Source: Bacteriovoracaceae bacterium (GTDB lineage: Bacteria; Bdellovibrionota; Bacteriovoracia; Bacteriovoracales; Bacteriovoracaceae). From it: a DNA stretch of 64,000 nucleotides. A program made the position numbers and the translations under genes. Under the pieces are notes generated by a model. It saw only the letters and a program-made list of their open reading frames with translations, did no database searches and had not been told where the DNA came from. The stretch is from the NCBI GenBank assembly GCA_019752535.1, contig JAIEMA010000034.1, forward strand, positions 1 through 64,000. The letters are read 5' to 3'. Below, piece after piece: positions 1 to 64,000 of the stretch (the first letter of the stretch is position 1; every line of letters starts with the position of its first letter).

Positions 1-3000
1 AGAAGTTAAGCAACATATCCCTCTCTCAACGGCTACTCTTCGCATTTTGAAGCCATCGGATTCAACATTTCGACCTTTTGAGATTGTGTTAATCACAAGG
101 TCACACTGGCCACTTTTGATCAGGGCCAAAATATCATCCTTAGCTTCTCCAATTCTCGCGATCACTCGCACGGGTATATCTGCAGAGCTAATCAGTTTAG
201 CTGTTCCTTCTGTCGCCACGAATCCAAAACCTAAAGCATAGAAGCGCTTCACGAGTTCAAGGCATTCATCTTTATCTTTATCGGCGATAGTCACAAGAAC
301 AGTGCCTGCTTGAGGGATGTTAATACCAGATGCAATAAAGGCTTTATGAAGAGCACGCTCATATATTGAGTCTTTACCCATCACTTCACCGGTCGATTTC
401 ATTTCAGGGCCTAAAACAATGTCGACTTCAACCATTTTTGCAAATGAGAAGACTGGGGCCTTGACGGCAATCTCATCCGTCTCTGCAAGCTGTCCATGGA
501 CGTAGCCTTGAGAGAGAATATCTTTTCCGAGTATGGCTTTCGTCGCGACTTTCGCCATGGCAACATCTGTCACTTTACTTAAAAAAGGAACCGTTCTTGA
601 AGAACGGGGATTGACTTCAATGACGTAGACTTCACCCTTATGAATAACAAATTGAATATTCACCAAACCCTTCACTTGAAGAGCGAGGGCTATTGAGGTG
701 GTGAGTTGTATGAGTTTCTTTTGAGTGGCGACATCAACGTTTTGTGGAGGATAAACCGCAAATGAGTCACCAGAGTGAACTCCGGCCTTCTCAATGTGCT
801 CCATAATTCCGGGTATAAATACTGTCTTTCCATCACAGATAGCATCGACTTCCATTTCTCGACCAATCATATAGCGATCAATCAAAACAGGATGCTGAGG
901 AGTCACTTTCACAGCGTGTATGAAATAATCTTTCAATTCCTCAGGGCTATAGACAATTTCCATCGCTCGCCCACCGATAACATAAGAGGGTCTTACGACA
1001 ACGGGGTAGCCTAAAATATTTGTCTTCTCCATCGCTTCTTCAAGTGATGTGACAGTGTGGCCAAGGGGTTGAGCAATATTTAATTCTTTCAGAAGTGCTT
1101 CAAATCTTCTTCTGTCTTCAGCTCGATCAATTCCATCAAGAGAAGTTCCTAAGATTTTTATTCCAGCGTCATGCAATGGCTTTGCAAGATTGATGGCCGT
1201 TTGTCCGCCGAATTGAACAATGACTCCAATCGGATTTTCTTTTCTAATGATGTGAATGACATCTTCCGGTGTGAGGGGTTCAAAGTAGAGGCGATCCGAA
1301 ATATTAAAGTCTGTAGAAACCGTTTCAGGATTATTGTTAATGACTACGGCTTCATATCCCATCTCTCTAATGGCCTGAATGGCATGTACAGTGGCGTAAT
1401 CGAATTCTATTCCCTGGCCAATTCGAATGGGGCCAGATCCCAAGACAACCACTTTCTTTTTGTCTGTAGGCAGTACTTCATCTTCAGTTTCCCAAGTCGA
1501 GTAGTAGTAGGGGGTCGCACTCTCAAATTCTGCGGCACAGGTATCAACCATTTTATAGACGGGGAAGAAATTATTTTTTTCACGTTGTGAGTAAATTTCT
1601 TTTTCACTGATCCCTGTAAAGAATGCTATCGCCGTGTCAGCAAAACCCATCCGCTTAGCACTTAAAAGTAATTGCGGCGTGAGACTTGATCCTGAAGCTC
1701 TTAAATCACTTTCCATCAAAATGATTCTTCTGATGGTGTTAAGGAATAGGAAATCAATTTTAGTACGTGCGTGGATGAGATCTAGAGGAACGCCCTGTCT
1801 AATCGCTTCAGCGACAATAAACATTCTCTCATCATCGGGCTTCTCCATGCGATTAAGAAGTTCTTCGCGGCTTTTGCCATTGAGACTTGGAAGCATCAAA
1901 TGTGTCACCCCAATCTCGAGAGATCTGACACTTTTAAGAATCGCCTCTTCTTGAGTGCGACCAATGCCCATCACTTCACCTGTCGCTTTCATCTGAGTTC
2001 CTAAGCGACGGTCAGCTTTTAAGAATTTATCAAAAGGCCAGCGTGGGATTTTGCATACCACATAATCAAGCGCCGGCTCAAAGCAGGCATAAGTCTTTTT
2101 AGTGATCGGATTGATGATTTCGTCTAAGCCAAAACCGACTGCAATTTTGGCAGCGATTTTTGCGATCGGGTAACCCGTGGCTTTAGATGCAAGTGCAGAA
2201 GAGCGTGAAACACGAGGATTCACCTCAATGACGTAATATTGGAATGAATCAGCATCTAGAGCGTATTGAACGTTACATCCACCTTTGATGTCGAGTGCTC
2301 TAATTATTTTAAGCGCACTGGTTCTTAAGAGTTGATACTCTTTATCTGAAAGCGATTGGCTGGGGGCAAAGACAATTGAATCCCCAGTGTGAACACCCAC
2401 GGGATCAAAGTTCTCCATATTACAAACGATAATACAGTTATCTTTGCCGTCACGAATCACTTCGTATTCTACCTCTTTAAAGCCGGCAATAGAGCGCTCA
2501 ATCAAACATTGTGTAATCGGTGAGGCGTTGAGGCCTGCATTAGCGACGATAGAAAGTTCTTCTTCTGTTTTTGCAATCCCACCTCCAGTCCCACCAAGAG
2601 TGAAGGCCGGACGAACGATTACAGGGAATCCAATTGATCTAGCAAAAGCTTGGGCTTCTTCAACAGTATGGACGATTGCACTCTCTGGAACAGGTTCACC
2701 AATTTCCTGCATGAGTTCTTTAAAGAGTTTTCTGTCCTCAGCTTTTTGGATGGTTTCAACCTTACACCCCAAGAGTTCCACACCAATTTTATCTAACACA
2801 CCTTTCTCTTTTAACTTCACTGCGAGATTAAGTGCGGTTTGACCACCAAGGGTTGCGAGCAGACCGTCAGGGCGCTCTTTAAAGAGAATGCGAGTGATAA
2901 ATTCTTCCGTAAGCGGTTCGATATAGACTTTGTCTGCGGTTTCTTTGTCGGTCATGATTGTCGCCGGGTTGGAGTTTACCAACACAACTTCAATTCCTTC

Positions 3001-3117
3001 TTCTCTCAAAGAGTGAACGGCTTGAGTTCCTGAATAATCAAATTCTGCAGCTTGGCCAATGACAATTGGGCCTGAGCCGATAACCATAACTTTTTTAAGA
3101 TGACTAAAACGTGGCAT
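1..3117 (-). CDS. carB: carbamoyl-phosphate synthase large subunit, 3' end cut by window
   Basis: Large, ammonia-accepting subunit of carbamoyl-phosphate synthase, which makes carbamoyl phosphate for pyrimidines and arginine from bicarbonate, glutamine-derived ammonia and two ATP. The frame is open from an ATG at 3117 to the window edge, 1,039 codons. The family is usually about 1,070 residues, so about 30 C-terminal residues lie outside. The N-terminus ([20 protein letters not shown]) and the allosteric-domain end ([15 protein letters not shown], then [13 protein letters not shown]) are both recognisable. It lies 9 bp downstream of carA in a leftward pyrB-carA-carB operon. No frameshift was seen in the parts translated. 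Confidence 0.95.
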
Positions 3118-3126
3118 GGTCGACTC

Positions 3127-4197
3127 CTATTTCATACTTTGGATAAAGGCATCAAAGAGCCATTGTGTATCTTCTGGGCCAGGATAGGCTTCAGGGTGAT
3201 ATTGAACAGAGAAAGCAGGAAGAGTCTTATGGGCCAATCCTTCAACGGTCTCATCATTTAAATTGATTTGGGTCAGTTCAAGATTAGTGTTGGCTAAAGA
3301 TTCTTTAGTGACTGAGTATCCATGGTTTTGGGAACTCATGAATGTTCTTCCGCTCTTTAAATCTTTCACCGGATGATTTGAACCCCGATGACCAAATTTT
3401 AATTTCTCTGTATTCGCTCCGTTTGCAAGGGCAAAGAGTTGATGGCCCATACAAATGGCCATCATGGGAACAGATTCTTGAAGGGCGCGAATCACTGGCA
3501 GTGTGCTCGAGACATCCTTCGGATCCCCAGGGCCATTTGAAAGCATAATGCCATCAGGTTTGAATTTCAAAATGTTGGCGACACTTGAATCCCAAGGCAC
3601 AACCACAACATCACATCCCCTCTTCAAAAGGGATCTCAATATATTTTTCTTATAACCAAAATCCATTAATACAACTCGTTTCCCTTCGCCGGGAAAATGA
3701 ATCGAGTGGCGAGTGGACACTCTTGAGATTTGGTCTCTGGGAAGAGCAGGCTTGAGGAGGGCCATGGCCTCTTCTTTAGTAACAGAAGGTACAGCAAAAA
3801 GAGCACGCATTGATCCGTTGCTGCGAATCTTTTTAGTTAAAAGGCGAGTATCAAGTCCATGAATGGCCGGGATAGAAAATTCTTTGAGCATTTGTGGAAG
3901 AGTATATTCACTTCTCCAATTTGAAGGTGTCATACAGGCTTCTCTGACGATAAACCCCTTGAGTGCGGGGATCATGCTTTCAAAGTCATCTTTATTAATT
4001 CCGTACTGTCCGATAAGTGGAAAAGTCATCACGACTATTTGGTCACAGTATGAAGGGTCAGAGATGATTTCTTGATAGCCGGTCATTCCAGTGTTGAAGA
4101 CCAGTTCTCCAATCATTGAAGTACTTTTGACTTCCGCTCCGAAGGACTCACCATCGAAGCTTTCACCGTTTTCAAGCCAAAGTCTAAGCTTACTCAT
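3127..4197 (-). CDS. carA: carbamoyl-phosphate synthase small (glutaminase) subunit
   Basis: Class-I glutamine amidotransferase subunit that hydrolyses glutamine and passes ammonia to CarB. The protein has 356 residues. The N-terminal CPSase small-chain domain (SMIGELVFNTGMTGYQEI) is followed by the GATase domain with LSNGPGDP, the catalytic-Cys motif ICMGHQLF and the His/Glu motif VQYHPEAYPGPED. Length is normal for the family. The ATG lies 1 bp after the pyrB stop, and the SD-like AGGAAGGGG lies inside the end of pyrB, so translation is probably coupled. carB follows 9 bp later. Confidence 0.96.
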   Translation of the reverse strand: MSKLRLWLENGESFDGESFGAEVKSTSMIGELVFNTGMTGYQEIISDPSYCDQIVVMTFPLIGQYGINKDDFESMIPALKGFIVREACMTPSNWRSEYTLPQMLKEFSIPAIHGLDTRLLTKKIRSNGSMRALFAVPSVTKEEAMALLKPALPRDQISRVSTRHSIHFPGEGKRVVLMDFGYKKNILRSLLKRGCDVVVVPWDSSVANILKFKPDGIMLSNGPGDPKDVSSTLPVIRALQESVPMMAICMGHQLFALANGANTEKLKFGHRGSNHPVKDLKSGRTFMSSQNHGYSVTKESLANTNLELTQINLNDETVEGLAHKTLPAFSVQYHPEAYPGPEDTQWLFDAFIQSMK

Positions 4198-4198
4198 T

Positions 4199-5098
4199 TT
4201 AATTCCCCTTCCTCAAAATCCACTCCAAAATACTCATCCTAACAAAAACACCATTTTCCATTTGTCTAAAAATTCGAGAAGAAGGCGCTTCTACAAGCTC
4301 ATCTGCAATTTCTACTCCTCGATTGATGGGAGCAGGGTGCATGATGATTGCTCTAGGACGCATCTTCTTGGCGCGCTCAACTGTAAGCCCCCAATTTCGA
4401 TGAAAATCTTCGTAGCTCATATCAAGACCTTCGTGTCTTTCAAATTGATTTCTCAAGCACATAACGGCATCGACCTCTGGCAGGACCTTATCCAGTTCCT
4501 CTACCACGCATCCTTGAGGGATCTCTGAAGGGAGAAATTCCTTAGCCGAGCACAAACTCACTTTCATTCCCAGTCTTGAGGCAACCAGCATCATGGTTCC
4601 TGCGACACGACTATGGCGAATATCTCCAAGAATGGCGATGTGAAGACCATCAACACGCCCAAACTCTCTTTGAAGAGTAAAGAGATCGAGTAGACCTTGA
4701 CTTGGGTGTTCGTTCTTTCCAGCTCCAGCATTCACGAGGGGAGCATTAAGCTTAGGTCCAAGAGTTTCAAAGATTCTGTCATCAGAGTGTCTGAGTACGA
4801 GAGCATCTGAGCCAATCGCTTCAAGTGTTCTAAGGGTATCGTAGAGAGATTCACCTTTCTTGACACTCGAGTTAGAGAGATCAAAGTTGATGACATCTGC
4901 ACCAAGTCTTTTGGCGGCCATCTCAAATGAAATTCTAGTCCTGGTGCTTGGCTCAAAAAACACATTCGCTATGACTTTATGTTCTAAAACTTTATGTAAA
5001 TTGGAGGGACTTTGATGAAAAAAATACTGGGCCCTATCCAATAGGGCCATAATAGTTGGGACGGACAATTCAGCGAGTGCAGTAAAGTGCTTGCTCAC
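4199..5098 (-). CDS. pyrB: aspartate carbamoyltransferase catalytic chain
   Basis: First committed step of pyrimidine synthesis: carbamoyl phosphate plus aspartate gives carbamoyl aspartate. Key motifs are the carbamoyl-phosphate loop FFEPSTRTRISFE, the DALVLRH-type segment, the aspartate-side GKNEHPSQGLLDLFTL and the late MHPAPINRG. I chose a GTG start at 5098 ([12 protein letters not shown]) because AAGGAG lies 4 bases before it and the resulting 299 residues match the usual length of about 300. The longer reading from 5179 adds an unsupported hydrophobic extension. It is the first gene of a pyrB-carA-carB operon. No pyrI-like regulatory chain is next to it. Confidence 0.94.
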   Translation of the reverse strand: MSKHFTALAELSVPTIMALLDRAQYFFHQSPSNLHKVLEHKVIANVFFEPSTRTRISFEMAAKRLGADVINFDLSNSSVKKGESLYDTLRTLEAIGSDALVLRHSDDRIFETLGPKLNAPLVNAGAGKNEHPSQGLLDLFTLQREFGRVDGLHIAILGDIRHSRVAGTMMLVASRLGMKVSLCSAKEFLPSEIPQGCVVEELDKVLPEVDAVMCLRNQFERHEGLDMSYEDFHRNWGLTVERAKKMRPRAIIMHPAPINRGVEIADELVEAPSSRIFRQMENGVFVRMSILEWILRKGN

Positions 5099-5261
5099 AG
5101 TGCTCCTTAGGAAACTGATTAAATGATGAAGAAATGTTTGGGAATGTAGGAGTGACAAAAACGGAAACGAGAGAGACAATCAAGCTCGAGTTCAAAGATA
5201 GGATGTCAGGGCATCCTTGCATCGGGGGGTCCCTCTCTTTAGGTTTTTGTTTTTTTCCCAT
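5070..5261 (-). CDS. possible pyrB leader ORF (63 aa), doubtful
   Basis: A 63-codon ORF starts at an ATG (5261) preceded by AAAGGGGCGATCC, a fair ribosome site, and runs 29 bp past the pyrB GTG in another frame. Its N-terminus is basic ([13 protein letters not shown]) and it resembles no family I know. Position and overlap would suit a leader peptide coupled to pyrB translation, as pyrL precedes pyrBI in enterics, but it could equally be chance. It contains the small hairpin at 5200-5217. I saw no PyrR-binding consensus. Confidence 0.25.
5200..5217 (-). other. small hairpin in pyrB leader
   Basis: A perfect 6-bp stem (AGGATG/CATCCT) with a 6-nt loop lies about 100 nt upstream of the pyrB start in the transcript. 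No U-run follows it, so it is not a classical terminator. A role in pyrimidine control is possible but not shown. Confidence 0.3.
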
Positions 5262-5308
5262 GGATCGCCCCTTTCTGGCAAGAAACTTTCATATCGGATG
5301 ACGAAATA

Positions 5309-7309
5309 ATGAGTGGATTTAAATTAGTGTCAAAATTCAAACCCATGGGAGATCAGCCAGAGGCGATTAAGGCTATTACCAGTGGTTTCGAGGAAGGAAA
5401 AAAACGCCAAACGTTACTAGGTGTCACTGGTTCAGGAAAGACATTTACAGTCGCTAATATCATTCAAAAACTCCAAAAACGAACCCTTGTCTTGGCCCCT
5501 AATAAAACTTTGGCGGCTCAGCTTTTTGCCGAGTTTAAAGAGTTTTTTCCCGAGAATGCGGTCGAATACTTTGTCTCTTATTACGATTATTACCAACCTG
5601 AAGCTTATGTCCCTGGCACCGATACATTTATAGAAAAAGATTCAGCGGTAAATGAGGAGATTGATAAGTTGCGCCATGCTGCGACTCGCTCTCTTTTAGA
5701 GCGAGAGGATGTGATTGTAGTGGCTTCTGTGTCTTGCATCTACGGTATCGGATCTCCCGATGAATACGGCGCTCAGAGATTGAAACTTTTTAATGGAGAC
5801 AAGTGGGATAGGGATGATTTTTTACGTGCCCTGGTGGCCATTCAGTACCAAAGGAATGATATCGATTTTAAGCGCGGAACCTTTCGTGTCAGAGGGGATC
5901 TGGTTGAAGTCTTTCCCGCTCATGAGGATTCTCAAGTTGTTCGGATTGAGTTTTTTGATGATGTCGTTGATACCATCTCACTCGTCGACCCCCTACGAGG
6001 CAGAGTGCTTCAAACTTTACCTAGTGTTGTTATTTACCCCTCAAGTCACTATGTGGTGGGAGAGCAAAGGCTTAAGAGTGCAGTGGAGACGATTAAAATT
6101 GAACTCAGAGAGCGTCTTCAGGAGTTAGAGAAAGAAAATAAGCTCGTTGAAGTTCAGAGACTTCAGCAAAGAACTCTTCTGGATTTAGAAATGTTGGATG
6201 AGATGGGGTTTTGTCCTGGAATTGAAAACTATTCCCGCCATTTTACTGATGCAAAGCCTGGTGATCCACCTCCTACATTGGTTGATTATTTTAAAAAAGA
6301 TTTCCTCCTCGTTGTCGATGAGTCGCATATCTCGATCTCTCAAGTGGGAGGAATGTACAGAGGTGATAGAAGTCGAAAGCAAACACTTGTGGATTATGGC
6401 TTTAGACTTCCAAGTGCCTTAGACAACAGACCACTTCAATTTGAGGAGTTTGATAAAAGACTCGATCAAGTGCTTTATGTCTCCGCGACTCCGGCCAATT
6501 ATGAATTAGAGCAATGTCATGGTGAATTTATTCCTCAAATTATTCGTCCTACGGGCCTCCTTGATCCAATCGTTGAGCTTCGGGATGCCAAAAACCAAGT
6601 TGATGATTTTTTAGTAGAAGCCAAAAAGGCTATTGATAATGGTCATCGGGTTTTGATTACGACTTTGACTAAGAAGCTAGCTGAAGAATTAACGACTTTT
6701 TATCGTGGAGCAGGTTTAAAAATCCGCTATCTGCACTCAGATATTGACACTATCGAGAGGATGGAAATCCTTCGAGACTTAAGGTTGGGTGAGTTTGATG
6801 TGTTGGTAGGTATCAATCTCCTCAGAGAGGGGTTAGATCTTCCTGAAGTGGCTCTTGTAGGCATTCTTGATGCTGATAAAGAAGGCTTTCTTCGATCGAC
6901 ACGCTCTTTGATTCAAACGATAGGTAGAGCAGCAAGAAATAGCGAAGGGCGAGTTTTACTGTATGGATTTAAAACAACTCCAAGTATTAATGAAGCCATG
7001 AAATTAACCGCTGACCGGAGGGCCAAGCAAGAGGCTTGGAATACGGCCCATGGGATGAGTCCAACCACAGTTAAAAAGACTGTTTCTGGAGGTGTAATTG
7101 ATATTCTTCGCTCATCGAAGAAGTCAGACAAGAAAGCTCGGAATGAGATGGGCAAGGGTGACCAGGATCTAACGACTGAGTCAATTGATGTTAAAATTAA
7201 ACAACTTAAAGAAGAGATGAAAGACGCGGCTAAAGGGCTACGTTTTGAAGAAGCAGCAAAAATTAGAGATGAAATTAAAAAGCTTACCGAGTGGAGATTA
7301 ATGCTTTGA
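5309..7309 (+). CDS. uvrB: excinuclease ABC subunit B
   Basis: DNA-damage recognition helicase of nucleotide excision repair; it receives damaged DNA from UvrA and recruits UvrC for incision. The protein has 666 residues, the normal length. Walker A GVTGSGKT is at residues 38-45, the beta-hairpin motif [12 protein letters not shown] near residue 90, the DESH box (VVDESHIS) follows, and helicase motif VI is QTIGRAARN. The C-terminal UVR domain ([20 protein letters not shown]) binds UvrC. The ATG at 5309 is preceded only by a weak GGATGA. The gene is divergent from pyrB, with 210 bp between them. The next gene appears to start within its stop codon. Confidence 0.97.
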
Positions 7310-7650
7310 AAATATTTATTTTTTTTATATTGATCTCTCTTCCTGCATTAGCCGTTGATGCTTTTAAAATTCACATGCAAGAAAGAAATGTCATTGTTGA
7401 TTCACCTAATACTGTGACAAGCCAGTACGCAGTTATTATAGATAATTCCTCACTTTCAAATATTATTGGAAAGTTTTACGCCGGGAACACGGATCTTAAA
7501 TTTGTAAACGTCAAAGCTGGGCAGTCAAAAAGTGTTGAATTTAAAAACCCAGGCAAAGAAATAGTCCACTTTCGTCCACTCGCCCCTGCATTCCAAGCCA
7601 TCGAGCTAGTTGCTGGAAAAAAGACTTATGAGATCCCGCCGAAACAATGA
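7306..7650 (+). CDS. small secreted protein, function unknown
   Basis: A protein of about 114 residues with a clear N-terminal signal peptide ([16 protein letters not shown], cleaved before VDAF). The rest reads as a short beta-rich domain with no motif I recognise. I prefer a TTG start at 7306, overlapping the uvrB stop as TTGA, because GGAG lies 9 bases before it and the signal peptide then starts properly. A GTG at 7291 gives five more residues. Its end overlaps the metallophosphoesterase start by 23 bp, so the three genes are probably co-transcribed. Confidence 0.7.
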
Positions 7651-8776
7651 TTTTAAAAAACTAGTTCTGGTTATATCGGATCTCCATTTAGGGGCCGGTA
7701 AACATGTGAAGGGAAGAAGAAATCTTCTTGAGGATTTTCATTATGATAACGAGCTCATTGAGTTTTTAAATTATCATTCGAGCGGTGATTTTGAGAATAA
7801 AACAGTAGAGCTTATTATTAATGGAGATTTTCTCGATTTTCTAGCTGTCCCTTATGTTGAATATTTTGATGACGAGTTTTGGAGTGAAGAATCTTGTTTA
7901 GAAAAGCTCAGACTTATCATTGCAGCTCATAAGCCTGTTATGAATGCACTGAAAAGTTTTTTAACGAAGCCCAACAAAACGATTACTTATATTATAGGCA
8001 ATCATGACGCTGAACTTGTGCTGGATTCTGTTAAAAAGGAATTCAAGGCTTATTTTGGACCAGAGTTAGAAGCTAAAATCACGCTACAAAATGACTTACA
8101 CACCCATGTTCCAATTCCTGGAGTATATATTCAGCATGGTCATCAATATGAAAGGGCCCATGAGTTTGACCCTGAAACTTCTGTTGTAGAGGTTCAAGGA
8201 GGGGGAAGATTCTTCATTCCTTCGTGGGGATCTTACTATGTTATTAATGTCATCAATCGCTATAAGCAAGAGCGCCCTCATATCAATGCTGTTCGTCCTA
8301 TTAAGCACTTCATCATTCATGGTTTGATCTTCGATACATTCTTTACCATGCGATTTATCCTCTCTAACGTTCATTATTACTTCATGGTGCGTTTTTGGTA
8401 CTACCTCATGCTTAAAGTCGGTTGGAAGCGAGTTTTTGGAGACTTGATGAGAGAGCTGACTTTGTTTCAGGATTTTGAAACATTGACTCGAGAGTTTTTT
8501 GAAAAGAAACCTCAGGCAAAACTGCTGGTAGTGGGTCATACACATAATCCCACTCTTCGTTTATTTAATGATGGTACGGCTTTTATTAATACCGGAACTT
8601 GGACCAAAATGGTGAATCTTGATCTATCTCAAGGACAAGAGTCTCAAGCGCTACCGTATGCGCGAATTGCGGCTTATGAGCATAGTGTGGACGTGACTCA
8701 ATTTGAGAACCATGTCGAATTTGATTTAAAAGTTTGGACTGGATTGCATAATCTTCCGTACAAAGATTTTAACTAA
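7628..8776 (+). CDS. calcineurin-like metallophosphoesterase
   Basis: A protein of 382 residues with the complete metallophosphoesterase motif set: D18-x-H20 (ISDLHLGAG), GDFLD 66-70, GNHDAE 124-129 and GHTH 303-306. These bind a dinuclear metal centre and cleave phosphoesters. The fold is close to UDP-2,3-diacylglucosamine hydrolase (LpxH), but the protein is about 140 residues longer, with an aromatic, possibly membrane-associating insert (FFTMRFILSNVHYYFMVRFW). The substrate is unknown. I chose the ATG at 7628 over the TTG at 7610. It ends convergently, overlapping the receiver-like gene by 8 bp. Confidence 0.85.
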   Translation: MRSRRNNDFKKLVLVISDLHLGAGKHVKGRRNLLEDFHYDNELIEFLNYHSSGDFENKTVELIINGDFLDFLAVPYVEYFDDEFWSEESCLEKLRLIIAAHKPVMNALKSFLTKPNKTITYIIGNHDAELVLDSVKKEFKAYFGPELEAKITLQNDLHTHVPIPGVYIQHGHQYERAHEFDPETSVVEVQGGGRFFIPSWGSYYVINVINRYKQERPHINAVRPIKHFIIHGLIFDTFFTMRFILSNVHYYFMVRFWYYLMLKVGWKRVFGDLMRELTLFQDFETLTREFFEKKPQAKLLVVGHTHNPTLRLFNDGTAFINTGTWTKMVNLDLSQGQESQALPYARIAAYEHSVDVTQFENHVEFDLKVWTGLHNLPYKDFN

Positions 8777-9140
8777 GAAATTTACTGACGCATTTTTCGA
8801 GTTGAGTCCTGCCGTAGGGTCTAAAAATTAATCCATCTAGACCAAGCCTAGAAGCGATTCTCAAATTATTCTTATTATTTGGAGACGAGAGAACAATAAT
8901 AGGTGTTTCATTCGCCACATCTTTAATTTGAAGTGCGCTTTTTATCTGTTCATCATCACAAACGATGAGTTGAAACTTTTTATTTTTTTCAATCGAGTTG
9001 TTCCAGATTTCTGTAAACTCATCCATCGATTTGGCGAGAATAATATGACGAAAGCCCAGCTCATCTAGAAGGTTGGTGGTGTATTTGGCCAATTCAGGCT
9101 CAGATTGCACTAGTAATACTCGTTCAAAATGACTCTTCAT
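8769..9140 (-). CDS. degenerate response-regulator receiver domain protein
   Basis: A 123-residue single-domain protein with the receiver pattern. Beta-1 is RVLLVQSEPE, the expected phospho-acceptor position is D62 (QLIVCDDE), the Ser/Thr position is in IIVLSS and the final loop is IFRPYG. The acidic pair that binds Mg is replaced (Q12-S13-E14) and the invariant Lys before Pro is Arg, so phosphorylation is doubtful. It may work as a pseudo-receiver or a protein-interaction module. No kinase is adjacent. It is divergent from the flagellin gene. Confidence 0.7.
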   Translation of the reverse strand: MKSHFERVLLVQSEPELAKYTTNLLDELGFRHIILAKSMDEFTEIWNNSIEKNKKFQLIVCDDEQIKSALQIKDVANETPIIVLSSPNNKNNLRIASRLGLDGLIFRPYGRTQLEKCVSKFLS

Positions 9141-9269
9141 TTACTCATTATAGCAGGCACCGGCTTCATTTGGCGAAGCAAACTTTTTACTCGGGTATTT
9201 GTAAGTCTTTGTAGCTGTTAAGAAAGTTCACTATGCTTGAGCATTTCATAAAAATAAATTGCGGGCTTC

Positions 9270-9296
9270 TTAAGTTCTTTTTTGTAACTCCGAAAC
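9270..9296 (+). promoter_or_regulatory. possible sigma-28-type flagellar promoter
   Basis: TTAA, 15 bases, then TCCGAAAC resembles the FliA consensus TAAA-N15-GCCGATAA. It lies 122 bp upstream of the flagellin ATG. The match is partial and no transcript evidence is available. The leader between it and the gene is long and carries a small inverted repeat (GAGCAT-gg-ATGCTC, 9333-9346). Confidence 0.35.
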
Positions 9297-9417
9297 GTAT
9301 TTCGTCTACCCCATTGTGGGAGACAACAACCAGAGCATGGATGCTCATCATTTTCTCAAGGTTGGGAAAAAGAATCACCAAGGATCGGGTGAGGGATTAA
9401 CAACCAAGGAGGATTTG

Positions 9418-10251
9418 ATGGGTTTTCGTATTAACACAAACGTTGCTTCTATCGCCGCTCAGCGCAGCTTAGGAATCAACAACCGCGAATCAGAGAGTAA
9501 TCTCTCTAAGCTTTCGTCGGGATCTCGTATCAACAAGGCTTCTGATGATGCAGCTGGTTTGGCCATCTCTGAAAAGATGAAGGCTAACATTCGCTCAATG
9601 AAGCAAGCCGATCGTAACGCCAACGACGGTATCTCAATGATTCAAACAGCCGAGGGTGGATTGAACGAAGTTTCTTCGATCCTTACTCGTATGCGTGAAC
9701 TTGCGATCCAAACATCTTCAGATACTGTTGGTGATGTTGAGCGCGGTATGACAAACATGGAATATCAAAATTTAAAGCAAGAATTGGATCGTATTTCACA
9801 AGTGACTGAGTTTAACGGCCAAAAACTGTTAGACGGTAACGGCAAGAAGTATGATTTCCAGATTGGCGTGAACAATGATGATTTCCAAGACAGAATTGGA
9901 TATGACTCTGCTCAAGTGAACGCTCGTGTTGATGATCTTGGTGTCTCAGAGCTTGAAGTCAGTTCAAAAGAAGGTTCACAGTCATCTCTCGCAGCAGTTG
10001 ACTCTGCTATTGAGAAGGTTTCTGGCTACAGAGCTTTCTTGGGTGCAATTCAAAACCGTTTGACTTCAACAAGTAACAACTTGCAAGTTAACGTTGAGAA
10101 CTTAAGCCAAGCTAACTCACGTATTCGTGATGTGGATTACGCTGACGCTACAGCTCAACAAGCTAAGAACAGCATCTTGGGTGCAGCTGGTACTTCAGTT
10201 CTTGCTCAAGCTAATGCTACTGGTCAGAATGCTCTTAAGCTTATCGGCTAA
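9418..10251 (+). CDS. fliC: flagellin
   Basis: Structural protein of the flagellar filament, 277 residues. The conserved N-terminal D0/D1 region (MGFRINTNVASIAAQRSLGI, then LSSGSRINKASDDAAGLAIS) and C-terminal D1/D0 region (ANSRIRDVDYADATAQQAKN, then ATGQNALKLIG) are intact. The variable centre is short, as in many compact flagellins. The ATG at 9418 follows AGGAGG at good spacing; a longer upstream reading is not supported. It is monocistronic, with a strong terminator 25 bp after the stop. No other flagellar genes are in the window. Confidence 0.96.
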   Translation: MGFRINTNVASIAAQRSLGINNRESESNLSKLSSGSRINKASDDAAGLAISEKMKANIRSMKQADRNANDGISMIQTAEGGLNEVSSILTRMRELAIQTSSDTVGDVERGMTNMEYQNLKQELDRISQVTEFNGQKLLDGNGKKYDFQIGVNNDDFQDRIGYDSAQVNARVDDLGVSELEVSSKEGSQSSLAAVDSAIEKVSGYRAFLGAIQNRLTSTSNNLQVNVENLSQANSRIRDVDYADATAQQAKNSILGAAGTSVLAQANATGQNALKLIG

Positions 10252-10276
10252 TTGTTGACCTAATTACCTGCAAATG

Positions 10277-10305
10277 AAAACCCGGCGAATGCCGGGTTTT
10301 TTTTT
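10277..10305 (+). terminator. rho-independent terminator of flagellin
   Basis: A 10-bp stem (AAAACCCGGC/GCCGGGTTTT) with a GAAT loop runs directly into a tract of nine T. Confidence 0.95.
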
Positions 10306-10332
10306 ATCCAATAAGAGAGTAGCCTATCTCTA

Positions 10333-11634
10333 ATGAAACAAGTGATTGGCGCTATCGCAACTCCAGAAATTATCGATCTCGTACAGGCAAACCTTTGCTC
10401 AAGAGGGGATGTTAATCTTGTTATTCGATCAAGCATTTCTGAAGCTTTTGAATTATACAAACTTGCTGGCAAAGCAGACTTAATCATCGTTGAAGATGGC
10501 CCACAGAAAGTAAATTTTCCAAAAATCAAAGAAAGCTTTAAAGATCAATCCGTTGTGGTTGGCATTGGCGAAACAGATTCTTTGAGTGCTCCCAAAAATT
10601 GCATTCCCACAAATGAGTTAAGTTCTATGGGAGTCATTTTTCAAAAAGTTCTCGGGAGTGAAATCGCATTAGATTCAGAATATATTTCTATGCCATCAAA
10701 TTTATTTGTGCATTTCTCTTCCTTGAGTGTTGATATCTTTATCAAAATGACAAAGGATGGAAAACCTCATTGGGTCAGAAGATTTTTGACTGGAGAGTCG
10801 ATTACAAATGAAGAAGTGGAGAAGTATAAAACCAAAGGCGTGACAGAATTTTGGATTGAAAAAGATAAGATTAAAGAATTTTCTAAAAATCTCATGTCAT
10901 CTCTTCTCGAGAGATCGAAAAGCACGCTTAAGAGTGGTTTAGAGAGTGTGACTGAAGCCCAACAAGTTTTTAGTTCCATGCAAGAAATCTCACAAAAGAT
11001 GGGGATTAAAGGGCAGATGGTCAGCATTTGTGAATCTTGGATGGGTGGATTAGCTAAAAGCTGTATGGAAACAGAGAAATCAAGTGTGAAAGATTGGTGG
11101 GAGAGATTATCAAAAGATCCCGCTCTTGATTTTCAATATAAACTTGTTCGGCTTACAGCTCTGTTATGCACACAATATGTCATGATGACTGATTGGAATA
11201 GCAAAGAAGAGCAGGCTCAAAAACTTGCCGGTGCGGCGATGTTTGCTGACATGGAACTAAAAGATGCAAAATGGATTCACTTACGTTCTCAAGAAGCAGT
11301 GAATGCCTTATCTGGAGAAATGAAAATTGCGGTTTCCTCTCATGCTGCTTATTCTGCTAAAAAAATTCAAGAAATACCCTTTCTCACAAAAGACATTGCC
11401 AATATTGTGGCCCAACATCATGGCCATCAAACCGGTGAGTGGATCCCAGAGAGAATTTCGGCCAACCTCTCGTCTCTTGCTTTGGTCTATATCGCCTGTG
11501 AGGAAATGGCGTATGAATCTCTCACTAAACCAGAAATCGATATAAAAGAGCACTACAAAAATGCTATGCTGCGCCATAAAGCAACTTTGGTTCATAAGCC
11601 CTTGGAACAAATGAAATCCATCTTCGCTTGGTAA
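10333..11634 (+). CDS. HD-GYP-like signalling protein, catalytic motifs degenerate
   Basis: A 433-residue cytoplasmic protein in three parts. The N-terminus looks like a receiver fold (MKQVIGAIATPEIIDLVQAN, then ADLIIVEDG). The middle module (VDIFIKMTKDGKPHWVRRF, then KYKTKGVTEFWIEKD) resembles the input domain that precedes many HD-GYP domains. The C-terminus is helical, HD-like: SSHAAYSAKKI and IVAQHHGHQTGEWIPERIS occupy the places of the HD and HHE..GYP motifs, but the canonical HDIGK is absent. Cyclic-di-GMP hydrolysis is therefore uncertain; binding or scaffolding is possible. The start lacks a strong SD. It lies downstream of flagellin but behind a strong terminator. Confidence 0.6.
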   Translation: MKQVIGAIATPEIIDLVQANLCSRGDVNLVIRSSISEAFELYKLAGKADLIIVEDGPQKVNFPKIKESFKDQSVVVGIGETDSLSAPKNCIPTNELSSMGVIFQKVLGSEIALDSEYISMPSNLFVHFSSLSVDIFIKMTKDGKPHWVRRFLTGESITNEEVEKYKTKGVTEFWIEKDKIKEFSKNLMSSLLERSKSTLKSGLESVTEAQQVFSSMQEISQKMGIKGQMVSICESWMGGLAKSCMETEKSSVKDWWERLSKDPALDFQYKLVRLTALLCTQYVMMTDWNSKEEQAQKLAGAAMFADMELKDAKWIHLRSQEAVNALSGEMKIAVSSHAAYSAKKIQEIPFLTKDIANIVAQHHGHQTGEWIPERISANLSSLALVYIACEEMAYESLTKPEIDIKEHYKNAMLRHKATLVHKPLEQMKSIFAW

Positions 11635-11725
11635 TAAAGTTAAAGAAAAAATAAGACTAAATTCCTGGCCCTAATGCTTGCAGCGCAATAGAGTACCGCT
11701 CTTGTCGGTTAAAACAGGAGATCAC

Positions 11726-14005
11726 ATGTTTTTAAAAGCACTACCTCTCATGATTCTATTCTCACTTTCAGCTAACGCTTATGAAGCGAGATATGTAAAA
11801 AATGAAATACCAGCAGATCTTGGAATGATGCTGGCCAATGCTTCTCAATCAACGGGAGTGACTTTTAACTCTTCAGATTTTCTTCTCGTTGAAGAAAGAG
11901 AGCTTGCAACCTCAACTTTCAAAATGTGGGTTCAAACGGTTGAAGGTGTGCCTGTTGGATCAACGGCCGTGCGTTTCTGGCTTGATCAAACTGGTGAGCT
12001 TAAGCAAGCAGAACTTCACTTGGATGAATCAGCTCAAAAACAGAAATCTCGCCTCTCTCAAAAGTTCCTTCAGGCGAAGTTCTCTAAGTCGGCACTTAAG
12101 TCTCAACAGCTTTCATCATTCATTACTAAACTCGTTTCTCAAAATGTGAATAAGAGCACTGTTGATGCTCGAGTCCTCGGTATTAAATCAAGAGATGAGT
12201 GGAGAAATGGAGATCTCGTTAGAGTGGTTGAAGTTCGTGCGAGAAGAGGCGTTCACACTCTAGTCGTCTCTCTTCTCCAGGGTACTGTTATTGAACAGTC
12301 TTACCGTGAATTCCAAATGGCGGATCAAGCATTTGATGCCAACGTTTTTCCGATCTATGAAGAGGTTGAATCAACAGGCCAGAGGCTTTCAACTGTTCCT
12401 GCGCAGTTAAAATATGTTGATGCTCTAAGCCCAGTTCTCAGTTCAAATGATCCCTTCGCAAGCTTAAGAAGCCGAAGATATTCTGAGAATGATTACAATC
12501 CTATTCTGGCCCAAACTGCGGATGGAAGAGCGGCTGGTGCTTGGTCATCTGAGCAGTTGAGAAGCATGGCCGATCAGCTTTTAGCTGGCCTTCCTACTGT
12601 CGCCAATGATTTCTCAAATGGTCTTCTTCTTCGTGGTCGCTACGCTAACATCAATTTGCACCCTGATGTGGTGAATGCTTTTCCGAATGTGAATTTCCCT
12701 TTTAAAGCCTCTCCAGGATTTTTGGGAGCATGGAAGCAGGGAACTGATGGAAGTTGGGAAGTTGTTCCTTCAAACGGAATCTTAGGAAAGCCGCTCATGT
12801 CGGCAGAAGAGATTTTGAACAGAGTTCCTGTTCGTCTCGCCGATCATGATACTGAAAGCTATATCAATAATGGTTTCGATGAAATCCAAGTTTATTATGC
12901 AGTCACAACTCTAATGGATGCTCTCAATGAAATGGGATTAACTGATCCAGAGTTTTCAACAAAGCCCTTCGAAGCATTTCTTTATGATCCTGATATCGGT
13001 ATGAGAGATAATGCTTATTACAATGATAATACCATTAACTTCACGACCTATAGTCCTAACTCAATGAACTACGCTCGTGATAATTCCACGATTTGGCATG
13101 AGCTTGGTCACGGTATTATGGATCGCATGATGGGACCTTTCTTGCGTCTGGCTGACACAGGTGGATTGTCCGAAGGGATGGCCGATTTTGTCGCTATGCT
13201 TGTGATTCAGCATCAAACGAATAATGCTGCTTTCCCTGGAAAAGAGGGATTTAGAATCATCAATCAGACGGGCTTCTATTTAACCAATGAAGTGCATGAT
13301 GATGGGGAAGCTTACGGCGGGACAATGAACGACATCCTTGATGGCTTCATTGCTCTTGAAGGACGTGATGGAATTTTTGCGATGTCGGATCTGACTATGG
13401 AGACGATGCGTTTAACAAGAAATCATCCAGCTCTTACGGCTCAGGAATGGTTTAATCACATGCTATTTGCTGATGAGCTAGGAAGTGCCACAAGAACTCC
13501 GGGTGCCTACAGAGAGCTCATTTTGAATGCCCTTGCTGGCAGAAACTTCACCTTTGAAGATTCAGTTAAGCGTGGTGATTTAAAAATTAAGATTGCTGGC
13601 CGTGAACTCGATAGCCGTGGTGCCGGAAGCCGTGAAAATCCAATCAGGGCCTGTAGCCCGACAGGGGTTGTGAACTATGATTTAAATGTCTCTCTTGAGC
13701 AAGGTGATGAGTTCGGATTTGTCTTCCCTGTCACCATTAAAGTTGAATTCTTAAAGGGTGCACTTCAAGGCGCCATTCACTGGGTTCAAGAGGTTCAAAA
13801 CCCACTCACATTCACGCTTAATTCAGCGAATGATTCTCTTCCTGTCACTGTATCTGCACTTATGAAATGTGATGAGATCAATCAGCCGGATGGAAGCTGC
13901 AAGGATTATGCTTATATACAGGTTTATAACAAGGGTGAGTCTAAGCCTCGTGCAAAGAAGAGATTTTATCTCAAAATTCAAGACGGCAACACAAACTGTA
14001 AGTAA
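11726..14005 (+). CDS. secreted zinc metalloprotease, gluzincin (M36/M4-like)
   Basis: A 759-residue exported protease. The signal peptide is MFLKALPLMILFSLSANA. A pro-region of about 200 residues resembling the FTP/PepSY propeptide of M4/M36 enzymes follows. The catalytic domain has HELGH at 458-462 (WHELGHGIMDRMMG) and a downstream zinc ligand E483 in GGLSEGMADF, 21 residues after the second His, as in gluzincins. A C-terminal region of about 130 residues may be a beta domain. The ATG at 11726 follows CAGGAG; the longer reading from 11678 lacks a signal peptide at its start. A strong bidirectional terminator follows. It is probably a degradative exoprotease. Confidence 0.85.
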   Translation: MFLKALPLMILFSLSANAYEARYVKNEIPADLGMMLANASQSTGVTFNSSDFLLVEERELATSTFKMWVQTVEGVPVGSTAVRFWLDQTGELKQAELHLDESAQKQKSRLSQKFLQAKFSKSALKSQQLSSFITKLVSQNVNKSTVDARVLGIKSRDEWRNGDLVRVVEVRARRGVHTLVVSLLQGTVIEQSYREFQMADQAFDANVFPIYEEVESTGQRLSTVPAQLKYVDALSPVLSSNDPFASLRSRRYSENDYNPILAQTADGRAAGAWSSEQLRSMADQLLAGLPTVANDFSNGLLLRGRYANINLHPDVVNAFPNVNFPFKASPGFLGAWKQGTDGSWEVVPSNGILGKPLMSAEEILNRVPVRLADHDTESYINNGFDEIQVYYAVTTLMDALNEMGLTDPEFSTKPFEAFLYDPDIGMRDNAYYNDNTINFTTYSPNSMNYARDNSTIWHELGHGIMDRMMGPFLRLADTGGLSEGMADFVAMLVIQHQTNNAAFPGKEGFRIINQTGFYLTNEVHDDGEAYGGTMNDILDGFIALEGRDGIFAMSDLTMETMRLTRNHPALTAQEWFNHMLFADELGSATRTPGAYRELILNALAGRNFTFEDSVKRGDLKIKIAGRELDSRGAGSRENPIRACSPTGVVNYDLNVSLEQGDEFGFVFPVTIKVEFLKGALQGAIHWVQEVQNPLTFTLNSANDSLPVTVSALMKCDEINQPDGSCKDYAYIQVYNKGESKPRAKKRFYLKIQDGNTNCK

Positions 14006-14011
14006 CAAAAA

Positions 14012-14035
14012 AGCCCCGCGATGCGGGGCTTTTTT
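14012..14035. terminator. bidirectional terminator between protease and paaH-C
   Basis: An 8-bp GC-rich stem (AGCCCCGC/GCGGGGCT) with a GAT loop is flanked by A-runs and T-runs on either side, so it can serve both converging genes. Confidence 0.9.
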
Positions 14036-14543
14036 ATTTTAAAAGTCTTGGACTTGGTCGATAGCGCTCATCATTCGTTTTTGCTAACAATGTTTCAAGT
14101 AACCATACAACCAACTGCTCTCGTCCTTGGGCCCACTCAAAGGGCCCGTAAGGATAATTCACTCCAAAGCACATCGCCCGATCAATATCTTCTGCTGTCG
14201 CAATTTTATCTTCTAGAGAATAAAACGCTTCATTGATGATAGTGGAGAGAGTTCGAGCGACCACAAAGCCCGGAGTTATTATTGTGGTAATCGTAGCCTC
14301 AAAACCGTTCTCTTTTAAGGCGTGAATACCGCCAGCTTGATCTTCTCTGAAATGAGCTTCACATTTTCCATTTTTTGAAAATAAAGTTGAACAAACACCT
14401 TTGAGCTGAGGAAAGCGTGAGTAAAAATCTTCCGGATCAAAACAAGTGAGATCCATGAGTATAAAATCATTTGGATGATCAGAGAGAAATTTCTCTTTTG
14501 CAGCTTTGTTAGTAGGAGATAAATCAACAATCCATTTACTCAT
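14034..14543 (-). CDS. 3-hydroxyacyl-CoA dehydrogenase C-terminal-domain protein (second half of a split PaaH)
   Basis: A 169-residue protein that ends in a 3HCDH C-terminal domain: PGFVVARTLSTIINEAFYSL, then the hallmark EDIDRAMCFG and YPYGPFEWAQG. It has no NAD-binding domain of its own. It starts at ATG 14543, after AAAGGA, and overlaps the upstream dehydrogenase gene by 8 bp. Long PaaH-type enzymes carry an NAD domain and two such C-terminal domains in one chain, so this looks like their second half encoded separately. It probably associates with the preceding gene product. Confidence 0.75.
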   Translation of the reverse strand: MSKWIVDLSPTNKAAKEKFLSDHPNDFILMDLTCFDPEDFYSRFPQLKGVCSTLFSKNGKCEAHFREDQAGGIHALKENGFEATITTIITPGFVVARTLSTIINEAFYSLEDKIATAEDIDRAMCFGVNYPYGPFEWAQGREQLVVWLLETLLAKTNDERYRPSPRLLK

Positions 14544-15399
14544 ACTGATAAAATCCTTTCTTCGTTTTTCTTCCAAAGTAGCCTCTATCAACTAATTCTT
14601 TTTGAAGTGAGTGAGGAGAAAAACGTGGGGACTTGTTGTACGACTCCCAAACAGAGCAGGTGACTGAGTAGTTGACTTCAACTCCAATCAGATCCATCAA
14701 CTCAAAAGGACCCATCTTAAAATCGCCTACTGTTTTAAGTATCTGATCAATCTCTTTAATTTTTTCTTCATCGTATCTTCCAGCAATTCGTAAGGGTTCT
14801 CCATAGAAACTGCGAGCCACTCGATTCACGATGAAACCTGGAGAGTCAGAGCATAGAGCAGGCTTTTTTCCATGCGAGTCAAACCATTGATAAAGCTGCT
14901 GACAAATCTGAAGGGATGAATCCTTGCTTTGAACGATCTCAACAAGTTTCATAAGAGTGGCAGGATTAAAAAAATGAAGTCCGACAAATTTTTTCTTTCG
15001 TCCATCACTAAGTTCATCTCCAATCTTTCCTATAGGAAATGAAGAAGTATTAGAGGCGAAGATGGAGTGTGAGGAGACTTTCTGGTCAAGTGATTTAAAG
15101 AGATTCTTTTTGATCTCGAGATTTTCAATAATAGCCTCGATAATGAGATCACTCTCATGAGGTATCGAATCAAGTGTGCAGGTCTTAATGTTTTGTGAAT
15201 ATTGATCAACTTGATCTGTTGAAATCTTACTCTTTTTGCAAAGAATGCTCCATGATTCGTGAATTTTCTTAAGAGCCGTCTCCGTTTGATTGGGATTATT
15301 GTCACAGAGATAGGTGAGAACATTTTGTTGGGCAAACCATTGAGCAATGCCGCTTCCCATTGTGCCTGCGCCAATGACAACAACTGATTTAATTTCCAT
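14536..15399 (-). CDS. paaH: 3-hydroxyacyl-CoA dehydrogenase, NAD-binding plus first C-terminal domain
   Basis: NAD-dependent oxidation of a 3-hydroxyacyl-CoA (3-hydroxyadipyl-CoA in phenylacetate breakdown, or 3-hydroxybutyryl-CoA). The protein has 287 residues. The Rossmann glycine motif G-A-G-T-M-G is at 10-15, the catalytic His is in VGLHFFNPATLMKLVEI, and SPGFIVNRVARSF opens the C-terminal domain, which ends with the KKGFYQY signature. It starts in TAATG with the paaG stop and overlaps the next gene by 8 bp. The length matches short Hbd/FadB2 enzymes, so the exact substrate is inferred from paaG beside it. Confidence 0.82.
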   Translation of the reverse strand: MEIKSVVVIGAGTMGSGIAQWFAQQNVLTYLCDNNPNQTETALKKIHESWSILCKKSKISTDQVDQYSQNIKTCTLDSIPHESDLIIEAIIENLEIKKNLFKSLDQKVSSHSIFASNTSSFPIGKIGDELSDGRKKKFVGLHFFNPATLMKLVEIVQSKDSSLQICQQLYQWFDSHGKKPALCSDSPGFIVNRVARSFYGEPLRIAGRYDEEKIKEIDQILKTVGDFKMGPFELMDLIGVEVNYSVTCSVWESYNKSPRFSPHSLQKELVDRGYFGRKTKKGFYQYE

Positions 15400-16181
15400 T
15401 ACTCACCTCTAAAGGTGGGCTTTCTCTTTTCTAAAAAAGCAGTCACCCCTTCTTTATAATCAGCACTGAAACCAAGTTTCCTTTGGGCATGCTTCTCAAT
15501 TTCAAGAATTTCGTTCCAAGATTTTTCTTGTGCCGCTTGGAAATTCTTCTTTGTTGCCGCAACTGAAAGGGGAGGTAGTGAATTGATTTCTAGGGCGAGG
15601 GCCAGGGCCTTATCTAGCGGAGAGGTATCGATCTCATTTATAAATCCTAAATCGAGCATTTCCTCTGAGAGCAGTGGTTTTCCCTTGAGAGCAAAAGCAT
15701 AGGCCTTAGTATAACCCATATTCTTCACTAACTGAGTCGAGAGACCTGCATCAGGTGCAAGTCCGATTTGGGTAAAGCCAGCAATAAATCGAATTTGAGG
15801 AGCCGCAATTTTAAGATCGCAGGCAAGAGCAACCGAAAGTCCCGCTCCGGCACAAACACCGTTTATAGCAGCAATAACAGGCTTCTCAGAGTTTCTGATG
15901 GCCTCTACCAAGGGATTCCATTCCGTTTCCAGGGTGTGCCCAATATCCACAGGGCCTTTTCTGGCATCGACTGATCTATCATTTAAATCCTGTCCAGAGC
16001 AGAAGGCTTTACCCTCTGCTGTGAGAATGATGGATCTAATCTCTTTGTCTGAATTAGCTTTGGCAAGGCCGGCAATGATATCTAGCTTCCCCTGAACATT
16101 GAGCGCATTATAAACTTCAGGGCGATTGAGAGTGATAATGGCAGTCGAACTTTGTGTCGTATATTTTATTGTTTCAAACAT
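15399..16181 (-). CDS. paaG: enoyl-CoA hydratase/isomerase, PaaG-like
   Basis: Crotonase-family enzyme of 260 residues. ITLNRPEVYNALN, the oxyanion-hole segment GKAFCSGQDLNDR, and AAINGVCAGAGLSVALACDL are typical. The acidic position in IGLAPDAGLSTQL matches the Asp of PaaG, which isomerises the epoxide of phenylacetyl-CoA to an oxepin. A general enoyl-CoA hydratase/isomerase cannot be excluded. I chose the ATG at 16181 (MFETIKY); an ATG at 16193 adds four residues. It is followed directly by the paaH genes and preceded by pstB2, 40 bp away in the same direction. Confidence 0.78.
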   Translation of the reverse strand: MFETIKYTTQSSTAIITLNRPEVYNALNVQGKLDIIAGLAKANSDKEIRSIILTAEGKAFCSGQDLNDRSVDARKGPVDIGHTLETEWNPLVEAIRNSEKPVIAAINGVCAGAGLSVALACDLKIAAPQIRFIAGFTQIGLAPDAGLSTQLVKNMGYTKAYAFALKGKPLLSEEMLDLGFINEIDTSPLDKALALALEINSLPPLSVAATKKNFQAAQEKSWNEILEIEKHAQRKLGFSADYKEGVTAFLEKRKPTFRGE

Positions 16182-16221
16182 ACCTGACACCATTTCATAA
16201 GCTTGGAGTGAGTGTCAAAAC

Positions 16222-16989
16222 TCAGCCGAATTTTCCCTCAATATATTGCAATGTCATTGGGTTTTTCGCTGCGCCAAAAACTTGCTCAGTACTGCCGTGT
16301 TCAACAAGTTGTCCCATATACATGAACATGGTCTCATCCGAAACTCGTTTTGCCTGGGCCATACTGTGAGTGACAATGATGATGGTGTACTGTTTTTTGA
16401 GGTCTTTAATTAATTCCTCAACGGCGAGTGTTCCCTTGGGATCAAGCGCCGAACAGGGCTCATCAAGAAGTAATATTTTAGGCTTTAAGGGGAGGAGTCT
16501 CGCAATACAGAGCTTTTGTTGTTTTTCTAAAGACAATGAAATGGCGGCAGAGTCGAGTCTGTCTTTTAATTCATTCCACATTCCAACTTTAGTGAGTGAC
16601 TCTTCAACCATTTTGTCTAAAAGATCTTTCTTGAGTTCACTCTTCTTTAGATGAGTCTTCGCACCAAAAACAATATTTTCATAAACACTCAGTGGCAGTG
16701 GGTTGGGCTTCTGAAAGACCATGCCAATATCTTTTCTAATTTCTGGAAGAGCGTTGATGGGATGATAGATATCATGACCAAAAATAGAAACACTTCCACT
16801 CATGGAGGTTTTTCCGCTTCTCTCATTAATTCTATTTAGACATTTAAGGAAAGTACTTTTACCGCAACCCGATGGACCGATAAGAGAAGTTATTTTTAAA
16901 GCAGGGATCATGAAAGACAAGTTTTTCAAAGCCTGAAAATCACCATACCAAAAATTAAAATTGTTAACGTTTACAGCATGAGTTCCCAT
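16222..16989 (-). CDS. pstB: phosphate ABC transporter ATPase PstB2, degenerate signature motif
   Basis: ATPase subunit of the high-affinity phosphate importer, 255 residues. Walker A GPSGCGKST (38-46), Q-loop MVFQKPNPLPLSVYENI (Q93), Walker B/catalytic ILLLDEPCSALDP (E177) and switch-loop H208 (VTHSMAQAKRVSD) are all intact. The ABC signature, expected as LSGGQQQRLCIARAL, reads LSLEKQQKLCIARLL: both glycines are lost. It starts in TAATG at the pstB1 stop. Together with pstB1 it would form one complete and one broken ATP site (see findings). No phoU follows. Confidence 0.88.
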   Translation of the reverse strand: MGTHAVNVNNFNFWYGDFQALKNLSFMIPALKITSLIGPSGCGKSTFLKCLNRINERSGKTSMSGSVSIFGHDIYHPINALPEIRKDIGMVFQKPNPLPLSVYENIVFGAKTHLKKSELKKDLLDKMVEESLTKVGMWNELKDRLDSAAISLSLEKQQKLCIARLLPLKPKILLLDEPCSALDPKGTLAVEELIKDLKKQYTIIIVTHSMAQAKRVSDETMFMYMGQLVEHGSTEQVFGAAKNPMTLQYIEGKFG

Positions 16990-17747
16990 TATCCAAAAAC
17001 TCCTTCAATATAATCATGAGTTCTTTTGTCTTTCACTTGACCCGAGAAAATCCTTGAATTCTCATCAATGTCGATAATTTTTCCCTCAAGCATCATCGCC
17101 GTTCTATCTCCAAGTCTTCTGGCTTGATGAATAACATTTGTGACACAGACAATAGTCATTTGACTCTTAAGTCTTAAGAGTACTTCTTCAATCTTCATCG
17201 TGGTCACGGGATCAATCGCAATAGAAAACTCATCAAGAAGCAATACCTCAGGAGAATGAGACAAAGCTCTTGCGATTGTGAGGCGTTGCTGTTGGCCACC
17301 AGAGAGTTTTGTCGCCAGTCCATCCATTCTATCTTTAATTTCATCCCAAAGCGCTGCTTTTCTTAAACAGTCTTCAGCAATTTTCATCAACTTCTCTTTA
17401 TCTTTAAGACCCGCCATCCGAGGAGCGTAAGTGACGTTATCAATAATACTCATAGGAAGACCAACCGGAAGTGGCGAGACCATTCCAATTTTTCTTCTCA
17501 CCCAAGTAGAGTCTTTATAGGAGTAAATATCTTCACCATCTAAATGCATTTCGCCTGAAACTTTTGCTTCGGAATTAAAGTCAGTCATGCGATTGATAGC
17601 CTTTAAGAGAGAAGACTTACCAGAGTTTGCAGGACCAATGATTGAAAGAATCTCATTCTCATAAACATCAAAACTAACAGGCCCAAAAGCTGTTTTGTTG
17701 CTGTAATTAACTGAGAGGTTCTTGAGTTCAATTTTTTTCTTCACCAT
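16989..17747 (-). CDS. pstB: phosphate ABC transporter ATPase PstB1, degenerate Q- and H-loops
   Basis: A second PstB paralogue of 252 residues. Walker A GPANSGKSS (38-46), the perfect signature LSGGQQQRLTIARAL (from 148) and the catalytic pair D172-E173 are present. The Q-loop reads MVSPLPVG (Gln replaced by Pro92), the D-loop reads DEFSIAIDP instead of DEPxSALDP, and the switch histidine is Asn204 (VTNVIHQARRL). These defects lie exactly where PstB2 is intact, and the reverse. It overlaps the pstA end by 7 bp and ends in TAATG with pstB2. Confidence 0.88.
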   Translation of the reverse strand: MVKKKIELKNLSVNYSNKTAFGPVSFDVYENEILSIIGPANSGKSSLLKAINRMTDFNSEAKVSGEMHLDGEDIYSYKDSTWVRRKIGMVSPLPVGLPMSIIDNVTYAPRMAGLKDKEKLMKIAEDCLRKAALWDEIKDRMDGLATKLSGGQQQRLTIARALSHSPEVLLLDEFSIAIDPVTTMKIEEVLLRLKSQMTIVCVTNVIHQARRLGDRTAMMLEGKIIDIDENSRIFSGQVKDKRTHDYIEGVFG

Positions 17748-18610
17748 TTTCTCCGTGATCTAAAGTACCAGCGCATGCCAACACTGAGTGAGTTCACTAT
17801 GAGAACAAAACTAATTAAGACGAGTGCGGTCGCATAGGGATAAGCCTCAGGCACACCCACAACTTGAGTCGAAATGGTGAAAAGGTGCATCGATAAGGAC
17901 ATGCATTGTTCGAAGACATTGACCGGTAAAAAAGGGAGATAGAAGGCAACTCCAGTAAAGAGAATAGCCGCGGTTTCTCCGGCCGCGCGCGAAACCGCAA
18001 AAACTAAACCAGTTAAAATTCCTGGAATTGAATTTGGTAAAACGATATTGAGTATTGTCTGAAGTTTTGAAGCCCCAACATTCCATGAAGCTTCTCGAAA
18101 TGATTTTGGGACGGCCTGAAGACTCTCAAGAGTAGAAGTGATGATCACAGGCAAATTCATGACAGCAAGAGTGCATGAAGCGGCCAAAATGGAAGTTCCC
18201 ATCTTTAAAAAAAGCACAAAAGCGCCAAGTCCAAAGAGAGCATGCACAATTGATGGGACGCCAGCGAGGTTCAAAATGCAGAGTCTAATAAAGCGAGTGC
18301 TTGCATTATCTTTAGCATATTCAGACAAGTAGATGGCCGCTAGTACTCCTAGTGGGCAAGAGATAAGAACACATATTGAAACAAGCCACATCGTCCCGAC
18401 GATTGTGGGAAAAATCCCACCAGCGGTCATTCCTTTCACTGGATCAGTAAAAAGAAACTCATAGCTTAAAGCTGGGGCCCCTTTGACGAATAACCAAGCA
18501 ATAATAGCAAGAGCAGGAAAGAATATGACGACAGTTAACAAAGAGAGAGCAGTTTTAAATTTCTCTTCTCTGAGTCGCTTATCAATCAATTCTTGGCTAG
18601 CTGAAAACAT
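17741..18610 (-). CDS. pstA: phosphate ABC transporter permease PstA
   Basis: Inner-membrane channel subunit, 289 residues, about six hydrophobic segments. The ABC-permease coupling (EAA) motif is visible as SFREASWNVGASKLQTILN, followed by PNSIPGILTGLVFAVSRAAG and ETAAILFTG, as in PstA. SEYAKDNASTRFIRL and VPSIVHALFGLG are also typical. It lies 6 bp after pstC and overlaps pstB1, so it belongs to the pst operon. Confidence 0.93.
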   Translation of the reverse strand: MFSASQELIDKRLREEKFKTALSLLTVVIFFPALAIIAWLFVKGAPALSYEFLFTDPVKGMTAGGIFPTIVGTMWLVSICVLISCPLGVLAAIYLSEYAKDNASTRFIRLCILNLAGVPSIVHALFGLGAFVLFLKMGTSILAASCTLAVMNLPVIITSTLESLQAVPKSFREASWNVGASKLQTILNIVLPNSIPGILTGLVFAVSRAAGETAAILFTGVAFYLPFLPVNVFEQCMSLSMHLFTISTQVVGVPEAYPYATALVLISFVLIVNSLSVGMRWYFRSRRKW

Positions 18611-18616
18611 AAAATC

Positions 18617-19564
18617 TCACTTTCTTTTTCCGCGGACCAAACGATCAGCAATGAAGTTTACAGAAAAAGATAAAACAAAGAGATAAAGTCCAATTGCAAA
18701 CAAGGCTTGATAGTGTTCACCACCTTTTGGTGATTCACCAAGCTCCGCTGCGATCGTCGCAGTTAAAGTTCTCACTGGATCAAAGACACTGGTTGGAAAG
18801 CGAATGGAGTGACCGGTGGCCATAAGCACGGCCATTGTTTCTCCAAGGGCCCTACCAACTCCTAAAAGAGCTGCGGCCATGAGACCATTTTTAGCGGCAG
18901 GTAACAGCACTCTTGTCGCAATTTCCCACTGAGTCGCCCCAAGAGCTTCTGCTGCTTCTCTATAGGATTCTGGAACGGCCCTTAAAGCATCCTCTCCAAT
19001 AGAAACGATGAGTGGAAGAGACATAAGAGCTAGAATGAGAGAGGCATTTAAGATGTTCAGACCACTTGGGACATTGAAAACATTGATCATCATTGGATTG
19101 ATGATAACAATAGCAATAAATCCCCAAACGACCGATGGAATAGCAGCTAGAAACTCGATCAATATTTTGTAAGTCTCTCTCATCTTTGGAGGACAAAATT
19201 CTGAAATATAAAAGGCACAAGCAAGTCCGACTGGAACAGCAATGACCATTGAAACGATCGTTACACTCATTGTTCCAGCGAGGAGGGCCAGAGTGCCATA
19301 TTGAACTTTTTCGACCGAAGCGGGTGCCCAATTCCCACTCGTGAAGAATTCAGCGGCATCAAAGTGGCTAAGTAGAAAACCAGAGGATTCTTTAAGAATG
19401 AAAACGAGGATGGCCACGATAAAGATAATGCCAGACATTCCACCAGCTTTTATCAAACCTTCAATGATGACTTCGCTTAGAGGGCGAGCATCTTTGCGCA
19501 ATGGCTTTTTTGCTTTAAGTGGAATTTCGTTCATTTTCAAATCTTTAGTCATTTCAAGTTTCAT
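18617..19564 (-). CDS. pstC: phosphate ABC transporter permease PstC
   Basis: Partner channel subunit, 315 residues, with about six membrane segments and a cytoplasmic N-terminal extension (about 30 residues, Lys/Arg-rich). Typical motifs: AIPSVVWGFIAIVI, the EAA loop SYREAAEALGATQWEIATRV, and GVGRALGETMAVLMATGHS. Three Met codons (19564, 19552, 19534) could start it, and none has a strong SD. It lies 9 bp after pstS. Confidence 0.92.
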   Translation of the reverse strand: MKLEMTKDLKMNEIPLKAKKPLRKDARPLSEVIIEGLIKAGGMSGIIFIVAILVFILKESSGFLLSHFDAAEFFTSGNWAPASVEKVQYGTLALLAGTMSVTIVSMVIAVPVGLACAFYISEFCPPKMRETYKILIEFLAAIPSVVWGFIAIVIINPMMINVFNVPSGLNILNASLILALMSLPLIVSIGEDALRAVPESYREAAEALGATQWEIATRVLLPAAKNGLMAAALLGVGRALGETMAVLMATGHSIRFPTSVFDPVRTLTATIAAELGESPKGGEHYQALFAIGLYLFVLSFSVNFIADRLVRGKRK

Positions 19565-19573
19565 TTTTAACTC

Positions 19574-20425
19574 TTAAGGAGCAGGGACGTAGCCTGATTT
19601 CTTAGTTAATTCTTTGGCTTGGTCTGTCTTGATCCATTCTAGAAATGCAGTGACTTCGGGCTTTACTTGACCCACGGTGTACATGAAAAGTTCACGAGCT
19701 ATGGGATAAGTTTTGTTAAGTGCTGTCTCAAGTGTTGGAGCGACACAAGGCTCACCTTTAACTTTTGAAATACAAAGTGCGGACACATCCTTAGTGAGGT
19801 ATCCCATTCCGGTATAGCCGATTCCACATGGTGTTTTACCAACCATATCTACACCTTCTCTCGAGCCATTAAGATCCATTGAACCCGTCTTAAAGTCTTG
19901 ATGACCACCTAGAATAGCTTCTCTGAAATATTCATATGTCCCAGAGTTCGATTGACGAGAGATTCGGATGATCTTGTTGTCCTGACAACCAGGAACGACG
20001 GTTCCTCTGATATCACTCCATTTCTCACAAGTTCCATTTTTTCCATAAATACAGGCAATCTCTTCGATCGTGAGATCTTTAATTGGATTTGCAGGGTGAA
20101 CAAAAACCGCAAGAGCATCAAGTCCTACGATGTGCTCAGTCACACTTCCTCCACGATTTTTCTCAGCATCGGCTTTTTCTTGATCTTTAATTTTTCGAGA
20201 AGAGTTAGCTATGTCGACTGTTCCGTTTATTAATGCCGATAGACCTGTTCCAGAGCCTCCACCAGAAACAGCTATCGCTACTGTTGGAGCAACTTTTTTA
20301 TACTCTTCAGCCCATGTTTGGGCCAAATTAACGATAGTGTCCGAGCCTTTGTTTTGGATAACAACATTATTATTTGATCGGCTACAAGCCGCAAAAATAG
20401 TGACGAGAAGTAGAATTCTGAACAT
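19574..20425 (-). CDS. pstS: phosphate-binding lipoprotein PstS
   Basis: Periplasmic phosphate receptor, 283 residues. A short lipoprotein signal (MFRILLLVTIFAAC) predicts lipidation of the Cys. The binding-site motifs are KGSDTIVNLAQTWAEEY, SGGGSGTGLSALINGTVDIA, SRQSNSGTYEYFREAILGG and GIGYTGMGYLTKDV. I chose the ATG at 20425 because GGGAGG lies 7 bases before it; upstream in-frame codons fall inside that SD. It is the first gene of the pst operon, behind a Pho-box-like repeat. Confidence 0.93.
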   Translation of the reverse strand: MFRILLLVTIFAACSRSNNNVVIQNKGSDTIVNLAQTWAEEYKKVAPTVAIAVSGGGSGTGLSALINGTVDIANSSRKIKDQEKADAEKNRGGSVTEHIVGLDALAVFVHPANPIKDLTIEEIACIYGKNGTCEKWSDIRGTVVPGCQDNKIIRISRQSNSGTYEYFREAILGGHQDFKTGSMDLNGSREGVDMVGKTPCGIGYTGMGYLTKDVSALCISKVKGEPCVAPTLETALNKTYPIARELFMYTVGQVKPEVTAFLEWIKTDQAKELTKKSGYVPAP

Positions 20426-20501
20426 GGTCATTCCTCCCAATAAAAATGGATGAGAGTTTAATACCTTTTAACCAATGAAAGGTGGAGCAGAGGGGACAGT
20501 C

Positions 20502-20519
20502 TTAACAAAAGCTTAACAG
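20502..20519 (-). promoter_or_regulatory. Pho-box-like direct repeat upstream of pstS
   Basis: Read towards pstS, CTGTTAA-GCTT-TTGTTAA is two 7-base half-sites with a 4-base spacer (11-bp period). That is the architecture of PhoB boxes (CTGTCAT repeats) and also of the TTAACA repeats bound by PhoP in Bacillus. It starts right behind the hpd stop and about 77 bp before the pstS ATG. A weak -10-like TATTAA lies at 20463-20458, further from the box than usual. Confidence 0.5.
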
Positions 20520-20520
20520 T

Positions 20521-21579
20521 TTAGAGATAGCCTCTTTTTATTTGATCACGTTCAATCGCATCAAAGAGTGCTTGGAAGTTTCCATTTCCAAATCCCCAGT
20601 GATTTTTGCGTTGTATGTATTCAAAAAATAAAGGGCCTACACAGGTTTGCGAAAATATTTGCAGCAGATAACCCTCTGGGTCACCGTCCACCAAAAGCTT
20701 TAATTCTTCAAGAGTGTTAATGTTTTCTGACACTTTAAATGGGCGAGACGGAATCATTTCGTAATAAGTCGATGGAACTTCTAGAAATTTAAGATCTCGG
20801 GATCTTAATTCACTCACAGTGGAAATAATATCTGGAGTCATCAGGGCAATATGTTGAACACCAGGCCCTTTATGAACATCTAGAAATTCTTGGATTTGGC
20901 TTTTGCCGCCTTCTTTTTCAGGTTCATTAATAGGAATGATAATAGAGTTATCTTCAAGTTGGACCACTTTTGAATTCAAACCAGTCTTTGTGCCCTTAAT
21001 ATCAAAATAGCGTGTTTCAACAAATCCATATGTGCGTTTATAAAACTCAACCCAGTGATCCATCTGACCTTTGGGCACATTGTTAGTGAGGTGATCAATG
21101 CGAGAGACACGAGTCTTTAGCGGTGTGGCGAGCTCATCCGTTTTGACAGTTTGAAAACCAGGTCTGAATTCGCCCGCTCCGCGCTCAACAAATTCGTTGA
21201 GCACATCCCCGAAACCTTGGATTGAAGCTGTTTTAATAGATCCATGAAGAGAGTGAGAAACTTTAAGGTCCTCTTTCAGAACGGCACCATTTTTTAGCAC
21301 GACATCTAAGGCCTTATCTACAGACTCTACTTGAAAAGAAATTTTACTCACACCTTCACCATGAGCATTCAAATATTTTCTTGAATGGCTCTCTGAAGAT
21401 TTCTCTTCTGTTACGACAAATCGCACTTGTCCTTGTGTGAGAAGGATTTTTTCTGGAGCAACGGCCGTCAGGGCAAAGCCCATATTACGAAACAACTTCA
21501 CTGTCGGTGATTGCAGAGAATCAACAGTGAACTCAAGATGATCAATCGATTTTAATCCAGCTGGATTTGTAGGGCGCAT
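20521..21579 (-). CDS. hpd: 4-hydroxyphenylpyruvate dioxygenase
   Basis: Fe(II) enzyme that converts 4-hydroxyphenylpyruvate to homogentisate in tyrosine breakdown. The protein has 352 residues, normal for bacterial HPPD. The iron ligands are visible as H163 (RIDHLTNN), H243 (VQHIALMT) and E320 (LFFEYIQRK). The N-terminal VOC domain starts at SIDHLEFTV. It is upstream of, and in the same direction as, the pst operon, separated by 95 bp holding the Pho-box-like repeat. No hmgA is in the window. Confidence 0.95.
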   Translation of the reverse strand: MRPTNPAGLKSIDHLEFTVDSLQSPTVKLFRNMGFALTAVAPEKILLTQGQVRFVVTEEKSSESHSRKYLNAHGEGVSKISFQVESVDKALDVVLKNGAVLKEDLKVSHSLHGSIKTASIQGFGDVLNEFVERGAGEFRPGFQTVKTDELATPLKTRVSRIDHLTNNVPKGQMDHWVEFYKRTYGFVETRYFDIKGTKTGLNSKVVQLEDNSIIIPINEPEKEGGKSQIQEFLDVHKGPGVQHIALMTPDIISTVSELRSRDLKFLEVPSTYYEMIPSRPFKVSENINTLEELKLLVDGDPEGYLLQIFSQTCVGPLFFEYIQRKNHWGFGNGNFQALFDAIERDQIKRGYL

Positions 21580-21633
21580 AATTCTCCTCAGTGGGCTTAA
21601 ATAATTCCCCCCGCATGGAGAATTGTCAAAAAA

Positions 21634-22167
21634 TTACCTTCTATTTTTACCAGTTGATGGTGCTCTTTTAGGTTTAGGGCGTTGTTGTGGCATATGGGCC
21701 CCAAAACAGTCTGTTTTTTGCATCAAATAAAAATGATCCGCCTCATCTTTTAGAACTTGAGCCACATGATTTTCCACAGCGCAAATCTCGACTCGAACGC
21801 CTTCGCCCTTAAGATGTCTCACGAGTTCAACGTAATCCGAATCGCCTGAGAGAATAATAATGGTATCGACCTTGCCTGAGAGCTGAGTCGCCTTAATGGA
21901 GAGGGGGATATCGGCCGATTTGTGACAGGCCCTGACGGAGCCATAGAAGTCGGCATGAAGCTTATCAGCAAGTCTTGAGGAAATATTTTGCCCCTCGCGA
22001 AAGTAAATCAGGCGATTGAGGCCTCTCTCTCCTAGAAGACGAGGGATTAAGACATTGAAATTCACCATACGACTGTCAGCGCCATATTCAGTTTCTAAGC
22101 TTCGTTCAATATTATTTCCATCAATTAGGATGGCCACACTTTGTGAAATTAGTATTTTTTCGGACAC
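21634..22167 (-). CDS. NYN-domain (LabA/DUF88-type) protein
   Basis: A 177-residue protein with a NYN (PIN-like) fold: D16 in AILIDGNNIE, then D101, D109 and D111 in DTIIILSGDSDYVELV form the acidic cluster that binds metal in this family of putative RNases. The C-terminus is basic and Pro-rich (PQQRPKPKRAPSTGKNRR), perhaps for RNA binding. It is divergent from the oxidoreductase gene, with only 48 bp between start codons. The substrate is unknown. Confidence 0.85.
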   Translation of the reverse strand: MSEKILISQSVAILIDGNNIERSLETEYGADSRMVNFNVLIPRLLGERGLNRLIYFREGQNISSRLADKLHADFYGSVRACHKSADIPLSIKATQLSGKVDTIIILSGDSDYVELVRHLKGEGVRVEICAVENHVAQVLKDEADHFYLMQKTDCFGAHMPQQRPKPKRAPSTGKNRR

Positions 22168-22215
22168 AATGATTCTCCTTGCCGTAAAATGGCAATGTTA
22201 AAAAGGGGAGATGAG

Positions 22216-25200
22216 ATGACAGTAAAAATCCTGAATGGGAATGAGTTGTTAATCCAGGGAGGATTGGAGGCTGGCTTTCATCTATATACCGGGTATCCGG
22301 GGTCACCCTTGGCTGATTTTTTCAATATTCTTTACGAAAGAAAAGACGAGCTGCATGGCAAAGGCATTCGAGTTGTCATAGCGAACTCTGAAGCCAATGC
22401 AGCCGCTATGGCCTCCGGAGCTAAGATGGCCGGACAAAACGTCCTTGTGGCCATGAAATCGATGGGGCTTCATGTGGCCTCAGATGCTCTCTCGGTTGGA
22501 AATTTTGCCAATCCTGGGCTCAAAGATTCAGAAGGTGAGAAGCCTGGTGTGGTGATAGCTGTGGGTGATGATCCATGGTCAATCTCAACTTCAACTCCTG
22601 CTGATTCACGCTATCTCTACAAACATTTACATATTCCTTTTCTTGAACCTTCAACACCTCAAGAGCTTAAAGATTGGATGAAAGTGGCCCTCGAGCTTTC
22701 ACGCGAGTCGAGCATTTATGTGGGTATTTTACTGACTACTTTTATGGCGGAGGGAGGAGGAAGAGTTGAGATTAGCGAAGAGAAAAAGATTGATCATTCT
22801 CTCGTCACCCTCGATCCATCCAAATTTAATCTTGCTGAAAATGTCATGGTTCCACCCAATTCTTTAGGTGCAGATATTAGGATGCTTCAAGAAAGATTTC
22901 CAAAGTTTTTAGAGGCCCTTGAAAGTAAGAATCTTGATAAAACCTTTGGTAATCCTCAATCAAAAATTGGCGTCGTCTCTAGTGGAGCGGTATTTGAAAC
23001 ATTAAAGCAAGAGCTTGAGTCCACAGGTCTTCTCTCACAAGTCCATCTTTATAAGGCGGCCGGCGGTTATGTTCTAAATGCGAAGGCCTTAAAGTCATTT
23101 CTCTCCTCTCATGAGCGCGTGCTCGTTGTGGAAGAAAAGAGAGGCTTCCTTGAAGCTGAGTTAAATGATTTATGCGCGAAGATTGGAATTCATCCGATCA
23201 TTTGGGGGAAAAACTTTGCCGATAAACCAGGTTTTCCCGCTTTTGGCGGATTAAATAATGAGCTCGTGAGAAAAGGTTTAAGAGACTCCCTGGGAGCATG
23301 GGGATTAGATGTAACAGGAGCCATGAGCTTTGTTCCCACAAAACTCAATTTAACTGTTCCAAGACGACTTCCGACTTTTTGTCCCGGATGTCCTCACCGT
23401 GAAACTCTCTCCATCATGAAAGAGATACGCTCGGATCTGGCCCAGAAAAATATAAATCTCGTCTCTCATGGTGATGTGGGATGCTACTCACTCTCTTTTC
23501 TTGAGCCCTTTAAAGAGATGCATGATTTGTCTGCCATGGGACAGGGGGGATCGCTCGGAGCGGGAACTGATCTCTTCACCAACAATCCTTCGGTTGTGCT
23601 AATGGGGGATTCAACTTTTTTTCATTCGGGAATGACGTCGATTTCAAACTCCGTTCAGATGGGTCATAACATCACTTACATTCTTCTTGATAATGACAAC
23701 ACCGCCATGACAGGTCATCAGGTCACACCTCGCTCAGGTCAATCAGTTGAAGGAGTGGTGAGACCCCGACAAAGTATGCTTGATGTCGCACGCTCCCTTC
23801 GTGTGAGTGAAGCGATTGAAGTGAATCCCTCAGATCGATTCTTCTATAAAAATCTTTTGACCGATTATATTAATAAGCCTGGAGTAAAAGTCATCGTCTC
23901 AAATAAAGAGTGCGGACTCACTTTTCATGGAAGAGTCAAACGAGAAGAGAGGGCCATCTTTAAAGATGGAGGAACTCAGAGTTCTAAAAGTTTTTATCAG
24001 ATTAACACTCTCGCCTGTGAGGATTGTCGCGTTTGTGTGGAAATGACTGGATGTCCAGGTCTCTCTCAAACCGAAGATGCCTATGGCACAAAGGTCATGA
24101 TTGACCCTCAAATCTGTGTCTCCGACTCCTATTGTACAAAATTAAAAGCTTGTCCAAGTTTTGAGCTTGTTGAAGTTTCTGACTACCACCCTACAAAATA
24201 CCAAGAGCATAAGGTTGATAGTGAGCTCAATGAGATGCGTTTACCTGAGGTAAAATTTGATCTCGATTCGATTGCTCATGGAAAAGATTGGCGCAGTATT
24301 GTCATTGGTGTGGGCGGCTCTGGAGTGACAACCATCTCCAGAGTGATTGCTGAAGCAGCTCAAGATATGGGCGGTCGAGATGATTTAGATTTTAAGTTTG
24401 TGGATCAGAAGGGTCTGGCGCAAAGGAATGGTAGTGTCACAAGTCATTTAGCCCTGTTTTCTAAAAAACATTCACATGGTCAGATTGTTCCGGAAGCGAC
24501 TGCTCAAGTGGTTGTTTCGCCAGATTTATTTGAAGGAGCACGTGCCATTCATTTTCTATCTGACACTGGATACCTAATTGTAGACGAGGATTTTCAGGTT
24601 CCTTTGTCAGTCATGCTTGACGATGGTCGCTCTGCTCCAGTGATGACTTCCTCAGATATCTTAGAAGAATTAAAAGCAAAACTTGGAGAGCGGTTAATTT
24701 CTGGTCCTTTTAAGAAGCTATGCTATGAACGTTTCCAAAAGCCTGTCTATGCCTCGTCAATGCTCTTGGGTGTAATGTTTCAAAAGGGTCTATTACCCTT
24801 TAGTGAAGCGAATATGATTAAGGCCATTACAAGCTCAATTCCAAAGAGTGAAGTGTCTGCAAACCTGACTGCTTTTAAATGGGGAAGAAGTTGGATATTG
24901 GATAGCTCTTCAATAAAAGTTAAAACTGAATTTGATACGATCCCATTGATGCTTGAATCTGTCCGCCAAGTGGCTTATCCATGGCAAAACCCACAACGCT
25001 TTGTGAATCTCTTTAATCATTACAAAAATCTTGGATACTCCTTAGCAAGTTTTGTGAAAGAAGAATACTGGGCACAGTATGTTCATGACTTGATTGTTTT
25101 TGATCAAGGCAGAGGACTCAATGCTTTTTTTGAGGATATAAGACTAATTATCGCAATGAATTTAAACGATGAGCTTAAGGCCATGGCCATAAGAGCTGTC

Positions 25201-25602
25201 GCTAAAACTTATTGGGTTAAAGATGAGGTGTTTGTGTCTCATTTGATGGTGTCTCCTTTAAAGAATCATCGAGATCTTGTGAGGTATGGGAGGCTTGGAA
25301 CTGGCTATGAGGTTAAGCGAATGAATCGCCCTGCCTTTGAAATATTTGGAAAAACGGTCGAGTTTGATTTTTCTCCAAAAGACTGGATGCTTAAGATTAT
25401 GCGTAATTTGAGACTGTTAAGAATTCTGATGCCAAAGTGGCATGAGCTTGAAAGAGAAATTTCGAGAAAGATTCGTTTGGCCGTTCTAGAACAACTCCCC
25501 GGTAAGGAGAGTTCTGAGCAGAGAGCTTTCCTTAAAGATCTTGAGAATATTAAGGGTTATCGGACTGTTCGATATGAAAAAGCCAAAAAGTTATTGGGAT
25601 AG
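22216..25602 (+). CDS. indolepyruvate ferredoxin oxidoreductase, fused alpha/beta/gamma form
   Basis: A 1,128-residue enzyme that oxidatively decarboxylates aryl-pyruvates to aryl-acetyl-CoA with ferredoxin as acceptor. Domains in order: N-terminal pyrimidine-binding domain (GGLEAGFHLYTGYPGSPLA); TPP domain (FCPGCPHRETLS, HGDVGCYSL, GDSTFFHSGM, TAMTGHQVTPRSG); a Cys-rich [4Fe-4S] region near residue 600 (CEDCRVCVEMTGCPG, then further Cys); the IorB-like domain (VIGVGGSGVTTISRVIAEAA, KGLAQRNGSV); and a C-terminal domain of about 250 residues usual in the fused proteobacterial form. The ATG at 22216 follows AGGGGAG. Nearby hpd and paaG/paaH support a role in Phe/Tyr/Trp breakdown. Confidence 0.92.
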   Translation: MTVKILNGNELLIQGGLEAGFHLYTGYPGSPLADFFNILYERKDELHGKGIRVVIANSEANAAAMASGAKMAGQNVLVAMKSMGLHVASDALSVGNFANPGLKDSEGEKPGVVIAVGDDPWSISTSTPADSRYLYKHLHIPFLEPSTPQELKDWMKVALELSRESSIYVGILLTTFMAEGGGRVEISEEKKIDHSLVTLDPSKFNLAENVMVPPNSLGADIRMLQERFPKFLEALESKNLDKTFGNPQSKIGVVSSGAVFETLKQELESTGLLSQVHLYKAAGGYVLNAKALKSFLSSHERVLVVEEKRGFLEAELNDLCAKIGIHPIIWGKNFADKPGFPAFGGLNNELVRKGLRDSLGAWGLDVTGAMSFVPTKLNLTVPRRLPTFCPGCPHRETLSIMKEIRSDLAQKNINLVSHGDVGCYSLSFLEPFKEMHDLSAMGQGGSLGAGTDLFTNNPSVVLMGDSTFFHSGMTSISNSVQMGHNITYILLDNDNTAMTGHQVTPRSGQSVEGVVRPRQSMLDVARSLRVSEAIEVNPSDRFFYKNLLTDYINKPGVKVIVSNKECGLTFHGRVKREERAIFKDGGTQSSKSFYQINTLACEDCRVCVEMTGCPGLSQTEDAYGTKVMIDPQICVSDSYCTKLKACPSFELVEVSDYHPTKYQEHKVDSELNEMRLPEVKFDLDSIAHGKDWRSIVIGVGGSGVTTISRVIAEAAQDMGGRDDLDFKFVDQKGLAQRNGSVTSHLALFSKKHSHGQIVPEATAQVVVSPDLFEGARAIHFLSDTGYLIVDEDFQVPLSVMLDDGRSAPVMTSSDILEELKAKLGERLISGPFKKLCYERFQKPVYASSMLLGVMFQKGLLPFSEANMIKAITSSIPKSEVSANLTAFKWGRSWILDSSSIKVKTEFDTIPLMLESVRQVAYPWQNPQRFVNLFNHYKNLGYSLASFVKEEYWAQYVHDLIVFDQGRGLNAFFEDIRLIIAMNLNDELKAMAIRAVAKTYWVKDEVFVSHLMVSPLKNHRDLVRYGRLGTGYEVKRMNRPAFEIFGKTVEFDFSPKDWMLKIMRNLRLLRILMPKWHELEREISRKIRLAVLEQLPGKESSEQRAFLKDLENIKGYRTVRYEKAKKLLG

Positions 25603-25604
25603 TC

Positions 25605-26936
25605 ATGTCAAAAATTATCGATGCGGTCTCAGTCATTCTGGTTTTTAAGAAATCTTTTTTTGTGATTCAAAGGCAAAACTATTTAAAATCTTTTCCAGGC
25701 TACTGGGCTTTTCCTGGGGGAAAGGTTGAGAGAGACGATGAAAAGTATTGCATCGATCACGCCATTTTAAGGCAATTCAATTCAACACACATTGGTGCAG
25801 TTATAAGAGAGATGAATGAAGAGCTAGGAATTGAAATTGATAAGTTGATATTGAATAATGAAGTTTCAAATTTTGAATATCTGGGCCTTGCAGTCACTCC
25901 AGATTTTAATCCTTATCGTTTTGCCACGCATTTTTATAAAATTACTCTGAATTCTCTTCCTCGTTTTCTTATTGATGAAGGTGAGGTCCAGTTCTCTTTT
26001 TGGGATTCGGGTGTTGAGGTTTTAAGAAAATATGAACAGGGGCAAATGTTGGTTGTTCCTCCTGTCCTAAAAGTGTTTAGAGAATTGTCCAAAAACATAG
26101 AGATTTCGAGAATTGAAGAGATTGATTTTCAATATGACGGTGAGAGTGAAGTTCCTATGATTGAAAATCTAAAGGGCATAAAGCAATTCATGCCCCTCTC
26201 TCACACTTTACCTCCGGCCAATAGGACAAACTGTTTTCTGATTGGAGAAGTATTAATTGACCCATCTCCCTGTGATTTGAGTGAATTGAATAAATTATTA
26301 AATACAATCGGTACTCAAACCGTCTCTTCAGTCTTTATTACTCATCATCACGGTGATCATTTAGAACATTCAAATCTGGTGGCTAAAAAACTGAATGTTC
26401 CACTATTTATAAGCAAAGATAGCTTCACGAGAGTAACCAAAAAGATGCCCGATTTTTTTGAGGCTATCAAAGTGACCTTTGTGCAAGAGGGAGATCTCAT
26501 CACGCATTGGTTAGGACAAGAAGTGCGTGCTATGGCCGTTCCTGGACACGATGAAGGGCAGATGGCGCTTATGCCTGCTAACAGGGCGTGGTTTCTCGCT
26601 GGCGATCTCTTTCAGGGGGTTGGGACTGTTGTCGTGGGAGGTGATGAAGGAGATATGAGTAAGTATATGGAGACACTTTCAAAAGTAATTGCCTTAGATC
26701 CTGCGGCCGTCTTTCCCTCTCATGGTATTGGTCTTGGTGGGTGTGAAATTCTTAAGAAAACTTTGGAACATAGGAAGCTCAGAGAAGAGCAGATATTGAG
26801 CTTAATTAAGTTAGGGAAAAGTGAAGAAGAGATTCTTGATACTATTTACATTGGCTTGGATGAAGGTCTTCGAAAGTACGCTTTAAAAAACATTAAAGCG
26901 CACCTTCAAAAACTTAAATTTGAATCAAAGTATTAG
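25605..26936 (+). CDS. Nudix hydrolase / metallo-beta-lactamase fusion with C-terminal winged-helix tail
   Basis: A 443-residue two-enzyme fusion. The N-terminal Nudix domain has an interrupted box: FPGGKVERDD (38-46), about 20 inserted residues, then REMNEELGIE (68-77). That layout resembles NUDT19/NUDT7-type CoA-diphosphatase-like members. The C-terminal MBL domain has H247-H-H-G-D251-H252, H315 (VPGHDEGQM), D334 (LAGDLFQG) and H373 (FPSHG), then a winged-helix-like tail (EEEILDTIYIGLDEGLRKYA) as in LACTB2. It starts 2 bp after the oxidoreductase stop and is probably co-translated. Substrates are unknown. Confidence 0.85.
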   Translation: MSKIIDAVSVILVFKKSFFVIQRQNYLKSFPGYWAFPGGKVERDDEKYCIDHAILRQFNSTHIGAVIREMNEELGIEIDKLILNNEVSNFEYLGLAVTPDFNPYRFATHFYKITLNSLPRFLIDEGEVQFSFWDSGVEVLRKYEQGQMLVVPPVLKVFRELSKNIEISRIEEIDFQYDGESEVPMIENLKGIKQFMPLSHTLPPANRTNCFLIGEVLIDPSPCDLSELNKLLNTIGTQTVSSVFITHHHGDHLEHSNLVAKKLNVPLFISKDSFTRVTKKMPDFFEAIKVTFVQEGDLITHWLGQEVRAMAVPGHDEGQMALMPANRAWFLAGDLFQGVGTVVVGGDEGDMSKYMETLSKVIALDPAAVFPSHGIGLGGCEILKKTLEHRKLREEQILSLIKLGKSEEEILDTIYIGLDEGLRKYALKNIKAHLQKLKFESKY

Positions 26937-27394
26937 AGCGATTTTTTCTCTAACAAAGATTCCAGTTTCAATTTGAAAAAATTATTCAAAGTCCCTGGAG
27001 CCTCGATCATTTTCTTTCTCGCTTCATCATTTAAATTATAAGCAGAGTCTGCAAGTGTTCCACGGATTTTAGTTCTTTTTTCTTTATCCATTTTTCCAAA
27101 CTTCTTTTCAAAAGCCGCTTCATTCTCTTTAAAGTGATCAACCATAAACTGATAAGCAGCACAGACAGTAAAGTACTTAAGGCTGACTGGATTTTTTGTT
27201 AATGAATTCCAAAAAGCAGGAGTAAGGCGGGCAAATTTATTGTCGCCAACTGCTTTGTAGTTCGCTGGGTTGACGAATTCTTTATCCCAGTATTCATCGA
27301 TCTTTTTCATTTCTTTTTCATGTGCAAAAGATGCAAATGCACTTTGAACAAACAAAACACTGAGTAGAGCAACAATTGTTAAACGAATAGCCAT
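26933..27394 (-). CDS. secreted protein, function unknown
   Basis: A 153-residue protein with a signal peptide (MAIRLTIVALLSVLFVQSAFA, cleaved before SFAHEK). The mature part is helical and rich in Lys/Glu with a single Cys. No domain is recognised. It converges with the Nudix-MBL gene, overlapping 4 bp. TCAAGGAGATTGATATG gives a good ribosome site for this start. Confidence 0.75.
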   Translation of the reverse strand: MAIRLTIVALLSVLFVQSAFASFAHEKEMKKIDEYWDKEFVNPANYKAVGDNKFARLTPAFWNSLTKNPVSLKYFTVCAAYQFMVDHFKENEAAFEKKFGKMDKEKRTKIRGTLADSAYNLNDEARKKMIEAPGTLNNFFKLKLESLLEKKSL

Positions 27395-27480
27395 ATCAAT
27401 CTCCTTGAGAGCTAGTTCTATTGATAATCTTTACGACATTATTATAGTTGAATTTTAGAGGTGTTCGTACAGAAGAATAA

Positions 27481-27512
27481 TCTTAAGAGAGACTCAACGT
27501 TCTCTCTTAAGA
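27481..27512 (-). terminator. hairpin after the 27520-27738 gene, likely terminator
   Basis: A perfect 11-bp stem (TCTTAAGAGAG/CTCTCTTAAGA) with a 10-nt loop lies just past the stop of the leftward gene. Only a weak U-rich stretch (TTATTCTTCT) follows, so efficiency is uncertain. Confidence 0.55.
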
Positions 27513-27519
27513 TATTGAT

Positions 27520-27738
27520 TTAATTTAAATGAGTCTGGTGAATGTAGAGACGATAGATTTTATCTTTAGTACGACGGATAGCAAAATTTCCGCATTCTTT
27601 TTGAGTCATGAGAAATTCATAGTATTCAGGGCGAGTGTCAGCTATTTCCAAAACTGACTTTCCTTCAAATTCACCGAAATCAATAACGACTTTATCTTCT
27701 TCAATGATTCCTGTTAACGGACTCTGAGCTTGTGCCAT
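27520..27738 (-). CDS. small ExoX-C/DUF3820-like domain protein
   Basis: A 72-residue protein whose core FGEFEGKSVLEIADTRPEYY resembles the small domain (G-x-x-x-G-x-S-x-x-x-[IL]-x-x-x-x-P-x-Y) found at the C-terminus of exodeoxyribonuclease X-like proteins and in stand-alone DUF3820 proteins. AAGGAGGGAAGAA before the ATG is a very strong ribosome site, so it is probably well expressed. A role in nucleic-acid binding is only inferred. Confidence 0.75.
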   Translation of the reverse strand: MAQAQSPLTGIIEEDKVVIDFGEFEGKSVLEIADTRPEYYEFLMTQKECGNFAIRRTKDKIYRLYIHQTHLN

Positions 27739-27809
27739 TTCTTCCCTCCTTGGATTCCATGGTATGGATACAATTAGGATGAAGGAAAAGTTAAGGGATT
27801 GGAAAGGGG

Positions 27810-28823
27810 TTAACTTCTAAAAAATTGTTTCAAGTAGACTACCAGGGCCCTAAATTCTTGAGGGTACTCCTCGGCGATCATCTTTCTTACAAGTTCTAAT
27901 GACTGATAAACGCTTAAACCCTGTCTGTAGGGCCTAGTTGAGGTCATAGCGACAAGCATATCCGCCACGGCCACTAGGGTACTCTCAATCCCAAAGGCCA
28001 TCATCTCTTCAGTCTTTCTAGTGTCTTTAGAAAGAATTCGTTTTAGTCGGTCATTAAGAAAATGGTGATGCTTAATTATGGAAAGCTGATTTTTTGTAAG
28101 AGGAACTCTTCCATCAAGGATCTCATGAGAGAATTCAGCGTGATGAGCAAAGAGTTTTTGATCATCAATTGTTAAGCCTTTCACGTCATATTTGTCTTCA
28201 GGAATTATCCCGATGCCAATATCTTTCAGATAGCTTGTAAGAAAAAGCGTTTCAATTTCTCTTTCGTGAAACATGTGAGTGGATTGCAAGAATCCTAACA
28301 GGAGAATAGAGCTCATCATGGGTTGCAAAATCGTAAAATGAAAATTTTCTTTTCCAAGATCACTAAAAAAATTGGACTGGAGTTTTTTGTTCTCCATGAG
28401 AAATTTTCCCATATTCTGCATACTCTGAAATTGCTTCATGAGTAATTCATCATCATGTGGATTTTGATAAAGACTATCTAGGTTGAGCGCCATCAATTTC
28501 AAGGCCCTCGAACCATTTTCTCTTGGGTCACCAACTGAAAGGGAGCGAGTGACTTTGATGAGAGCACTCTCTAATTGTTCTTGAACACTTTTAATGTCTT
28601 CAATGTGCATAAATACTTCGCGCACTTGATTAGAAATGAGACCTTTAATCTTGTCTTTGTTTGGGACTTCACCTGTATGAAAAATTTCTTGGAAGAGTCC
28701 TTCCTGCCAAAGATAAACTGGAGCTTTGAGTTTACCCGTTAAATAGAGTTGACCAATGATAATGGGCTGAAGCTTCAAGCCTAAGCGATGGTGTTCTAGG
28801 GGGGTGGAAATAGCTCCGTTCAT
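27810..28823 (-). CDS. HD-GYP-like protein
   Basis: A 337-residue protein with an N-terminal input module (KAPVYLWQEGLFQEIFHTGE) like that of the protein at 10333-11634, then an HD-GYP-like C-terminal half. Helices carry LTSYLKDIGIGIIPED (family HDIGK; the His is Lys200), AHHAEFSHEIL, IIKHHHFLNDRL in place of HHE..GYP, and the well-kept VAVADMLVAMTSTRPYRQGL. Loss of the first His and of GYP makes c-di-GMP phosphodiesterase activity doubtful. Its ATG sits inside a hairpin loop (28808-28834). It lies 57 bp after thrS, in the same direction. Confidence 0.7.
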   Translation of the reverse strand: MNGAISTPLEHHRLGLKLQPIIIGQLYLTGKLKAPVYLWQEGLFQEIFHTGEVPNKDKIKGLISNQVREVFMHIEDIKSVQEQLESALIKVTRSLSVGDPRENGSRALKLMALNLDSLYQNPHDDELLMKQFQSMQNMGKFLMENKKLQSNFFSDLGKENFHFTILQPMMSSILLLGFLQSTHMFHEREIETLFLTSYLKDIGIGIIPEDKYDVKGLTIDDQKLFAHHAEFSHEILDGRVPLTKNQLSIIKHHHFLNDRLKRILSKDTRKTEEMMAFGIESTLVAVADMLVAMTSTRPYRQGLSVYQSLELVRKMIAEEYPQEFRALVVYLKQFFRS

Positions 28824-28834
28824 AGGAGCTATTT
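28808..28834 (-). promoter_or_regulatory. hairpin that holds the start codon of the HD-GYP-like gene in its loop
   Basis: On the transcript, AAATAGCTCC-TATGAAC-GGAGCTATTT is a perfect 10-bp stem with the ATG in the 7-nt loop. No strong SD is visible between stem and start; AAGGT lies just upstream of the stem. It could control translation initiation. Confidence 0.5.
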
Positions 28835-28880
28835 TACCTTAATTTGAGAATTGAGTGTGAAGGGTCGTTATTACCCAGTT

Positions 28881-30629
28881 TTAGCGAAACTTCTCAGGAG
28901 TCTTCTCTGAATCTAGCTTGGTAAACACAGCTTTGATATCTGCTAGAGACATGACTTCAGACTTCATTTCACCATATTTCCGAACGGAAACTGTGCCATT
29001 CTGAACTTCATTATCGCCTAGGACAAGCATGTAAGGGACTTTACCCGTCTGAGCTTCTCTGGTTTTTTTACCCATGCTCTCGTTTCTGTCATCCACTCGT
29101 ACTCTAAAACCAAGCGCCTTAAGCTCTTTGCAAAGAGTATCTGCTGCCCCTAGGTGAGCCTCTGCGATCGGAATGATGACGGCTTGATCGGGAGAGAGCC
29201 AGAAAGGGAATGCTCCACCCACGTGCTCAAGATAAACACCCACGAAGCGCTCAAGAGATCCCAGTAGCGCTCTATGAATAACGACAGGTCTCTCCATCTC
29301 GCCAGCTTGGTTTGTAAATTTAAGATCAAATCTGTCCGGAAGTTGGAAGTCGAGTTGGATTGTCCCTAACTGATGGAATCTTCCGATCGCATCAGCAATT
29401 TGAATATCTATCTTTGGCCCATAAAATGCGCCATCACCTTCATTGATAAAATAATCATGCCCAGAAGAATCGAGTGCGGATCTCAATGCATTCTCTGCTT
29501 GATCCCACGTTTCATCACTGCCTACTCTCATTTCAGGACGAGTTGAGAAGCCAATCTTGATTTTCTCAAACCCAAAATGCTTGTAACATGTGAAGAACAT
29601 ATCCATGAGATGAAGAACTTCTTTTTGGATATCAGCACTTGCAAGAAAGATATGGGCATCATCTTGGCAGAATGTTCTTACGCGAGTGAGACCGGCCACC
29701 ACGCCAGACTTCTCATAGCGATGCAAGCGACCAAAATCAGCAAAACGCAACGGAAGGTCACGATAGGAATAGCGGTGATGAGAGAACATCAGCATGTGAC
29801 ATGGGCAGTTCATCGGCTTTAAAGCAAATTCACGCTCATCAATATTCGTAAAATACATATTTTCTTTGTATTTTTCGTAATGCCCAGAAGTGTGCCAGAG
29901 ATCAACATCTAAGACCTGAGGAGTGATGACTTCCTGGTAGCCATACTTAGAGTAAATTCGGCGCATGAATTCAACGAGACCGTTATAGATGATAGTGCCT
30001 TTTGGCATAAAAAAAGGAGAAGCCGGAGCCACTGGATCAAAGATGAAGAGACCTAAATCTTTTCCAAGTTTTCTGTGATCGCGCTTCTTGGCTTCTTCAA
30101 GGAAGTTCAAGTGAGCTTTGAGTTCGTCTTTTGAATTAAAGCAAAGTGCATAAACTCTCTGAAGCATCGGACGTGACACGTCACCTCTCCAGTAAGCACC
30201 AGCAGTGTGTTGAAGCTTAAAGAAGTTTGGGAGATGAGAAGTGTTTTCAACATGCGGCCCTGTACAAAGGTCAAAGAAGTTTTCACCTTGAGTATAGTAG
30301 CTGATCACCTCGCCTTCAGGGATGTCGCGAATAAGCTCTAATTTTAAAGTTTGGCCCTTACTTGCAAATAATTTCAGAGCTTCCTCTTTTGAGACCTCAT
30401 GACGAGTGAGAGGTAAAGCCGCTTTAATAAGGGATTTCATCTTTTCTTCAATCAAACCCAAATGCTCATCAGTCAGCTTTGTGAGCATCTCGATGTCATA
30501 ATAGAAGCCGTTCTCAATGACAGGACCGATACCAAGTTTAACCGTTTCAGTAGGAAACAATTCGGTTATGGCCTGGGCCATAAGGTGAGCGCTGGAGTGA
30601 CGAATTGTATCGAGTTCATACTTGGCCAT
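28881..30629 (-). CDS. thrS: threonyl-tRNA synthetase without TGS domain
   Basis: Charges tRNA-Thr. The protein has 582 residues, against about 640 usual. The chain starts directly at the editing domain: H11-SSA-H15, then FDLCTGPHV. The class-II catalytic core follows with MNCPCHMLMFSH, RVRTFCQDDAHIF, YGPKIDIQI and VIHRALLGSLERF, then the anticodon-binding domain (VRVDDRNESMGKKTREAQ, PYMLVLGDNE). The N-terminal TGS domain of most bacterial ThrRS is missing. The ATG at 30629 is preceded by AAGAGGAAAAATC, and no upstream in-frame start is evident, so this does not look like a mis-called start. Confidence 0.95.
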   Translation of the reverse strand: MAKYELDTIRHSSAHLMAQAITELFPTETVKLGIGPVIENGFYYDIEMLTKLTDEHLGLIEEKMKSLIKAALPLTRHEVSKEEALKLFASKGQTLKLELIRDIPEGEVISYYTQGENFFDLCTGPHVENTSHLPNFFKLQHTAGAYWRGDVSRPMLQRVYALCFNSKDELKAHLNFLEEAKKRDHRKLGKDLGLFIFDPVAPASPFFMPKGTIIYNGLVEFMRRIYSKYGYQEVITPQVLDVDLWHTSGHYEKYKENMYFTNIDEREFALKPMNCPCHMLMFSHHRYSYRDLPLRFADFGRLHRYEKSGVVAGLTRVRTFCQDDAHIFLASADIQKEVLHLMDMFFTCYKHFGFEKIKIGFSTRPEMRVGSDETWDQAENALRSALDSSGHDYFINEGDGAFYGPKIDIQIADAIGRFHQLGTIQLDFQLPDRFDLKFTNQAGEMERPVVIHRALLGSLERFVGVYLEHVGGAFPFWLSPDQAVIIPIAEAHLGAADTLCKELKALGFRVRVDDRNESMGKKTREAQTGKVPYMLVLGDNEVQNGTVSVRKYGEMKSEVMSLADIKAVFTKLDSEKTPEKFR

Positions 30630-30938
30630 GATTTTTCCTCTTAAGGCTGTCGGTTCAAGGCCCTGATGTTAACATGAGCTTGATCGTTGTTTCAAAGGGA
30701 TACGATGTGAAATAGCGGAGAAGTCTTTGATCTTACAGCTGTAAGAAGCCTGAAGCTGATAGCGCTCATATTTCCCACAGTAATGATGAAACTTACATGT
30801 ATCTAACTATACGTTATTACAGCTCGTTAACGCATGTTAACCCCCCTTTTTACCCACTTCCTTGCTTTTTCGTTCAGAGTGCGGTTTAAGAGGGGACACT
30901 TTTTGTAAGGTCCAACTGATCTTACTTTCGGAGGCCCC
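30630..30938. promoter_or_regulatory. intergenic region with palindromes, divergent promoters of thrS and the TPR/wHTH gene
   Basis: 309 bp without a gene, between divergent genes. It holds a perfect 16-bp palindrome TCTTACAGCTGTAAGA (30731-30746) and the paired motif GTTAAC-GCAT-GTTAAC (30826-30841), both plausible operators. No tRNA, T-box or terminator was recognised. The rightward gene has a good ribosome site, CGGAGG, just before its ATG. Confidence 0.4.
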
Positions 30939-32201
30939 ATGACGACGAATCTTGAAAATGTGAAAATTGAAAAATCGATGGCGAAGTCTATGCTCGATTT
31001 AAACAAAGACGACAATTTCCTGGCTCATCTCCCAGAAGACTCATCAAGACTTGAGGGTCAAGGTTACTACCGCCTCGCCAAAGTGTTTTATGACAAAGCC
31101 GATTTTGAAAAAGCAGAAGAGTACTTCCTTAGCGCATTAGAGAGAACTGAGCTTCCTCAAGATGCATTTGCGGTTTTCAAAATTTATGGATTCCTCATTA
31201 GAATTTATTCTGAGGGTCTAAACGAAGTTGAAGCTAATAAGTATATTGCAAAATCATCTGAAATCCTTAATCAAATAGTCTCAGAGCTTCCAAGCCTCTC
31301 TTCTGAGTATTTCTACAACCTCGGGGTTGTTGCGACATATAAAGGTGACTTTCCTGACGCTCAGAAGAATTTCCAGCAAGCTTACAGAAAAGCGCAGATG
31401 GAAAACGAACCTGAACTCATGGCCAAGTCTCTGTATGCCCTTGCAACGAATGCCTACAATATGTCTCAGTTCCCAGAAGCGCTTAATTGTATCGAGCAGC
31501 TCAATGAGCTTCTCAATATTTTAAAGAAGGGATATCTCAAGGGAAGCATGCATCTTCTTTGGGGTAACACTCTAAGAGAGATGGGACAGCAAGTGGATGC
31601 CATGACACATTATGAGACCGCTCTCAAGCTTCTGCACGCTAAGCGCTGCTGGAACATGCATAATTACGTTCTTTTAAATAAAGGCGTAGCAATGAAGAAG
31701 ATGGGTGAGTTCTCAAAAGCTCTTCTTCTCTTTAATCTTGCTCTTCAATCAACTGATGATGATAACTTCCGCCGCTTGAAGCACTTGATTCTTACTGAGG
31801 TTGAAGATGTTAACGACTCAAGCGTGGATCTCTACTTAGATCGCCATAATCGCGTGATTCATGAGAAGAGCCTTGGTGTCATTGATTTCAAGCACCGTTT
31901 CGTCCTCTTGGAGATTTTGTTCCTACTCGCCCAGACTCCTGGCACTTATTATAACAAAGAAGATCTTGCGAAGATGATTTGGAAGGATGAGTACAATCCA
32001 TTGATTCACGACAAGTTGATCTACACAAGTATTTCACGTCTTCGTAAATTGATTGAACCTAAAAATGGCAAGCGCCAATACATTCTTCGTGGTAAAGATG
32101 GTTATACATTTAACCCAAGAGTGAATGCTCGCTTCCACCGTGAAAATGACTATATTAAAGAAAAGAAAATCGGAAATATTGAGATTAGCTCTCCAGTTTA
32201 A
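30939..32201 (+). CDS. TPR-repeat protein with C-terminal OmpR-type winged helix
   Basis: A 420-residue protein. About residues 40-290 are tetratricopeptide-like helical pairs (RLAKVFYDKADFEKAEEYFL, YFYNLGVVATYKGDFPDAQK, LLNKGVAMKKMGEFSKALLL). The C-terminal 110 residues form a winged helix: FKHRFVLLEILFLLAQTPG, KEDLAKMIWKDEYNP, the recognition region YTSISRLRKLIEPK and the wing YILRGKDGYTFNP. There is no receiver domain, so the signal is probably sensed through the TPR part. The targets are unknown; palindromes upstream suggest autoregulation. It is the first gene of a rightward group leading to rimP. Confidence 0.8.
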   Translation: MTTNLENVKIEKSMAKSMLDLNKDDNFLAHLPEDSSRLEGQGYYRLAKVFYDKADFEKAEEYFLSALERTELPQDAFAVFKIYGFLIRIYSEGLNEVEANKYIAKSSEILNQIVSELPSLSSEYFYNLGVVATYKGDFPDAQKNFQQAYRKAQMENEPELMAKSLYALATNAYNMSQFPEALNCIEQLNELLNILKKGYLKGSMHLLWGNTLREMGQQVDAMTHYETALKLLHAKRCWNMHNYVLLNKGVAMKKMGEFSKALLLFNLALQSTDDDNFRRLKHLILTEVEDVNDSSVDLYLDRHNRVIHEKSLGVIDFKHRFVLLEILFLLAQTPGTYYNKEDLAKMIWKDEYNPLIHDKLIYTSISRLRKLIEPKNGKRQYILRGKDGYTFNPRVNARFHRENDYIKEKKIGNIEISSPV

Positions 32202-32763
32202 ACTGATTTTCGTTTTCGTTTTTTGCAGCTTTAGTGCTTTTGCTGTCATCTCTGATAGATATCTTTTTCGTATTGGAGATGTTGTTGTCGGCGCTAATGA
32301 TTTAGAGCAATCTTATTCCGATCTGGATGCCCTTGGGTGTTATCTCTCGGACTCACTTCTTCTAGAATATCTTTCAGCTGGTTATTTACCTAAACTCAAA
32401 AAGAGCCTCCCCACACTCTCTGATCCGAAAGTTTCAATCGCCCAGGAAAACAGTTCGGTGATTTTTCTTTCAAGCGTCAGGCAGCTTTGGAAATTGCTTA
32501 TCTACGTTGATGGTCAAGAAGTGAATCTCACTTCGTCACTTGAAAAAACTTTTCTCGCTCCAAGTAAGTGCCCAAGCGTGAAGTTTGAAAAAAAACTCCG
32601 TGATAGTTTCCGCCGCTGGTTGAGGTTAGAAGTGTATCTTCGTTCTCGTTATGCCCCGAATGGATTTGGAGACAAACAAGACAGAAGGGCAAAAAAAATT
32701 CAATCTATTACTCAATTTGCAGAATCAATTGATAAACAGCTTATCCACGAGAACTTTTGGTGA
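32179..32763 (+). CDS. secreted protein, function unknown
   Basis: About 194 residues with a signal peptide (LRLALQFKLIFVFVFCSFSAFA). I prefer the TTG at 32179, overlapping the regulator by 23 bp, because it places the signal sequence at the N-terminus; ATGs at 32146 and 32125 give 11 and 18 more residues. The mature start (ISDRYLFRIGDVVVGANDLE) faintly recalls the SurA/PpiC chaperone N-terminus, but no PPIase domain follows. It overlaps the next gene by 4 bp (GTGA). Confidence 0.6.
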   Translation: MRLALQFKLIFVFVFCSFSAFAVISDRYLFRIGDVVVGANDLEQSYSDLDALGCYLSDSLLLEYLSAGYLPKLKKSLPTLSDPKVSIAQENSSVIFLSSVRQLWKLLIYVDGQEVNLTSSLEKTFLAPSKCPSVKFEKKLRDSFRRWLRLEVYLRSRYAPNGFGDKQDRRAKKIQSITQFAESIDKQLIHENFW

Positions 32764-33206
32764 ATCCAGAAGTCACTCTTTGCCTACCCTGGTCAAATCA
32801 GCATCCTCACTTTAAGGACATTGTATCTCTCGACAGTCGTCTTATGGCTCAGTCATGGGATGATAAACAATGGGAAGGTGGAGAGAATTTTAGTGTTTTC
32901 GCTCTACGAGATATCAAGACGATTGGTTTTTCAATCTATCAGATTGCGCCAGGGGATGAGGTGGCCCATCTTCTTAAAATTGCCATTGAACCGAGCTATC
33001 GTGGAAGTTCAGTGACTCAAGAATTTTGGGAAGTCATGCTTATGACTTTGCGCGCAAAGGGCGTTAAAAAGATCTATCTTGAGGTTGAAGTGACCAATAA
33101 ACGGGCCGTTGGATTCTATAAGCGAGTAGGTTTTAAATTACTGCATACCGCCAAAGCATTCTATCAAAATGGTGAAGATGCCCACAAGATGGAGCTAGCT
33201 ATTTGA
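32760..33206 (+). CDS. GNAT N-acetyltransferase, RimI-like
   Basis: A 148-residue acetyl-CoA-dependent acetyltransferase. The acetyl-CoA site is KIAIEPSYRGSSVTQEFWEV, then KIYLEVEVTNKRAVGFYKRV and GFKLLHT, the order seen in RimI (acetylation of ribosomal protein S18). The C-terminus DAHKMELAI also fits RimI. The GTG at 32760 overlaps the previous stop as GTGA. Substrate assignment is by similarity only. Confidence 0.75.
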   Translation: MNPEVTLCLPWSNQHPHFKDIVSLDSRLMAQSWDDKQWEGGENFSVFALRDIKTIGFSIYQIAPGDEVAHLLKIAIEPSYRGSSVTQEFWEVMLMTLRAKGVKKIYLEVEVTNKRAVGFYKRVGFKLLHTAKAFYQNGEDAHKMELAI

Positions 33207-33261
33207 TTTCTCGCGGCCCGTATGTTACTTATGGGGCCTACCATTAATCGCTAAAGCACTT

Positions 33262-33299
33262 AAGGGTGGATCTCTCATGGGAATCCGCCCTTTTTTTTT
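33262..33299 (+). terminator. terminator or attenuator immediately upstream of rimP
   Basis: A 10-bp stem (AAGGGTGGAT/ATCCGCCCTT, one G-U pair) with an 11-nt loop is followed by nine T. It ends the preceding group and sits only 21 bp before the chosen rimP start, so it may act as an attenuator for the rimP-nusA-infB operon. Confidence 0.85.
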
Positions 33300-33320
33300 A
33301 TGGATATAACGAAGAACAGA

Positions 33321-33863
33321 ATGGGTTTAGAAAAAAAGTTTTGGGAACTTTGTACTCCTGTCGTTCAGGAGCAGGGTCTTTTTTTGTACGATCTCGAATA
33401 TTTATCGGGTCAAAAACTGCTACGCCTTTATGTTATGAATCCAGAAACCAAAAGTGCCGTGATTGAAGATTGTGTGAAAGTGGATCACGCTTTAACACCG
33501 TTTTTTGAATCTGAAGATTGGATGCCCGCTGAAGTCACTCTAGAAGTTGGCTCTCCAGGTGTTTATAGGAATGTTTCAACACTTGCTCATTTCCAAATGG
33601 GCGTTGGTGAAATTCATTCGGTGACAATTACTGGAAGCTTGGATTTGACACTTAATCCAGGTCTTTCAAAGAAGCTTGCAAGCGCCAAAAAATTCCGCGG
33701 CGAACTTGTTGAAGCCAAGCCGGATAGTGTGACCCTAAAGACAGAAGACGGCACTGTCTTGATTTCTCTGTCCTCAATTAAAAATGCTCAATTAGACCCA
33801 GATTTTGAAGAATTAATGAAAAAAGCTCAAACCAACTCAGCTTCTTTAGAAGAAGCGAAATAG
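33321..33863 (+). CDS. rimP: ribosome maturation factor RimP
   Basis: Needed for 30S subunit maturation. The protein has 180 residues. The N-terminal alpha/beta domain (KKFWELCTPVVQEQGLFLYD, LRLYVMNPETKSAVIEDCVK) contains EVGSPGVYRNV, the RimP hallmark (E-V-S-S-P-G). The C-terminal Sm-like domain (FRGELVEAKPDSVTLKTEDG) follows. I prefer the ATG at 33321 (MGLEKKFW), which fits the family N-terminus; the ATG at 33300 abuts the terminator T-run and has no SD. It leads rimP-nusA-infB-rbfA-truB. Confidence 0.92.
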   Translation: MGLEKKFWELCTPVVQEQGLFLYDLEYLSGQKLLRLYVMNPETKSAVIEDCVKVDHALTPFFESEDWMPAEVTLEVGSPGVYRNVSTLAHFQMGVGEIHSVTITGSLDLTLNPGLSKKLASAKKFRGELVEAKPDSVTLKTEDGTVLISLSSIKNAQLDPDFEELMKKAQTNSASLEEAK

Positions 33864-33883
33864 ATTAAGGAAAGGAGAACTGC

Positions 33884-35299
33884 GTGAACTTCTCTGAACT
33901 CGCTCGCGTGATTGAACAATTAGGTAAAGATCGCGGCATCAAGAAAGATATTATTATTGGCGCCATCGAACAGGCTTTCCTTGTAACAGCAAGAAAGAAG
34001 TTCGGTATTCAAGGTGAATATGAGGCTCGCTATAACGAAGGTGATGGCGAAGTTGAAATTTACCAATACAAAAACGTTGTGGATAAAGTCCGCGATGGAA
34101 TTGTTGAGATTGATTTTACTGAAGCTAAAAAACTTGATTCTGAGTGCGAACTTGGCGATCAATTGGGTATCAAAATTGATAATCCAGGTTTCAGCCGTGT
34201 AGATATCCAGACTGCAAAACAAATCATTTTCCAAAAAGTGCGTGATGCTGAAAGAGATATTCTCTTTGCTGAATTCAAGCACCGTGAAGGTGAGTTAGTG
34301 ACCGGAATTGCTCGCCGCTTCGAGAAAGGCAACGTTGTGGTCGATCTTGGTAAAGCTGATGCGATTCTCCCTAAAAAAGAAATTATCTTCGGTGAAGCCT
34401 TTAAACCGGGTGACCGTATTCAGGCTTATCTCTCTGAAGTGGTCATGACTTCTCGTGGACCTGAGATCCGCTTGAGCCGTACGTCTCCAATGTTCCTCGT
34501 TAAGATTTTTGAGAACGAAGTTCCAGAGATTCTTGATGGAACAATTGAAATCAAAGCAGCAGCTCGTGAGCCAGGCTACCGTGCAAAGGTTGCTGTTTAC
34601 AGCACTGATAGAGATATTGATCCAGTTGGTGCTTGTGTAGGTATGAAAGGTTCAAGAGTTCAAAACGTAGTCAACGAGCTTCAAGGCGAGAAGATTGATA
34701 TCGTCCGCTTTAATGAAGACACTGAAACATTTGCTCGTGAATCACTTCGCCCTGCCGAAATTCAATCCATCATGATGAACCATGCGGAACATACATTAGA
34801 TGTGATCGTTGAAGATGATCAGTTAAGTCTTGCAATTGGACGCCGCGGTCAAAACGTTCGTCTTGCAGCGATGTTAACAGGTTGGAAAATCAACATTATT
34901 TCTAAGTCGAAACTTCAAGAGCGCGTGAAGCTTGCTGTTGAGAACCTTATGCAGCTTGCTGGTCTCAACGAGGCGACGGCTCAAGTTCTAGTTCAAAACG
35001 GTATCATGAGCATTATTGATTTAAGTGCTACAGAGGTTGATCTGGTTGCTAGAATTTCAGGTCGTAATGCACAAGATGCGAAGGCGCTTGTCCAGCTTGC
35101 AACTGAAGCGCTTGAGAATCCTGATATTAAGTCTGATATTGAGATGGAAGGTGAGATTGTTTCTGCTTCTGCAGTTCCACAACAAAACACTTTGATTAAG
35201 AAAGATAAGGCTGGAAACGCAGCAGTGCCTTCAGTGGATAAATTTAGCGAAGCCGAAAGACGTCTTCGTGAGGAGCTAGCGGCATTTAAATTAAAGTAA
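33884..35299 (+). CDS. nusA: transcription termination/antitermination factor NusA
   Basis: RNA-polymerase-binding elongation factor, 471 residues. In order: the N-terminal RNAP-binding domain (ARVIEQLGKDRGIKKDIIIG), the S1 domain (GELVTGIARRFEKGNVVVDL), two KH domains (ACVGMKGSRVQNVVNELQGE, LSLAIGRRGQNVRLAAMLTG) and one HhH acidic-repeat region (GLNEATAQVLVQNGIMSIID). It begins with GTG after AAAGGAGAACTGC and lies 20 bp after rimP, as in the standard operon. Confidence 0.97.
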   Translation: MNFSELARVIEQLGKDRGIKKDIIIGAIEQAFLVTARKKFGIQGEYEARYNEGDGEVEIYQYKNVVDKVRDGIVEIDFTEAKKLDSECELGDQLGIKIDNPGFSRVDIQTAKQIIFQKVRDAERDILFAEFKHREGELVTGIARRFEKGNVVVDLGKADAILPKKEIIFGEAFKPGDRIQAYLSEVVMTSRGPEIRLSRTSPMFLVKIFENEVPEILDGTIEIKAAAREPGYRAKVAVYSTDRDIDPVGACVGMKGSRVQNVVNELQGEKIDIVRFNEDTETFARESLRPAEIQSIMMNHAEHTLDVIVEDDQLSLAIGRRGQNVRLAAMLTGWKINIISKSKLQERVKLAVENLMQLAGLNEATAQVLVQNGIMSIIDLSATEVDLVARISGRNAQDAKALVQLATEALENPDIKSDIEMEGEIVSASAVPQQNTLIKKDKAGNAAVPSVDKFSEAERRLREELAAFKLK

Positions 35300-35351
35300 T
35301 CGGCAATTTGAGTTAACAAGAAGAACGATCGATTATTTGGAGACAGTAGTA

Positions 35352-38021
35352 ATGGGCAAGAAGGTATATGAACTAGCAAACGAACTTGGAATTGGCGCCA
35401 TCGACCTCGTCGAAAAGCTAAAAACTATCGGAATGAATGTTCGTAACCATATGGTTGCACTTTCTGATGAGGAAGTAGCTAAGGCGACGGCCGCATTCGA
35501 TACAGCAAAAGAATCTAAAGCTGCTCCTAAAAAAGTTGCAGTCAGAAAAGTTGTAAAGAAAGTCATTCGGGTTGAGGCAGAAGCCGCTGCAGAAGAAACA
35601 CAAGCTGCGGCTGAGCCAGAGGTGAGTGCTCCTGTCGTTGAAGCCGAGACTAAGGAGTCCGCCCCAGTTGAAGCTGCACCTGTTGCTGCTGAAGAAGTCA
35701 AAGAGCCTGTAAAAGAAACAATTGACGATCGTCCAAGAGGATTGATCGTTATTAGAAAAACAAAGCAACAAAAAGAAGAAGAGAAGAAGGCAGATGCTGA
35801 AGCTAAAGAAGTTGCTGCACAAGAAGCTGCAGCTGCTGCAGAAGCTCTCGAGCAGAGACGTGTTGAAGCTGCCACTGGAGTTGTAAAGCCAGTCTCTAAA
35901 AAAGACTACTTCGAAGAGAAAATGCATTCATTCACTCCGGTGTTTACACCGGAGAAGAAAGAAGAAGCTCCTGTTAGAGCTAAAGCTCTTGCTCCAGCTG
36001 CAGGTGCGACTGGTGATGAAGAGGATGACGAAAGATCGAAGAAGAGAATGGGCGATCTTGCGGCCATGGTTTCTCGTAAGGCTTCTGTTAAGACTAAAGA
36101 CTTAACAATGATGAGAGCTGATGAGGAATTAAAATTCGCTTCTGCTCTTGTAGGACGTACGATTTACACTCCGGCTAAACGTAAGAAAGTCTACTCAGGC
36201 CCGACTCAAAACACTCTCATCACTCAGGTGAAAGATGCCAAGAGATTCATCACTGTTCATGGTGGATGCACGGCTGAAGAATTATCCGATAAGTTGTCTC
36301 TACGTTTTGAGGCATTTGCTAATAAATTATTGAGCATCAACCTACTTGTTAATCCAGAAGACTACATCGGTGTAAAATTGGCCGAAGAAATTGCGGCGAT
36401 TTGGAACTACCGAGTTGAAGATATTGCCTTCAATGAAGACAAAGTTATGGGCAAAGTAGAGGTCAATGATAAGTCTGATCTTCCTTTAAGAAGCCCTGTT
36501 ATTACTATTATGGGTCACGTTGACCATGGTAAGACATCACTTCTTGATTATATTAGAAAAGCAAAAGTAGCTTCGGGTGAAGCTGGCGGCATTACTCAAC
36601 ACGTGGGAGCTTATCAGGTTAAAGTGAAAGACTCTGTTCTGACTTTCCTCGATACTCCAGGCCACGCAGCGTTTGCAAACATGCGCCAACGTGGTGCTGA
36701 CGTGACTGATATTGTTGTTTTAGTTGTTGCAGCTGATGATGGTGTGATGCCACAGACTGTTGAGTCGATTAAATTCTGTCAAAATGCAAAAAAGCCAATG
36801 ATCGTGGCCGTCAACAAGATGGATAAGCCAGGCGGTAATCCAGATAAAGTAAAACAAGGTTTAATGGAATTTGGTCTCACTCCTGAAGAGTGGGGTGGCG
36901 AGACGATATATGTTCCTGTCTCTGCTCTAACAGGTTTGGGAATCGATAATCTTCTTGAAAACATTCAAATTCAAGCAGAAGTGATGGAGCTTAGAGAGAG
37001 TCCAAAGGGCTTTGCTGAAGGTGTTGTCATTGAATCAAAAATTGAAATTGGCCGCGGCCCCGTGGCCACTGTTCTTGTTCAGAAAGGAACATTGAACAAA
37101 GGTGATTCAATTGTTGTTGGTGAGACTGCTGGTCGTGCTCGCTCGCTCATGGATTTCCAAGGAAAGATGGTTGACTCTGTTGGCCCTTCAACTCCAGTTC
37201 AAATCTTGGGTCTTGAGAGTGTTCCAAATCCAGGTGACATCATGAACGCTCTAAAAAATGAGCGTGAAGCGAAGAAGATTGCTGAAAATCGCATAAATGA
37301 AAGAAAACTTCTTTCTCAAACTGTAGAAACAAAAGTCGCTTCTCTTGAAGACTTCTTTGGGACCGCAGCTCAGATTGAAGGTGAGAAGAAAGTTCTTAAG
37401 TTGGTCGTTCGTGCTGACGTACAAGGAAGCTATGAAGCGATTAAGAACTCTGTTGAGCGCCTTGGTAATAGTGAAGTTGCGGTAGAAGTTATTTCAGGCG
37501 GCGTTGGAGCCATCACTGATAGTGACGTACTTACAGCTTCAACAATGAAAGGCTACATTATTGGATTCAATATGCGTCCAGTGACGACAGCTCGTCGACT
37601 TGCAGAAGAGAAGGGTGTTGAAATCAAGACCTACTCAATTATTTATGAAGTCATTAATGACCTCACATTGGCCCTGGAAGGAATGCTTACTCCAGAGAAA
37701 GTTGAAGTTTACATTGGTCGCGCTCAAGTCAAAGACACATTCAATATTCCAAAAATTGGAACTGTTGCTGGTGCTGGCGTAGTTGATGGGAAGATCGAAA
37801 GAGGCTGCAGTATTCGACTTCTTCGTGATGGAAAAATTGTCTACGACGGCAAGCTTTCAACATTGAAGCGCTTTAAAGATGAAGTGAAAGAAGTCAAAAA
37901 TGGCTACGAGTGTGGTCTAGGTCTTGAAAACTTTAATGACGTACGTGTAGATGACGTCGTTGAGGCTTACATTATGGAATCTCGTAAACGTACACTCGAT
38001 GAACCTCAAGCGACGCTTTAA
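35352..38021 (+). CDS. infB: translation initiation factor IF-2
   Basis: GTPase that brings initiator tRNA to the 30S subunit. The protein has 889 residues. The N-terminal IF2_N domain ([20 protein letters not shown]) is followed by a long Ala/Glu/Lys-rich linker, the G domain with G1 GHVDHGKT (388-395), DTPGHAAF and NKMDKPGGN, and domains II-IV ([40 protein letters not shown]). I chose the ATG at 35352, 9 bases after GGAG; the TTG at 35337 adds five residues. The linker differs in length between species, so its size is not odd. Confidence 0.97.
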
Positions 38022-38029
38022 GGACTAAC

Positions 38030-38392
38030 ATGGCCGGTAGAGGTAATCCCCATTCGAAATTGAAATATGAAGAGTTGGTTAAAAATTCAATCAACTCTTC
38101 ATTTCGTCGCGATATCAATGACCCACGATTGAAATTTGTCTCGATTACAAAAGTTGAACTTTCTGAAGATTATGCCAACGCAAAAGTTTGGTGGGATACT
38201 TTTGATAGCTCAAAAAAAGAATCCATTACCGAAGCGATTGATCACCTTAAAGGCAAAATCAGAACGATTCTTGCCAGTCGCCTAGATGTCCGTCATGTAC
38301 CAGAATTGCATTTCGTTTATGATTCACAGTACGAGGACGAGCAAAAAATAGATAAATTACTCAAAGGCGAAAGTGGAGATAAGGAAGAGTAA
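38030..38392 (+). CDS. rbfA: 30S ribosome-binding factor RbfA
   Basis: KH-fold factor for 16S rRNA 5'-end maturation, 120 residues. The pattern is typical: the N-terminus (KYEELVKNSINSSFRRDIND), RLKFVSITKVELSEDYANAK, and the C-terminal RHVPELHFVYD followed by KIDKLL. It begins 8 bp after infB. The truB GTG lies inside its 3' end (20-bp overlap). Confidence 0.95.
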   Translation: MAGRGNPHSKLKYEELVKNSINSSFRRDINDPRLKFVSITKVELSEDYANAKVWWDTFDSSKKESITEAIDHLKGKIRTILASRLDVRHVPELHFVYDSQYEDEQKIDKLLKGESGDKEE

Positions 38393-39323
38393 TACTCTAC
38401 CTCCCTTGATCTTTAACGTTTTTAAACCTGCCCGTGCAGGATCTTTCGATGTCGTACGACACTTTAAAAAAAATCTCCCACAAGATTATGGCCGCATAGG
38501 ACACTTTGGGACTCTTGATCCTTTTGCCTGTGGTGTCCTGCTCATTGGAATTGGTGGGGCCGCAAGGCTCAATGACTTAGTCCACGCTCATCTTCCCAAA
38601 ACTTATCTTTCAATCGGAAAACTTGGAATTGAGACCGATACCGGTGATTGGGAAGGGGAAGTGAAACAGAGAGATAACTCTCAATATCTAAAAGAAGTTA
38701 TTTCAAGTTTTGATATCCCATTTATTCAAAATATCATTGAGAAAAAATTTATTGGTGATTACTGGCAAACTCCACCTATTTATTCGGCGACTAAATTTCA
38801 AGGGAAACCTCTCCATGCCTGGGCCAGAGAGGGTGTGGAAATTAAAAAAGAGCCCGTTAAAAGACACATATACTCACTAGAAATTGTGAAGTGGAATTTT
38901 CCATACTTAAGTCTGAGAGCGACGGTGAGCTCTGGCACCTACATTCGCACTCTCTTTCAAGAAGTCGCAAATGAGCTAGGCACAATTGGCTCTCTGATAG
39001 CTCTTCAAAGAGAGAGCGTTGGAAAAATAACAAGTGAGACTGGGCTGTTAAAAAAAGATTGGCCTCTTAATCGTGCGTTTGATGTAGAGGCCCATGGAAT
39101 TAAGCCTGAAGATCTGTTGCCCTTTGAGAGATGGGAAATTCCTTCTGATCGGATGAAGCCCTTTGAAAATGGTCTTTCCATGAGAATTGGTTCAAAGGCG
39201 GACTATGTGTGGGGAATGGGGCCTGGTCATGAGAATTGGGGCTTACTTGAGCGCAAAGAGGATGAGTGGAAAATAATAATTAACTTCCGAGCAATGAAGA
39301 TAGCTTCGAGTGACCAGACGTAA
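38373..39323 (+). CDS. truB: tRNA pseudouridine(55) synthase TruB
   Basis: Makes pseudouridine 55 in the T-loop of tRNAs. The protein has 316 residues. Catalytic Asp49 is in RIGHFGTLDPFACGVLLIGI; KTYLSIGKLGIETDTGDWEG, QTPPIYSATKFQGKPLHAWA and SSGTYIRTLFQEVANELG are the other TruB motifs. The GTG at 38373 has AAAGG five bases upstream and lies inside rbfA; a TTG at 38406 lacks a well-placed SD. Its end overlaps the converging plsC gene by 44 bp. Confidence 0.92.
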   Translation: MEIRKSNTLPPLIFNVFKPARAGSFDVVRHFKKNLPQDYGRIGHFGTLDPFACGVLLIGIGGAARLNDLVHAHLPKTYLSIGKLGIETDTGDWEGEVKQRDNSQYLKEVISSFDIPFIQNIIEKKFIGDYWQTPPIYSATKFQGKPLHAWAREGVEIKKEPVKRHIYSLEIVKWNFPYLSLRATVSSGTYIRTLFQEVANELGTIGSLIALQRESVGKITSETGLLKKDWPLNRAFDVEAHGIKPEDLLPFERWEIPSDRMKPFENGLSMRIGSKADYVWGMGPGHENWGLLERKEDEWKIIINFRAMKIASSDQT

Positions 39324-40044
39324 CTTTCTCCCAACAGGCCTTAGCAAAACTATTTGGGTTATCAAAATCGTTAGGATTCACAGCTGAACTCGTAATAATT
39401 CCAAATTTATGTCCAGGACGGATGATGCCCCATTTTGAAATCACTCCGCGAGTTCCATAAATGCTGATTGGAAAAACGGGAACTTTAGCTTCCCAGGCCA
39501 GTTGCAAGAGAGTGATCTTGAGATCTTTATACTCTTTGGGGATTGCTGTTTTTGAGCGCGTTCCTTCCGGGTAGTATTGAACAGCAAAGTTATCATCGAC
39601 TAATCTTTTGCGAGCTTTGACGAAAACTTTTTTTCGAGAATTTCTTTTGCCCCGACTTACAACCAAGGCTCCGGCAGCCCAAGCCATCACACCTAAAATG
39701 GGAATATAGAGAACTTCTTTTTTCATGATGGGTGGAACTTGAAATTGAGAGAGAACAATAGGGATATCTAAAAATCCCTGGTGGTTGGCAATATAAAGTC
39801 CGTGAGGCGGGTAGGTGCAGTCCTCAGGTTTACGATTATCTTCGCTATAGAGAGTGCCCCAGCAACCCACACGGATACAATACAAACTGAACAGCTTCCA
39901 GAATGGTCCCACCACTCGAAGGCGATACTTCAAAGGGAGTGGAATGACTACAAGAGTCACAGGAAGAACCAACACAACAAAGACTATTGGTAGGGTAAGA
40001 GAGGCCCATATTTGCGCTAAAACTTGGACAAAGAGTCGACTCAT
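39280..40044 (-). CDS. plsC: 1-acyl-sn-glycerol-3-phosphate acyltransferase (PlsC family)
   Basis: Transfers a second acyl chain to lysophosphatidic acid at the inner membrane. The protein has 254 residues. An N-terminal membrane helix (LPIVFVVLVLPVTLVVIPL) is followed by the catalytic H88-x4-D93 motif (ANHQGFLDIP), the glycerol-phosphate site YYPEGTRSK and FPISIYGTRG. The length is usual. A related lysophospholipid acyltransferase role is possible. Confidence 0.9.
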   Translation of the reverse strand: MSRLFVQVLAQIWASLTLPIVFVVLVLPVTLVVIPLPLKYRLRVVGPFWKLFSLYCIRVGCWGTLYSEDNRKPEDCTYPPHGLYIANHQGFLDIPIVLSQFQVPPIMKKEVLYIPILGVMAWAAGALVVSRGKRNSRKKVFVKARKRLVDDNFAVQYYPEGTRSKTAIPKEYKDLKITLLQLAWEAKVPVFPISIYGTRGVISKWGIIRPGHKFGIITSSAVNPNDFDNPNSFAKACWEKVTSGHSKLSSLLGS

Positions 40045-40099
40045 GAGTGCATACTACTGAGAATCTTTATATTGGCAAATAAAAGTCCCGCAGTCGGCT

Positions 40100-40128
40100 T
40101 TCATTTTTCCGATAGGTTAGGGTATAAT
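40100..40128 (+). promoter_or_regulatory. likely sigma-70-type promoter of the ferredoxin gene
   Basis: A perfect -10 TATAAT (40123-40128) has a weak -35 TTCATT 17 bases upstream. The GTG start of the ferredoxin gene lies 28 bp downstream. Confidence 0.5.
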
Positions 40129-40155
40129 TCAAGAGATTTCATCAGGAGAATGCAC

Positions 40156-41025
40156 GTGACATCTAGCTTAATTGCGATGGGAGTGGCGATTTTCGCCGTA
40201 GTTAATTTAGTCCTGGCTTTGGCCGGATTAAGTTTATTGTTTGGAGCTTTTGAATCTCTCTTTGGCAAACCAAGGCTCACACTTTTGCGTCCAAGCAAAG
40301 GTGGGAACATGTTTGCGTTTGGATTCAAGTGGAATAGTTCTAAAGAGCCAGCTCAGCTTGATCATATCAAAATTCGCTTATTTAATCCGTTTGGCTCTCC
40401 CACTCAATCAGAGGTTTGTCATAAGTTTGAGAGCAAACGAAATAGTTTTGCTCTCGAAGCAGATATGGGGCCGGGACTCATTGAACTCTTAGGTGCCCAG
40501 GGAATGGATAAAGCCATGGTTCAAGTTGAACTTAGCTCTTCACGTGATGGAGTGTGTTTTCAATTTGATATGAAGGGCCCAAAATTTAAGAAATTAGTGA
40601 TGGAGTCTTCTGATAGCGTTGAGAATTTTATTAAAAAGAATAAGCTCGATGTTGTAAAAGTCAGTAAGCCACCTATCGATATTCCTATTAGAAGTTTTAT
40701 TGCTGATACAGTTCCAGGTAAAGGCGCACAACTTGCTATTGCAACGAACCCTGCATTTGCAGCTCAGTTTGCGGGCATGGGAAGTGGTGGAGGCGCGGCC
40801 GCTCCTGCGGCTGAAGCAGTGGCGAACTATGCTGTTTTAAAAGTTTGGATTGAGCCGGGCTGTATCGTTTGTAACGCTTGTGAAGATATTTATAAGGAAG
40901 TTTTTGAAGTCACATCTGAAACGTGTCTCATTCGTCCAGGAGCGCCTTTAGATAATGGACTCAAAATCCAAGAAGCTGCTGAAGCTTGTCCGGTTGAAGT
41001 CATCAAATACACGAAAGCATCTTAA
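40156..41025 (+). CDS. membrane-anchored single-cluster ferredoxin protein
   Basis: A 289-residue protein. Residues about 5-35 form a membrane anchor (SLIAMGVAIFAVVNLVLALA). Residues 40-205 are a domain I do not recognise. A Gly/Ala linker (GMGSGGGAAAPAAEA) leads to a C-terminal [4Fe-4S] ferredoxin domain with Cys 236, 239, 242 and 278 (GCIVCNACEDIYKEVFEV, then AAEACPVEVIKY). I prefer the GTG at 40156 because AGGAGA stands 6 bases before it; the ATG at 40150 is too close to that SD. It could supply or take electrons at the membrane. It is monocistronic between a promoter and a terminator. Confidence 0.8.
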   Translation: MTSSLIAMGVAIFAVVNLVLALAGLSLLFGAFESLFGKPRLTLLRPSKGGNMFAFGFKWNSSKEPAQLDHIKIRLFNPFGSPTQSEVCHKFESKRNSFALEADMGPGLIELLGAQGMDKAMVQVELSSSRDGVCFQFDMKGPKFKKLVMESSDSVENFIKKNKLDVVKVSKPPIDIPIRSFIADTVPGKGAQLAIATNPAFAAQFAGMGSGGGAAAPAAEAVANYAVLKVWIEPGCIVCNACEDIYKEVFEVTSETCLIRPGAPLDNGLKIQEAAEACPVEVIKYTKAS

Positions 41026-41027
41026 TG

Positions 41028-41056
41028 AAAAAAGCCACCTTGAAGGTGGCTTTTTT
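41028..41056. terminator. bidirectional terminator
   Basis: AAAAAAGCCACCT/AGGTGGCTTTTTT pairs fully around a TGA loop, with T-runs on both strands; it serves the ferredoxin gene and the converging M14 peptidase gene. Confidence 0.93.
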
Positions 41057-41060
41057 ATTT

Positions 41061-41747
41061 CTACTTAATTTTCTTTAAGAGCAGGTCACTTTGCATAAAG
41101 TCTTTGAGACCTTTCTCGTTTTCATTCCAAATCTCTTTAAAACCTAAATCCTCAGATAGAGGTGGGCATTCAAAAGTCAGGACACCTGATTTGTACTTAT
41201 CAGGAACGAAGGCACCGAATGAACCTGGAGTCGGATAACCGATATCTCCAGCGATTGGATACTTGTTATAGGTAGAGAGGTATTCGGCGACATCTTGGCA
41301 GTCACCATTGAAGTTGAGAATCGGCTTCCAAGTATGGAAAGAAATAATAAAACCTGGACGATACTTATCTAGCAATTTAACGAGGTATTGATTCTCTGGC
41401 TCAGATAATGCCTTTGGTCCTGGATTGTATTTCGGCTGACTGGCTTCAGGTGACCAATCTTTTGTAGGGTAATTGCGATTTAAATCCACCATGTGAGCAT
41501 TCACACGAGTAGAGGCCCTATAACCATCCACATTAAGGATTGGAACGACGACGATTGGCAGATCTTTCAGTGAGTGTTCATGTTTGAGCCAGTTGAAGAG
41601 CTCTTTTAAAACATGAATCCCTTCAACTTCATCGCCGTGAGTTCCGGCCAGAAGATAGAGATATTTCTCAGCTTTCACGTCAGTTTTGTAGGCAAGGATT
41701 TGGTGTCCCTCAACTGATTTTCCAGGTTCTAGTTCTGTAAAGATCAT
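41061..41747 (-). CDS. M14-family zinc carboxypeptidase, murein peptide amidase (MpaA)-like
   Basis: A 228-residue enzyme. Zinc ligands are H37 and E40 (LLAGTHGDEVEG) and H138 (IISFHTW); the substrate-binding DLNRNYPTKDW and a late Glu (GVLTFECPPLSED) complete the M14 pattern. It has no signal peptide, so it is cytoplasmic, like MpaA, which removes diaminopimelate from murein tripeptide. Its start overlaps the PTPS-like gene stop as ATGA. It may work with the Ala-Glu epimerase at 62189-63154 in recycling murein peptides. Confidence 0.8.
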   Translation of the reverse strand: MIFTELEPGKSVEGHQILAYKTDVKAEKYLYLLAGTHGDEVEGIHVLKELFNWLKHEHSLKDLPIVVVPILNVDGYRASTRVNAHMVDLNRNYPTKDWSPEASQPKYNPGPKALSEPENQYLVKLLDKYRPGFIISFHTWKPILNFNGDCQDVAEYLSTYNKYPIAGDIGYPTPGSFGAFVPDKYKSGVLTFECPPLSEDLGFKEIWNENEKGLKDFMQSDLLLKKIK

Positions 41748-42241
41748 GCTTCTTCCTTGTGGACATACACCGCAGACTGTCCGGGTGTTTCCTCCACTTC
41801 AATTTCTAAAGTTGCAAATGAGAATCCATATTTTGATTTTACGAGTTCTCGTATTACGTGAGTCAAATGAACTGCCATCAATTCTGCGCTGGTATTAGCA
41901 ATTGGCAGGAGCAAAACATCGGTTGAAGGAATGCTAAACATTGACTCATCTGGAGTCGTAATGACTGTGTTTTTTCCGGCCGTATCAATTCTCAATTTAG
42001 GATGATTCTTAGGTATAATGAGCTTGTGATCAAGAGAATCACAAACTTGTCTGACTATTGGTTTGATATCTAAAAAATCAAAAACCATATCGTCACTGAG
42101 TTCAGGTGTTTCACCCTTCACCATGACGCGGTAATTGTGCCCATGGAGTGGCTCTCTTGAGCCATCTTCAAAAATCATGAAGTGTGAGGCTGCAAAGTTG
42201 AAGTATTGCTTATAAACTTTGATAGAAAATGATGAGCCCAC
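41744..42241 (-). CDS. 6-pyruvoyl-tetrahydropterin synthase / QueD family protein with Glu for the catalytic Cys
   Basis: A 165-residue T-fold enzyme. Zinc ligands are H20 (FAASH), H33 and H35 (PLHGHNY). LDHKLI, NTSAELMAVHL and EVEETPGQSAVYV match the other active-site segments. The catalytic Cys that precedes HGH in QueD and classical PTPS is absent; the motif is E30-P-L-H-G-H. Glu here is the mark of the PTPS-III group known from Plasmodium and some bacteria, linked to folate rather than queuosine or biopterin synthesis. It is the first gene of a two-gene unit with the M14 peptidase. Confidence 0.8.
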   Translation of the reverse strand: MGSSFSIKVYKQYFNFAASHFMIFEDGSREPLHGHNYRVMVKGETPELSDDMVFDFLDIKPIVRQVCDSLDHKLIIPKNHPKLRIDTAGKNTVITTPDESMFSIPSTDVLLLPIANTSAELMAVHLTHVIRELVKSKYGFSFATLEIEVEETPGQSAVYVHKEEA

Positions 42242-42320
42242 CTAAATCCCCTTGGATGAAGGCAACGATACACCTGGCCATGTCTCTTGAAAAGAGATTG
42301 CGTCGCATTAAGTGAGGTCT

Positions 42321-42968
42321 ATGAAAAAGCATTTGCAGGCCCTAGATAAAATAGCCTCCGTTTTGAAGTCCCATGAGCTAATGGATGCGACCGTTGAGGC
42401 CCAAATTGATGGTCTTAAGGCCAAAATTAAACAAATCCCCGAGGTCCCTGAATTAAGCGGCGCCCTGAGTGCTCCTTCAGAACTTAAAAATTTACCCCAG
42501 GGATTGGCCTTGTTTACAGATGGGGCGTGCAGAGGAAACCCAGGACCTGGGTCATGGGCATGCGTGGCCCAAACACATGATGGCACCATTATTTTTGAAT
42601 CCTGTGGACACGAGTCCCTTACCACTAATAATAAAATGGAAATTCAAGCCGTCATCGGTGCCTATCATCAACTTGAACAGTATCTCCTCGATAATCCCTT
42701 TGCCCAACACACAGATATCCTTTTATTTACTGATTCAAAATATGTCGTCGATGGAATGAATCAATGGGTTCCGGGTTGGAAGGCCCGAGATTGGAAAAAA
42801 GCTGATGGAAAGCCGCCGGAGAATTTATCTTTGTGGCAAGAACTTGATTCACTCAAAAATAGATTCCTACAAGTGAAAGTCGGATGGGTTAAAGGTCATA
42901 ACGGTCACCCTCAAAATGAGTATTGTGACAGATTGGCCAATAGGCTTTTAGATGATGAAGGTTTTTAG
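42321..42968 (+). CDS. rnhA: ribonuclease HI with N-terminal extension
   Basis: Cleaves RNA in RNA-DNA hybrids. The protein has 215 residues; the catalytic carboxylates are D67 (LFTDGACRGNPGPGSW), E107 (NNKMEIQAVI), D138 (LFTDSKYVVDG) and D203 (NEYCDRLAN). WVKGHNGHPQNE carries the flexible His loop. The first 60 residues are an extra, largely helical, charged segment, not the hybrid-binding domain I know from eukaryotic RNase H1. The ATG at 42321 is preferred to the GTG at 42312. Its end overlaps the next gene. Confidence 0.93.
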   Translation: MKKHLQALDKIASVLKSHELMDATVEAQIDGLKAKIKQIPEVPELSGALSAPSELKNLPQGLALFTDGACRGNPGPGSWACVAQTHDGTIIFESCGHESLTTNNKMEIQAVIGAYHQLEQYLLDNPFAQHTDILLFTDSKYVVDGMNQWVPGWKARDWKKADGKPPENLSLWQELDSLKNRFLQVKVGWVKGHNGHPQNEYCDRLANRLLDDEGF

Positions 42969-43761
42969 TCTCCTCATTCTCATAAGCAGTTTCACTGCTT
43001 ATGCCAAATGCCAGCTCAATGAGGAGATCATTTCTCTCTCTGCTCCCGTGACGGGTGTGCTTCAAGAGATGGATCTTTTACAAGATAAAAACTTAAAAGG
43101 CATATCTGTATTTCATCCTGTCCTAAAAAATGATTATAAAGGTGAGCGACTTGGTGGAGGAGTTTTCCTCGCTCAAAAAGTATTAAAAGGATTCAGTCAT
43201 AAAACACTTTTTTATGACGAGTCTGGCGAAGTCACAAGAAGGCTCAAAAATGCCTCATTGAAGAAAATTATTGAAGTGAAAACCCGAAGTCTTGATCCAT
43301 TTGAAGTGACCACCAATGTGTTACAAATCTTAGAGAATTATACTCGCGATTGTGCAACAGAGATTTTGCGAGTGAAATTATGGGTTGCGAGTGAGAAAGA
43401 AGAACTCCTAAAGCTTAAAACATTTCGTCATCCCCTTTATTTTTTCCTTGGAAGAATAAAAAATCAAAAGCTCCCAGAGCTGATGATGGTCAATGATGGG
43501 CCAGTACTTTTTTGGAAAAGACACAGAAAGATAAAAACTTTTGAGTCTAATCTTGCCTATGTTCGTTGGGGAGAGAAGTGGAGAAAGTCATTAACTTCAA
43601 AAGATGTGATGGTCGGAATTGTTGAGGCGAAGGCAGGAGAAAAATTTCATCTTGAAAAAGGTGAAGCTCGTTTCTGGAACGTAGTTGATGTCGGGGCCCT
43701 GACTCCGGGCCCCGCTCAAATTCATTTTATGCATCGTTTTGCTGAGACTTGGATCGATTAA
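42955..43761 (+). CDS. divergent periplasmic binding protein (FecB/BtuF-like)
   Basis: A 268-residue exported protein with signal peptide MKVFSLLILISSFTAYA. The segment EEIISLSAPVTGVLQEMDLL, then LKGISVFHP and GERLGGGVF, follows the FecB/BtuF pattern (RIVSL.PS.TE.L..LG....LVGVS...P and VGG). The rest is divergent. A FecCD permease and an ABC ATPase lie about 1 kb downstream, so it is probably the receptor of a metal-chelate or cobalamin-type importer. It overlaps rnhA by 14 bp. An ATG at 42952 adds one residue. Confidence 0.6.
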   Translation: MKVFSLLILISSFTAYAKCQLNEEIISLSAPVTGVLQEMDLLQDKNLKGISVFHPVLKNDYKGERLGGGVFLAQKVLKGFSHKTLFYDESGEVTRRLKNASLKKIIEVKTRSLDPFEVTTNVLQILENYTRDCATEILRVKLWVASEKEELLKLKTFRHPLYFFLGRIKNQKLPELMMVNDGPVLFWKRHRKIKTFESNLAYVRWGEKWRKSLTSKDVMVGIVEAKAGEKFHLEKGEARFWNVVDVGALTPGPAQIHFMHRFAETWID

Positions 43762-44765
43762 GCTTTCTTTCCATACTGAGAGGCTAAAGCCTTCATTTTT
43801 TCAAATTCTTTTGTCGAGATAATAGCATTCGTTTTCAGTGGAGCGGTTGAGGCCATCTGATGCATTTGCTTGACTCTCTCAGCAGAAGGAGGGTGAGTGC
43901 TCATGGCATCCGCAAACGAAGCCATTAATTGATTGCCATCGCCTTTGGCTTTCTTTTCCATCTCTAAAAGTTTTTCATAAAATGTGCCCACATGATCTCT
44001 GTGGTATCCAGCGGCAACGGATGTTCTAAATCCAATTCGATCAGCTTCCATCTCGTCTTCACGCGAGTTGGCCATGAAAGCGTATTTTTGAATCAATAAA
44101 GTTCCACCCACACCAGCCGCAGCTCCAATGAGAGTGGCTTTTTGAAGACATTCTTGATCTTTTGGTTTGCAGAGCATTCTTCCTAAACCAAAACCAGCGG
44201 CACCACCGACTAATCCACCCACTGCTCCATAGAGCCAGGTTTTCTTTTCAGCTTGCTTTGCCGCTTCCATTCTTTCGGCCGTGTGTCTGGCTTTCACGTG
44301 ACCGACTTCATGACCAATCACTCCGACGAGTTCTGCCTCCGTTTCGGCCATCGCGATAAGAGGTGCTGTGACCATGACAGTTCCAGCCGGAAGAGCGAAA
44401 GCATTGACGTAATTCACATCAACAGCAGTAAAGGTGTAGTTATAAGGTCTTCCCACCAAGTTATTTGAACGAACAACATTTTGTCCTAAACGAGTGATGT
44501 AGGCCTGAAGTTCATTGTTTTGAATCGCAGGGTAGTCTTTTCTCATTTGTGGCAATACTTCGGCCGTCATTTTCATTTCATCTTGAGGAGTAAGACTCGT
44601 TTTCTGTCCGCTATTGTCTCCCTCTCTTAAGCGCTCTTTAGCTGACTTCGTGGCACATGCACCAGCAAGTAGCATGGGAACGGCCTGAAGAAACACTCTT
44701 CGTCCCATGGGAGTTGAGATCAGTTCTTGAAGGTTTTTCTCTAATTCGATTTCATTTTGGTTCAT
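43758..44765 (-). CDS. M48-family metallopeptidase, putative Tat-exported lipoprotein
   Basis: A 335-residue protease. The N-terminus carries twin arginines and a lipobox (MGRRVFLQAVPMLLAGAC), suggesting Tat export and lipidation at Cys37. HEVGH (152-156) and the third ligand region NSREDEMEADRIG are the M48 signature, and STHPPSAERVKQM is the usual late motif. The Gly/Ala stretch (YGAVGGLVGGAAGFGLG) between them is hydrophobic. BepA/LoiP-like periplasmic quality control is a possible role. The ATG at 44765 has GGAG 6 bases upstream. It lies antiparallel between two parts of an importer locus. Confidence 0.88.
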   Translation of the reverse strand: MNQNEIELEKNLQELISTPMGRRVFLQAVPMLLAGACATKSAKERLREGDNSGQKTSLTPQDEMKMTAEVLPQMRKDYPAIQNNELQAYITRLGQNVVRSNNLVGRPYNYTFTAVDVNYVNAFALPAGTVMVTAPLIAMAETEAELVGVIGHEVGHVKARHTAERMEAAKQAEKKTWLYGAVGGLVGGAAGFGLGRMLCKPKDQECLQKATLIGAAAGVGGTLLIQKYAFMANSREDEMEADRIGFRTSVAAGYHRDHVGTFYEKLLEMEKKAKGDGNQLMASFADAMSTHPPSAERVKQMHQMASTAPLKTNAIISTKEFEKMKALASQYGKKA

Positions 44766-44821
44766 ATTCATCTCCGCTAGTTCACACATTGTAAGTGGGA
44801 CATTAGAATCATGGAAGAATT

Positions 44822-45424
44822 ATGCTTCATGTAAAACTAGAAAAATCACAATATCAAGGTCACCTTAAGTGGTGCATAGAGGCAATGTTGAGCCCTGGAG
44901 TCTGTCATCACCTCAAAGGTGAGAATGGAGCGGGGAAGACAACTTTTATCGAAGAGCTAAAGATTCAGTGGAGCACGCTGGCGCCAGATTTATTACTTGG
45001 ATTTACTGACCAGGCCTTGCTTCAACCCTTTCAAGATTTAACCGTGGAAGCGCTTATTGATGTGATGTGGGATGTGACTCATGGCCGTCATGAAGCCAAT
45101 GATTGGAGAGAGCTTTCTTGGTGGCAAGAGGTGTCTGTTCAAAAATGGATGAAGCGAAAAGTCTCAGATCTCTCTGGCGGTGAGAATCAATGGGTTAAAA
45201 TATTAATGATGAGATCACTCAAATGTGATGCCTGGGTGATGGATGAGCCTTTTCAATCGCTAGATTCTGAGAGGCAAGCGGAGTTATGGAAAATACTTGA
45301 GAGCTGGATCCAAAAGGGAAAATACTTAATTCTCACTCATCATGGTGAGGTTTTGCTTAATGAAAAGAAAACCTGGAAGCTGAATTGCTCAAGTAGGGGC
45401 CTCTCACTAGAAGGCGTTCCATGA
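44822..45424 (+). CDS. small ABC transporter ATPase (FecE/BtuD-like partner)
   Basis: A 200-residue ATPase. Walker A GENGAGKT is at 33-40, the signature is SDLSGGENQWVKILMMRSL, Walker B is DAWVMDEPFQSLDSE and the switch His is LTHHGE. It is shorter than FecE-type ATPases (about 250), with a compressed region after Walker A. The size recalls CcmA, but the next gene, whose ATG overlaps its stop (ATGA), is a FecCD-type permease, which defines the system as an importer. Confidence 0.82.
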   Translation: MLHVKLEKSQYQGHLKWCIEAMLSPGVCHHLKGENGAGKTTFIEELKIQWSTLAPDLLLGFTDQALLQPFQDLTVEALIDVMWDVTHGRHEANDWRELSWWQEVSVQKWMKRKVSDLSGGENQWVKILMMRSLKCDAWVMDEPFQSLDSERQAELWKILESWIQKGKYLILTHHGEVLLNEKKTWKLNCSSRGLSLEGVP

Positions 45425-46284
45425 GTTGGGAGTGGGATTTTGCTCGTTTTGGCACGGCCCTTCTGGCCGGAGTTTTACTTTCTTTCTCTGGCTCTCTCGT
45501 TCAGCTTACGAGTCGAAATGAGCTGGCGTCACCTAGTACTTTGGGAATGGATGGATTAGCCGTTCTCTGTGTCATGCTGGCCGTAATGATGGAAAATTTG
45601 GGATTCGAATACCTTCCTCTCTCACAAAGCGCTTTTCTGATAGGGTTCATTTTTGTGGTCGTATTTCTTTTTCTCGTAAAAAAAATAAAAATTCAAAATG
45701 ATTTCAAAATCGTTCTTTTATTAGGACTAGGTTTGAATCTATTTGTGGGAGCTCTCTTTGCTTTCATGCAGTTTATGGCGATGGCTTTTAATAAAGAATT
45801 TCCTGAGCAGTTATGGTTTGGAAGGATGCAATCGCTGGATGTTGTGAGCTCTCTTCTCGGTTTGCTCGCTTTTATTCCCATTATTATTTTTCTCATCTTC
45901 AATCGCCGTCACTGGAAAGCATTGCTTCTAGGCCCAGGATGGTGCAGGGGATTAGGCATCCCTGTTGATAATATTCTTAGACAATCTTTAATCATTAGTT
46001 TTTTAGCGACGCTTTGGGTGGTGACACATTTTGGGGTGTTTTCATTCCTGGGTTTGCTATTTCCTTTGGTCCTACGCTTTCTTCCTCGCTACCATGCCCA
46101 TCCTTGGAGAGAAATGACCGATGGGGCAATAGCCGCCGGATTCTTTTTTGCTCTGCTTGATCATATTTGTTTTAATTTTACCTTCCACGGAGCGGAGATT
46201 CCTGTCGGTCTTCCTTCGGGAGTTCTTGGTGCAGCCGCGTTAGTGAGCGTTCTTATTTTGCGAGCGGTAAAAACATCTAGATGA
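45421..46284 (+). CDS. FecCD-family ABC importer permease
   Basis: A 287-residue membrane protein with about eight hydrophobic segments. LLAGVLLSFSGSLVQLTSRN then ELASPSTLGMDGLA is the FecCD N-terminal signature (L-A-x-S-G-x-x-x-Q-x-x-x-R-N-P-L-A-x-P). GLLFPLVLRFLPRYHA and the C-terminal EIPVGLPSGVLGAAALVSVL fit as well. It is shorter than the usual 330 residues. The cargo is unknown: siderophore-iron, haem or cobalamin. Confidence 0.85.
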   Translation: MSWEWDFARFGTALLAGVLLSFSGSLVQLTSRNELASPSTLGMDGLAVLCVMLAVMMENLGFEYLPLSQSAFLIGFIFVVVFLFLVKKIKIQNDFKIVLLLGLGLNLFVGALFAFMQFMAMAFNKEFPEQLWFGRMQSLDVVSSLLGLLAFIPIIIFLIFNRRHWKALLLGPGWCRGLGIPVDNILRQSLIISFLATLWVVTHFGVFSFLGLLFPLVLRFLPRYHAHPWREMTDGAIAAGFFFALLDHICFNFTFHGAEIPVGLPSGVLGAAALVSVLILRAVKTSR

Positions 46285-46352
46285 TTGGCAAAGACATAGA
46301 GTGGAGTTAACCTTTTCAGTAACTTTTTAACTTTTCAAAAGGATAGCTCACG

Positions 46353-47096
46353 ATGAAAGCCTCTAAATGGCTCACGATTGGTGTGGCCTCACTTGCACTA
46401 GTATCTTGTAACGGCGGCGGCACTGACCCTAAAAGTGTCAAACTTGATAATGAAGATGATAAAACTTTTTACGCTATGGGTTTTATGCTCGGATCAAACC
46501 TTCAGCGCTTAAACCTTTCTGATAAAGAAATGGGCGCACTTTATAAGGGCTTGTCTGCTTCAGCTAAAAACGAAAAAGCGGAAGTTGAAATGGCGACTTA
46601 TCAGCAAAAAATTCAAGGGCTCTTCAAAGAGCGCATGGATAAAGCTGCTGCTAAAGAGAAAGAAGGCGGCAAAGCTTTCTTAGAAAAATTCAGCAAAGAA
46701 GAAGGAGTTAAAACAACTGCTTCTGGCCTTTCTTATAAAGTAATTAAAGAAGGTACTGGAGCAACTCCAGGAGCTGAAGATGTTGTTGAAGTTCATTATC
46801 ATGGAACTTTGATGGACGGAACAGTGTTTGATTCATCTGTTGAACGCGGTCAAACCATTTCTTTCCCACTTAATCGCGTGATTAAGGGTTGGACTGAAGG
46901 TCTTCAATTGATGAAAGTTGGCGGCAAAACTAAATTTGTGATCCCTGCTGATCTTGCATACGGCGATGCTGGTGCACCTCCAAAGATTCCAGGCGGAGCG
47001 ACTTTAGTATTTGAAGTTGAACTCTTTAAAGTTTCTAAGGCCGGTGAGCAAGCAGCTCCTGCTCCAGCTCCTCAGGGCAAGCCAAAGAAGAAGTAA
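46353..47096 (+). CDS. FKBP-type peptidyl-prolyl isomerase, lipoprotein (FkpA/Mip-like)
   Basis: A 247-residue envelope foldase. A lipoprotein signal (MKASKWLTIGVASLALVSC) is followed by the helical dimerisation region of Mip/FkpA (FYAMGFMLGSNLQRLNLSDK, FLEKFSKEEGVKTTASGL) and an FKBP domain (VVEVHYHGTLMDGTVFDSSV, VIKGWTEGLQLMKVGGKTKF, IPADLAYGDAGAPPKIPGGA). The tail is Ala/Pro/Lys-rich. It is monocistronic with its own terminator. Confidence 0.93.
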   Translation: MKASKWLTIGVASLALVSCNGGGTDPKSVKLDNEDDKTFYAMGFMLGSNLQRLNLSDKEMGALYKGLSASAKNEKAEVEMATYQQKIQGLFKERMDKAAAKEKEGGKAFLEKFSKEEGVKTTASGLSYKVIKEGTGATPGAEDVVEVHYHGTLMDGTVFDSSVERGQTISFPLNRVIKGWTEGLQLMKVGGKTKFVIPADLAYGDAGAPPKIPGGATLVFEVELFKVSKAGEQAAPAPAPQGKPKKK

Positions 47097-47119
47097 TTCT
47101 TCTCTTACTCGATCTTATG

Positions 47120-47146
47120 AAGGGCCGCCTAGTGCGGCCCTTTTTT
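47120..47146 (+). terminator. rho-independent terminator of the FKBP gene
   Basis: A 9-bp stem (AAGGGCCGC/GCGGCCCTT) with loop CTAGT runs into six T. Confidence 0.93.
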
Positions 47147-47612
47147 ATTCCAATTCTTTAATCATCACAATATTTGTTTTTTCAAATTCAAAATCTTCAT
47201 ACATCTTGATAGCTCTTTCATTGAAGGCAAAAACATGTAAGCGGATACGCTTTAAATTTAATTTTTTCACTTCATCTTCAAAATGCTTCATTAAACTTTT
47301 TCCTAAACCTCTTCCTTGGTATTCATCCCATATCAAGATTTGATAGAGGTAGGCATACGGTGTTTCCCAGTCTCTTTCCTCTTTAAACCAAATCATCCCT
47401 ATGTTCTGATCGTTTTCCCAGGCGGAATAAAAATGATGAAGGGGAGTGCTTAGACCATCTGATAAAAGCTTTTCCCAAGCATCCTCTGCGATTTTCTCGC
47501 CTTCATGAACTGAGAGACGTTCGGCTTTTGATTTAGATTGAGCATAATCTTTTTTAGAAATTTCACAGAAGTGTTCATATGCTAACTGAGTCATCGGTTT
47601 AAGTTGAATCAT
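47145..47612 (-). CDS. GNAT-family N-acetyltransferase
   Basis: A 155-residue acetyltransferase with the acetyl-CoA loop LIWDEYQGRGLGKSLMKHFE and the late motif NERAIKMYEDFEFEKTNIVM. The substrate is unknown. I chose the ATG at 47612 (MIQLKPMT), with AGGA 6 bases upstream. The longer reading from 47678 merely translates one copy of the 50-bp tandem repeat into an Arg/Ser-rich stretch and should not be used. Confidence 0.85.
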   Translation of the reverse strand: MIQLKPMTQLAYEHFCEISKKDYAQSKSKAERLSVHEGEKIAEDAWEKLLSDGLSTPLHHFYSAWENDQNIGMIWFKEERDWETPYAYLYQILIWDEYQGRGLGKSLMKHFEDEVKKLNLKRIRLHVFAFNERAIKMYEDFEFEKTNIVMIKELE

Positions 47613-47628
47613 TTTTGTTCCTGAGTTC

Positions 47629-47728
47629 CGCCGACTTCGGCTCCTGCCTCTCGTCGGCATACCGTCCTTCCTGGACATCGCCGACTTCGGCTCCTGCCTC
47701 TCGTCGGCATACCGTCCTTCCTGGACAT
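47629..47728. repeat. two exact tandem copies of a 50-bp palindromic unit
   Basis: Positions 47629-47678 and 47679-47728 are identical. Each unit contains GCCGAC...GTCGGC, a nested CCGACTTCGG and GTCCTTCCTGGAC, so each can fold into a two-part hairpin. The unit looks richer in G+C than the flanks. It lies between the acetyltransferase start and a terminator. There is no spacer and no cas gene, so it is not CRISPR. It may be a REP-like dispersed element. Confidence 0.85.
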
Positions 47729-47730
47729 AA

Positions 47731-47756
47731 AAAAAGGGTCCCGAAGGACCCTTTTT
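47731..47756. terminator. terminator after the secreted peptidase gene
   Basis: AAAAAGGGTCC/GGACCCTTTTT pairs over 11 bp around CGAA, with an A-run on one side and T on the other. It serves the leftward gene that ends at 47781. Confidence 0.93.
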
Positions 47757-47780
47757 AAATTTTAGATTGTCAGGTCTAAA

Positions 47781-48707
47781 TTATGGCTTGAACCAGCAAA
47801 GAGGGCGTGTTCCGATTGAATCGCCGTTAGCTGTGTGGCATGTTCCAACTTTTGCATCTGTTTGAGAGACATCAGTTGCATCATCAATTCCACAAAGAGC
47901 ACCTTGGAAGTATGTGTCTAGGCGACATTGAGTATCCGGGTGATTGTCATCTGTAGATGAAACGACTTTTGCATCAGGAGTTGCGAAGTCTGGAGCTTTA
48001 GTTTGGTTACGAAGAGCTTGGAAAAGTTTCGCAACAGAAAGACCCGACATCCCAGCGCGGATACAGATATTTGAATCAACCTTGTTGCCTTTAAATTCTT
48101 TGCGGCAAGCTTTAGTTAAAGCTGCTGGAGCGCCAAGGCTTCTTACGATGCTTGTGTTGTCATCAGAGAGGTAAACTTTACGAAGACACTTAAGAGTGGC
48201 GAAGTAATCAGCTTGACCTTCATTTGATGCCCAAGAGATTGATGAGCTACCTGTGCCGCCGCCAGTCCATCCGCCGCCGCCAGTTCTTACACTTGCACCT
48301 TTCTTAGGAGCGCCGCCGATGTGGTGACCGATTTCGTGACAAACAACAAGAGCAAATCCATCTTCAGTGATTGTCTCATGACGAGCAAGTCCACCGAACA
48401 TAGCCACTTGCCATGTGTTTCCTGAGCGAGAGGCGTATGCGTTTACAGTTCCGTCTTCCCAAGCGCGAGAAACAGTAAGTTTTCCACCAGCAGAGCTGAC
48501 GATTGGTTCATAAACAGCAAGAACTTTATCGATCACAGCATTGAACTGCTCTTCAGTAAGTCCTGACTTAATACCCTTCATGTTGACTGGAATATACATG
48601 TCGTTCTCAGGGAGAAGTCCTGTAGAACCGTCTTCAGTACAAGCATAGCCATTCGTGGCGATTGAGAGAGAGAGCATCAATGCAAAAAAATTAGCGGTAA
48701 ATTTCAT
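47781..48707 (-). CDS. secreted HEIGHH metallopeptidase-like protein
   Basis: A 308-residue exported protein. The signal peptide is MKFTANFFALMLSLSIATNG, followed closely by a Cys. The zinc motif H124-E-I-G-H128-H is followed by a Gly-rich loop (RTGGGGWTGGGTGSSS) and SNEGQADYFAT, where E163 or D167 may be the third ligand. Paired Cys in the C-terminal half suggest disulfides. The family is unclear: zincin clan, not a classical M4. The ATG at 48707 has GGAGG 6 bases upstream; the ATG at 48713 is too close to it. Confidence 0.75.
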   Translation of the reverse strand: MKFTANFFALMLSLSIATNGYACTEDGSTGLLPENDMYIPVNMKGIKSGLTEEQFNAVIDKVLAVYEPIVSSAGGKLTVSRAWEDGTVNAYASRSGNTWQVAMFGGLARHETITEDGFALVVCHEIGHHIGGAPKKGASVRTGGGGWTGGGTGSSSISWASNEGQADYFATLKCLRKVYLSDDNTSIVRSLGAPAALTKACRKEFKGNKVDSNICIRAGMSGLSVAKLFQALRNQTKAPDFATPDAKVVSSTDDNHPDTQCRLDTYFQGALCGIDDATDVSQTDAKVGTCHTANGDSIGTRPLCWFKP

Positions 48708-48937
48708 ATTCATCCTCCGTGACCAAACTTCTAACTCCGTGTCAGGGTTTGGTTAAGTGCAGAGATTTTTTCTTGTCAGTGAGGTGTCTGTCCAACCAAA
48801 ATACATCTTGAGTAATCACTGTAAGTTTTTGTTTGTCCAAAATGAAAATTCAGTTACCGATGTTAGATAAAGTCAGTGAAAACGGCAGTTAATGTTATGC
48901 AAAAGAACTGTTTGCTATGCGCAAGATCGAGGAAAAG

Positions 48938-49249
48938 ATGCTGCATTTATCAGTCTATGTACCGGAAGATTCTGTCGAAAAAGTGAAGACAGCTCTTTTT
49001 GAAGCAGGTGCAGGAAAACTTGGGAATTATGATCAATGTTCATGGCAAACTTCTGGTATGGGGCAATTCAGGGCCCTTAAAGGCAGTCAGCCTTTCGTTG
49101 GTGAAATTAACCAGATCGAATTAGTCAGAGAAATTAAAGTTGAGATGCTATGTGATGAGAGTGTCTGGCCAGATGTTCTTCAAGCTCTTAGAAAATCACA
49201 CCCTTACGAAACTCCAGCCTTCTATTCTTTTCCAGTCCAAATCCAATAG
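48938..49249 (+). CDS. stand-alone Nif3/YqfO (CutA-like) domain protein
   Basis: A 103-residue protein matching the small inserted domain of the Nif3/YqfO/YbgI family: LSVYVPEDSVEKVKTALFEA, then AGKLGNYDQCSWQTSGMGQF, KGSQPFVGEINQIE and the HPYETPAFYS end. Here it stands alone without the metal-binding halves. The fold is PII/CutA-like, so small-molecule or metal binding is possible. The ATG at 48938 follows GAGG by five bases; the upstream ATG at 48917 is less likely. Confidence 0.85.
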   Translation: MLHLSVYVPEDSVEKVKTALFEAGAGKLGNYDQCSWQTSGMGQFRALKGSQPFVGEINQIELVREIKVEMLCDESVWPDVLQALRKSHPYETPAFYSFPVQIQ

Positions 49250-49315
49250 CTGACTCTTCAGATTTCTCCTCTAATCACCGATAGGTATTGAGTATTTCCT
49301 CTCGGAGAAAGAGCT

Positions 49316-49714
49316 ATGAAATTATTTTGGACTCTATTTTTGATCATCTTCTCAACCGCTGGTTTAGCCGAATCCCCACGTCGAGAAGTGAGTGTGATTG
49401 TGACGAAAGAGGGTTATTACCCAAAAAATTTAACTGTCTTTCAAGGTGAGACTGTAAAGTTTTTTGTGACATCAACAGTTGAAGAACCGGATTGTGTTTT
49501 AGTTCAAGGACACAAAGTTTTTTTGGCGGCAACAAAAGGCAAGCTCACTGAAGGTGAGGCGAAGTTTGATATGGCCGGAACTTTTTCATTTTATTGCCCT
49601 TCAAGTAAACACGACGGAAAAATTACAGTGATAAAGAAAGCTGAACCACGTGCTGTACGCGGATTGGCCGGACAAAATGATCCAGAAGTCTGGACGCCAA
49701 AAGAGTACGAATAG
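49316..49714 (+). CDS. secreted cupredoxin-like protein
   Basis: A 132-residue protein with signal peptide MKLFWTLFLIIFSTAGLA and one cupredoxin-type beta domain (VTKEGYYPKNLTVFQGETVK, AGTFSFYCPSSKHDGKITV). The Cys94...His99 loop fits a copper site; Cys60 and His66 could supply the other ligands, as I see no canonical His-Met arrangement. Electron transfer or copper handling is possible. The acidic tail (DPEVWTPKEYE) is unusual. cpaF begins 18 bp later, so they may share a transcript. Confidence 0.75.
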   Translation: MKLFWTLFLIIFSTAGLAESPRREVSVIVTKEGYYPKNLTVFQGETVKFFVTSTVEEPDCVLVQGHKVFLAATKGKLTEGEAKFDMAGTFSFYCPSSKHDGKITVIKKAEPRAVRGLAGQNDPEVWTPKEYE

Positions 49715-49732
49715 AAAAGAGGATTTGAGGTC

Positions 49733-50878
49733 ATGTCAGAAGTCTTTAAAGACGCGATTGCGAACCTTCTCTCACCGATAGGCGATTTGCTGAAGGATCC
49801 TTCTGTATCAGAAATCATGATCAACGGCCCTAAAGATATATTTATAGAGAAAAAGGGACAATGTATTCGCGTCCCGAATCAATTCCCCGACGAAGATGCG
49901 CTGATGGCTTCAATGCGCGCGATTGCGCAATCAGTGGGTCGAGTGATTGATGCTGATAATCCTCGTCTGGATGCTCGTCTTCCAGATGGCTCACGTATCG
50001 CGGTGGTTATTCCTCCAATGGCCCGCCAAGGTACAACTGTGGCGATTCGTAAATTCTCGGAAGAAAAACTCGGTCTTAAAGACATGATTAACTTCGGGTC
50101 AATTTCACCTGAAGGTGCTCGTTTCCTAGATTGTTGTATGTATTTAGGAAAAAATACTCTCGTGAGTGGTGGTACCGGTTCAGGTAAGACAACGATGTTG
50201 AACGTCTTGGGTGGAAGAATGCCTAAGCATCAGCGTCTTCTTATTATTGAGGATGCGGCCGAACTTCAAATTAAAGCTGATCACGTGGTTCGTTTTGAAA
50301 CAAGAAAGGCCAATCCTGATCGTGGTATTAAAGAAGTATCGATTCGAGATCTTGTGGAATCGGCCCTTCGTCTTCGCCCAGATAGAATTATCGTCGGTGA
50401 GGTGCGCGGACCGGAAGCTCTGGATCTTTTGAACGCGATGGGAACTGGTCACGATGGCTCTATGGGTACTGTTCACGCCAATACTCCGATTGATGCCTGT
50501 ACACGTCTTGAAACATTATGTTTGTCTGGTGATGGTCGAATTCCACCTGATGCGATTCGTAAGATGGTGGGAAGTGCACTTCATATGATTGTGCAGTGTT
50601 CACGTTATCATGATGGTGGGCGAAGAACGTCACATATCTCTGAAGTTCTTGGCGTTGACGAGCATGGTCGATATATCGTGAAAGATATTTTCCGCTGGAT
50701 TCAGACAGGTAAGGATGAGAACGGAAAATTTATCGGACAAATGTCACCAACCGGCTATGTGCCGACTTTCTTTGAAGAGTTTGTTGCCAACAAACTCCCT
50801 TTTGCTAAAACCTCACTTAAACCGCAAGATTGGGCTATTCCATTTTTGCAGGCCGCATTGAGTAAAAAAGCTGCTTGA
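49733..50878 (+). CDS. cpaF: CpaF/TadA-type secretion ATPase
   Basis: A 381-residue hexameric type II/IV secretion ATPase of the tight-adherence pilus type. DPSVSEIMINGPKDIFIEKK is the N-terminal domain hallmark; Walker A is GGTGSGKT (146-153), the Asp box is LLIIEDAAELQI, Walker B is RPDRIIVGEVRGPEALDLL and the His box is GHDGSMGTVHANTP. It is normally encoded with tadB/tadC and pilus genes; none is beside it here. It follows the cupredoxin and precedes eno, which has its own promoter. Confidence 0.93.
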   Translation: MSEVFKDAIANLLSPIGDLLKDPSVSEIMINGPKDIFIEKKGQCIRVPNQFPDEDALMASMRAIAQSVGRVIDADNPRLDARLPDGSRIAVVIPPMARQGTTVAIRKFSEEKLGLKDMINFGSISPEGARFLDCCMYLGKNTLVSGGTGSGKTTMLNVLGGRMPKHQRLLIIEDAAELQIKADHVVRFETRKANPDRGIKEVSIRDLVESALRLRPDRIIVGEVRGPEALDLLNAMGTGHDGSMGTVHANTPIDACTRLETLCLSGDGRIPPDAIRKMVGSALHMIVQCSRYHDGGRRTSHISEVLGVDEHGRYIVKDIFRWIQTGKDENGKFIGQMSPTGYVPTFFEEFVANKLPFAKTSLKPQDWAIPFLQAALSKKAA

Positions 50879-50903
50879 GTGCTTGGCCACACACGCATAG
50901 AAT
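50875..50903 (+). promoter_or_regulatory. sigma-70-type promoter of eno
   Basis: TTGAGT and TAGAAT are separated by exactly 17 bases; the -35 overlaps the cpaF stop. The eno ATG lies 25 bp downstream behind AAGGAGC. Confidence 0.65.
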
Positions 50904-50928
50904 GAGGGCTCCAAAATAAGGAGCACTC

Positions 50929-52215
50929 ATGTCACAGATCACAAAAATATTCGCGCGCCAAATCCTCGACTCTCGTGGAAATCCCACGATTGAAGTCGAA
51001 GTGACCACTCATTCAGGAAAACTTGGACGTGCCTCAGTGCCTTCGGGTGCCTCAACTGGAAGCCGTGAAGCTTTGGAGCTGAGAGATGGAGATAAGTCTC
51101 GCTACATGGGAAAAGGTGTTCTTAAAGCTGTCGAGAATGTGAATAAAATCATTGCACCGGCCCTTATTGGAAAATCTGTGTTCGAGCAACGTGCTCTTGA
51201 TCATCTGATGATCTCTCTCGATGGAACAGAATCAAAAGAGAAGTTAGGAGCCAATGCTATTTTAGGTGTCTCAATGGCCATCTGTCGCGCCGGAGCTTTA
51301 GAAAAGAATAAGCCACTTTATCGCTATTTAAGTGAAGATTTGAAAGTTCCAAATCCTGTGGGCAAGTACGCACTTCCCACTCCTTTAATGAATATCATCA
51401 ATGGTGGTCAGCACGCATCAAACAATCTTGATATTCAAGAGTTTATGATTGTGCCTCATATGAAAAAAAGCTTCGGCGAAAATCTGCGTGCCGGAGTTGA
51501 AGTCTTTCACCACTTGAAAAAAGTTCTTCATGATAATCAACATTCAACAAATGTCGGCGATGAAGGGGGCTTTGCTCCGAATCTTAAAAACCATGAAGAA
51601 GCCATCGAATCCATCCTTTCTGCCATAACAAAAGCCGGCTATCGTCCGGGGGTGGATATTTCACTTTCTCTCGATTGTGCAGCCTCAGAATTTTACAATG
51701 AGAAGACGAAAAAATATGAAATGGGTGGCAAAGAGTACAGCAACGATGAAATGATTAGTTATTACGAAGGTCTCATGAAAATCGCTCCAATCTATTCGAT
51801 TGAAGATGGTTTTGATGAAAGTGATCGTGAAGGATTCATGAAATTCCAGGCCAAGCTTGGCGATAAACTAGTTAACGTGGGCGATGATCTTTTTGTTACG
51901 AATGCAAAAATTCTTAAACGCGGAATCGATAATAAAGAAGCCAATGCCATTTTGGTGAAAGTAAATCAAATTGGCTCATTATCTGAAACGTTTGATACTT
52001 TGAAGCTGGCCTACGATGCTGGTTTTAAGGCCATCATTTCTCATCGCTCTGGTGAAACTGCGGACGCCTTTATCGCCGATCTGGCCGTTGCAAGTGGGGC
52101 CGGGCACATTAAGACCGGTTCGGCTTCAAGATCAGATCGAATTGAGAAATATAATCAGCTTCTGCGAATTGAGGAAGAGTTAGGCAGTAGCGCTTTATTC
52201 ACACCAGTTAAGTAA
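50929..52215 (+). CDS. eno: enolase
   Basis: Interconverts 2-phosphoglycerate and phosphoenolpyruvate. The protein has 428 residues. Conserved segments are [36 protein letters not shown], the catalytic-Glu region [42 protein letters not shown] and [20 protein letters not shown]. It starts behind its own promoter and a good ribosome site. A strong hairpin follows the stop. Confidence 0.98.
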
Positions 52216-52235
52216 GATTCACATTGCGGGCCCAT

Positions 52236-52264
52236 CCTGCTGCCTTTATCATTAAGGCAGCAGG
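52236..52264 (+). promoter_or_regulatory. strong hairpin after eno overlapping the next ribosome site
   Basis: A perfect 11-bp stem (CCTGCTGCCTT/AAGGCAGCAGG) with a 7-nt loop has no T-run after it. The right arm contains the only SD-like AGG before the ATG at 52274, so it could hide that site or act as a 3'-end stabiliser or processing site of eno mRNA. Confidence 0.55.
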
Positions 52265-52273
52265 TGAAACCTA

Positions 52274-52873
52274 ATGTTGACTAAATTGTTTGTGGGATTG
52301 ACCTTCTTTGAAGACAATCACTTCGCCAAAAAAATTCAGAATTTCCGTGGGCGCTATGATGAGAAAGTGCTGACCAATCCTACGGTTTTTATGCCGATCG
52401 TGGCGCCATTTGAAATTCCTGTCACATCCTTAGAGAGCCTTGAGACTGAAATCGTTGAAGAGATGGAAGCCTTTTTTCCAGACGAAAACGAAAGTCTTAC
52501 GATGGGGTTCACTGGGCTTGATGTGCTCACTCATTCTAAAAAATCTCTGCTCTATCTCCATCCCAACGAGATGACGGATCTTGAACATTGCGCTGAAGCC
52601 CTGGCCCAAATTTGCCGTGAACATGTAGAGCTTCGCGAACACCGCCCCAACATGAAAGATAAAAGCTTTCTCACGATTGGAAGATTTCAAGATCCCACTG
52701 CTCTACATGGCGCACTTGCTGTGGCCCAAAGAGAGTTTATGGATTGCACTGCACTTCCTGTCAAAGGCGTGTGTTTGTTCAGAAAACACAATGGTGTTTG
52801 GTTTCAGCAAGTTGATTTGCATCGCTTCGATCAAGTTGATGAATCTCAAATGTATCGTCCAGGAAGCGCATGA
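52274..52873 (+). CDS. 2H-phosphoesterase-like (LigT/2'-5' RNA ligase fold) protein, His motifs lost
   Basis: A 199-residue protein. NPTVFMPIVAPFEIPVTSLE and DKSFLTIGRFQDPTALHGAL stand where 2H enzymes carry their two H-x-[TS]-h motifs (HVTLAPF and HLTLGRF). In both, the His is replaced (Phe-Met/Phe), so catalysis by the classical mechanism is unlikely. A binding role is possible. The next gene starts in its stop (ATGA), which implies co-translation with an outer-membrane-type protein. Confidence 0.55.
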   Translation: MLTKLFVGLTFFEDNHFAKKIQNFRGRYDEKVLTNPTVFMPIVAPFEIPVTSLESLETEIVEEMEAFFPDENESLTMGFTGLDVLTHSKKSLLYLHPNEMTDLEHCAEALAQICREHVELREHRPNMKDKSFLTIGRFQDPTALHGALAVAQREFMDCTALPVKGVCLFRKHNGVWFQQVDLHRFDQVDESQMYRPGSA

Positions 52874-54060
52874 GAGTTTTTTTTCTCCTCTGCCTTTTTT
52901 CTTTCAGCGCCCTAGCGCAAACGAGTTATGTGCCGCTTGGGCGAATTCTAAAAAAAGGTGGTTATGAGATTAAAGGGACTGGCCGCTCATGGGCCTCCAC
53001 TTCGCGCTATGATGTAGATAGCACTGAAGTTCCTTTTAAAACGGGTGAAGGCTTTTCTTATTTTGAGGGAGAGCTTCAAGGTTTGTATGGAGCGACGAAA
53101 GAATTGCAGATGGGTCTAAGTGCAAATTTTCGCCAAAATAGATCGACCTTTGAAAATCCTGTCGGCTCAGGCACCAATGATTCTATCACTGCCACTGGCA
53201 TTCAAGCTGTAGGTGGTGCTCTTAGTTATGCCTTTGCACCGGTGGGGCGACTCAATTATACGCTTGAAGGTTTTTATCGCTATCATCCTTATACCAACAC
53301 TGCTTACGACTCAACTGATCCCAAAAAAGGTTTTGTCTTAGGAGATGATGGAACTGAATACGGAGCGGGATTAGTTCTCACTTACGCGCATCCAAATCAG
53401 AATTTTTTAAGTTTTAATATTCAGTATCGAAAGCCGGGATCAGAGTTGAGTCCCGAAATCAATTGGCAGACAGAAGGCGCGCTGGCTTGGAAATATTTGG
53501 CCCTTGTGGCCGGCGCTCAAGGAGTCATGTCGCTTAATAAAGATGCCTACACGGATGATCCTCAAAATAAACCAGCAATCAATACTGGCGGATCATCAAT
53601 TTATAATTCAATCAATCGTCAGTACCTCGCTCCCTATGTGGGAATGAACATTGCTCTGGGGCAAAAGTGGAGAGTTGAGGGGAGATATCAGACGGTCACG
53701 AATGTCCGATCATATGACACTGGCTCTCTCATTACATTGGCGCTGGCCACAAGAGTAGAGACGAATTCTACAGTCAGAGAGCTGGATGATAAATTTAAAG
53801 AATACTCGGTCGATGCGACTGTCGTAAAACTCTCTCCTAAAAAACAATTCATTATCATTGATAAGGGTCTCTCTAGTGACATTCAAGTGGGCCGTCGTTT
53901 TGATCTGTTCTTGTTTGATTACTTAGGTGGAAATGTGCTCCTGGGGCGTGCAGTGGCGATTCAAGTCAATGCCGATCAATCAGTACTAAAGATCACCACT
54001 CGATTCACCACTAAGCATGAAGTCAAAGAGGGAACGATCGCCAGAGGGCTTGCGGATTAG
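52870..54060 (+). CDS. exported beta-strand-rich, probably outer-membrane protein
   Basis: A 396-residue protein with signal peptide MRVFFLLCLFSFSALA. Most of the chain shows alternating amphipathic strands ending in aromatics (LEGFYRYHPYT, FLSFNIQYRKPG, WRVEGRYQTVTNVRSY), as in beta-barrels. The last 90 residues (FKEYSVDATVVKLSPKKQFI, VGRRFDLFLFDY, VLLGRAVAIQVNADQSVLKI) look like a separate small beta domain that may lie in the periplasm. The family is not recognised. It overlaps the previous gene by 4 bp. Confidence 0.65.
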   Translation: MRVFFLLCLFSFSALAQTSYVPLGRILKKGGYEIKGTGRSWASTSRYDVDSTEVPFKTGEGFSYFEGELQGLYGATKELQMGLSANFRQNRSTFENPVGSGTNDSITATGIQAVGGALSYAFAPVGRLNYTLEGFYRYHPYTNTAYDSTDPKKGFVLGDDGTEYGAGLVLTYAHPNQNFLSFNIQYRKPGSELSPEINWQTEGALAWKYLALVAGAQGVMSLNKDAYTDDPQNKPAINTGGSSIYNSINRQYLAPYVGMNIALGQKWRVEGRYQTVTNVRSYDTGSLITLALATRVETNSTVRELDDKFKEYSVDATVVKLSPKKQFIIIDKGLSSDIQVGRRFDLFLFDYLGGNVLLGRAVAIQVNADQSVLKITTRFTTKHEVKEGTIARGLAD

Positions 54061-54109
54061 TTGATATAATTAGTTCGAAGAGTGGACAAAATCTCCAGAA
54101 AATCATGAG

Positions 54110-54137
54110 TTGAGTGATCTTGGGAATGGGTTAGAAT
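54110..54137 (+). promoter_or_regulatory. possible sigma-70-type promoter
   Basis: TTGAGT, 16 bases, TAGAAT: the same hexamers as the eno promoter. It lies 27 bp before the ATG at 54165. Confidence 0.5.
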
Positions 54138-54164
54138 AGATATATTCAACAAGGATAAGTCATC

Positions 54165-54884
54165 ATGAAACGCTATTTTCTTTTTGCTCTCGTTTTTGCT
54201 CTCTCATCAAATGTTTGGGCTAAACGTTTCTCAAATCAATACTGTGAATTTGAGCTTCCTTCAGGTTGGCAGTGTGCTCTCGAGGGATCAGAGTATGTGT
54301 GCCAATCAGAAAATGAGTCGAGTAAAAAAGAAGCGATCATTATCTTGGCCGCCAAGCGAAGAGGTGAGCAAGATAGTATGGAGGAATACACGGCGTATTT
54401 AAAAAAGCCTAAAACGTATTCTCTTCCAGGCGGAAAAGTTCAAGTTTCAGAGGCAAAATACACAAAATTAAGTGATGTGAATTCTCATCAGTGGATTGAT
54501 TCGCTTCATCTTGCATCTGAAGTTCCTGGTTTCTACACGCGATATCTTGCCACTGTGAAAGAAGATCTTGGTGTCGCTGTCACATTCTCGGTCGCAAAAG
54601 ATTTGTATCAGCAGTACCAGGGAATTTTTGATGGGGTTGTGGCTTCTCTTCGCGTCTTCCGCCAAAAGAGTGATACTGGCACTAATCTTAATCTTGCGGC
54701 TAACGATGCGAACCTTGCGGATACAACGTTCGTCCCAGATGGCGACAAGGTTGATATCTCAGTTCAAAAGACTCAAGAGCGCAAAACCGATGATGGCGGT
54801 GGCGATATGATGCTCTATGCAGGTATCGGAATTGCGGCCCTCGTGCTCTTTATCCTCAAGAAAAAAGGCGGAAAGAAGGGGTAA
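54165..54884 (+). CDS. exported, C-terminally membrane-anchored protein, function unknown
   Basis: A 239-residue protein. The signal peptide is MKRYFLFALVFALSSNVWA. The mature start, FSNQYCEFELPSGWQCALEG, contains three Cys near each other and resembles small domains that begin CxFxLPxGW. A disordered stretch (about 170-215) precedes a C-terminal membrane helix (MLYAGIGIAALVLFIL) and a Lys/Gly tail (KKKGGKKG). That layout resembles sorting tails such as GlyGly/rhombosortase-type anchors, but no canonical motif is present. Confidence 0.65.
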   Translation: MKRYFLFALVFALSSNVWAKRFSNQYCEFELPSGWQCALEGSEYVCQSENESSKKEAIIILAAKRRGEQDSMEEYTAYLKKPKTYSLPGGKVQVSEAKYTKLSDVNSHQWIDSLHLASEVPGFYTRYLATVKEDLGVAVTFSVAKDLYQQYQGIFDGVVASLRVFRQKSDTGTNLNLAANDANLADTTFVPDGDKVDISVQKTQERKTDDGGGDMMLYAGIGIAALVLFILKKKGGKKG

Positions 54885-54941
54885 ATCGCCTCGTCTTTTT
54901 GGCAGTTTTCCCACACCTCATATTCGTTAACTTATTGATTT

Positions 54942-54965
54942 GAGAAGCCCCTTTTGGGGCTTCTC
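54942..54965 (+). terminator. terminator-like hairpin
   Basis: A perfect 10-bp stem (GAGAAGCCCC/GGGGCTTCTC) with loop TTTT. Only a poor T-rich tail follows (TCGTTTC). It lies between two exported-protein genes. Confidence 0.65.
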
Positions 54966-55058
54966 TCGTTTCAGGGGTTTAGGGCCCAAAGCGCTTTATA
55001 ATTAACTTAATCATTCGGGCTTTATGCCGAAAAGCTACCTGAAGATCAGGGGAAAATT

Positions 55059-57080
55059 ATGAAGTTTTTAAAGCAGCTCACTCTCTTAACGATATTGGTG
55101 GTTTTTTCTTCCAATAGTTTTGCATGCAAAAATGCAAATGGGGATGAAACAACAAATGAAGATGAGTGTGTTCCAGAGCCAACTGAAGAAGGTGATGAGG
55201 AGGAAGCTCAAGGTTCTGTTACATTTAGCATTGAAGAAAAAAAACAACAGGCTCAATTAGTTAATGCTGATTCAGTTGAGCCAGTTTTGAATTGCTTAGA
55301 TAATCTTCAGACATCAATAAAGAGTTCTACTGCGAAAACATGTGATACCCAAGCTAATGGACATTTATGCTATAAGGGAAAACTCACTCCTAAGGGGGGC
55401 CTGAGTGGAAAGCCAGTAGATATTACTGTCTACAAGTTAGATGTCCCAGAAGTTAATTTTGAAACGATCAGGTCATGTAAAACAATTTTTGGGACAAATT
55501 ACAGTCAGGGTAAGTTAAAAGAAGAGGACATAACAGTTCAACATTACTATGGCATCATTGCAAATCAGGCTTCTCACTGTGGACCAGATTTGGCAAAGGC
55601 TTATGAAGCAACTCTAAGATATAATAAGTGCAAAGAGGGAGAGAGAAAGACCCCATCTACACCATGTGCACTTCCCCAGCCTCAGAAATTAATTAATTCT
55701 AGTGAAGACGCACAAAATGAGTATAACGATTGTGTTGGTAAGTATGCTTCAGATCCACGTAGTAACCAAATTTCAGAGCGCACGGTTGTAGGCTTACAAA
55801 AATGTGTTGCGATAAATGTGGCAGAATTCTCAACTGAAACTAATTTTAAAGCCGCTGAAGCGATGGGGAGTGGTCCAATTAAATGTGAAGAACATAATGG
55901 ATCTGCTCTAGATTATAATTCTTGTAAGGAGTTTTTGACTTGGTATATGGGAATGATGGGAGCAGAAACTGGGGCTAACCTTGTTAATGAAGCTGTTAAA
56001 GTAAATGACAATATGAAGACCCAAGCACAGGTCAGTGAGCAGCTCTCTAAAGGTAATGGTCAAAATGCTGCAATAGAAGCAGCAAGGAAAGCTCAGCTTA
56101 CTGCAGCAGATGCTGAGAAAAGAAAGGCTATGATTTATTCAACTAAAGCAGCTGCAATGACAGTAGAGCTCGCTCGTTTTGTCACGCTTGGTAATATAGA
56201 TAATAAGTGTTCAGGGGAAAATAAAGCATGCTGTAAGTCTTTGCAGAAAGATTTTAAAACGGCAGGTAAGTTTTTTCCAAACTCAAAATTAAAAACGTTA
56301 ATCATGCAGGAAATGATCAAAGCCGGTGGTGAAGCAGCTAAGGCTCTACTCGCAGCAAAGATGTATAAAGATCAAGCCAACATGATCAAAAATATTGAAA
56401 ACAACATGCGTCCTCAAGAAGATGAATCACAACAAGGACTAATGGCTTACTGTGTGAAGAACCCACAAGACACTCGCTGCCAAACTCCTGGAATGCGCCA
56501 ATCGCTTCAAGGGATGAATTTAACCGGTGCAGGTTATGGTGGAACAAACTTCGGCATGAACGATGCTGGTGCGGCCAATGAAGTGGATTTAAATGCAGAA
56601 AATGGTGCTGCTGGTGCCATCGCTTCAAACAAAAAGAGCGTTGGCGATATTGGTACTTTAAATAAAGATGCAGCAGCGGCTAAAGATATCTTTAATGCTC
56701 CAGCCGCTGTCCAGGGCGGAACGGGTGCTCCGGCCACAGCTGGCTCTGGTGGTGGAGGCGCGGGTGTTAATGCCTCTGGTAACGCCTTGTCAAAAGATCC
56801 AGGTCTGCAAGAAGAGAAAAAAGATAATCCAATTAATATCACGAAGAAGACTGCAAGTTATGAGGGTGGAGCCTACAGCGGTGGAACTTACAAAGGCTCA
56901 TCTCAGAAAAAAGCTGAAGATGGATCAAGTAACCCATTTGCCTCGATGTTTGGAAAAGATAAAGGCCGCGAGACCGCTTCAACTCCAGAGATCGATCAAC
57001 CAGCTTCTGATCTCTTTACAAAAATTTCTAATCGCTACGGCGAGGTCCAGAAGCGCAAAGCGCTGATGGATGTTCGTTGA
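55059..57080 (+). CDS. large exported Cys-containing protein with C-terminal SNRY motif
   Basis: A 673-residue protein. The signal peptide MKFLKQLTLLTILVVFSSNSFAC may be a lipobox variant (S-F-A-C). An acidic stretch (NEDECVPEPTEEGDEEEA) is followed by a Cys-rich domain of about 250 residues, a helical Ala-rich region (AAIEAARKAQLTAADAEKRK, AKALLAAKMYKDQANMIKNI), a Gly/Ala/Asn-rich low-complexity region (about 460-600) and the C-terminal SDLFTKISNRYGEVQKRKAL (SNRY from residue 657). No known family. The C-terminal motif recurs in the protein at 59097-61409. A TTG start of a thioesterase overlaps its stop. Confidence 0.75.
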   Translation: MKFLKQLTLLTILVVFSSNSFACKNANGDETTNEDECVPEPTEEGDEEEAQGSVTFSIEEKKQQAQLVNADSVEPVLNCLDNLQTSIKSSTAKTCDTQANGHLCYKGKLTPKGGLSGKPVDITVYKLDVPEVNFETIRSCKTIFGTNYSQGKLKEEDITVQHYYGIIANQASHCGPDLAKAYEATLRYNKCKEGERKTPSTPCALPQPQKLINSSEDAQNEYNDCVGKYASDPRSNQISERTVVGLQKCVAINVAEFSTETNFKAAEAMGSGPIKCEEHNGSALDYNSCKEFLTWYMGMMGAETGANLVNEAVKVNDNMKTQAQVSEQLSKGNGQNAAIEAARKAQLTAADAEKRKAMIYSTKAAAMTVELARFVTLGNIDNKCSGENKACCKSLQKDFKTAGKFFPNSKLKTLIMQEMIKAGGEAAKALLAAKMYKDQANMIKNIENNMRPQEDESQQGLMAYCVKNPQDTRCQTPGMRQSLQGMNLTGAGYGGTNFGMNDAGAANEVDLNAENGAAGAIASNKKSVGDIGTLNKDAAAAKDIFNAPAAVQGGTGAPATAGSGGGGAGVNASGNALSKDPGLQEEKKDNPINITKKTASYEGGAYSGGTYKGSSQKKAEDGSSNPFASMFGKDKGRETASTPEIDQPASDLFTKISNRYGEVQKRKALMDVR

Positions 57081-57490
57081 TTAAACCGCCATTTGAATAC
57101 CGAGTCCAGGTGAAGGAATTTCACCTGGATACTTTCGGTCACGTGAACAATGCCATGTATCTCACTCTCTACGAAGAAGCCCGTTGGGACTTTATCACTC
57201 AAAATGGTTTCGGCTTGGAGCGAATTCAATCTGATCAATCAGGACCAGTTCTCCTGGAGACAACGGTTAAGTTTAAGCGTGAACTTATTAATCGAGAATT
57301 CATTACCATCGTCTCAACGCCGGGTGAGTTGAATGGCAAGCTTATGGTGATTAATCAGCAAATGATTAAAGAGAATGGCAAAGTGGCTTCAGAGGCAAGC
57401 TTTACAGTGGGTTTTATGGATATGAAAGAGAGAAAGCTTGTGAGTCCGCCCAATGATTGGCTTGAGGCCTGTGGATATAACCAGAAATAA
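57077..57490 (+). CDS. hotdog-fold acyl-CoA thioesterase (YbgC/4HBT-like)
   Basis: A 137-residue single-domain hotdog protein. The catalytic segment is EFHLDTFGHVNNAMYLTLYE (Asp18, His22), and ETTVKFKRELINREFITIVS forms the long strand pair. It probably hydrolyses acyl-CoA or acyl-ACP. The start is the TTG at 57077, overlapping the preceding stop as TTGA; translation is probably coupled. A bidirectional terminator follows directly after the stop. Confidence 0.85.
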   Translation: MIKPPFEYRVQVKEFHLDTFGHVNNAMYLTLYEEARWDFITQNGFGLERIQSDQSGPVLLETTVKFKRELINREFITIVSTPGELNGKLMVINQQMIKENGKVASEASFTVGFMDMKERKLVSPPNDWLEACGYNQK

Positions 57491-57514
57491 AAAAGGCCCC
57501 TTTCGGGGCCTTTT
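57491..57514. terminator. bidirectional terminator
   Basis: AAAAGGCCCC/GGGGCCTTTT (10 bp) around TTTC, with A- and T-runs either side, between converging genes. Confidence 0.92.
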
Positions 57515-57517
57515 CTT

Positions 57518-58831
57518 TTAGTAGCGATTGTCGTAGCAGATATCGTTCTCGTAATCATAGTCATAACAATCTTGTGAGTTATCACCATTGTCATAACCGC
57601 CGTCGTTGTATCCACCATTGTTGTCTGGATAGTTCGTCGGAGCTGGTTGCTGTTGATTATCAGGAATCCCATCATTGTTATAGTCTTGGTACTGGTAATC
57701 ATAAGTCGGACGAGAGAAATCCCAAGATTGATCACGGAAAGTCTCAGAACAAGTGTAGCGATAGTTGTACTCACGCTCGTTCATGTTATCGCGCTCGTAT
57801 GAACACTGATCATAACCGTAGTTACAAGTTTGGTTCCAGTAGTTACGAACCACTTGTTGAGTGTAGGTATCAACGAGTTGGTAGTTACACTGATCTTGGT
57901 TGCTGTAACGGTAACGGTAACCGTTGTAAACATAGTACGGGTAGTTGTTAAAGACGTAGTAGCCATTGTTGTAACCAACTGTCGGCCAGTAAATCCAGTT
58001 TAAATAAACATAATTTGGGAATGAGTTACGTACGTACGAGTAGTAATCAAACGAGCGGTAGTAGCGAACAGGTCCAACATAGATTGAAGTCCATGGAGTC
58101 TGGTGGTAGCGCGAGTATGGAATCGGACGATACATCGGTGGGCGATGATAGTTTGGTGTTCCATAGTTTGTGCGAACTGGAATTCTGTAAACTGGACGGT
58201 ATGTCGTCGGACGTGGAGGAACGTAAACTGGACGGTCTGGACGATTAGGATTGTAGCGTGGGCCTACTGGTCCAGTTGGTCCTGGTCTATAGCCGCCATT
58301 GCCTGGATTTGGGTTGTAACGTGGTCCTGGAGTTGGAGCTGGATTATAGCCGCCATTGCCTGGATTTGGGTTGTAACGTGGTCCTGGAGTTGGAGCTGGA
58401 TTATAGCCGCCGTTTCCTGGATTTGGGTTGTAACGTGGTCCTGGAGTAGGAGCTGGATTATAGCCGCCATTGCCTGGATTTGGGTTGTAACGTGGCCCTG
58501 GAGTAGGAGCTGGATTATAGCCGCCGTTTCCTGGATTTGGGTTATAGCGTGGTCCTGGAGTGGGAGCTGGATTGTAGCCGCCGTTTCCTGGATTTGGGTT
58601 GTAGCGTGGTCCTGGAGTAGGTCCTGGTCTTGTGTCTGGACGAGTTGAACCGCCAGAAGAGCCGCCGCCTGGGTTTGGATTATAACGTGGCCCGCGTGGA
58701 GCATCGCTGCCGCCGCTGCTAGAGCCGCCACCTTGACCCGGACGTCCGCGACGTGGGTCTTGAGCATTCGTCACATCCATCATCGAGATCGTGATGAGAG
58801 CCGTGAAAAGAATCTTAATCGATAAGTTCAT
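57518..58831 (-). CDS. secreted Pro/Gly/Tyr-rich repeat protein
   Basis: A 437-residue exported protein. After the signal peptide (MNLSIKILFTALITISMMDVTNA) comes a Gly/Ser/Pro region and six near-perfect 19-residue repeats (YNPNPGNGGYNPAPTPGPR). The second half is extremely rich in Tyr and Asn (YNNGYYVFNNYPYYVYNGYR) with a few Cys, and the end is acidic (DYDYENDICYDNRY). No family is recognised. Composition suggests a flexible surface or adhesive protein. The ATG at 58831 has GGGAGA just upstream; the longer reading from 58852 has no better site. Confidence 0.75.
   Translation of the reverse strand: MNLSIKILFTALITISMMDVTNAQDPRRGRPGQGGGSSSGGSDAPRGPRYNPNPGGGSSGGSTRPDTRPGPTPGPRYNPNPGNGGYNPAPTPGPRYNPNPGNGGYNPAPTPGPRYNPNPGNGGYNPAPTPGPRYNPNPGNGGYNPAPTPGPRYNPNPGNGGYNPAPTPGPRYNPNPGNGGYRPGPTGPVGPRYNPNRPDRPVYVPPRPTTYRPVYRIPVRTNYGTPNYHRPPMYRPIPYSRYHQTPWTSIYVGPVRYYRSFDYYSYVRNSFPNYVYLNWIYWPTVGYNNGYYVFNNYPYYVYNGYRYRYSNQDQCNYQLVDTYTQQVVRNYWNQTCNYGYDQCSYERDNMNEREYNYRYTCSETFRDQSWDFSRPTYDYQYQDYNNDGIPDNQQQPAPTNYPDNNGGYNDGGYDNGDNSQDCYDYDYENDICYDNRY
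58288..58629 (-). repeat. about six tandem 57-bp coding repeats
   Basis: The unit encodes YNPNPGNGGYNPAPTPGPR. Copies differ mainly at third positions (for example GTTGGA/GTAGGA and CATTGCC/CGTTTCC on the plus strand), so the amino-acid repeat is kept while the DNA drifts slightly. Boundaries are approximate. Confidence 0.9.
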
Positions 58832-59063
58832 GCATTCTCCCTTTAGACACAAAAGAAATGAAACAATTGCGTTTTCATTTGTTCTAGCAAGAGGATTCGC
58901 TCTCTGTGAATGAGATTCTGCTTACATGCGTCATAAGCAATTCTCTAGAGGGATTTAAGGTGTGAGATTTATTGAAGTTTTAGAAGCTGAGATTATTTAA
59001 CTGCTTGGAATTCTTTCACTTTCAAAAGGCAAAAGTGACAAAATGCACCTGTGATTTGGAGTC

Positions 59064-59090
59064 AAAAAGGCCCCAGTGAAGGGGCCTTTT
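59064..59090 (-). terminator. terminator of the large exported protein gene (59097-61409)
   Basis: AAAAGGCCCC/GGGGCCTTTT (10 bp) around AGTGAA lies 7 bp past the stop of the leftward gene, with an A-run on the plus strand giving the U-tract. Confidence 0.9.
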
Positions 59091-59096
59091 CTAAGT

Positions 59097-61409
59097 TTAT
59101 TGTGAGATCTGAGTTTCACTCGGTTTATCGGCCGGCACAATCGCTTCACCACCAAAGAGTCGTCTCATACCACTTCGCTGATATCTGTTTGAGAGAATCT
59201 GGAAGATGTTGGCCCCTGAGTCTGAATTAATTTCACCTGCCGACATGTCGTATTCACTACCCATGACTTCAGCGAGTTTTTCATCTTCAATCGTCACGCC
59301 TCCCTCACCAAGGGAGTCGAGATTAAAGTCATTGCCGCCATTTTTACTTTTTCCACCATCTGCTACAGGCACAACGTTTCCGTCGATGGATTTGATTTCT
59401 TGTTTGAGCTCCTCTTTCATTTTTTCAAGACTAGGAGATCCGGTAGAGCTTCCAGAACCAAAGCCCGATCCTGATCCAAAAGAAGCATTTGCTAAAGCAG
59501 GGTTAGAGGCAAGGCTGCTCGCCATTTTTGCCATAAGTTTTTTTCCGTCAGCATCAGCTTTTGCGAGAATCTTTGCTGCGCTTGGATTTTTTTTCAGCAA
59601 AGCATCTTGGAATTTTTTTGCTCTTGCTCCTAAACCATTAATTTGATCCATATTAATATCCGAAGGCGATATAGAGCCATTTGCAATTCCATTCAATGTC
59701 CCTGGTAAATTGCCCATCAACCCTGCCGGAACAGAACCCGATTGAACGTTTGGAGTAACTGTTAAGCAAGATTTTGATCTCACACAACTACAACTAGGGT
59801 CAGAGTTTCCATTCTTGCTAATACATGTTTTTGAACTAGTAGTTTTTGTTCCTGAATTATTTTTTGTTGAAGCGAGATTGGGATTTCCTCCAAAGAATGC
59901 TTTACAGGTTGCAGAACTTGCCCGAGTAGGATTCAAGGTTCCAGCCTCAGTGTAACAGTAACAATTTGGTTTTGAAGTGTTAGACGTTCGATCGGAGCCT
60001 GTACACCCAAAGGTTTGGCCAGATGCCAAGACTTGACTCTGTAAATTTTCAATAAATTCCTTTCTGTCTTCTGCTTTTTTAATTTGTTTGCTGATGTGAG
60101 AGATCATAAAAGCATCATTGGCCAGAAAAATTCCTGCCAAAACAGCACGAGTATATGGAGACATCATCATTTGTTTAAGTGTTAACCCTTGCATTGGGAT
60201 AAGAGCGATACCTGCAGCACCTACAACACCAAGGATTAAACTGATTCCCCCACCTGAACCAGCATGGGCATTTTTAACCATAAACTGTTCAGCAATTTTT
60301 TCAGCAACAGAGGCGATCGAAATCATTTCATTATCAAGCTCAAGATCATTCTCTTTAATAATTTTCTTCAATGCTATGTAAGCATCTAAGTCTGGCGAAA
60401 TGTTTTTTCCTTCTTGGATTGAGCGACTTTCAAGATTATAGATAGCAAGGTCAGCTGTCGATGTCGCGACTGAATTGAAAATGCTGTTGATTTGTGAATA
60501 GGCGGAATACGATATACGTTGTTTTTTTAGGAAATAATTATCAACAAATTGTGCGGCATTTTGCTCTTCGCGATTTGCATAGTATTTGTAAGGTGATGAT
60601 CCGGGTTGAGTGGCATCTGCAGCAGACGAAGTACACATATATTGAATTGTTAAAGCACCACAAGTACCAGGACACACCAGTTGAGCGTTATAACCAATAA
60701 TCTCAACGAGGGCTAATGCAAGACCAACTGTGTGAGCAACTGCTGCAACGATATAGAGTGTTTTTTTGGTTTTACCAGCTGAGATTGTAGCATCTTCACG
60801 CTTAAGGAGCGCATTGAAAGAAGCAGATTGGGTGTCAGTCGCCGTTTTGTTGTCGGAGCTGTTCGCTTTGGAACTGTCGTTCTCTTTTTTTAATTCCTCT
60901 TCAGCATCTTTCATTTTACTTTTGTAAGTCATTGCTGAAAGTACTTCGCCAGCAATAACAGAGACAGACCCCAAAATGAAACTCCACTTTGAATACGCCA
61001 TTAAGCAATCGGCAGAACTGCCGATCATTTGGAATCCAGCCCAAACACCTGCCATTGCTAAAATAATACTAACAATATTGGGATCAACTTTTTGATGCGC
61101 ATAAATTGTTCCATCAGCTTCAGCATCTTTGACTCGTGCTTCTAGGGCTTTGTTTAAACAGTCTTTCTGCGCTTGTTGTGTTCCAAGAGTCATACACTGC
61201 TTATTGGCTTCTTGAACTTTTGCGGCTTCTTCTGTGGTGAGGCATCGACCCAACATTTCATTCCACTGAAGCCCAGTCTCACAACTTCCGGCCCAAGCGT
61301 TTGTTGATATAGAGATGTTGGAAACAAACGACATGTTGGGTACAGAAGAGGCGATCAGTTGGATCCCCAGGATGTAAGTGAGAAGGGTGGCAAAAATTCT
61401 CTTAAACAT
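59097..61409 (-). CDS. large membrane/exported protein with C-terminal SNRY motif
   Basis: A 770-residue protein with an N-terminal signal-like segment (FATLLTYILGIQLIASSVPN). Hydrophobic segments include IVSIILAMAGVWAGFQMIGS, FILGSVSVIAGEVLSAM, LYIVAAVAHTVGLALALVEI, ISLILGVVGAAGIALIPMQG and AVLAGIFLANDAFMISH. A Cys-rich region (about 455-540, with FGCTGSD, NCYCYTEAG, SCSCVRSKSC) and a Gly/Ser/Lys-rich region follow, then GANIFQILSNRYQRSGMRRL (SNRY from residue 740). GAGG five bases before the ATG supports this start. No family is recognised. Confidence 0.75.
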   Translation of the reverse strand: MFKRIFATLLTYILGIQLIASSVPNMSFVSNISISTNAWAGSCETGLQWNEMLGRCLTTEEAAKVQEANKQCMTLGTQQAQKDCLNKALEARVKDAEADGTIYAHQKVDPNIVSIILAMAGVWAGFQMIGSSADCLMAYSKWSFILGSVSVIAGEVLSAMTYKSKMKDAEEELKKENDSSKANSSDNKTATDTQSASFNALLKREDATISAGKTKKTLYIVAAVAHTVGLALALVEIIGYNAQLVCPGTCGALTIQYMCTSSAADATQPGSSPYKYYANREEQNAAQFVDNYFLKKQRISYSAYSQINSIFNSVATSTADLAIYNLESRSIQEGKNISPDLDAYIALKKIIKENDLELDNEMISIASVAEKIAEQFMVKNAHAGSGGGISLILGVVGAAGIALIPMQGLTLKQMMMSPYTRAVLAGIFLANDAFMISHISKQIKKAEDRKEFIENLQSQVLASGQTFGCTGSDRTSNTSKPNCYCYTEAGTLNPTRASSATCKAFFGGNPNLASTKNNSGTKTTSSKTCISKNGNSDPSCSCVRSKSCLTVTPNVQSGSVPAGLMGNLPGTLNGIANGSISPSDINMDQINGLGARAKKFQDALLKKNPSAAKILAKADADGKKLMAKMASSLASNPALANASFGSGSGFGSGSSTGSPSLEKMKEELKQEIKSIDGNVVPVADGGKSKNGGNDFNLDSLGEGGVTIEDEKLAEVMGSEYDMSAGEINSDSGANIFQILSNRYQRSGMRRLFGGEAIVPADKPSETQISQ

Positions 61410-61449
61410 AGAAACCTCGAAGTTAAGCTAACAGCTTGATATGTCTTTA

Positions 61450-61455
61450 ATTATA
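61450..61455 (-). promoter_or_regulatory. -10-like element upstream of the 61409 gene
   Basis: A perfect TATAAT reads towards the gene, 40 nt before its ATG. No convincing -35 is seen, so the call is weak. Confidence 0.3.
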
Positions 61456-61604
61456 AGGGTGATCACGAGTCTTGCGCAGAAGGGGGGATATTTGCCGCCA
61501 GCATTCTTTGCGGCTCGCTTGTAAAACTGAGCATTTAGGGCCGATTTTTCCCTTTAAACCTTGAGATTAACACCCTAAAATCTGACCTAAAAAGTGGGCA
61601 CAGC

Positions 61605-62204
61605 ATGCGTTTGATCGCTCTAATTTTGATGATTTGGCCAACACTGCTCTGGGCTTCCTGGAAGGTTGGTGACGTGGTTTTGCAACCTCTGCGTTGCTAT
61701 TTATGCTCCATGATCGAAACCCACGAGCGCTCCATTTACTCTCATATGGCCCTCGTTGTTCAGACTGAGCCTGAAGTTCTTGTGACTGAATCTTGGGGAA
61801 AGGTGAGGGTGACCTCTCTGAGTACTTTTATCAATAAAGGGGATCTCACTCGTCCTCATCTGGCGATCCGTTTAAATGAAGAACCCCCAAAGGATCTCAT
61901 GGAGGCTATTCTTCCCTTAATCGGCTCAGACTATGATCATGATTTTCGATGGGACAATTTAGGAAGCGATGGCCGGGAAGCGCTTTATTGCTCTGAACTC
62001 ATCACAAAAGTTTTAAATCCGTATCTCCAAAATCAAATCCCTACCAAGATCATGGATTACACAGAAAATCATGAAGCATGGTCGCGCTACTTTCAAGGCC
62101 ATATCCCGCAAGGTCTGCCCGGTAATTCTCCGGCCGATTTTGAGCGCTCGCCACTATTCCGTCCCGTCGCAACACTAAAGGAAGGCCTGTGGATTTGGAA
62201 TTAA
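61605..62204 (+). CDS. secreted YiiX-like permuted papain-fold (NlpC/P60-related) protein
   Basis: A 199-residue protein with signal peptide MRLIALILMIWPTLLWA. The permuted papain pattern shows as SWKVGDVVLQPL, the His region ERSIYSHMALVVQ (H47) and the Cys region ALYCSELITKVLNPY (C129). This is the arrangement of YiiX/YebB-type amidases, which may cut peptidoglycan peptides or acyl-amide links. The next gene overlaps by 16 bp and encodes an Ala-Glu-type epimerase, which supports a murein-peptide role. Confidence 0.8.
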   Translation: MRLIALILMIWPTLLWASWKVGDVVLQPLRCYLCSMIETHERSIYSHMALVVQTEPEVLVTESWGKVRVTSLSTFINKGDLTRPHLAIRLNEEPPKDLMEAILPLIGSDYDHDFRWDNLGSDGREALYCSELITKVLNPYLQNQIPTKIMDYTENHEAWSRYFQGHIPQGLPGNSPADFERSPLFRPVATLKEGLWIWN

Positions 62205-63154
62205 CGCCCATTGATCTTCCATTAAATGTCGTCTGGAAGATTTCAAGAAACGCATCGACTGAGAAGAAAAACTTTATCGTCACCATCAAAGAGGGTGGCT
62301 ATGAATCTTTCTCTGAAGTCGCGCCGAATGTTCGCTACGGTGAGACGCCTGAAATCATTCATCAAGAGTTTCTGGAATTTCAAAAGCTCGCTGTTACTGA
62401 TTTTGTAAAAGCACTCTCGTTTAGACCCTGGAAGCATAGCCTGCGCTTCGCTCTTGAATCGGCTTATCTAGGTTTATGTGCACAGAAAAAAAATCAAACT
62501 CTCGCACAATTTCTTGGGGCCACGGGCCCGCTTTCAATGCCTACTTCGATGTCTGTTCCTATCATGGAGCCCAATGAAGTGGAAAATTATCTTAAGCCCT
62601 ACTCGCGCTTTAAGAGTCTCAAAATTAAAGTCAATCAAGAGTGTGCTTGGGATCTAGTCAAAGAAGTCCATCGTGTGGCTCCGAATAAAGCTCTTCGTAT
62701 TGATGGCAATGAAGGTTGGAGTGATCTTTCAGAATATTTAAAATTTGAAGAGAAGCTTCAAGGCATGAATATTGAATTCATTGAGCAGCCTTTTCCTGCG
62801 GCAAGAAAAGATATGTATCTTGAGCTGCATCCAAAAACTCCTTATATCATCATGGCCGACGAATCAATTGAGGACACTGATAATCTTGATGAACTCAAGA
62901 CGATGTTTCGTGCTGTAAATATCAAACTCATGAAAACGGGAAGTTTAATCAAAGGGCGAGATTTTCTCATTCGTGCGCGCTCTCTTGGATTAAAAACGAT
63001 GGTCGGCTGTATGGTAGAGACGGGCTTAGGGATTTCTTACGCTCTTCATCTTGCCCCTTGGATGGATTGGGCCGATTTGGATGGATTCTTATTATTGAAA
63101 GAAAATCCCTTCCCACTCGTTAAAGAGCAGGAAGGAATAGTGAGCTTGTCTTAG
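62189..63154 (+). CDS. enolase-superfamily dipeptide (L-Ala-D/L-Glu) epimerase-like
   Basis: A 321-residue muconate-lactonising-subgroup enzyme. The catalytic Lys pair is in KSLKIKVNQ (K145, K147), metal ligands are D172 (RIDGNEGWSD), E199 (FIEQPFP) and D224 (MADESIED), and the opposite Lys is K246 (VNIKLMKTG). MVGCMVETGLGISYALHLA is the usual closing strand. The set fits L-Ala-D/L-Glu epimerases of murein-peptide recycling; o-succinylbenzoate synthase is a less likely alternative. The GTG start has AAGGAAGG just before it. Confidence 0.85.
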   Translation: MDLELTPIDLPLNVVWKISRNASTEKKNFIVTIKEGGYESFSEVAPNVRYGETPEIIHQEFLEFQKLAVTDFVKALSFRPWKHSLRFALESAYLGLCAQKKNQTLAQFLGATGPLSMPTSMSVPIMEPNEVENYLKPYSRFKSLKIKVNQECAWDLVKEVHRVAPNKALRIDGNEGWSDLSEYLKFEEKLQGMNIEFIEQPFPAARKDMYLELHPKTPYIIMADESIEDTDNLDELKTMFRAVNIKLMKTGSLIKGRDFLIRARSLGLKTMVGCMVETGLGISYALHLAPWMDWADLDGFLLLKENPFPLVKEQEGIVSLS

Positions 63155-63627
63155 TGGTGACCGTGTCCGTGAGCACCGTGAGCGTGACCATGGGCCACTT
63201 CTTCTTGAGTCGCAGGACGCAAAGTCGTGATCTCAACATCAAAGAATAAATCTTTGCCGGCCATAGGATGATTGCCATCAACAGTCACTTCATCAGCACC
63301 GACGTGAGTGATTGTGAACACTGGTGAGTGTGCATCTTCATTGACTTGGAATTGATCGCCGACTTGAAGTTGCGCGTCTGGTGGGAACTGAGTGCGCTTA
63401 ACTTTAATCACCAATTCTTGATTGATTTCGCCGTAAGCGTCGGCTGCTTTCACTTCGATTTTTCTTTTGTCGCCCACATTGAGGAGAACGAGAACTTTCT
63501 CAAGTCCTGGAATGATTTGATGACTCTGTTCTAAAAAGATCAATGGCTCATCACCGATTGAGCTGTCGATCTGTGTTCCAGCTTTGTCAGTCAATGTGTA
63601 GTGAAAACCAATAACACGTCTACTCAT
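63151..63627 (-). CDS. slyD: FKBP-type peptidyl-prolyl isomerase SlyD
   Basis: A 158-residue cytoplasmic foldase and metal-binding chaperone. The FKBP core (GFHYTLTDKAGTQIDSSIGD, PLIFLEQSHQIIPGLEKVL) is interrupted by the IF chaperone domain (AADAYGEINQELVIKVKRTQ, GNHPMAGKDLFFDVEI). The His-rich tail HGHAHGAHGHGHH binds Ni/Zn and is typical of SlyD. GAGGAG precedes the ATG. It lies 13 bp after a CoA-transferase gene and converges with the epimerase gene, overlapping 4 bp. Confidence 0.94.
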   Translation of the reverse strand: MSRRVIGFHYTLTDKAGTQIDSSIGDEPLIFLEQSHQIIPGLEKVLVLLNVGDKRKIEVKAADAYGEINQELVIKVKRTQFPPDAQLQVGDQFQVNEDAHSPVFTITHVGADEVTVDGNHPMAGKDLFFDVEITTLRPATQEEVAHGHAHGAHGHGHH

Positions 63628-63640
63628 AAGGACTCCTCAC

Positions 63641-64000
63641 TCAGGTCTTTGGCCTGATCAATGACACGCAAATATCTTTATTAAGAAGCATTCTTTCGAT
63701 CTCGGCGGTCGAGCGAGCAGCGATAGAAGTGTTGATGTTTTCAAAAACCTTAGGATCAGTTGAGAATCGATCAGCTAATTGGAGGGTTAATCCAAAAATT
63801 GTGACGAATTCAGTCCAAAACTTTTCTTCAACAGCAGCAACGGCGAGCCAGTCACCGTCTTTATTTCGATAGAGACAGTAGCACGGGTATTTACCGTTAT
63901 GCAGGAATTTTGTGCGATTTTGTTGCTGTAAATTCTCGCTCCAAAGCGGGCGATAGAGTTTTAAAACTTCTTCATAAAGAAAAAGCTGAAAAATAAGTGG
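63641..64000 (-). CDS. CaiB/BaiF-type (class III) CoA-transferase, C-terminal part only
   Basis: The frame is open from the window edge to a TGA at 63641-63643, 119 codons. GKYPCYCLYRNKDGDWLAVA then AVEEKFWTEF and a late RSTAEIERMLLNKDICVS match the C-terminal half of family III CoA-transferases and alpha-methylacyl-CoA racemases (Y-x-x-x-D-G-x-[WL]-[AV]-x-[GA]-A-[LV]-E-x-K-F-W). The N-terminus with the catalytic Asp is outside. It is the gene before slyD on the same strand. Confidence 0.82.
   Translation of the reverse strand, partial: PLIFQLFLYEEVLKLYRPLWSENLQQQNRTKFLHNGKYPCYCLYRNKDGDWLAVAAVEEKFWTEFVTIFGLTLQLADRFSTDPKVFENINTSIAARSTAEIERMLLNKDICVSLIRPKT

Follow-up and report, generated by a model that had tools for sequence, protein, structure and literature searches.

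Tags at the C-termini of exported proteins have repeatedly exposed whole protein-sorting systems, as was the case for the sortases, the exosortases, the Type IX secretion system (T9SS) and myxosortase. The C-terminal domain of T9SS substrates is a beta domain of roughly 80 residues, while the substrates of Type I secretion systems (T1SS) have no N-terminal signal peptide. Tags of the CTERM type are tripartite, being made up of a signature motif, a transmembrane helix and a basic cluster (PMC11980579). The analysis described here concerns what appears, from comparisons of sequence, to be a lineage-specific C-terminal tag absent from the family libraries and from the literature searched. A lineage-wide tag lacking any membrane anchor would, in an order noted for preying on other bacteria, mark hundreds of uncharacterised envelope proteins as belonging together functionally.

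In the window (the whole stretch of 64,000 nucleotides that was analysed, from a Bacteriovoracaceae bacterium), a sequence-only reading had singled out two large exported proteins, here called A and B, as lying on opposite strands on either side of a thioesterase and a Pro/Tyr-rich secreted protein. This arrangement is as described: the two genes are convergent, and a 4HBT thioesterase and the Pro/Tyr-rich protein lie between them. The latter (57518-58852, minus strand) contains tandem repeats, each some 19 residues long (PGPRYNPNPGNGGYNPAPT). It is also correct that A and B each combine a signal-peptide-like start, Cys-containing parts and a Gly/Ser/Asn-rich linker ahead of the tail.

Protein A (673 aa; 55059..57080, plus strand), an open reading frame with tail-bearing homologues in relatives, runs from a signal peptide through a variable Cys-containing N-terminal part and a helical core to a Gly-rich linker and the C-terminal tail. 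The core (residues ~273-450; 55875..56408, plus strand) is the best-modelled part, with pLDDT of ~60-86, and its conserved cysteines include invariant Cys columns, with invariant Asp columns besides, in an alignment of relatives (15 sequences). The Gly/Asn-rich linker (residues 476-649; 56484..57005, plus strand) is predicted to be disordered, pLDDT being mostly below 50, and leads into the tail, SDLFTKISNRYGEVQKRKALMDV (residues 650-672; 57006..57074, plus strand), which was found by pattern and by profile and for which a helix is predicted over residues 651-672. The protein ends in SDLFTKISNRYGEVQKRKALMDVR; as first quoted, this end was missing its last four residues. A second conserved short element, NPFxxMF (residues 625-631; 56931-56951, plus strand), lies in the linker about 21 residues ahead of the A-family tail, its N625, P626 and F627 being invariant in the alignment.

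Protein B (770 aa; 59097..61409, minus strand), likewise an open reading frame with homologues in relatives, with which it was aligned, consists of a signal peptide, a Cys pair, helices with hydrophobic segments, a Cys-rich region, a linker and the tail. A long hairpin of predicted helices (residues 139-241; 60687..60995, minus strand) contains two hydrophobic segments, with hydropathy peaks at 143-161 and 220-238. The Cys-rich region (residues 469-548; 59766..60005, minus strand) is homologous to a third tail protein, C, discussed below; in the alignment C529, C540, C542 and C548 are invariant, while C469, C483, C485 and C502 are at least 90% conserved. Following a linker with pLDDT below 50 throughout (residues 636-733; 59211..59504, minus strand), the tail NIFQILSNRYQRSGMRRLF (residues 734-752; 59154..59210, minus strand) has a predicted helix at 735-752, and stops 18 residues short of the end, near which the sequence reads GANIFQILSNRYQRSGMRRLFGGEAIVPADKPSETQISQ. 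The eight codons of the F..x..RY core of the motif are at 57015-57038 (plus strand) in A and 59181-59204 (minus strand) in B.

Comparison of A with B by BLASTP revealed no similarity, and neither protein has any meaningful match in Pfam or NCBIfam, nor, in a Pfam scan, the YkuD catalytic domain (PF13645). When A, B and four further tail proteins were scanned against NCBIfam, no family came up at E<=0.1. Searching PDB sequences gave nothing useful, the weak matches of A to antibody linkers being an effect of its Gly-rich sequence, and a Foldseek search of the PDB with the model of B, which is too poor for the purpose, gave nothing at E<=0.001. The close relatives that bear names are from Bacteriovoracaceae, Bacteriovorax and Halobacteriovorax(aceae), which places the window in this predatory lineage.

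The motif F-x-x-[IL]-S-N-R-Y proposed at the outset does exist, but it is too narrow to describe the family, for which the consensus is [IL][FW]xx[ILV][ST]xRY; in many cases xxS[GA]xx[RK]LF comes next. Sought as a bare DNA pattern in its own genome the motif shows no excess (53 matches, against 67 for a reversed control), so that the evidence for the tail lies in a conserved profile and not in a regular expression. The profile was built from 30 tails, and since those of A, B and C were among them, the profile E-values of these proteins themselves (3.6e-9 for the tail of A and 1.3e-12 for that of B) are circular. A held-out test, with profiles trained on the tails of one family and the database size set to 3500, is free of this circularity. 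A profile trained only on the A family, using tails of other genera, gave E=0.011 for the B of this genome and recovered 13/46 members of the B family at E<0.01; its best reversed decoy scored E=2.8. In the opposite direction, a B-trained profile found 8/34 A-family and all 12 C-family members at E<0.01; its score against the A of this genome was not significant (E=34). In neither direction did a reversed decoy reach E=1. As judged by these profiles, then, the similarity of the A and B tails holds at the level of families, not by this one pair, and it is on that footing that the shared C-terminal motif first noticed on A and B, both of whose reading frames and motifs are present, can be upheld.

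The tail is also the best-conserved segment of these proteins, at a mean pairwise identity of ~50-66% as compared with ~16-30% over the greater part of A and B. The individual figures are 50% for the A family (16-27% in most of the rest), 66% for the B family (18-30% for most of the protein) and 59% for the C family (24-46% elsewhere). Among 175 aligned tails the Arg is present in 171 and the Tyr in 174, and a pair so nearly invariant suggests, at least at the level of sequence, specific recognition.

As to distribution, 17 of 30 relatives proved to have a homologue of B, and 8 of the 30 one of A that carries the same tail; the complete A and B homologues listed end in some version of the tail, though most of the protein is only ~20% identical. 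The window's own genome contains, by profile, three strong tail proteins, namely A, B and C (the last on contig 3, L085_8, with the tail GIFDLISNRYRRSAWSRF), together with one weak one (L135_2, 1424 aa). FKTVTESY, a further candidate in a small exported protein (L003), was not returned by the profile. More broadly, at E<=0.01 the profile matches 1-15 proteins per genome in 112 of the 116 Bacteriovoracales genomes sampled, so that the search proposed by the sequence-only reading, for further exported proteins sharing the tail, comes out positive. Where position was examined the tail was terminal: 172 of 172 tails scoring at least 14 bits in the fetched proteins are no more than 45 residues away from the C-terminus, and in six tail-rich genomes the same is true of every tail ORF found. 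Two of the tail proteins are of ~2035 aa and contain 130 cysteines each (L209_1, L209:961-7062; L237_2, L237:926-7036). Outside the order there are weak matches (E ~1e-4, one or two per genome, in three other families), again C-terminal, on exported Cys-containing proteins and often in tandem; in one such genome (G177) three neighbouring proteins, encoded in a cluster near flagellar genes, end in NIW.KIQNRYQV or similar. In Bdellovibrio bacteriovorus, where FlgF is Bd0530 (PMC12546842), weaker tails probably occur too.

Export is indicated by the N-termini. By a crude test, based on a hydrophobic N-terminal stretch, 163/181 tail proteins have a signal-peptide-like start, against 178/452 other ORFs of at least 300 aa at the same loci, a comparison that is not a random sample since the loci were fetched for their tails. 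One genus has B divided between two neighbouring ORFs (L070, L149, L152, L154, L156, L158 and L159), and most of the tail-bearing halves start with a signal peptide of their own, e.g. MNKILILLFFLFSHTSFAVDP (in L156 the called start is short), from which it follows that the tail acts outside the cytoplasm. The two AlphaFold models are of low confidence (mean pLDDT 52.8 and 46.1), and both show a core made of helices, then a disordered linker, then a tail helix standing by itself, so the tail may be described as a predicted helix. It is polar-amphipathic, the tail peptides having mean Eisenberg hydrophobicities of -0.22 to -0.31 and the helix a hydrophobic moment that is only modest. In neither A nor B is the motif followed by a hydrophobic segment, and the tail contains no transmembrane segment, no cysteine and no C-terminal arginine or basic cluster.

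The reading that we prefer, to which we would give about an even chance of being correct, is that the tail is a C-terminal docking helix which, carried on a flexible linker, brings diverse envelope proteins to a single common partner. Each cell would produce several large proteins, exported across the inner membrane, whose main domains differ, being helical, Cys-rich, or sometimes probably inserted in the membrane or equipped with an L,D-transpeptidase domain; each would end in a disordered linker of ~100-190 residues and then an amphipathic helix of ~18 residues with its almost invariant Arg-Tyr. Outside the cytoplasm, and presumably in the periplasm, the linker would serve as a tether and the helix would bind a single partner sitting at the outer membrane, at the cell wall or in an envelope machine, with the result that the tail proteins would be gathered in one place. 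The sequence-only reading, which had spoken of a docking or sorting signal, is supported in part: a conserved tail after a flexible linker does fit docking, although sequence does not settle the choice between docking and secretion or surface sorting, and no processing or secretion protein was established that goes along with the tail.

That alternative, under which the tail would be a sorting or secretion signal read after Sec export by an outer-membrane export or surface-attachment system, and perhaps cleaved, we regard as unlikely, although it survives better than the others considered here. Sec-type N-termini combined with a conserved extreme C-terminus, on many proteins of one lineage, are the classic profile of a tag, and the L,D-transpeptidases of predators act on the wall of the prey (PMC12546842). 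Set against this are the lack in the tail of an anchor, a cysteine or a basic end, as noted above, the failure of any NCBIfam sorting-tag model to match, the fact that no processing enzyme was found, and the presence of the same tail on types that are probably integral to the membrane. The last point rests on the hydrophobic segments of the B-superfamily types, of which the A types have almost none; these segments are weak in many relatives of B (21/46 have none above the cut-off), making membrane anchoring of B uncertain. It is nevertheless the occurrence of one tail on both soluble A and probable membrane B types that leads us to prefer docking to an outer-membrane export signal.

A different kind of explanation would dispense with a separate partner altogether. 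If all the tail proteins had descended from one ancestor, the tail might simply be the portion that has changed most slowly, doing structural work within each protein. Profile-profile comparison (hhalign) of the cores, the tails having first been trimmed off, places the B, C, D, E and G types in one superfamily, so that these at least are demonstrably homologous, and keeps the A types separate. Between the A and B cores only a weak helical-hairpin signal was seen (probability 72%, E=3e-5, 92 columns), and not the full-length homology that would reduce the shared motif to simple paralogy; to go by this signal, a greatly diverged hairpin may be common to A and B, and with it descent of the whole architecture from one source. 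The cores of the Bdellovibrio and f8 types, however, match the B types in little but the tail, which thus spans at least two superfamilies between which kinship is not demonstrated. Given also that a long disordered linker parts the tail, modelled as an isolated helix, from a core that is less well conserved than the tail itself, we consider ancient paralogy improbable as the explanation. Still less probable is binding of the tails to one another, through a helical bundle, to give a mixed complex, in spite of genomes having several kinds of tail protein, with genes that often adjoin, and of A and B being neighbours in many genera, as the hydrophobic moment is modest, there is no obvious heptad pattern, and those genomes with a single detectable tail protein would need homomers.

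If the tail is a docking helix, the gene pair upstream of A offers two candidates for its partner, both weak. F18 (52870..54060, plus strand) is an exported, outer-membrane-barrel-like protein from a family in which PF13557 weakly matches one member of seven (E=0.004), and F19 (54165..54884, plus strand) is likewise exported, with a transmembrane segment at its C-terminus and a basic end; the pair adjoins tail genes in many genera. F19 is a conserved uncharacterised protein, with 53-81% identity across the aligned sequences and no significant Pfam or NCBIfam family, but it is matched, mostly in one copy, in 271 of the 291 genomes sampled from the phylum, tail-poor genomes included, and its presence is therefore uninformative. 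The absence of F18 goes with few tails, F18 being lacking in 8/13 tail-poor as against 4/84 other genomes (Fisher p=3.6e-6), although this p-value is uncorrected for phylogeny, the association rests on about four lineages, and genomes without F18 tend to be small. In several tail-poor lineages F18 drops out of an otherwise conserved enolase-F17-F18-F19 locus (L250-L256); F17 is followed by F19, with F18 cleanly absent, in G035, G043, G056, G082, G087 and G102, and the locus of G007 also has no F18. On the other side, one tail-rich genus lacks F18 as well, five tails are present in G009 despite its absence, and tail-like ends, e.g. SQIFSTISARYQKSSYRLE, are retained in several of the tail-poor genomes. 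M15 VanY-like and C92 neighbours were considered as well, and are not constant beside tail genes. A more specific form of the docking reading, possible though on the whole doubtful, is a Bdellovibrionota-specific envelope targeting system in which a dedicated receptor, perhaps F18 or F19, would capture the Arg-Tyr helix on each of the 1-15 exported proteins that a cell makes, and would assemble or deliver them, cell-wall enzymes included, at the surface of the predator. The tail peptide would provide a direct handle for fishing out the common partner.

It remains to compare the tail with the systems mentioned at the start. As regards enzymes, the L,D-transpeptidases Bd0886 and Bd1176 serve in Bdellovibrio predation (PMC12546842); three distant A relatives (L121_4, L121:5931-8279; L133_4, L133:3719-6178; L208_2, L208:977-3394) join an N-terminal YkuD_2 L,D-transpeptidase domain to the tail, which A and B of the window do not, and in the literature searched the tail is not described for the Bdellovibrio enzymes. 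Like the signals of Type IX secretion, the tail is a conserved C-terminal element on Sec-exported multidomain proteins, but at ~18 residues and predicted to be helical it is not a T9SS domain, and no Por-type secretion domain was matched by NCBIfam or Pfam at the C-terminus of A or B. Nor is it a T1SS signal: these too are C-terminal recognition elements, but most tail proteins (163/181) have the N-terminal signal-peptide-like stretch that T1SS substrates do without. Close parallels are, too, MYXO-CTERM with its myxosortase (Myxococcota; PMC11980579), PEP-CTERM, GlyGly-CTERM and LPXTG, which likewise place a short conserved C-terminal element on many Sec-exported proteins and likewise occur within one lineage at several to dozens per genome. 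Lacking a transmembrane segment, a cysteine and a basic cluster at its end, the tail is not a CTERM or sortase tag; where CTERM tags have a membrane helix, it would instead present a soluble amphipathic helix with an Arg-Tyr pair and, often, an acidic end.
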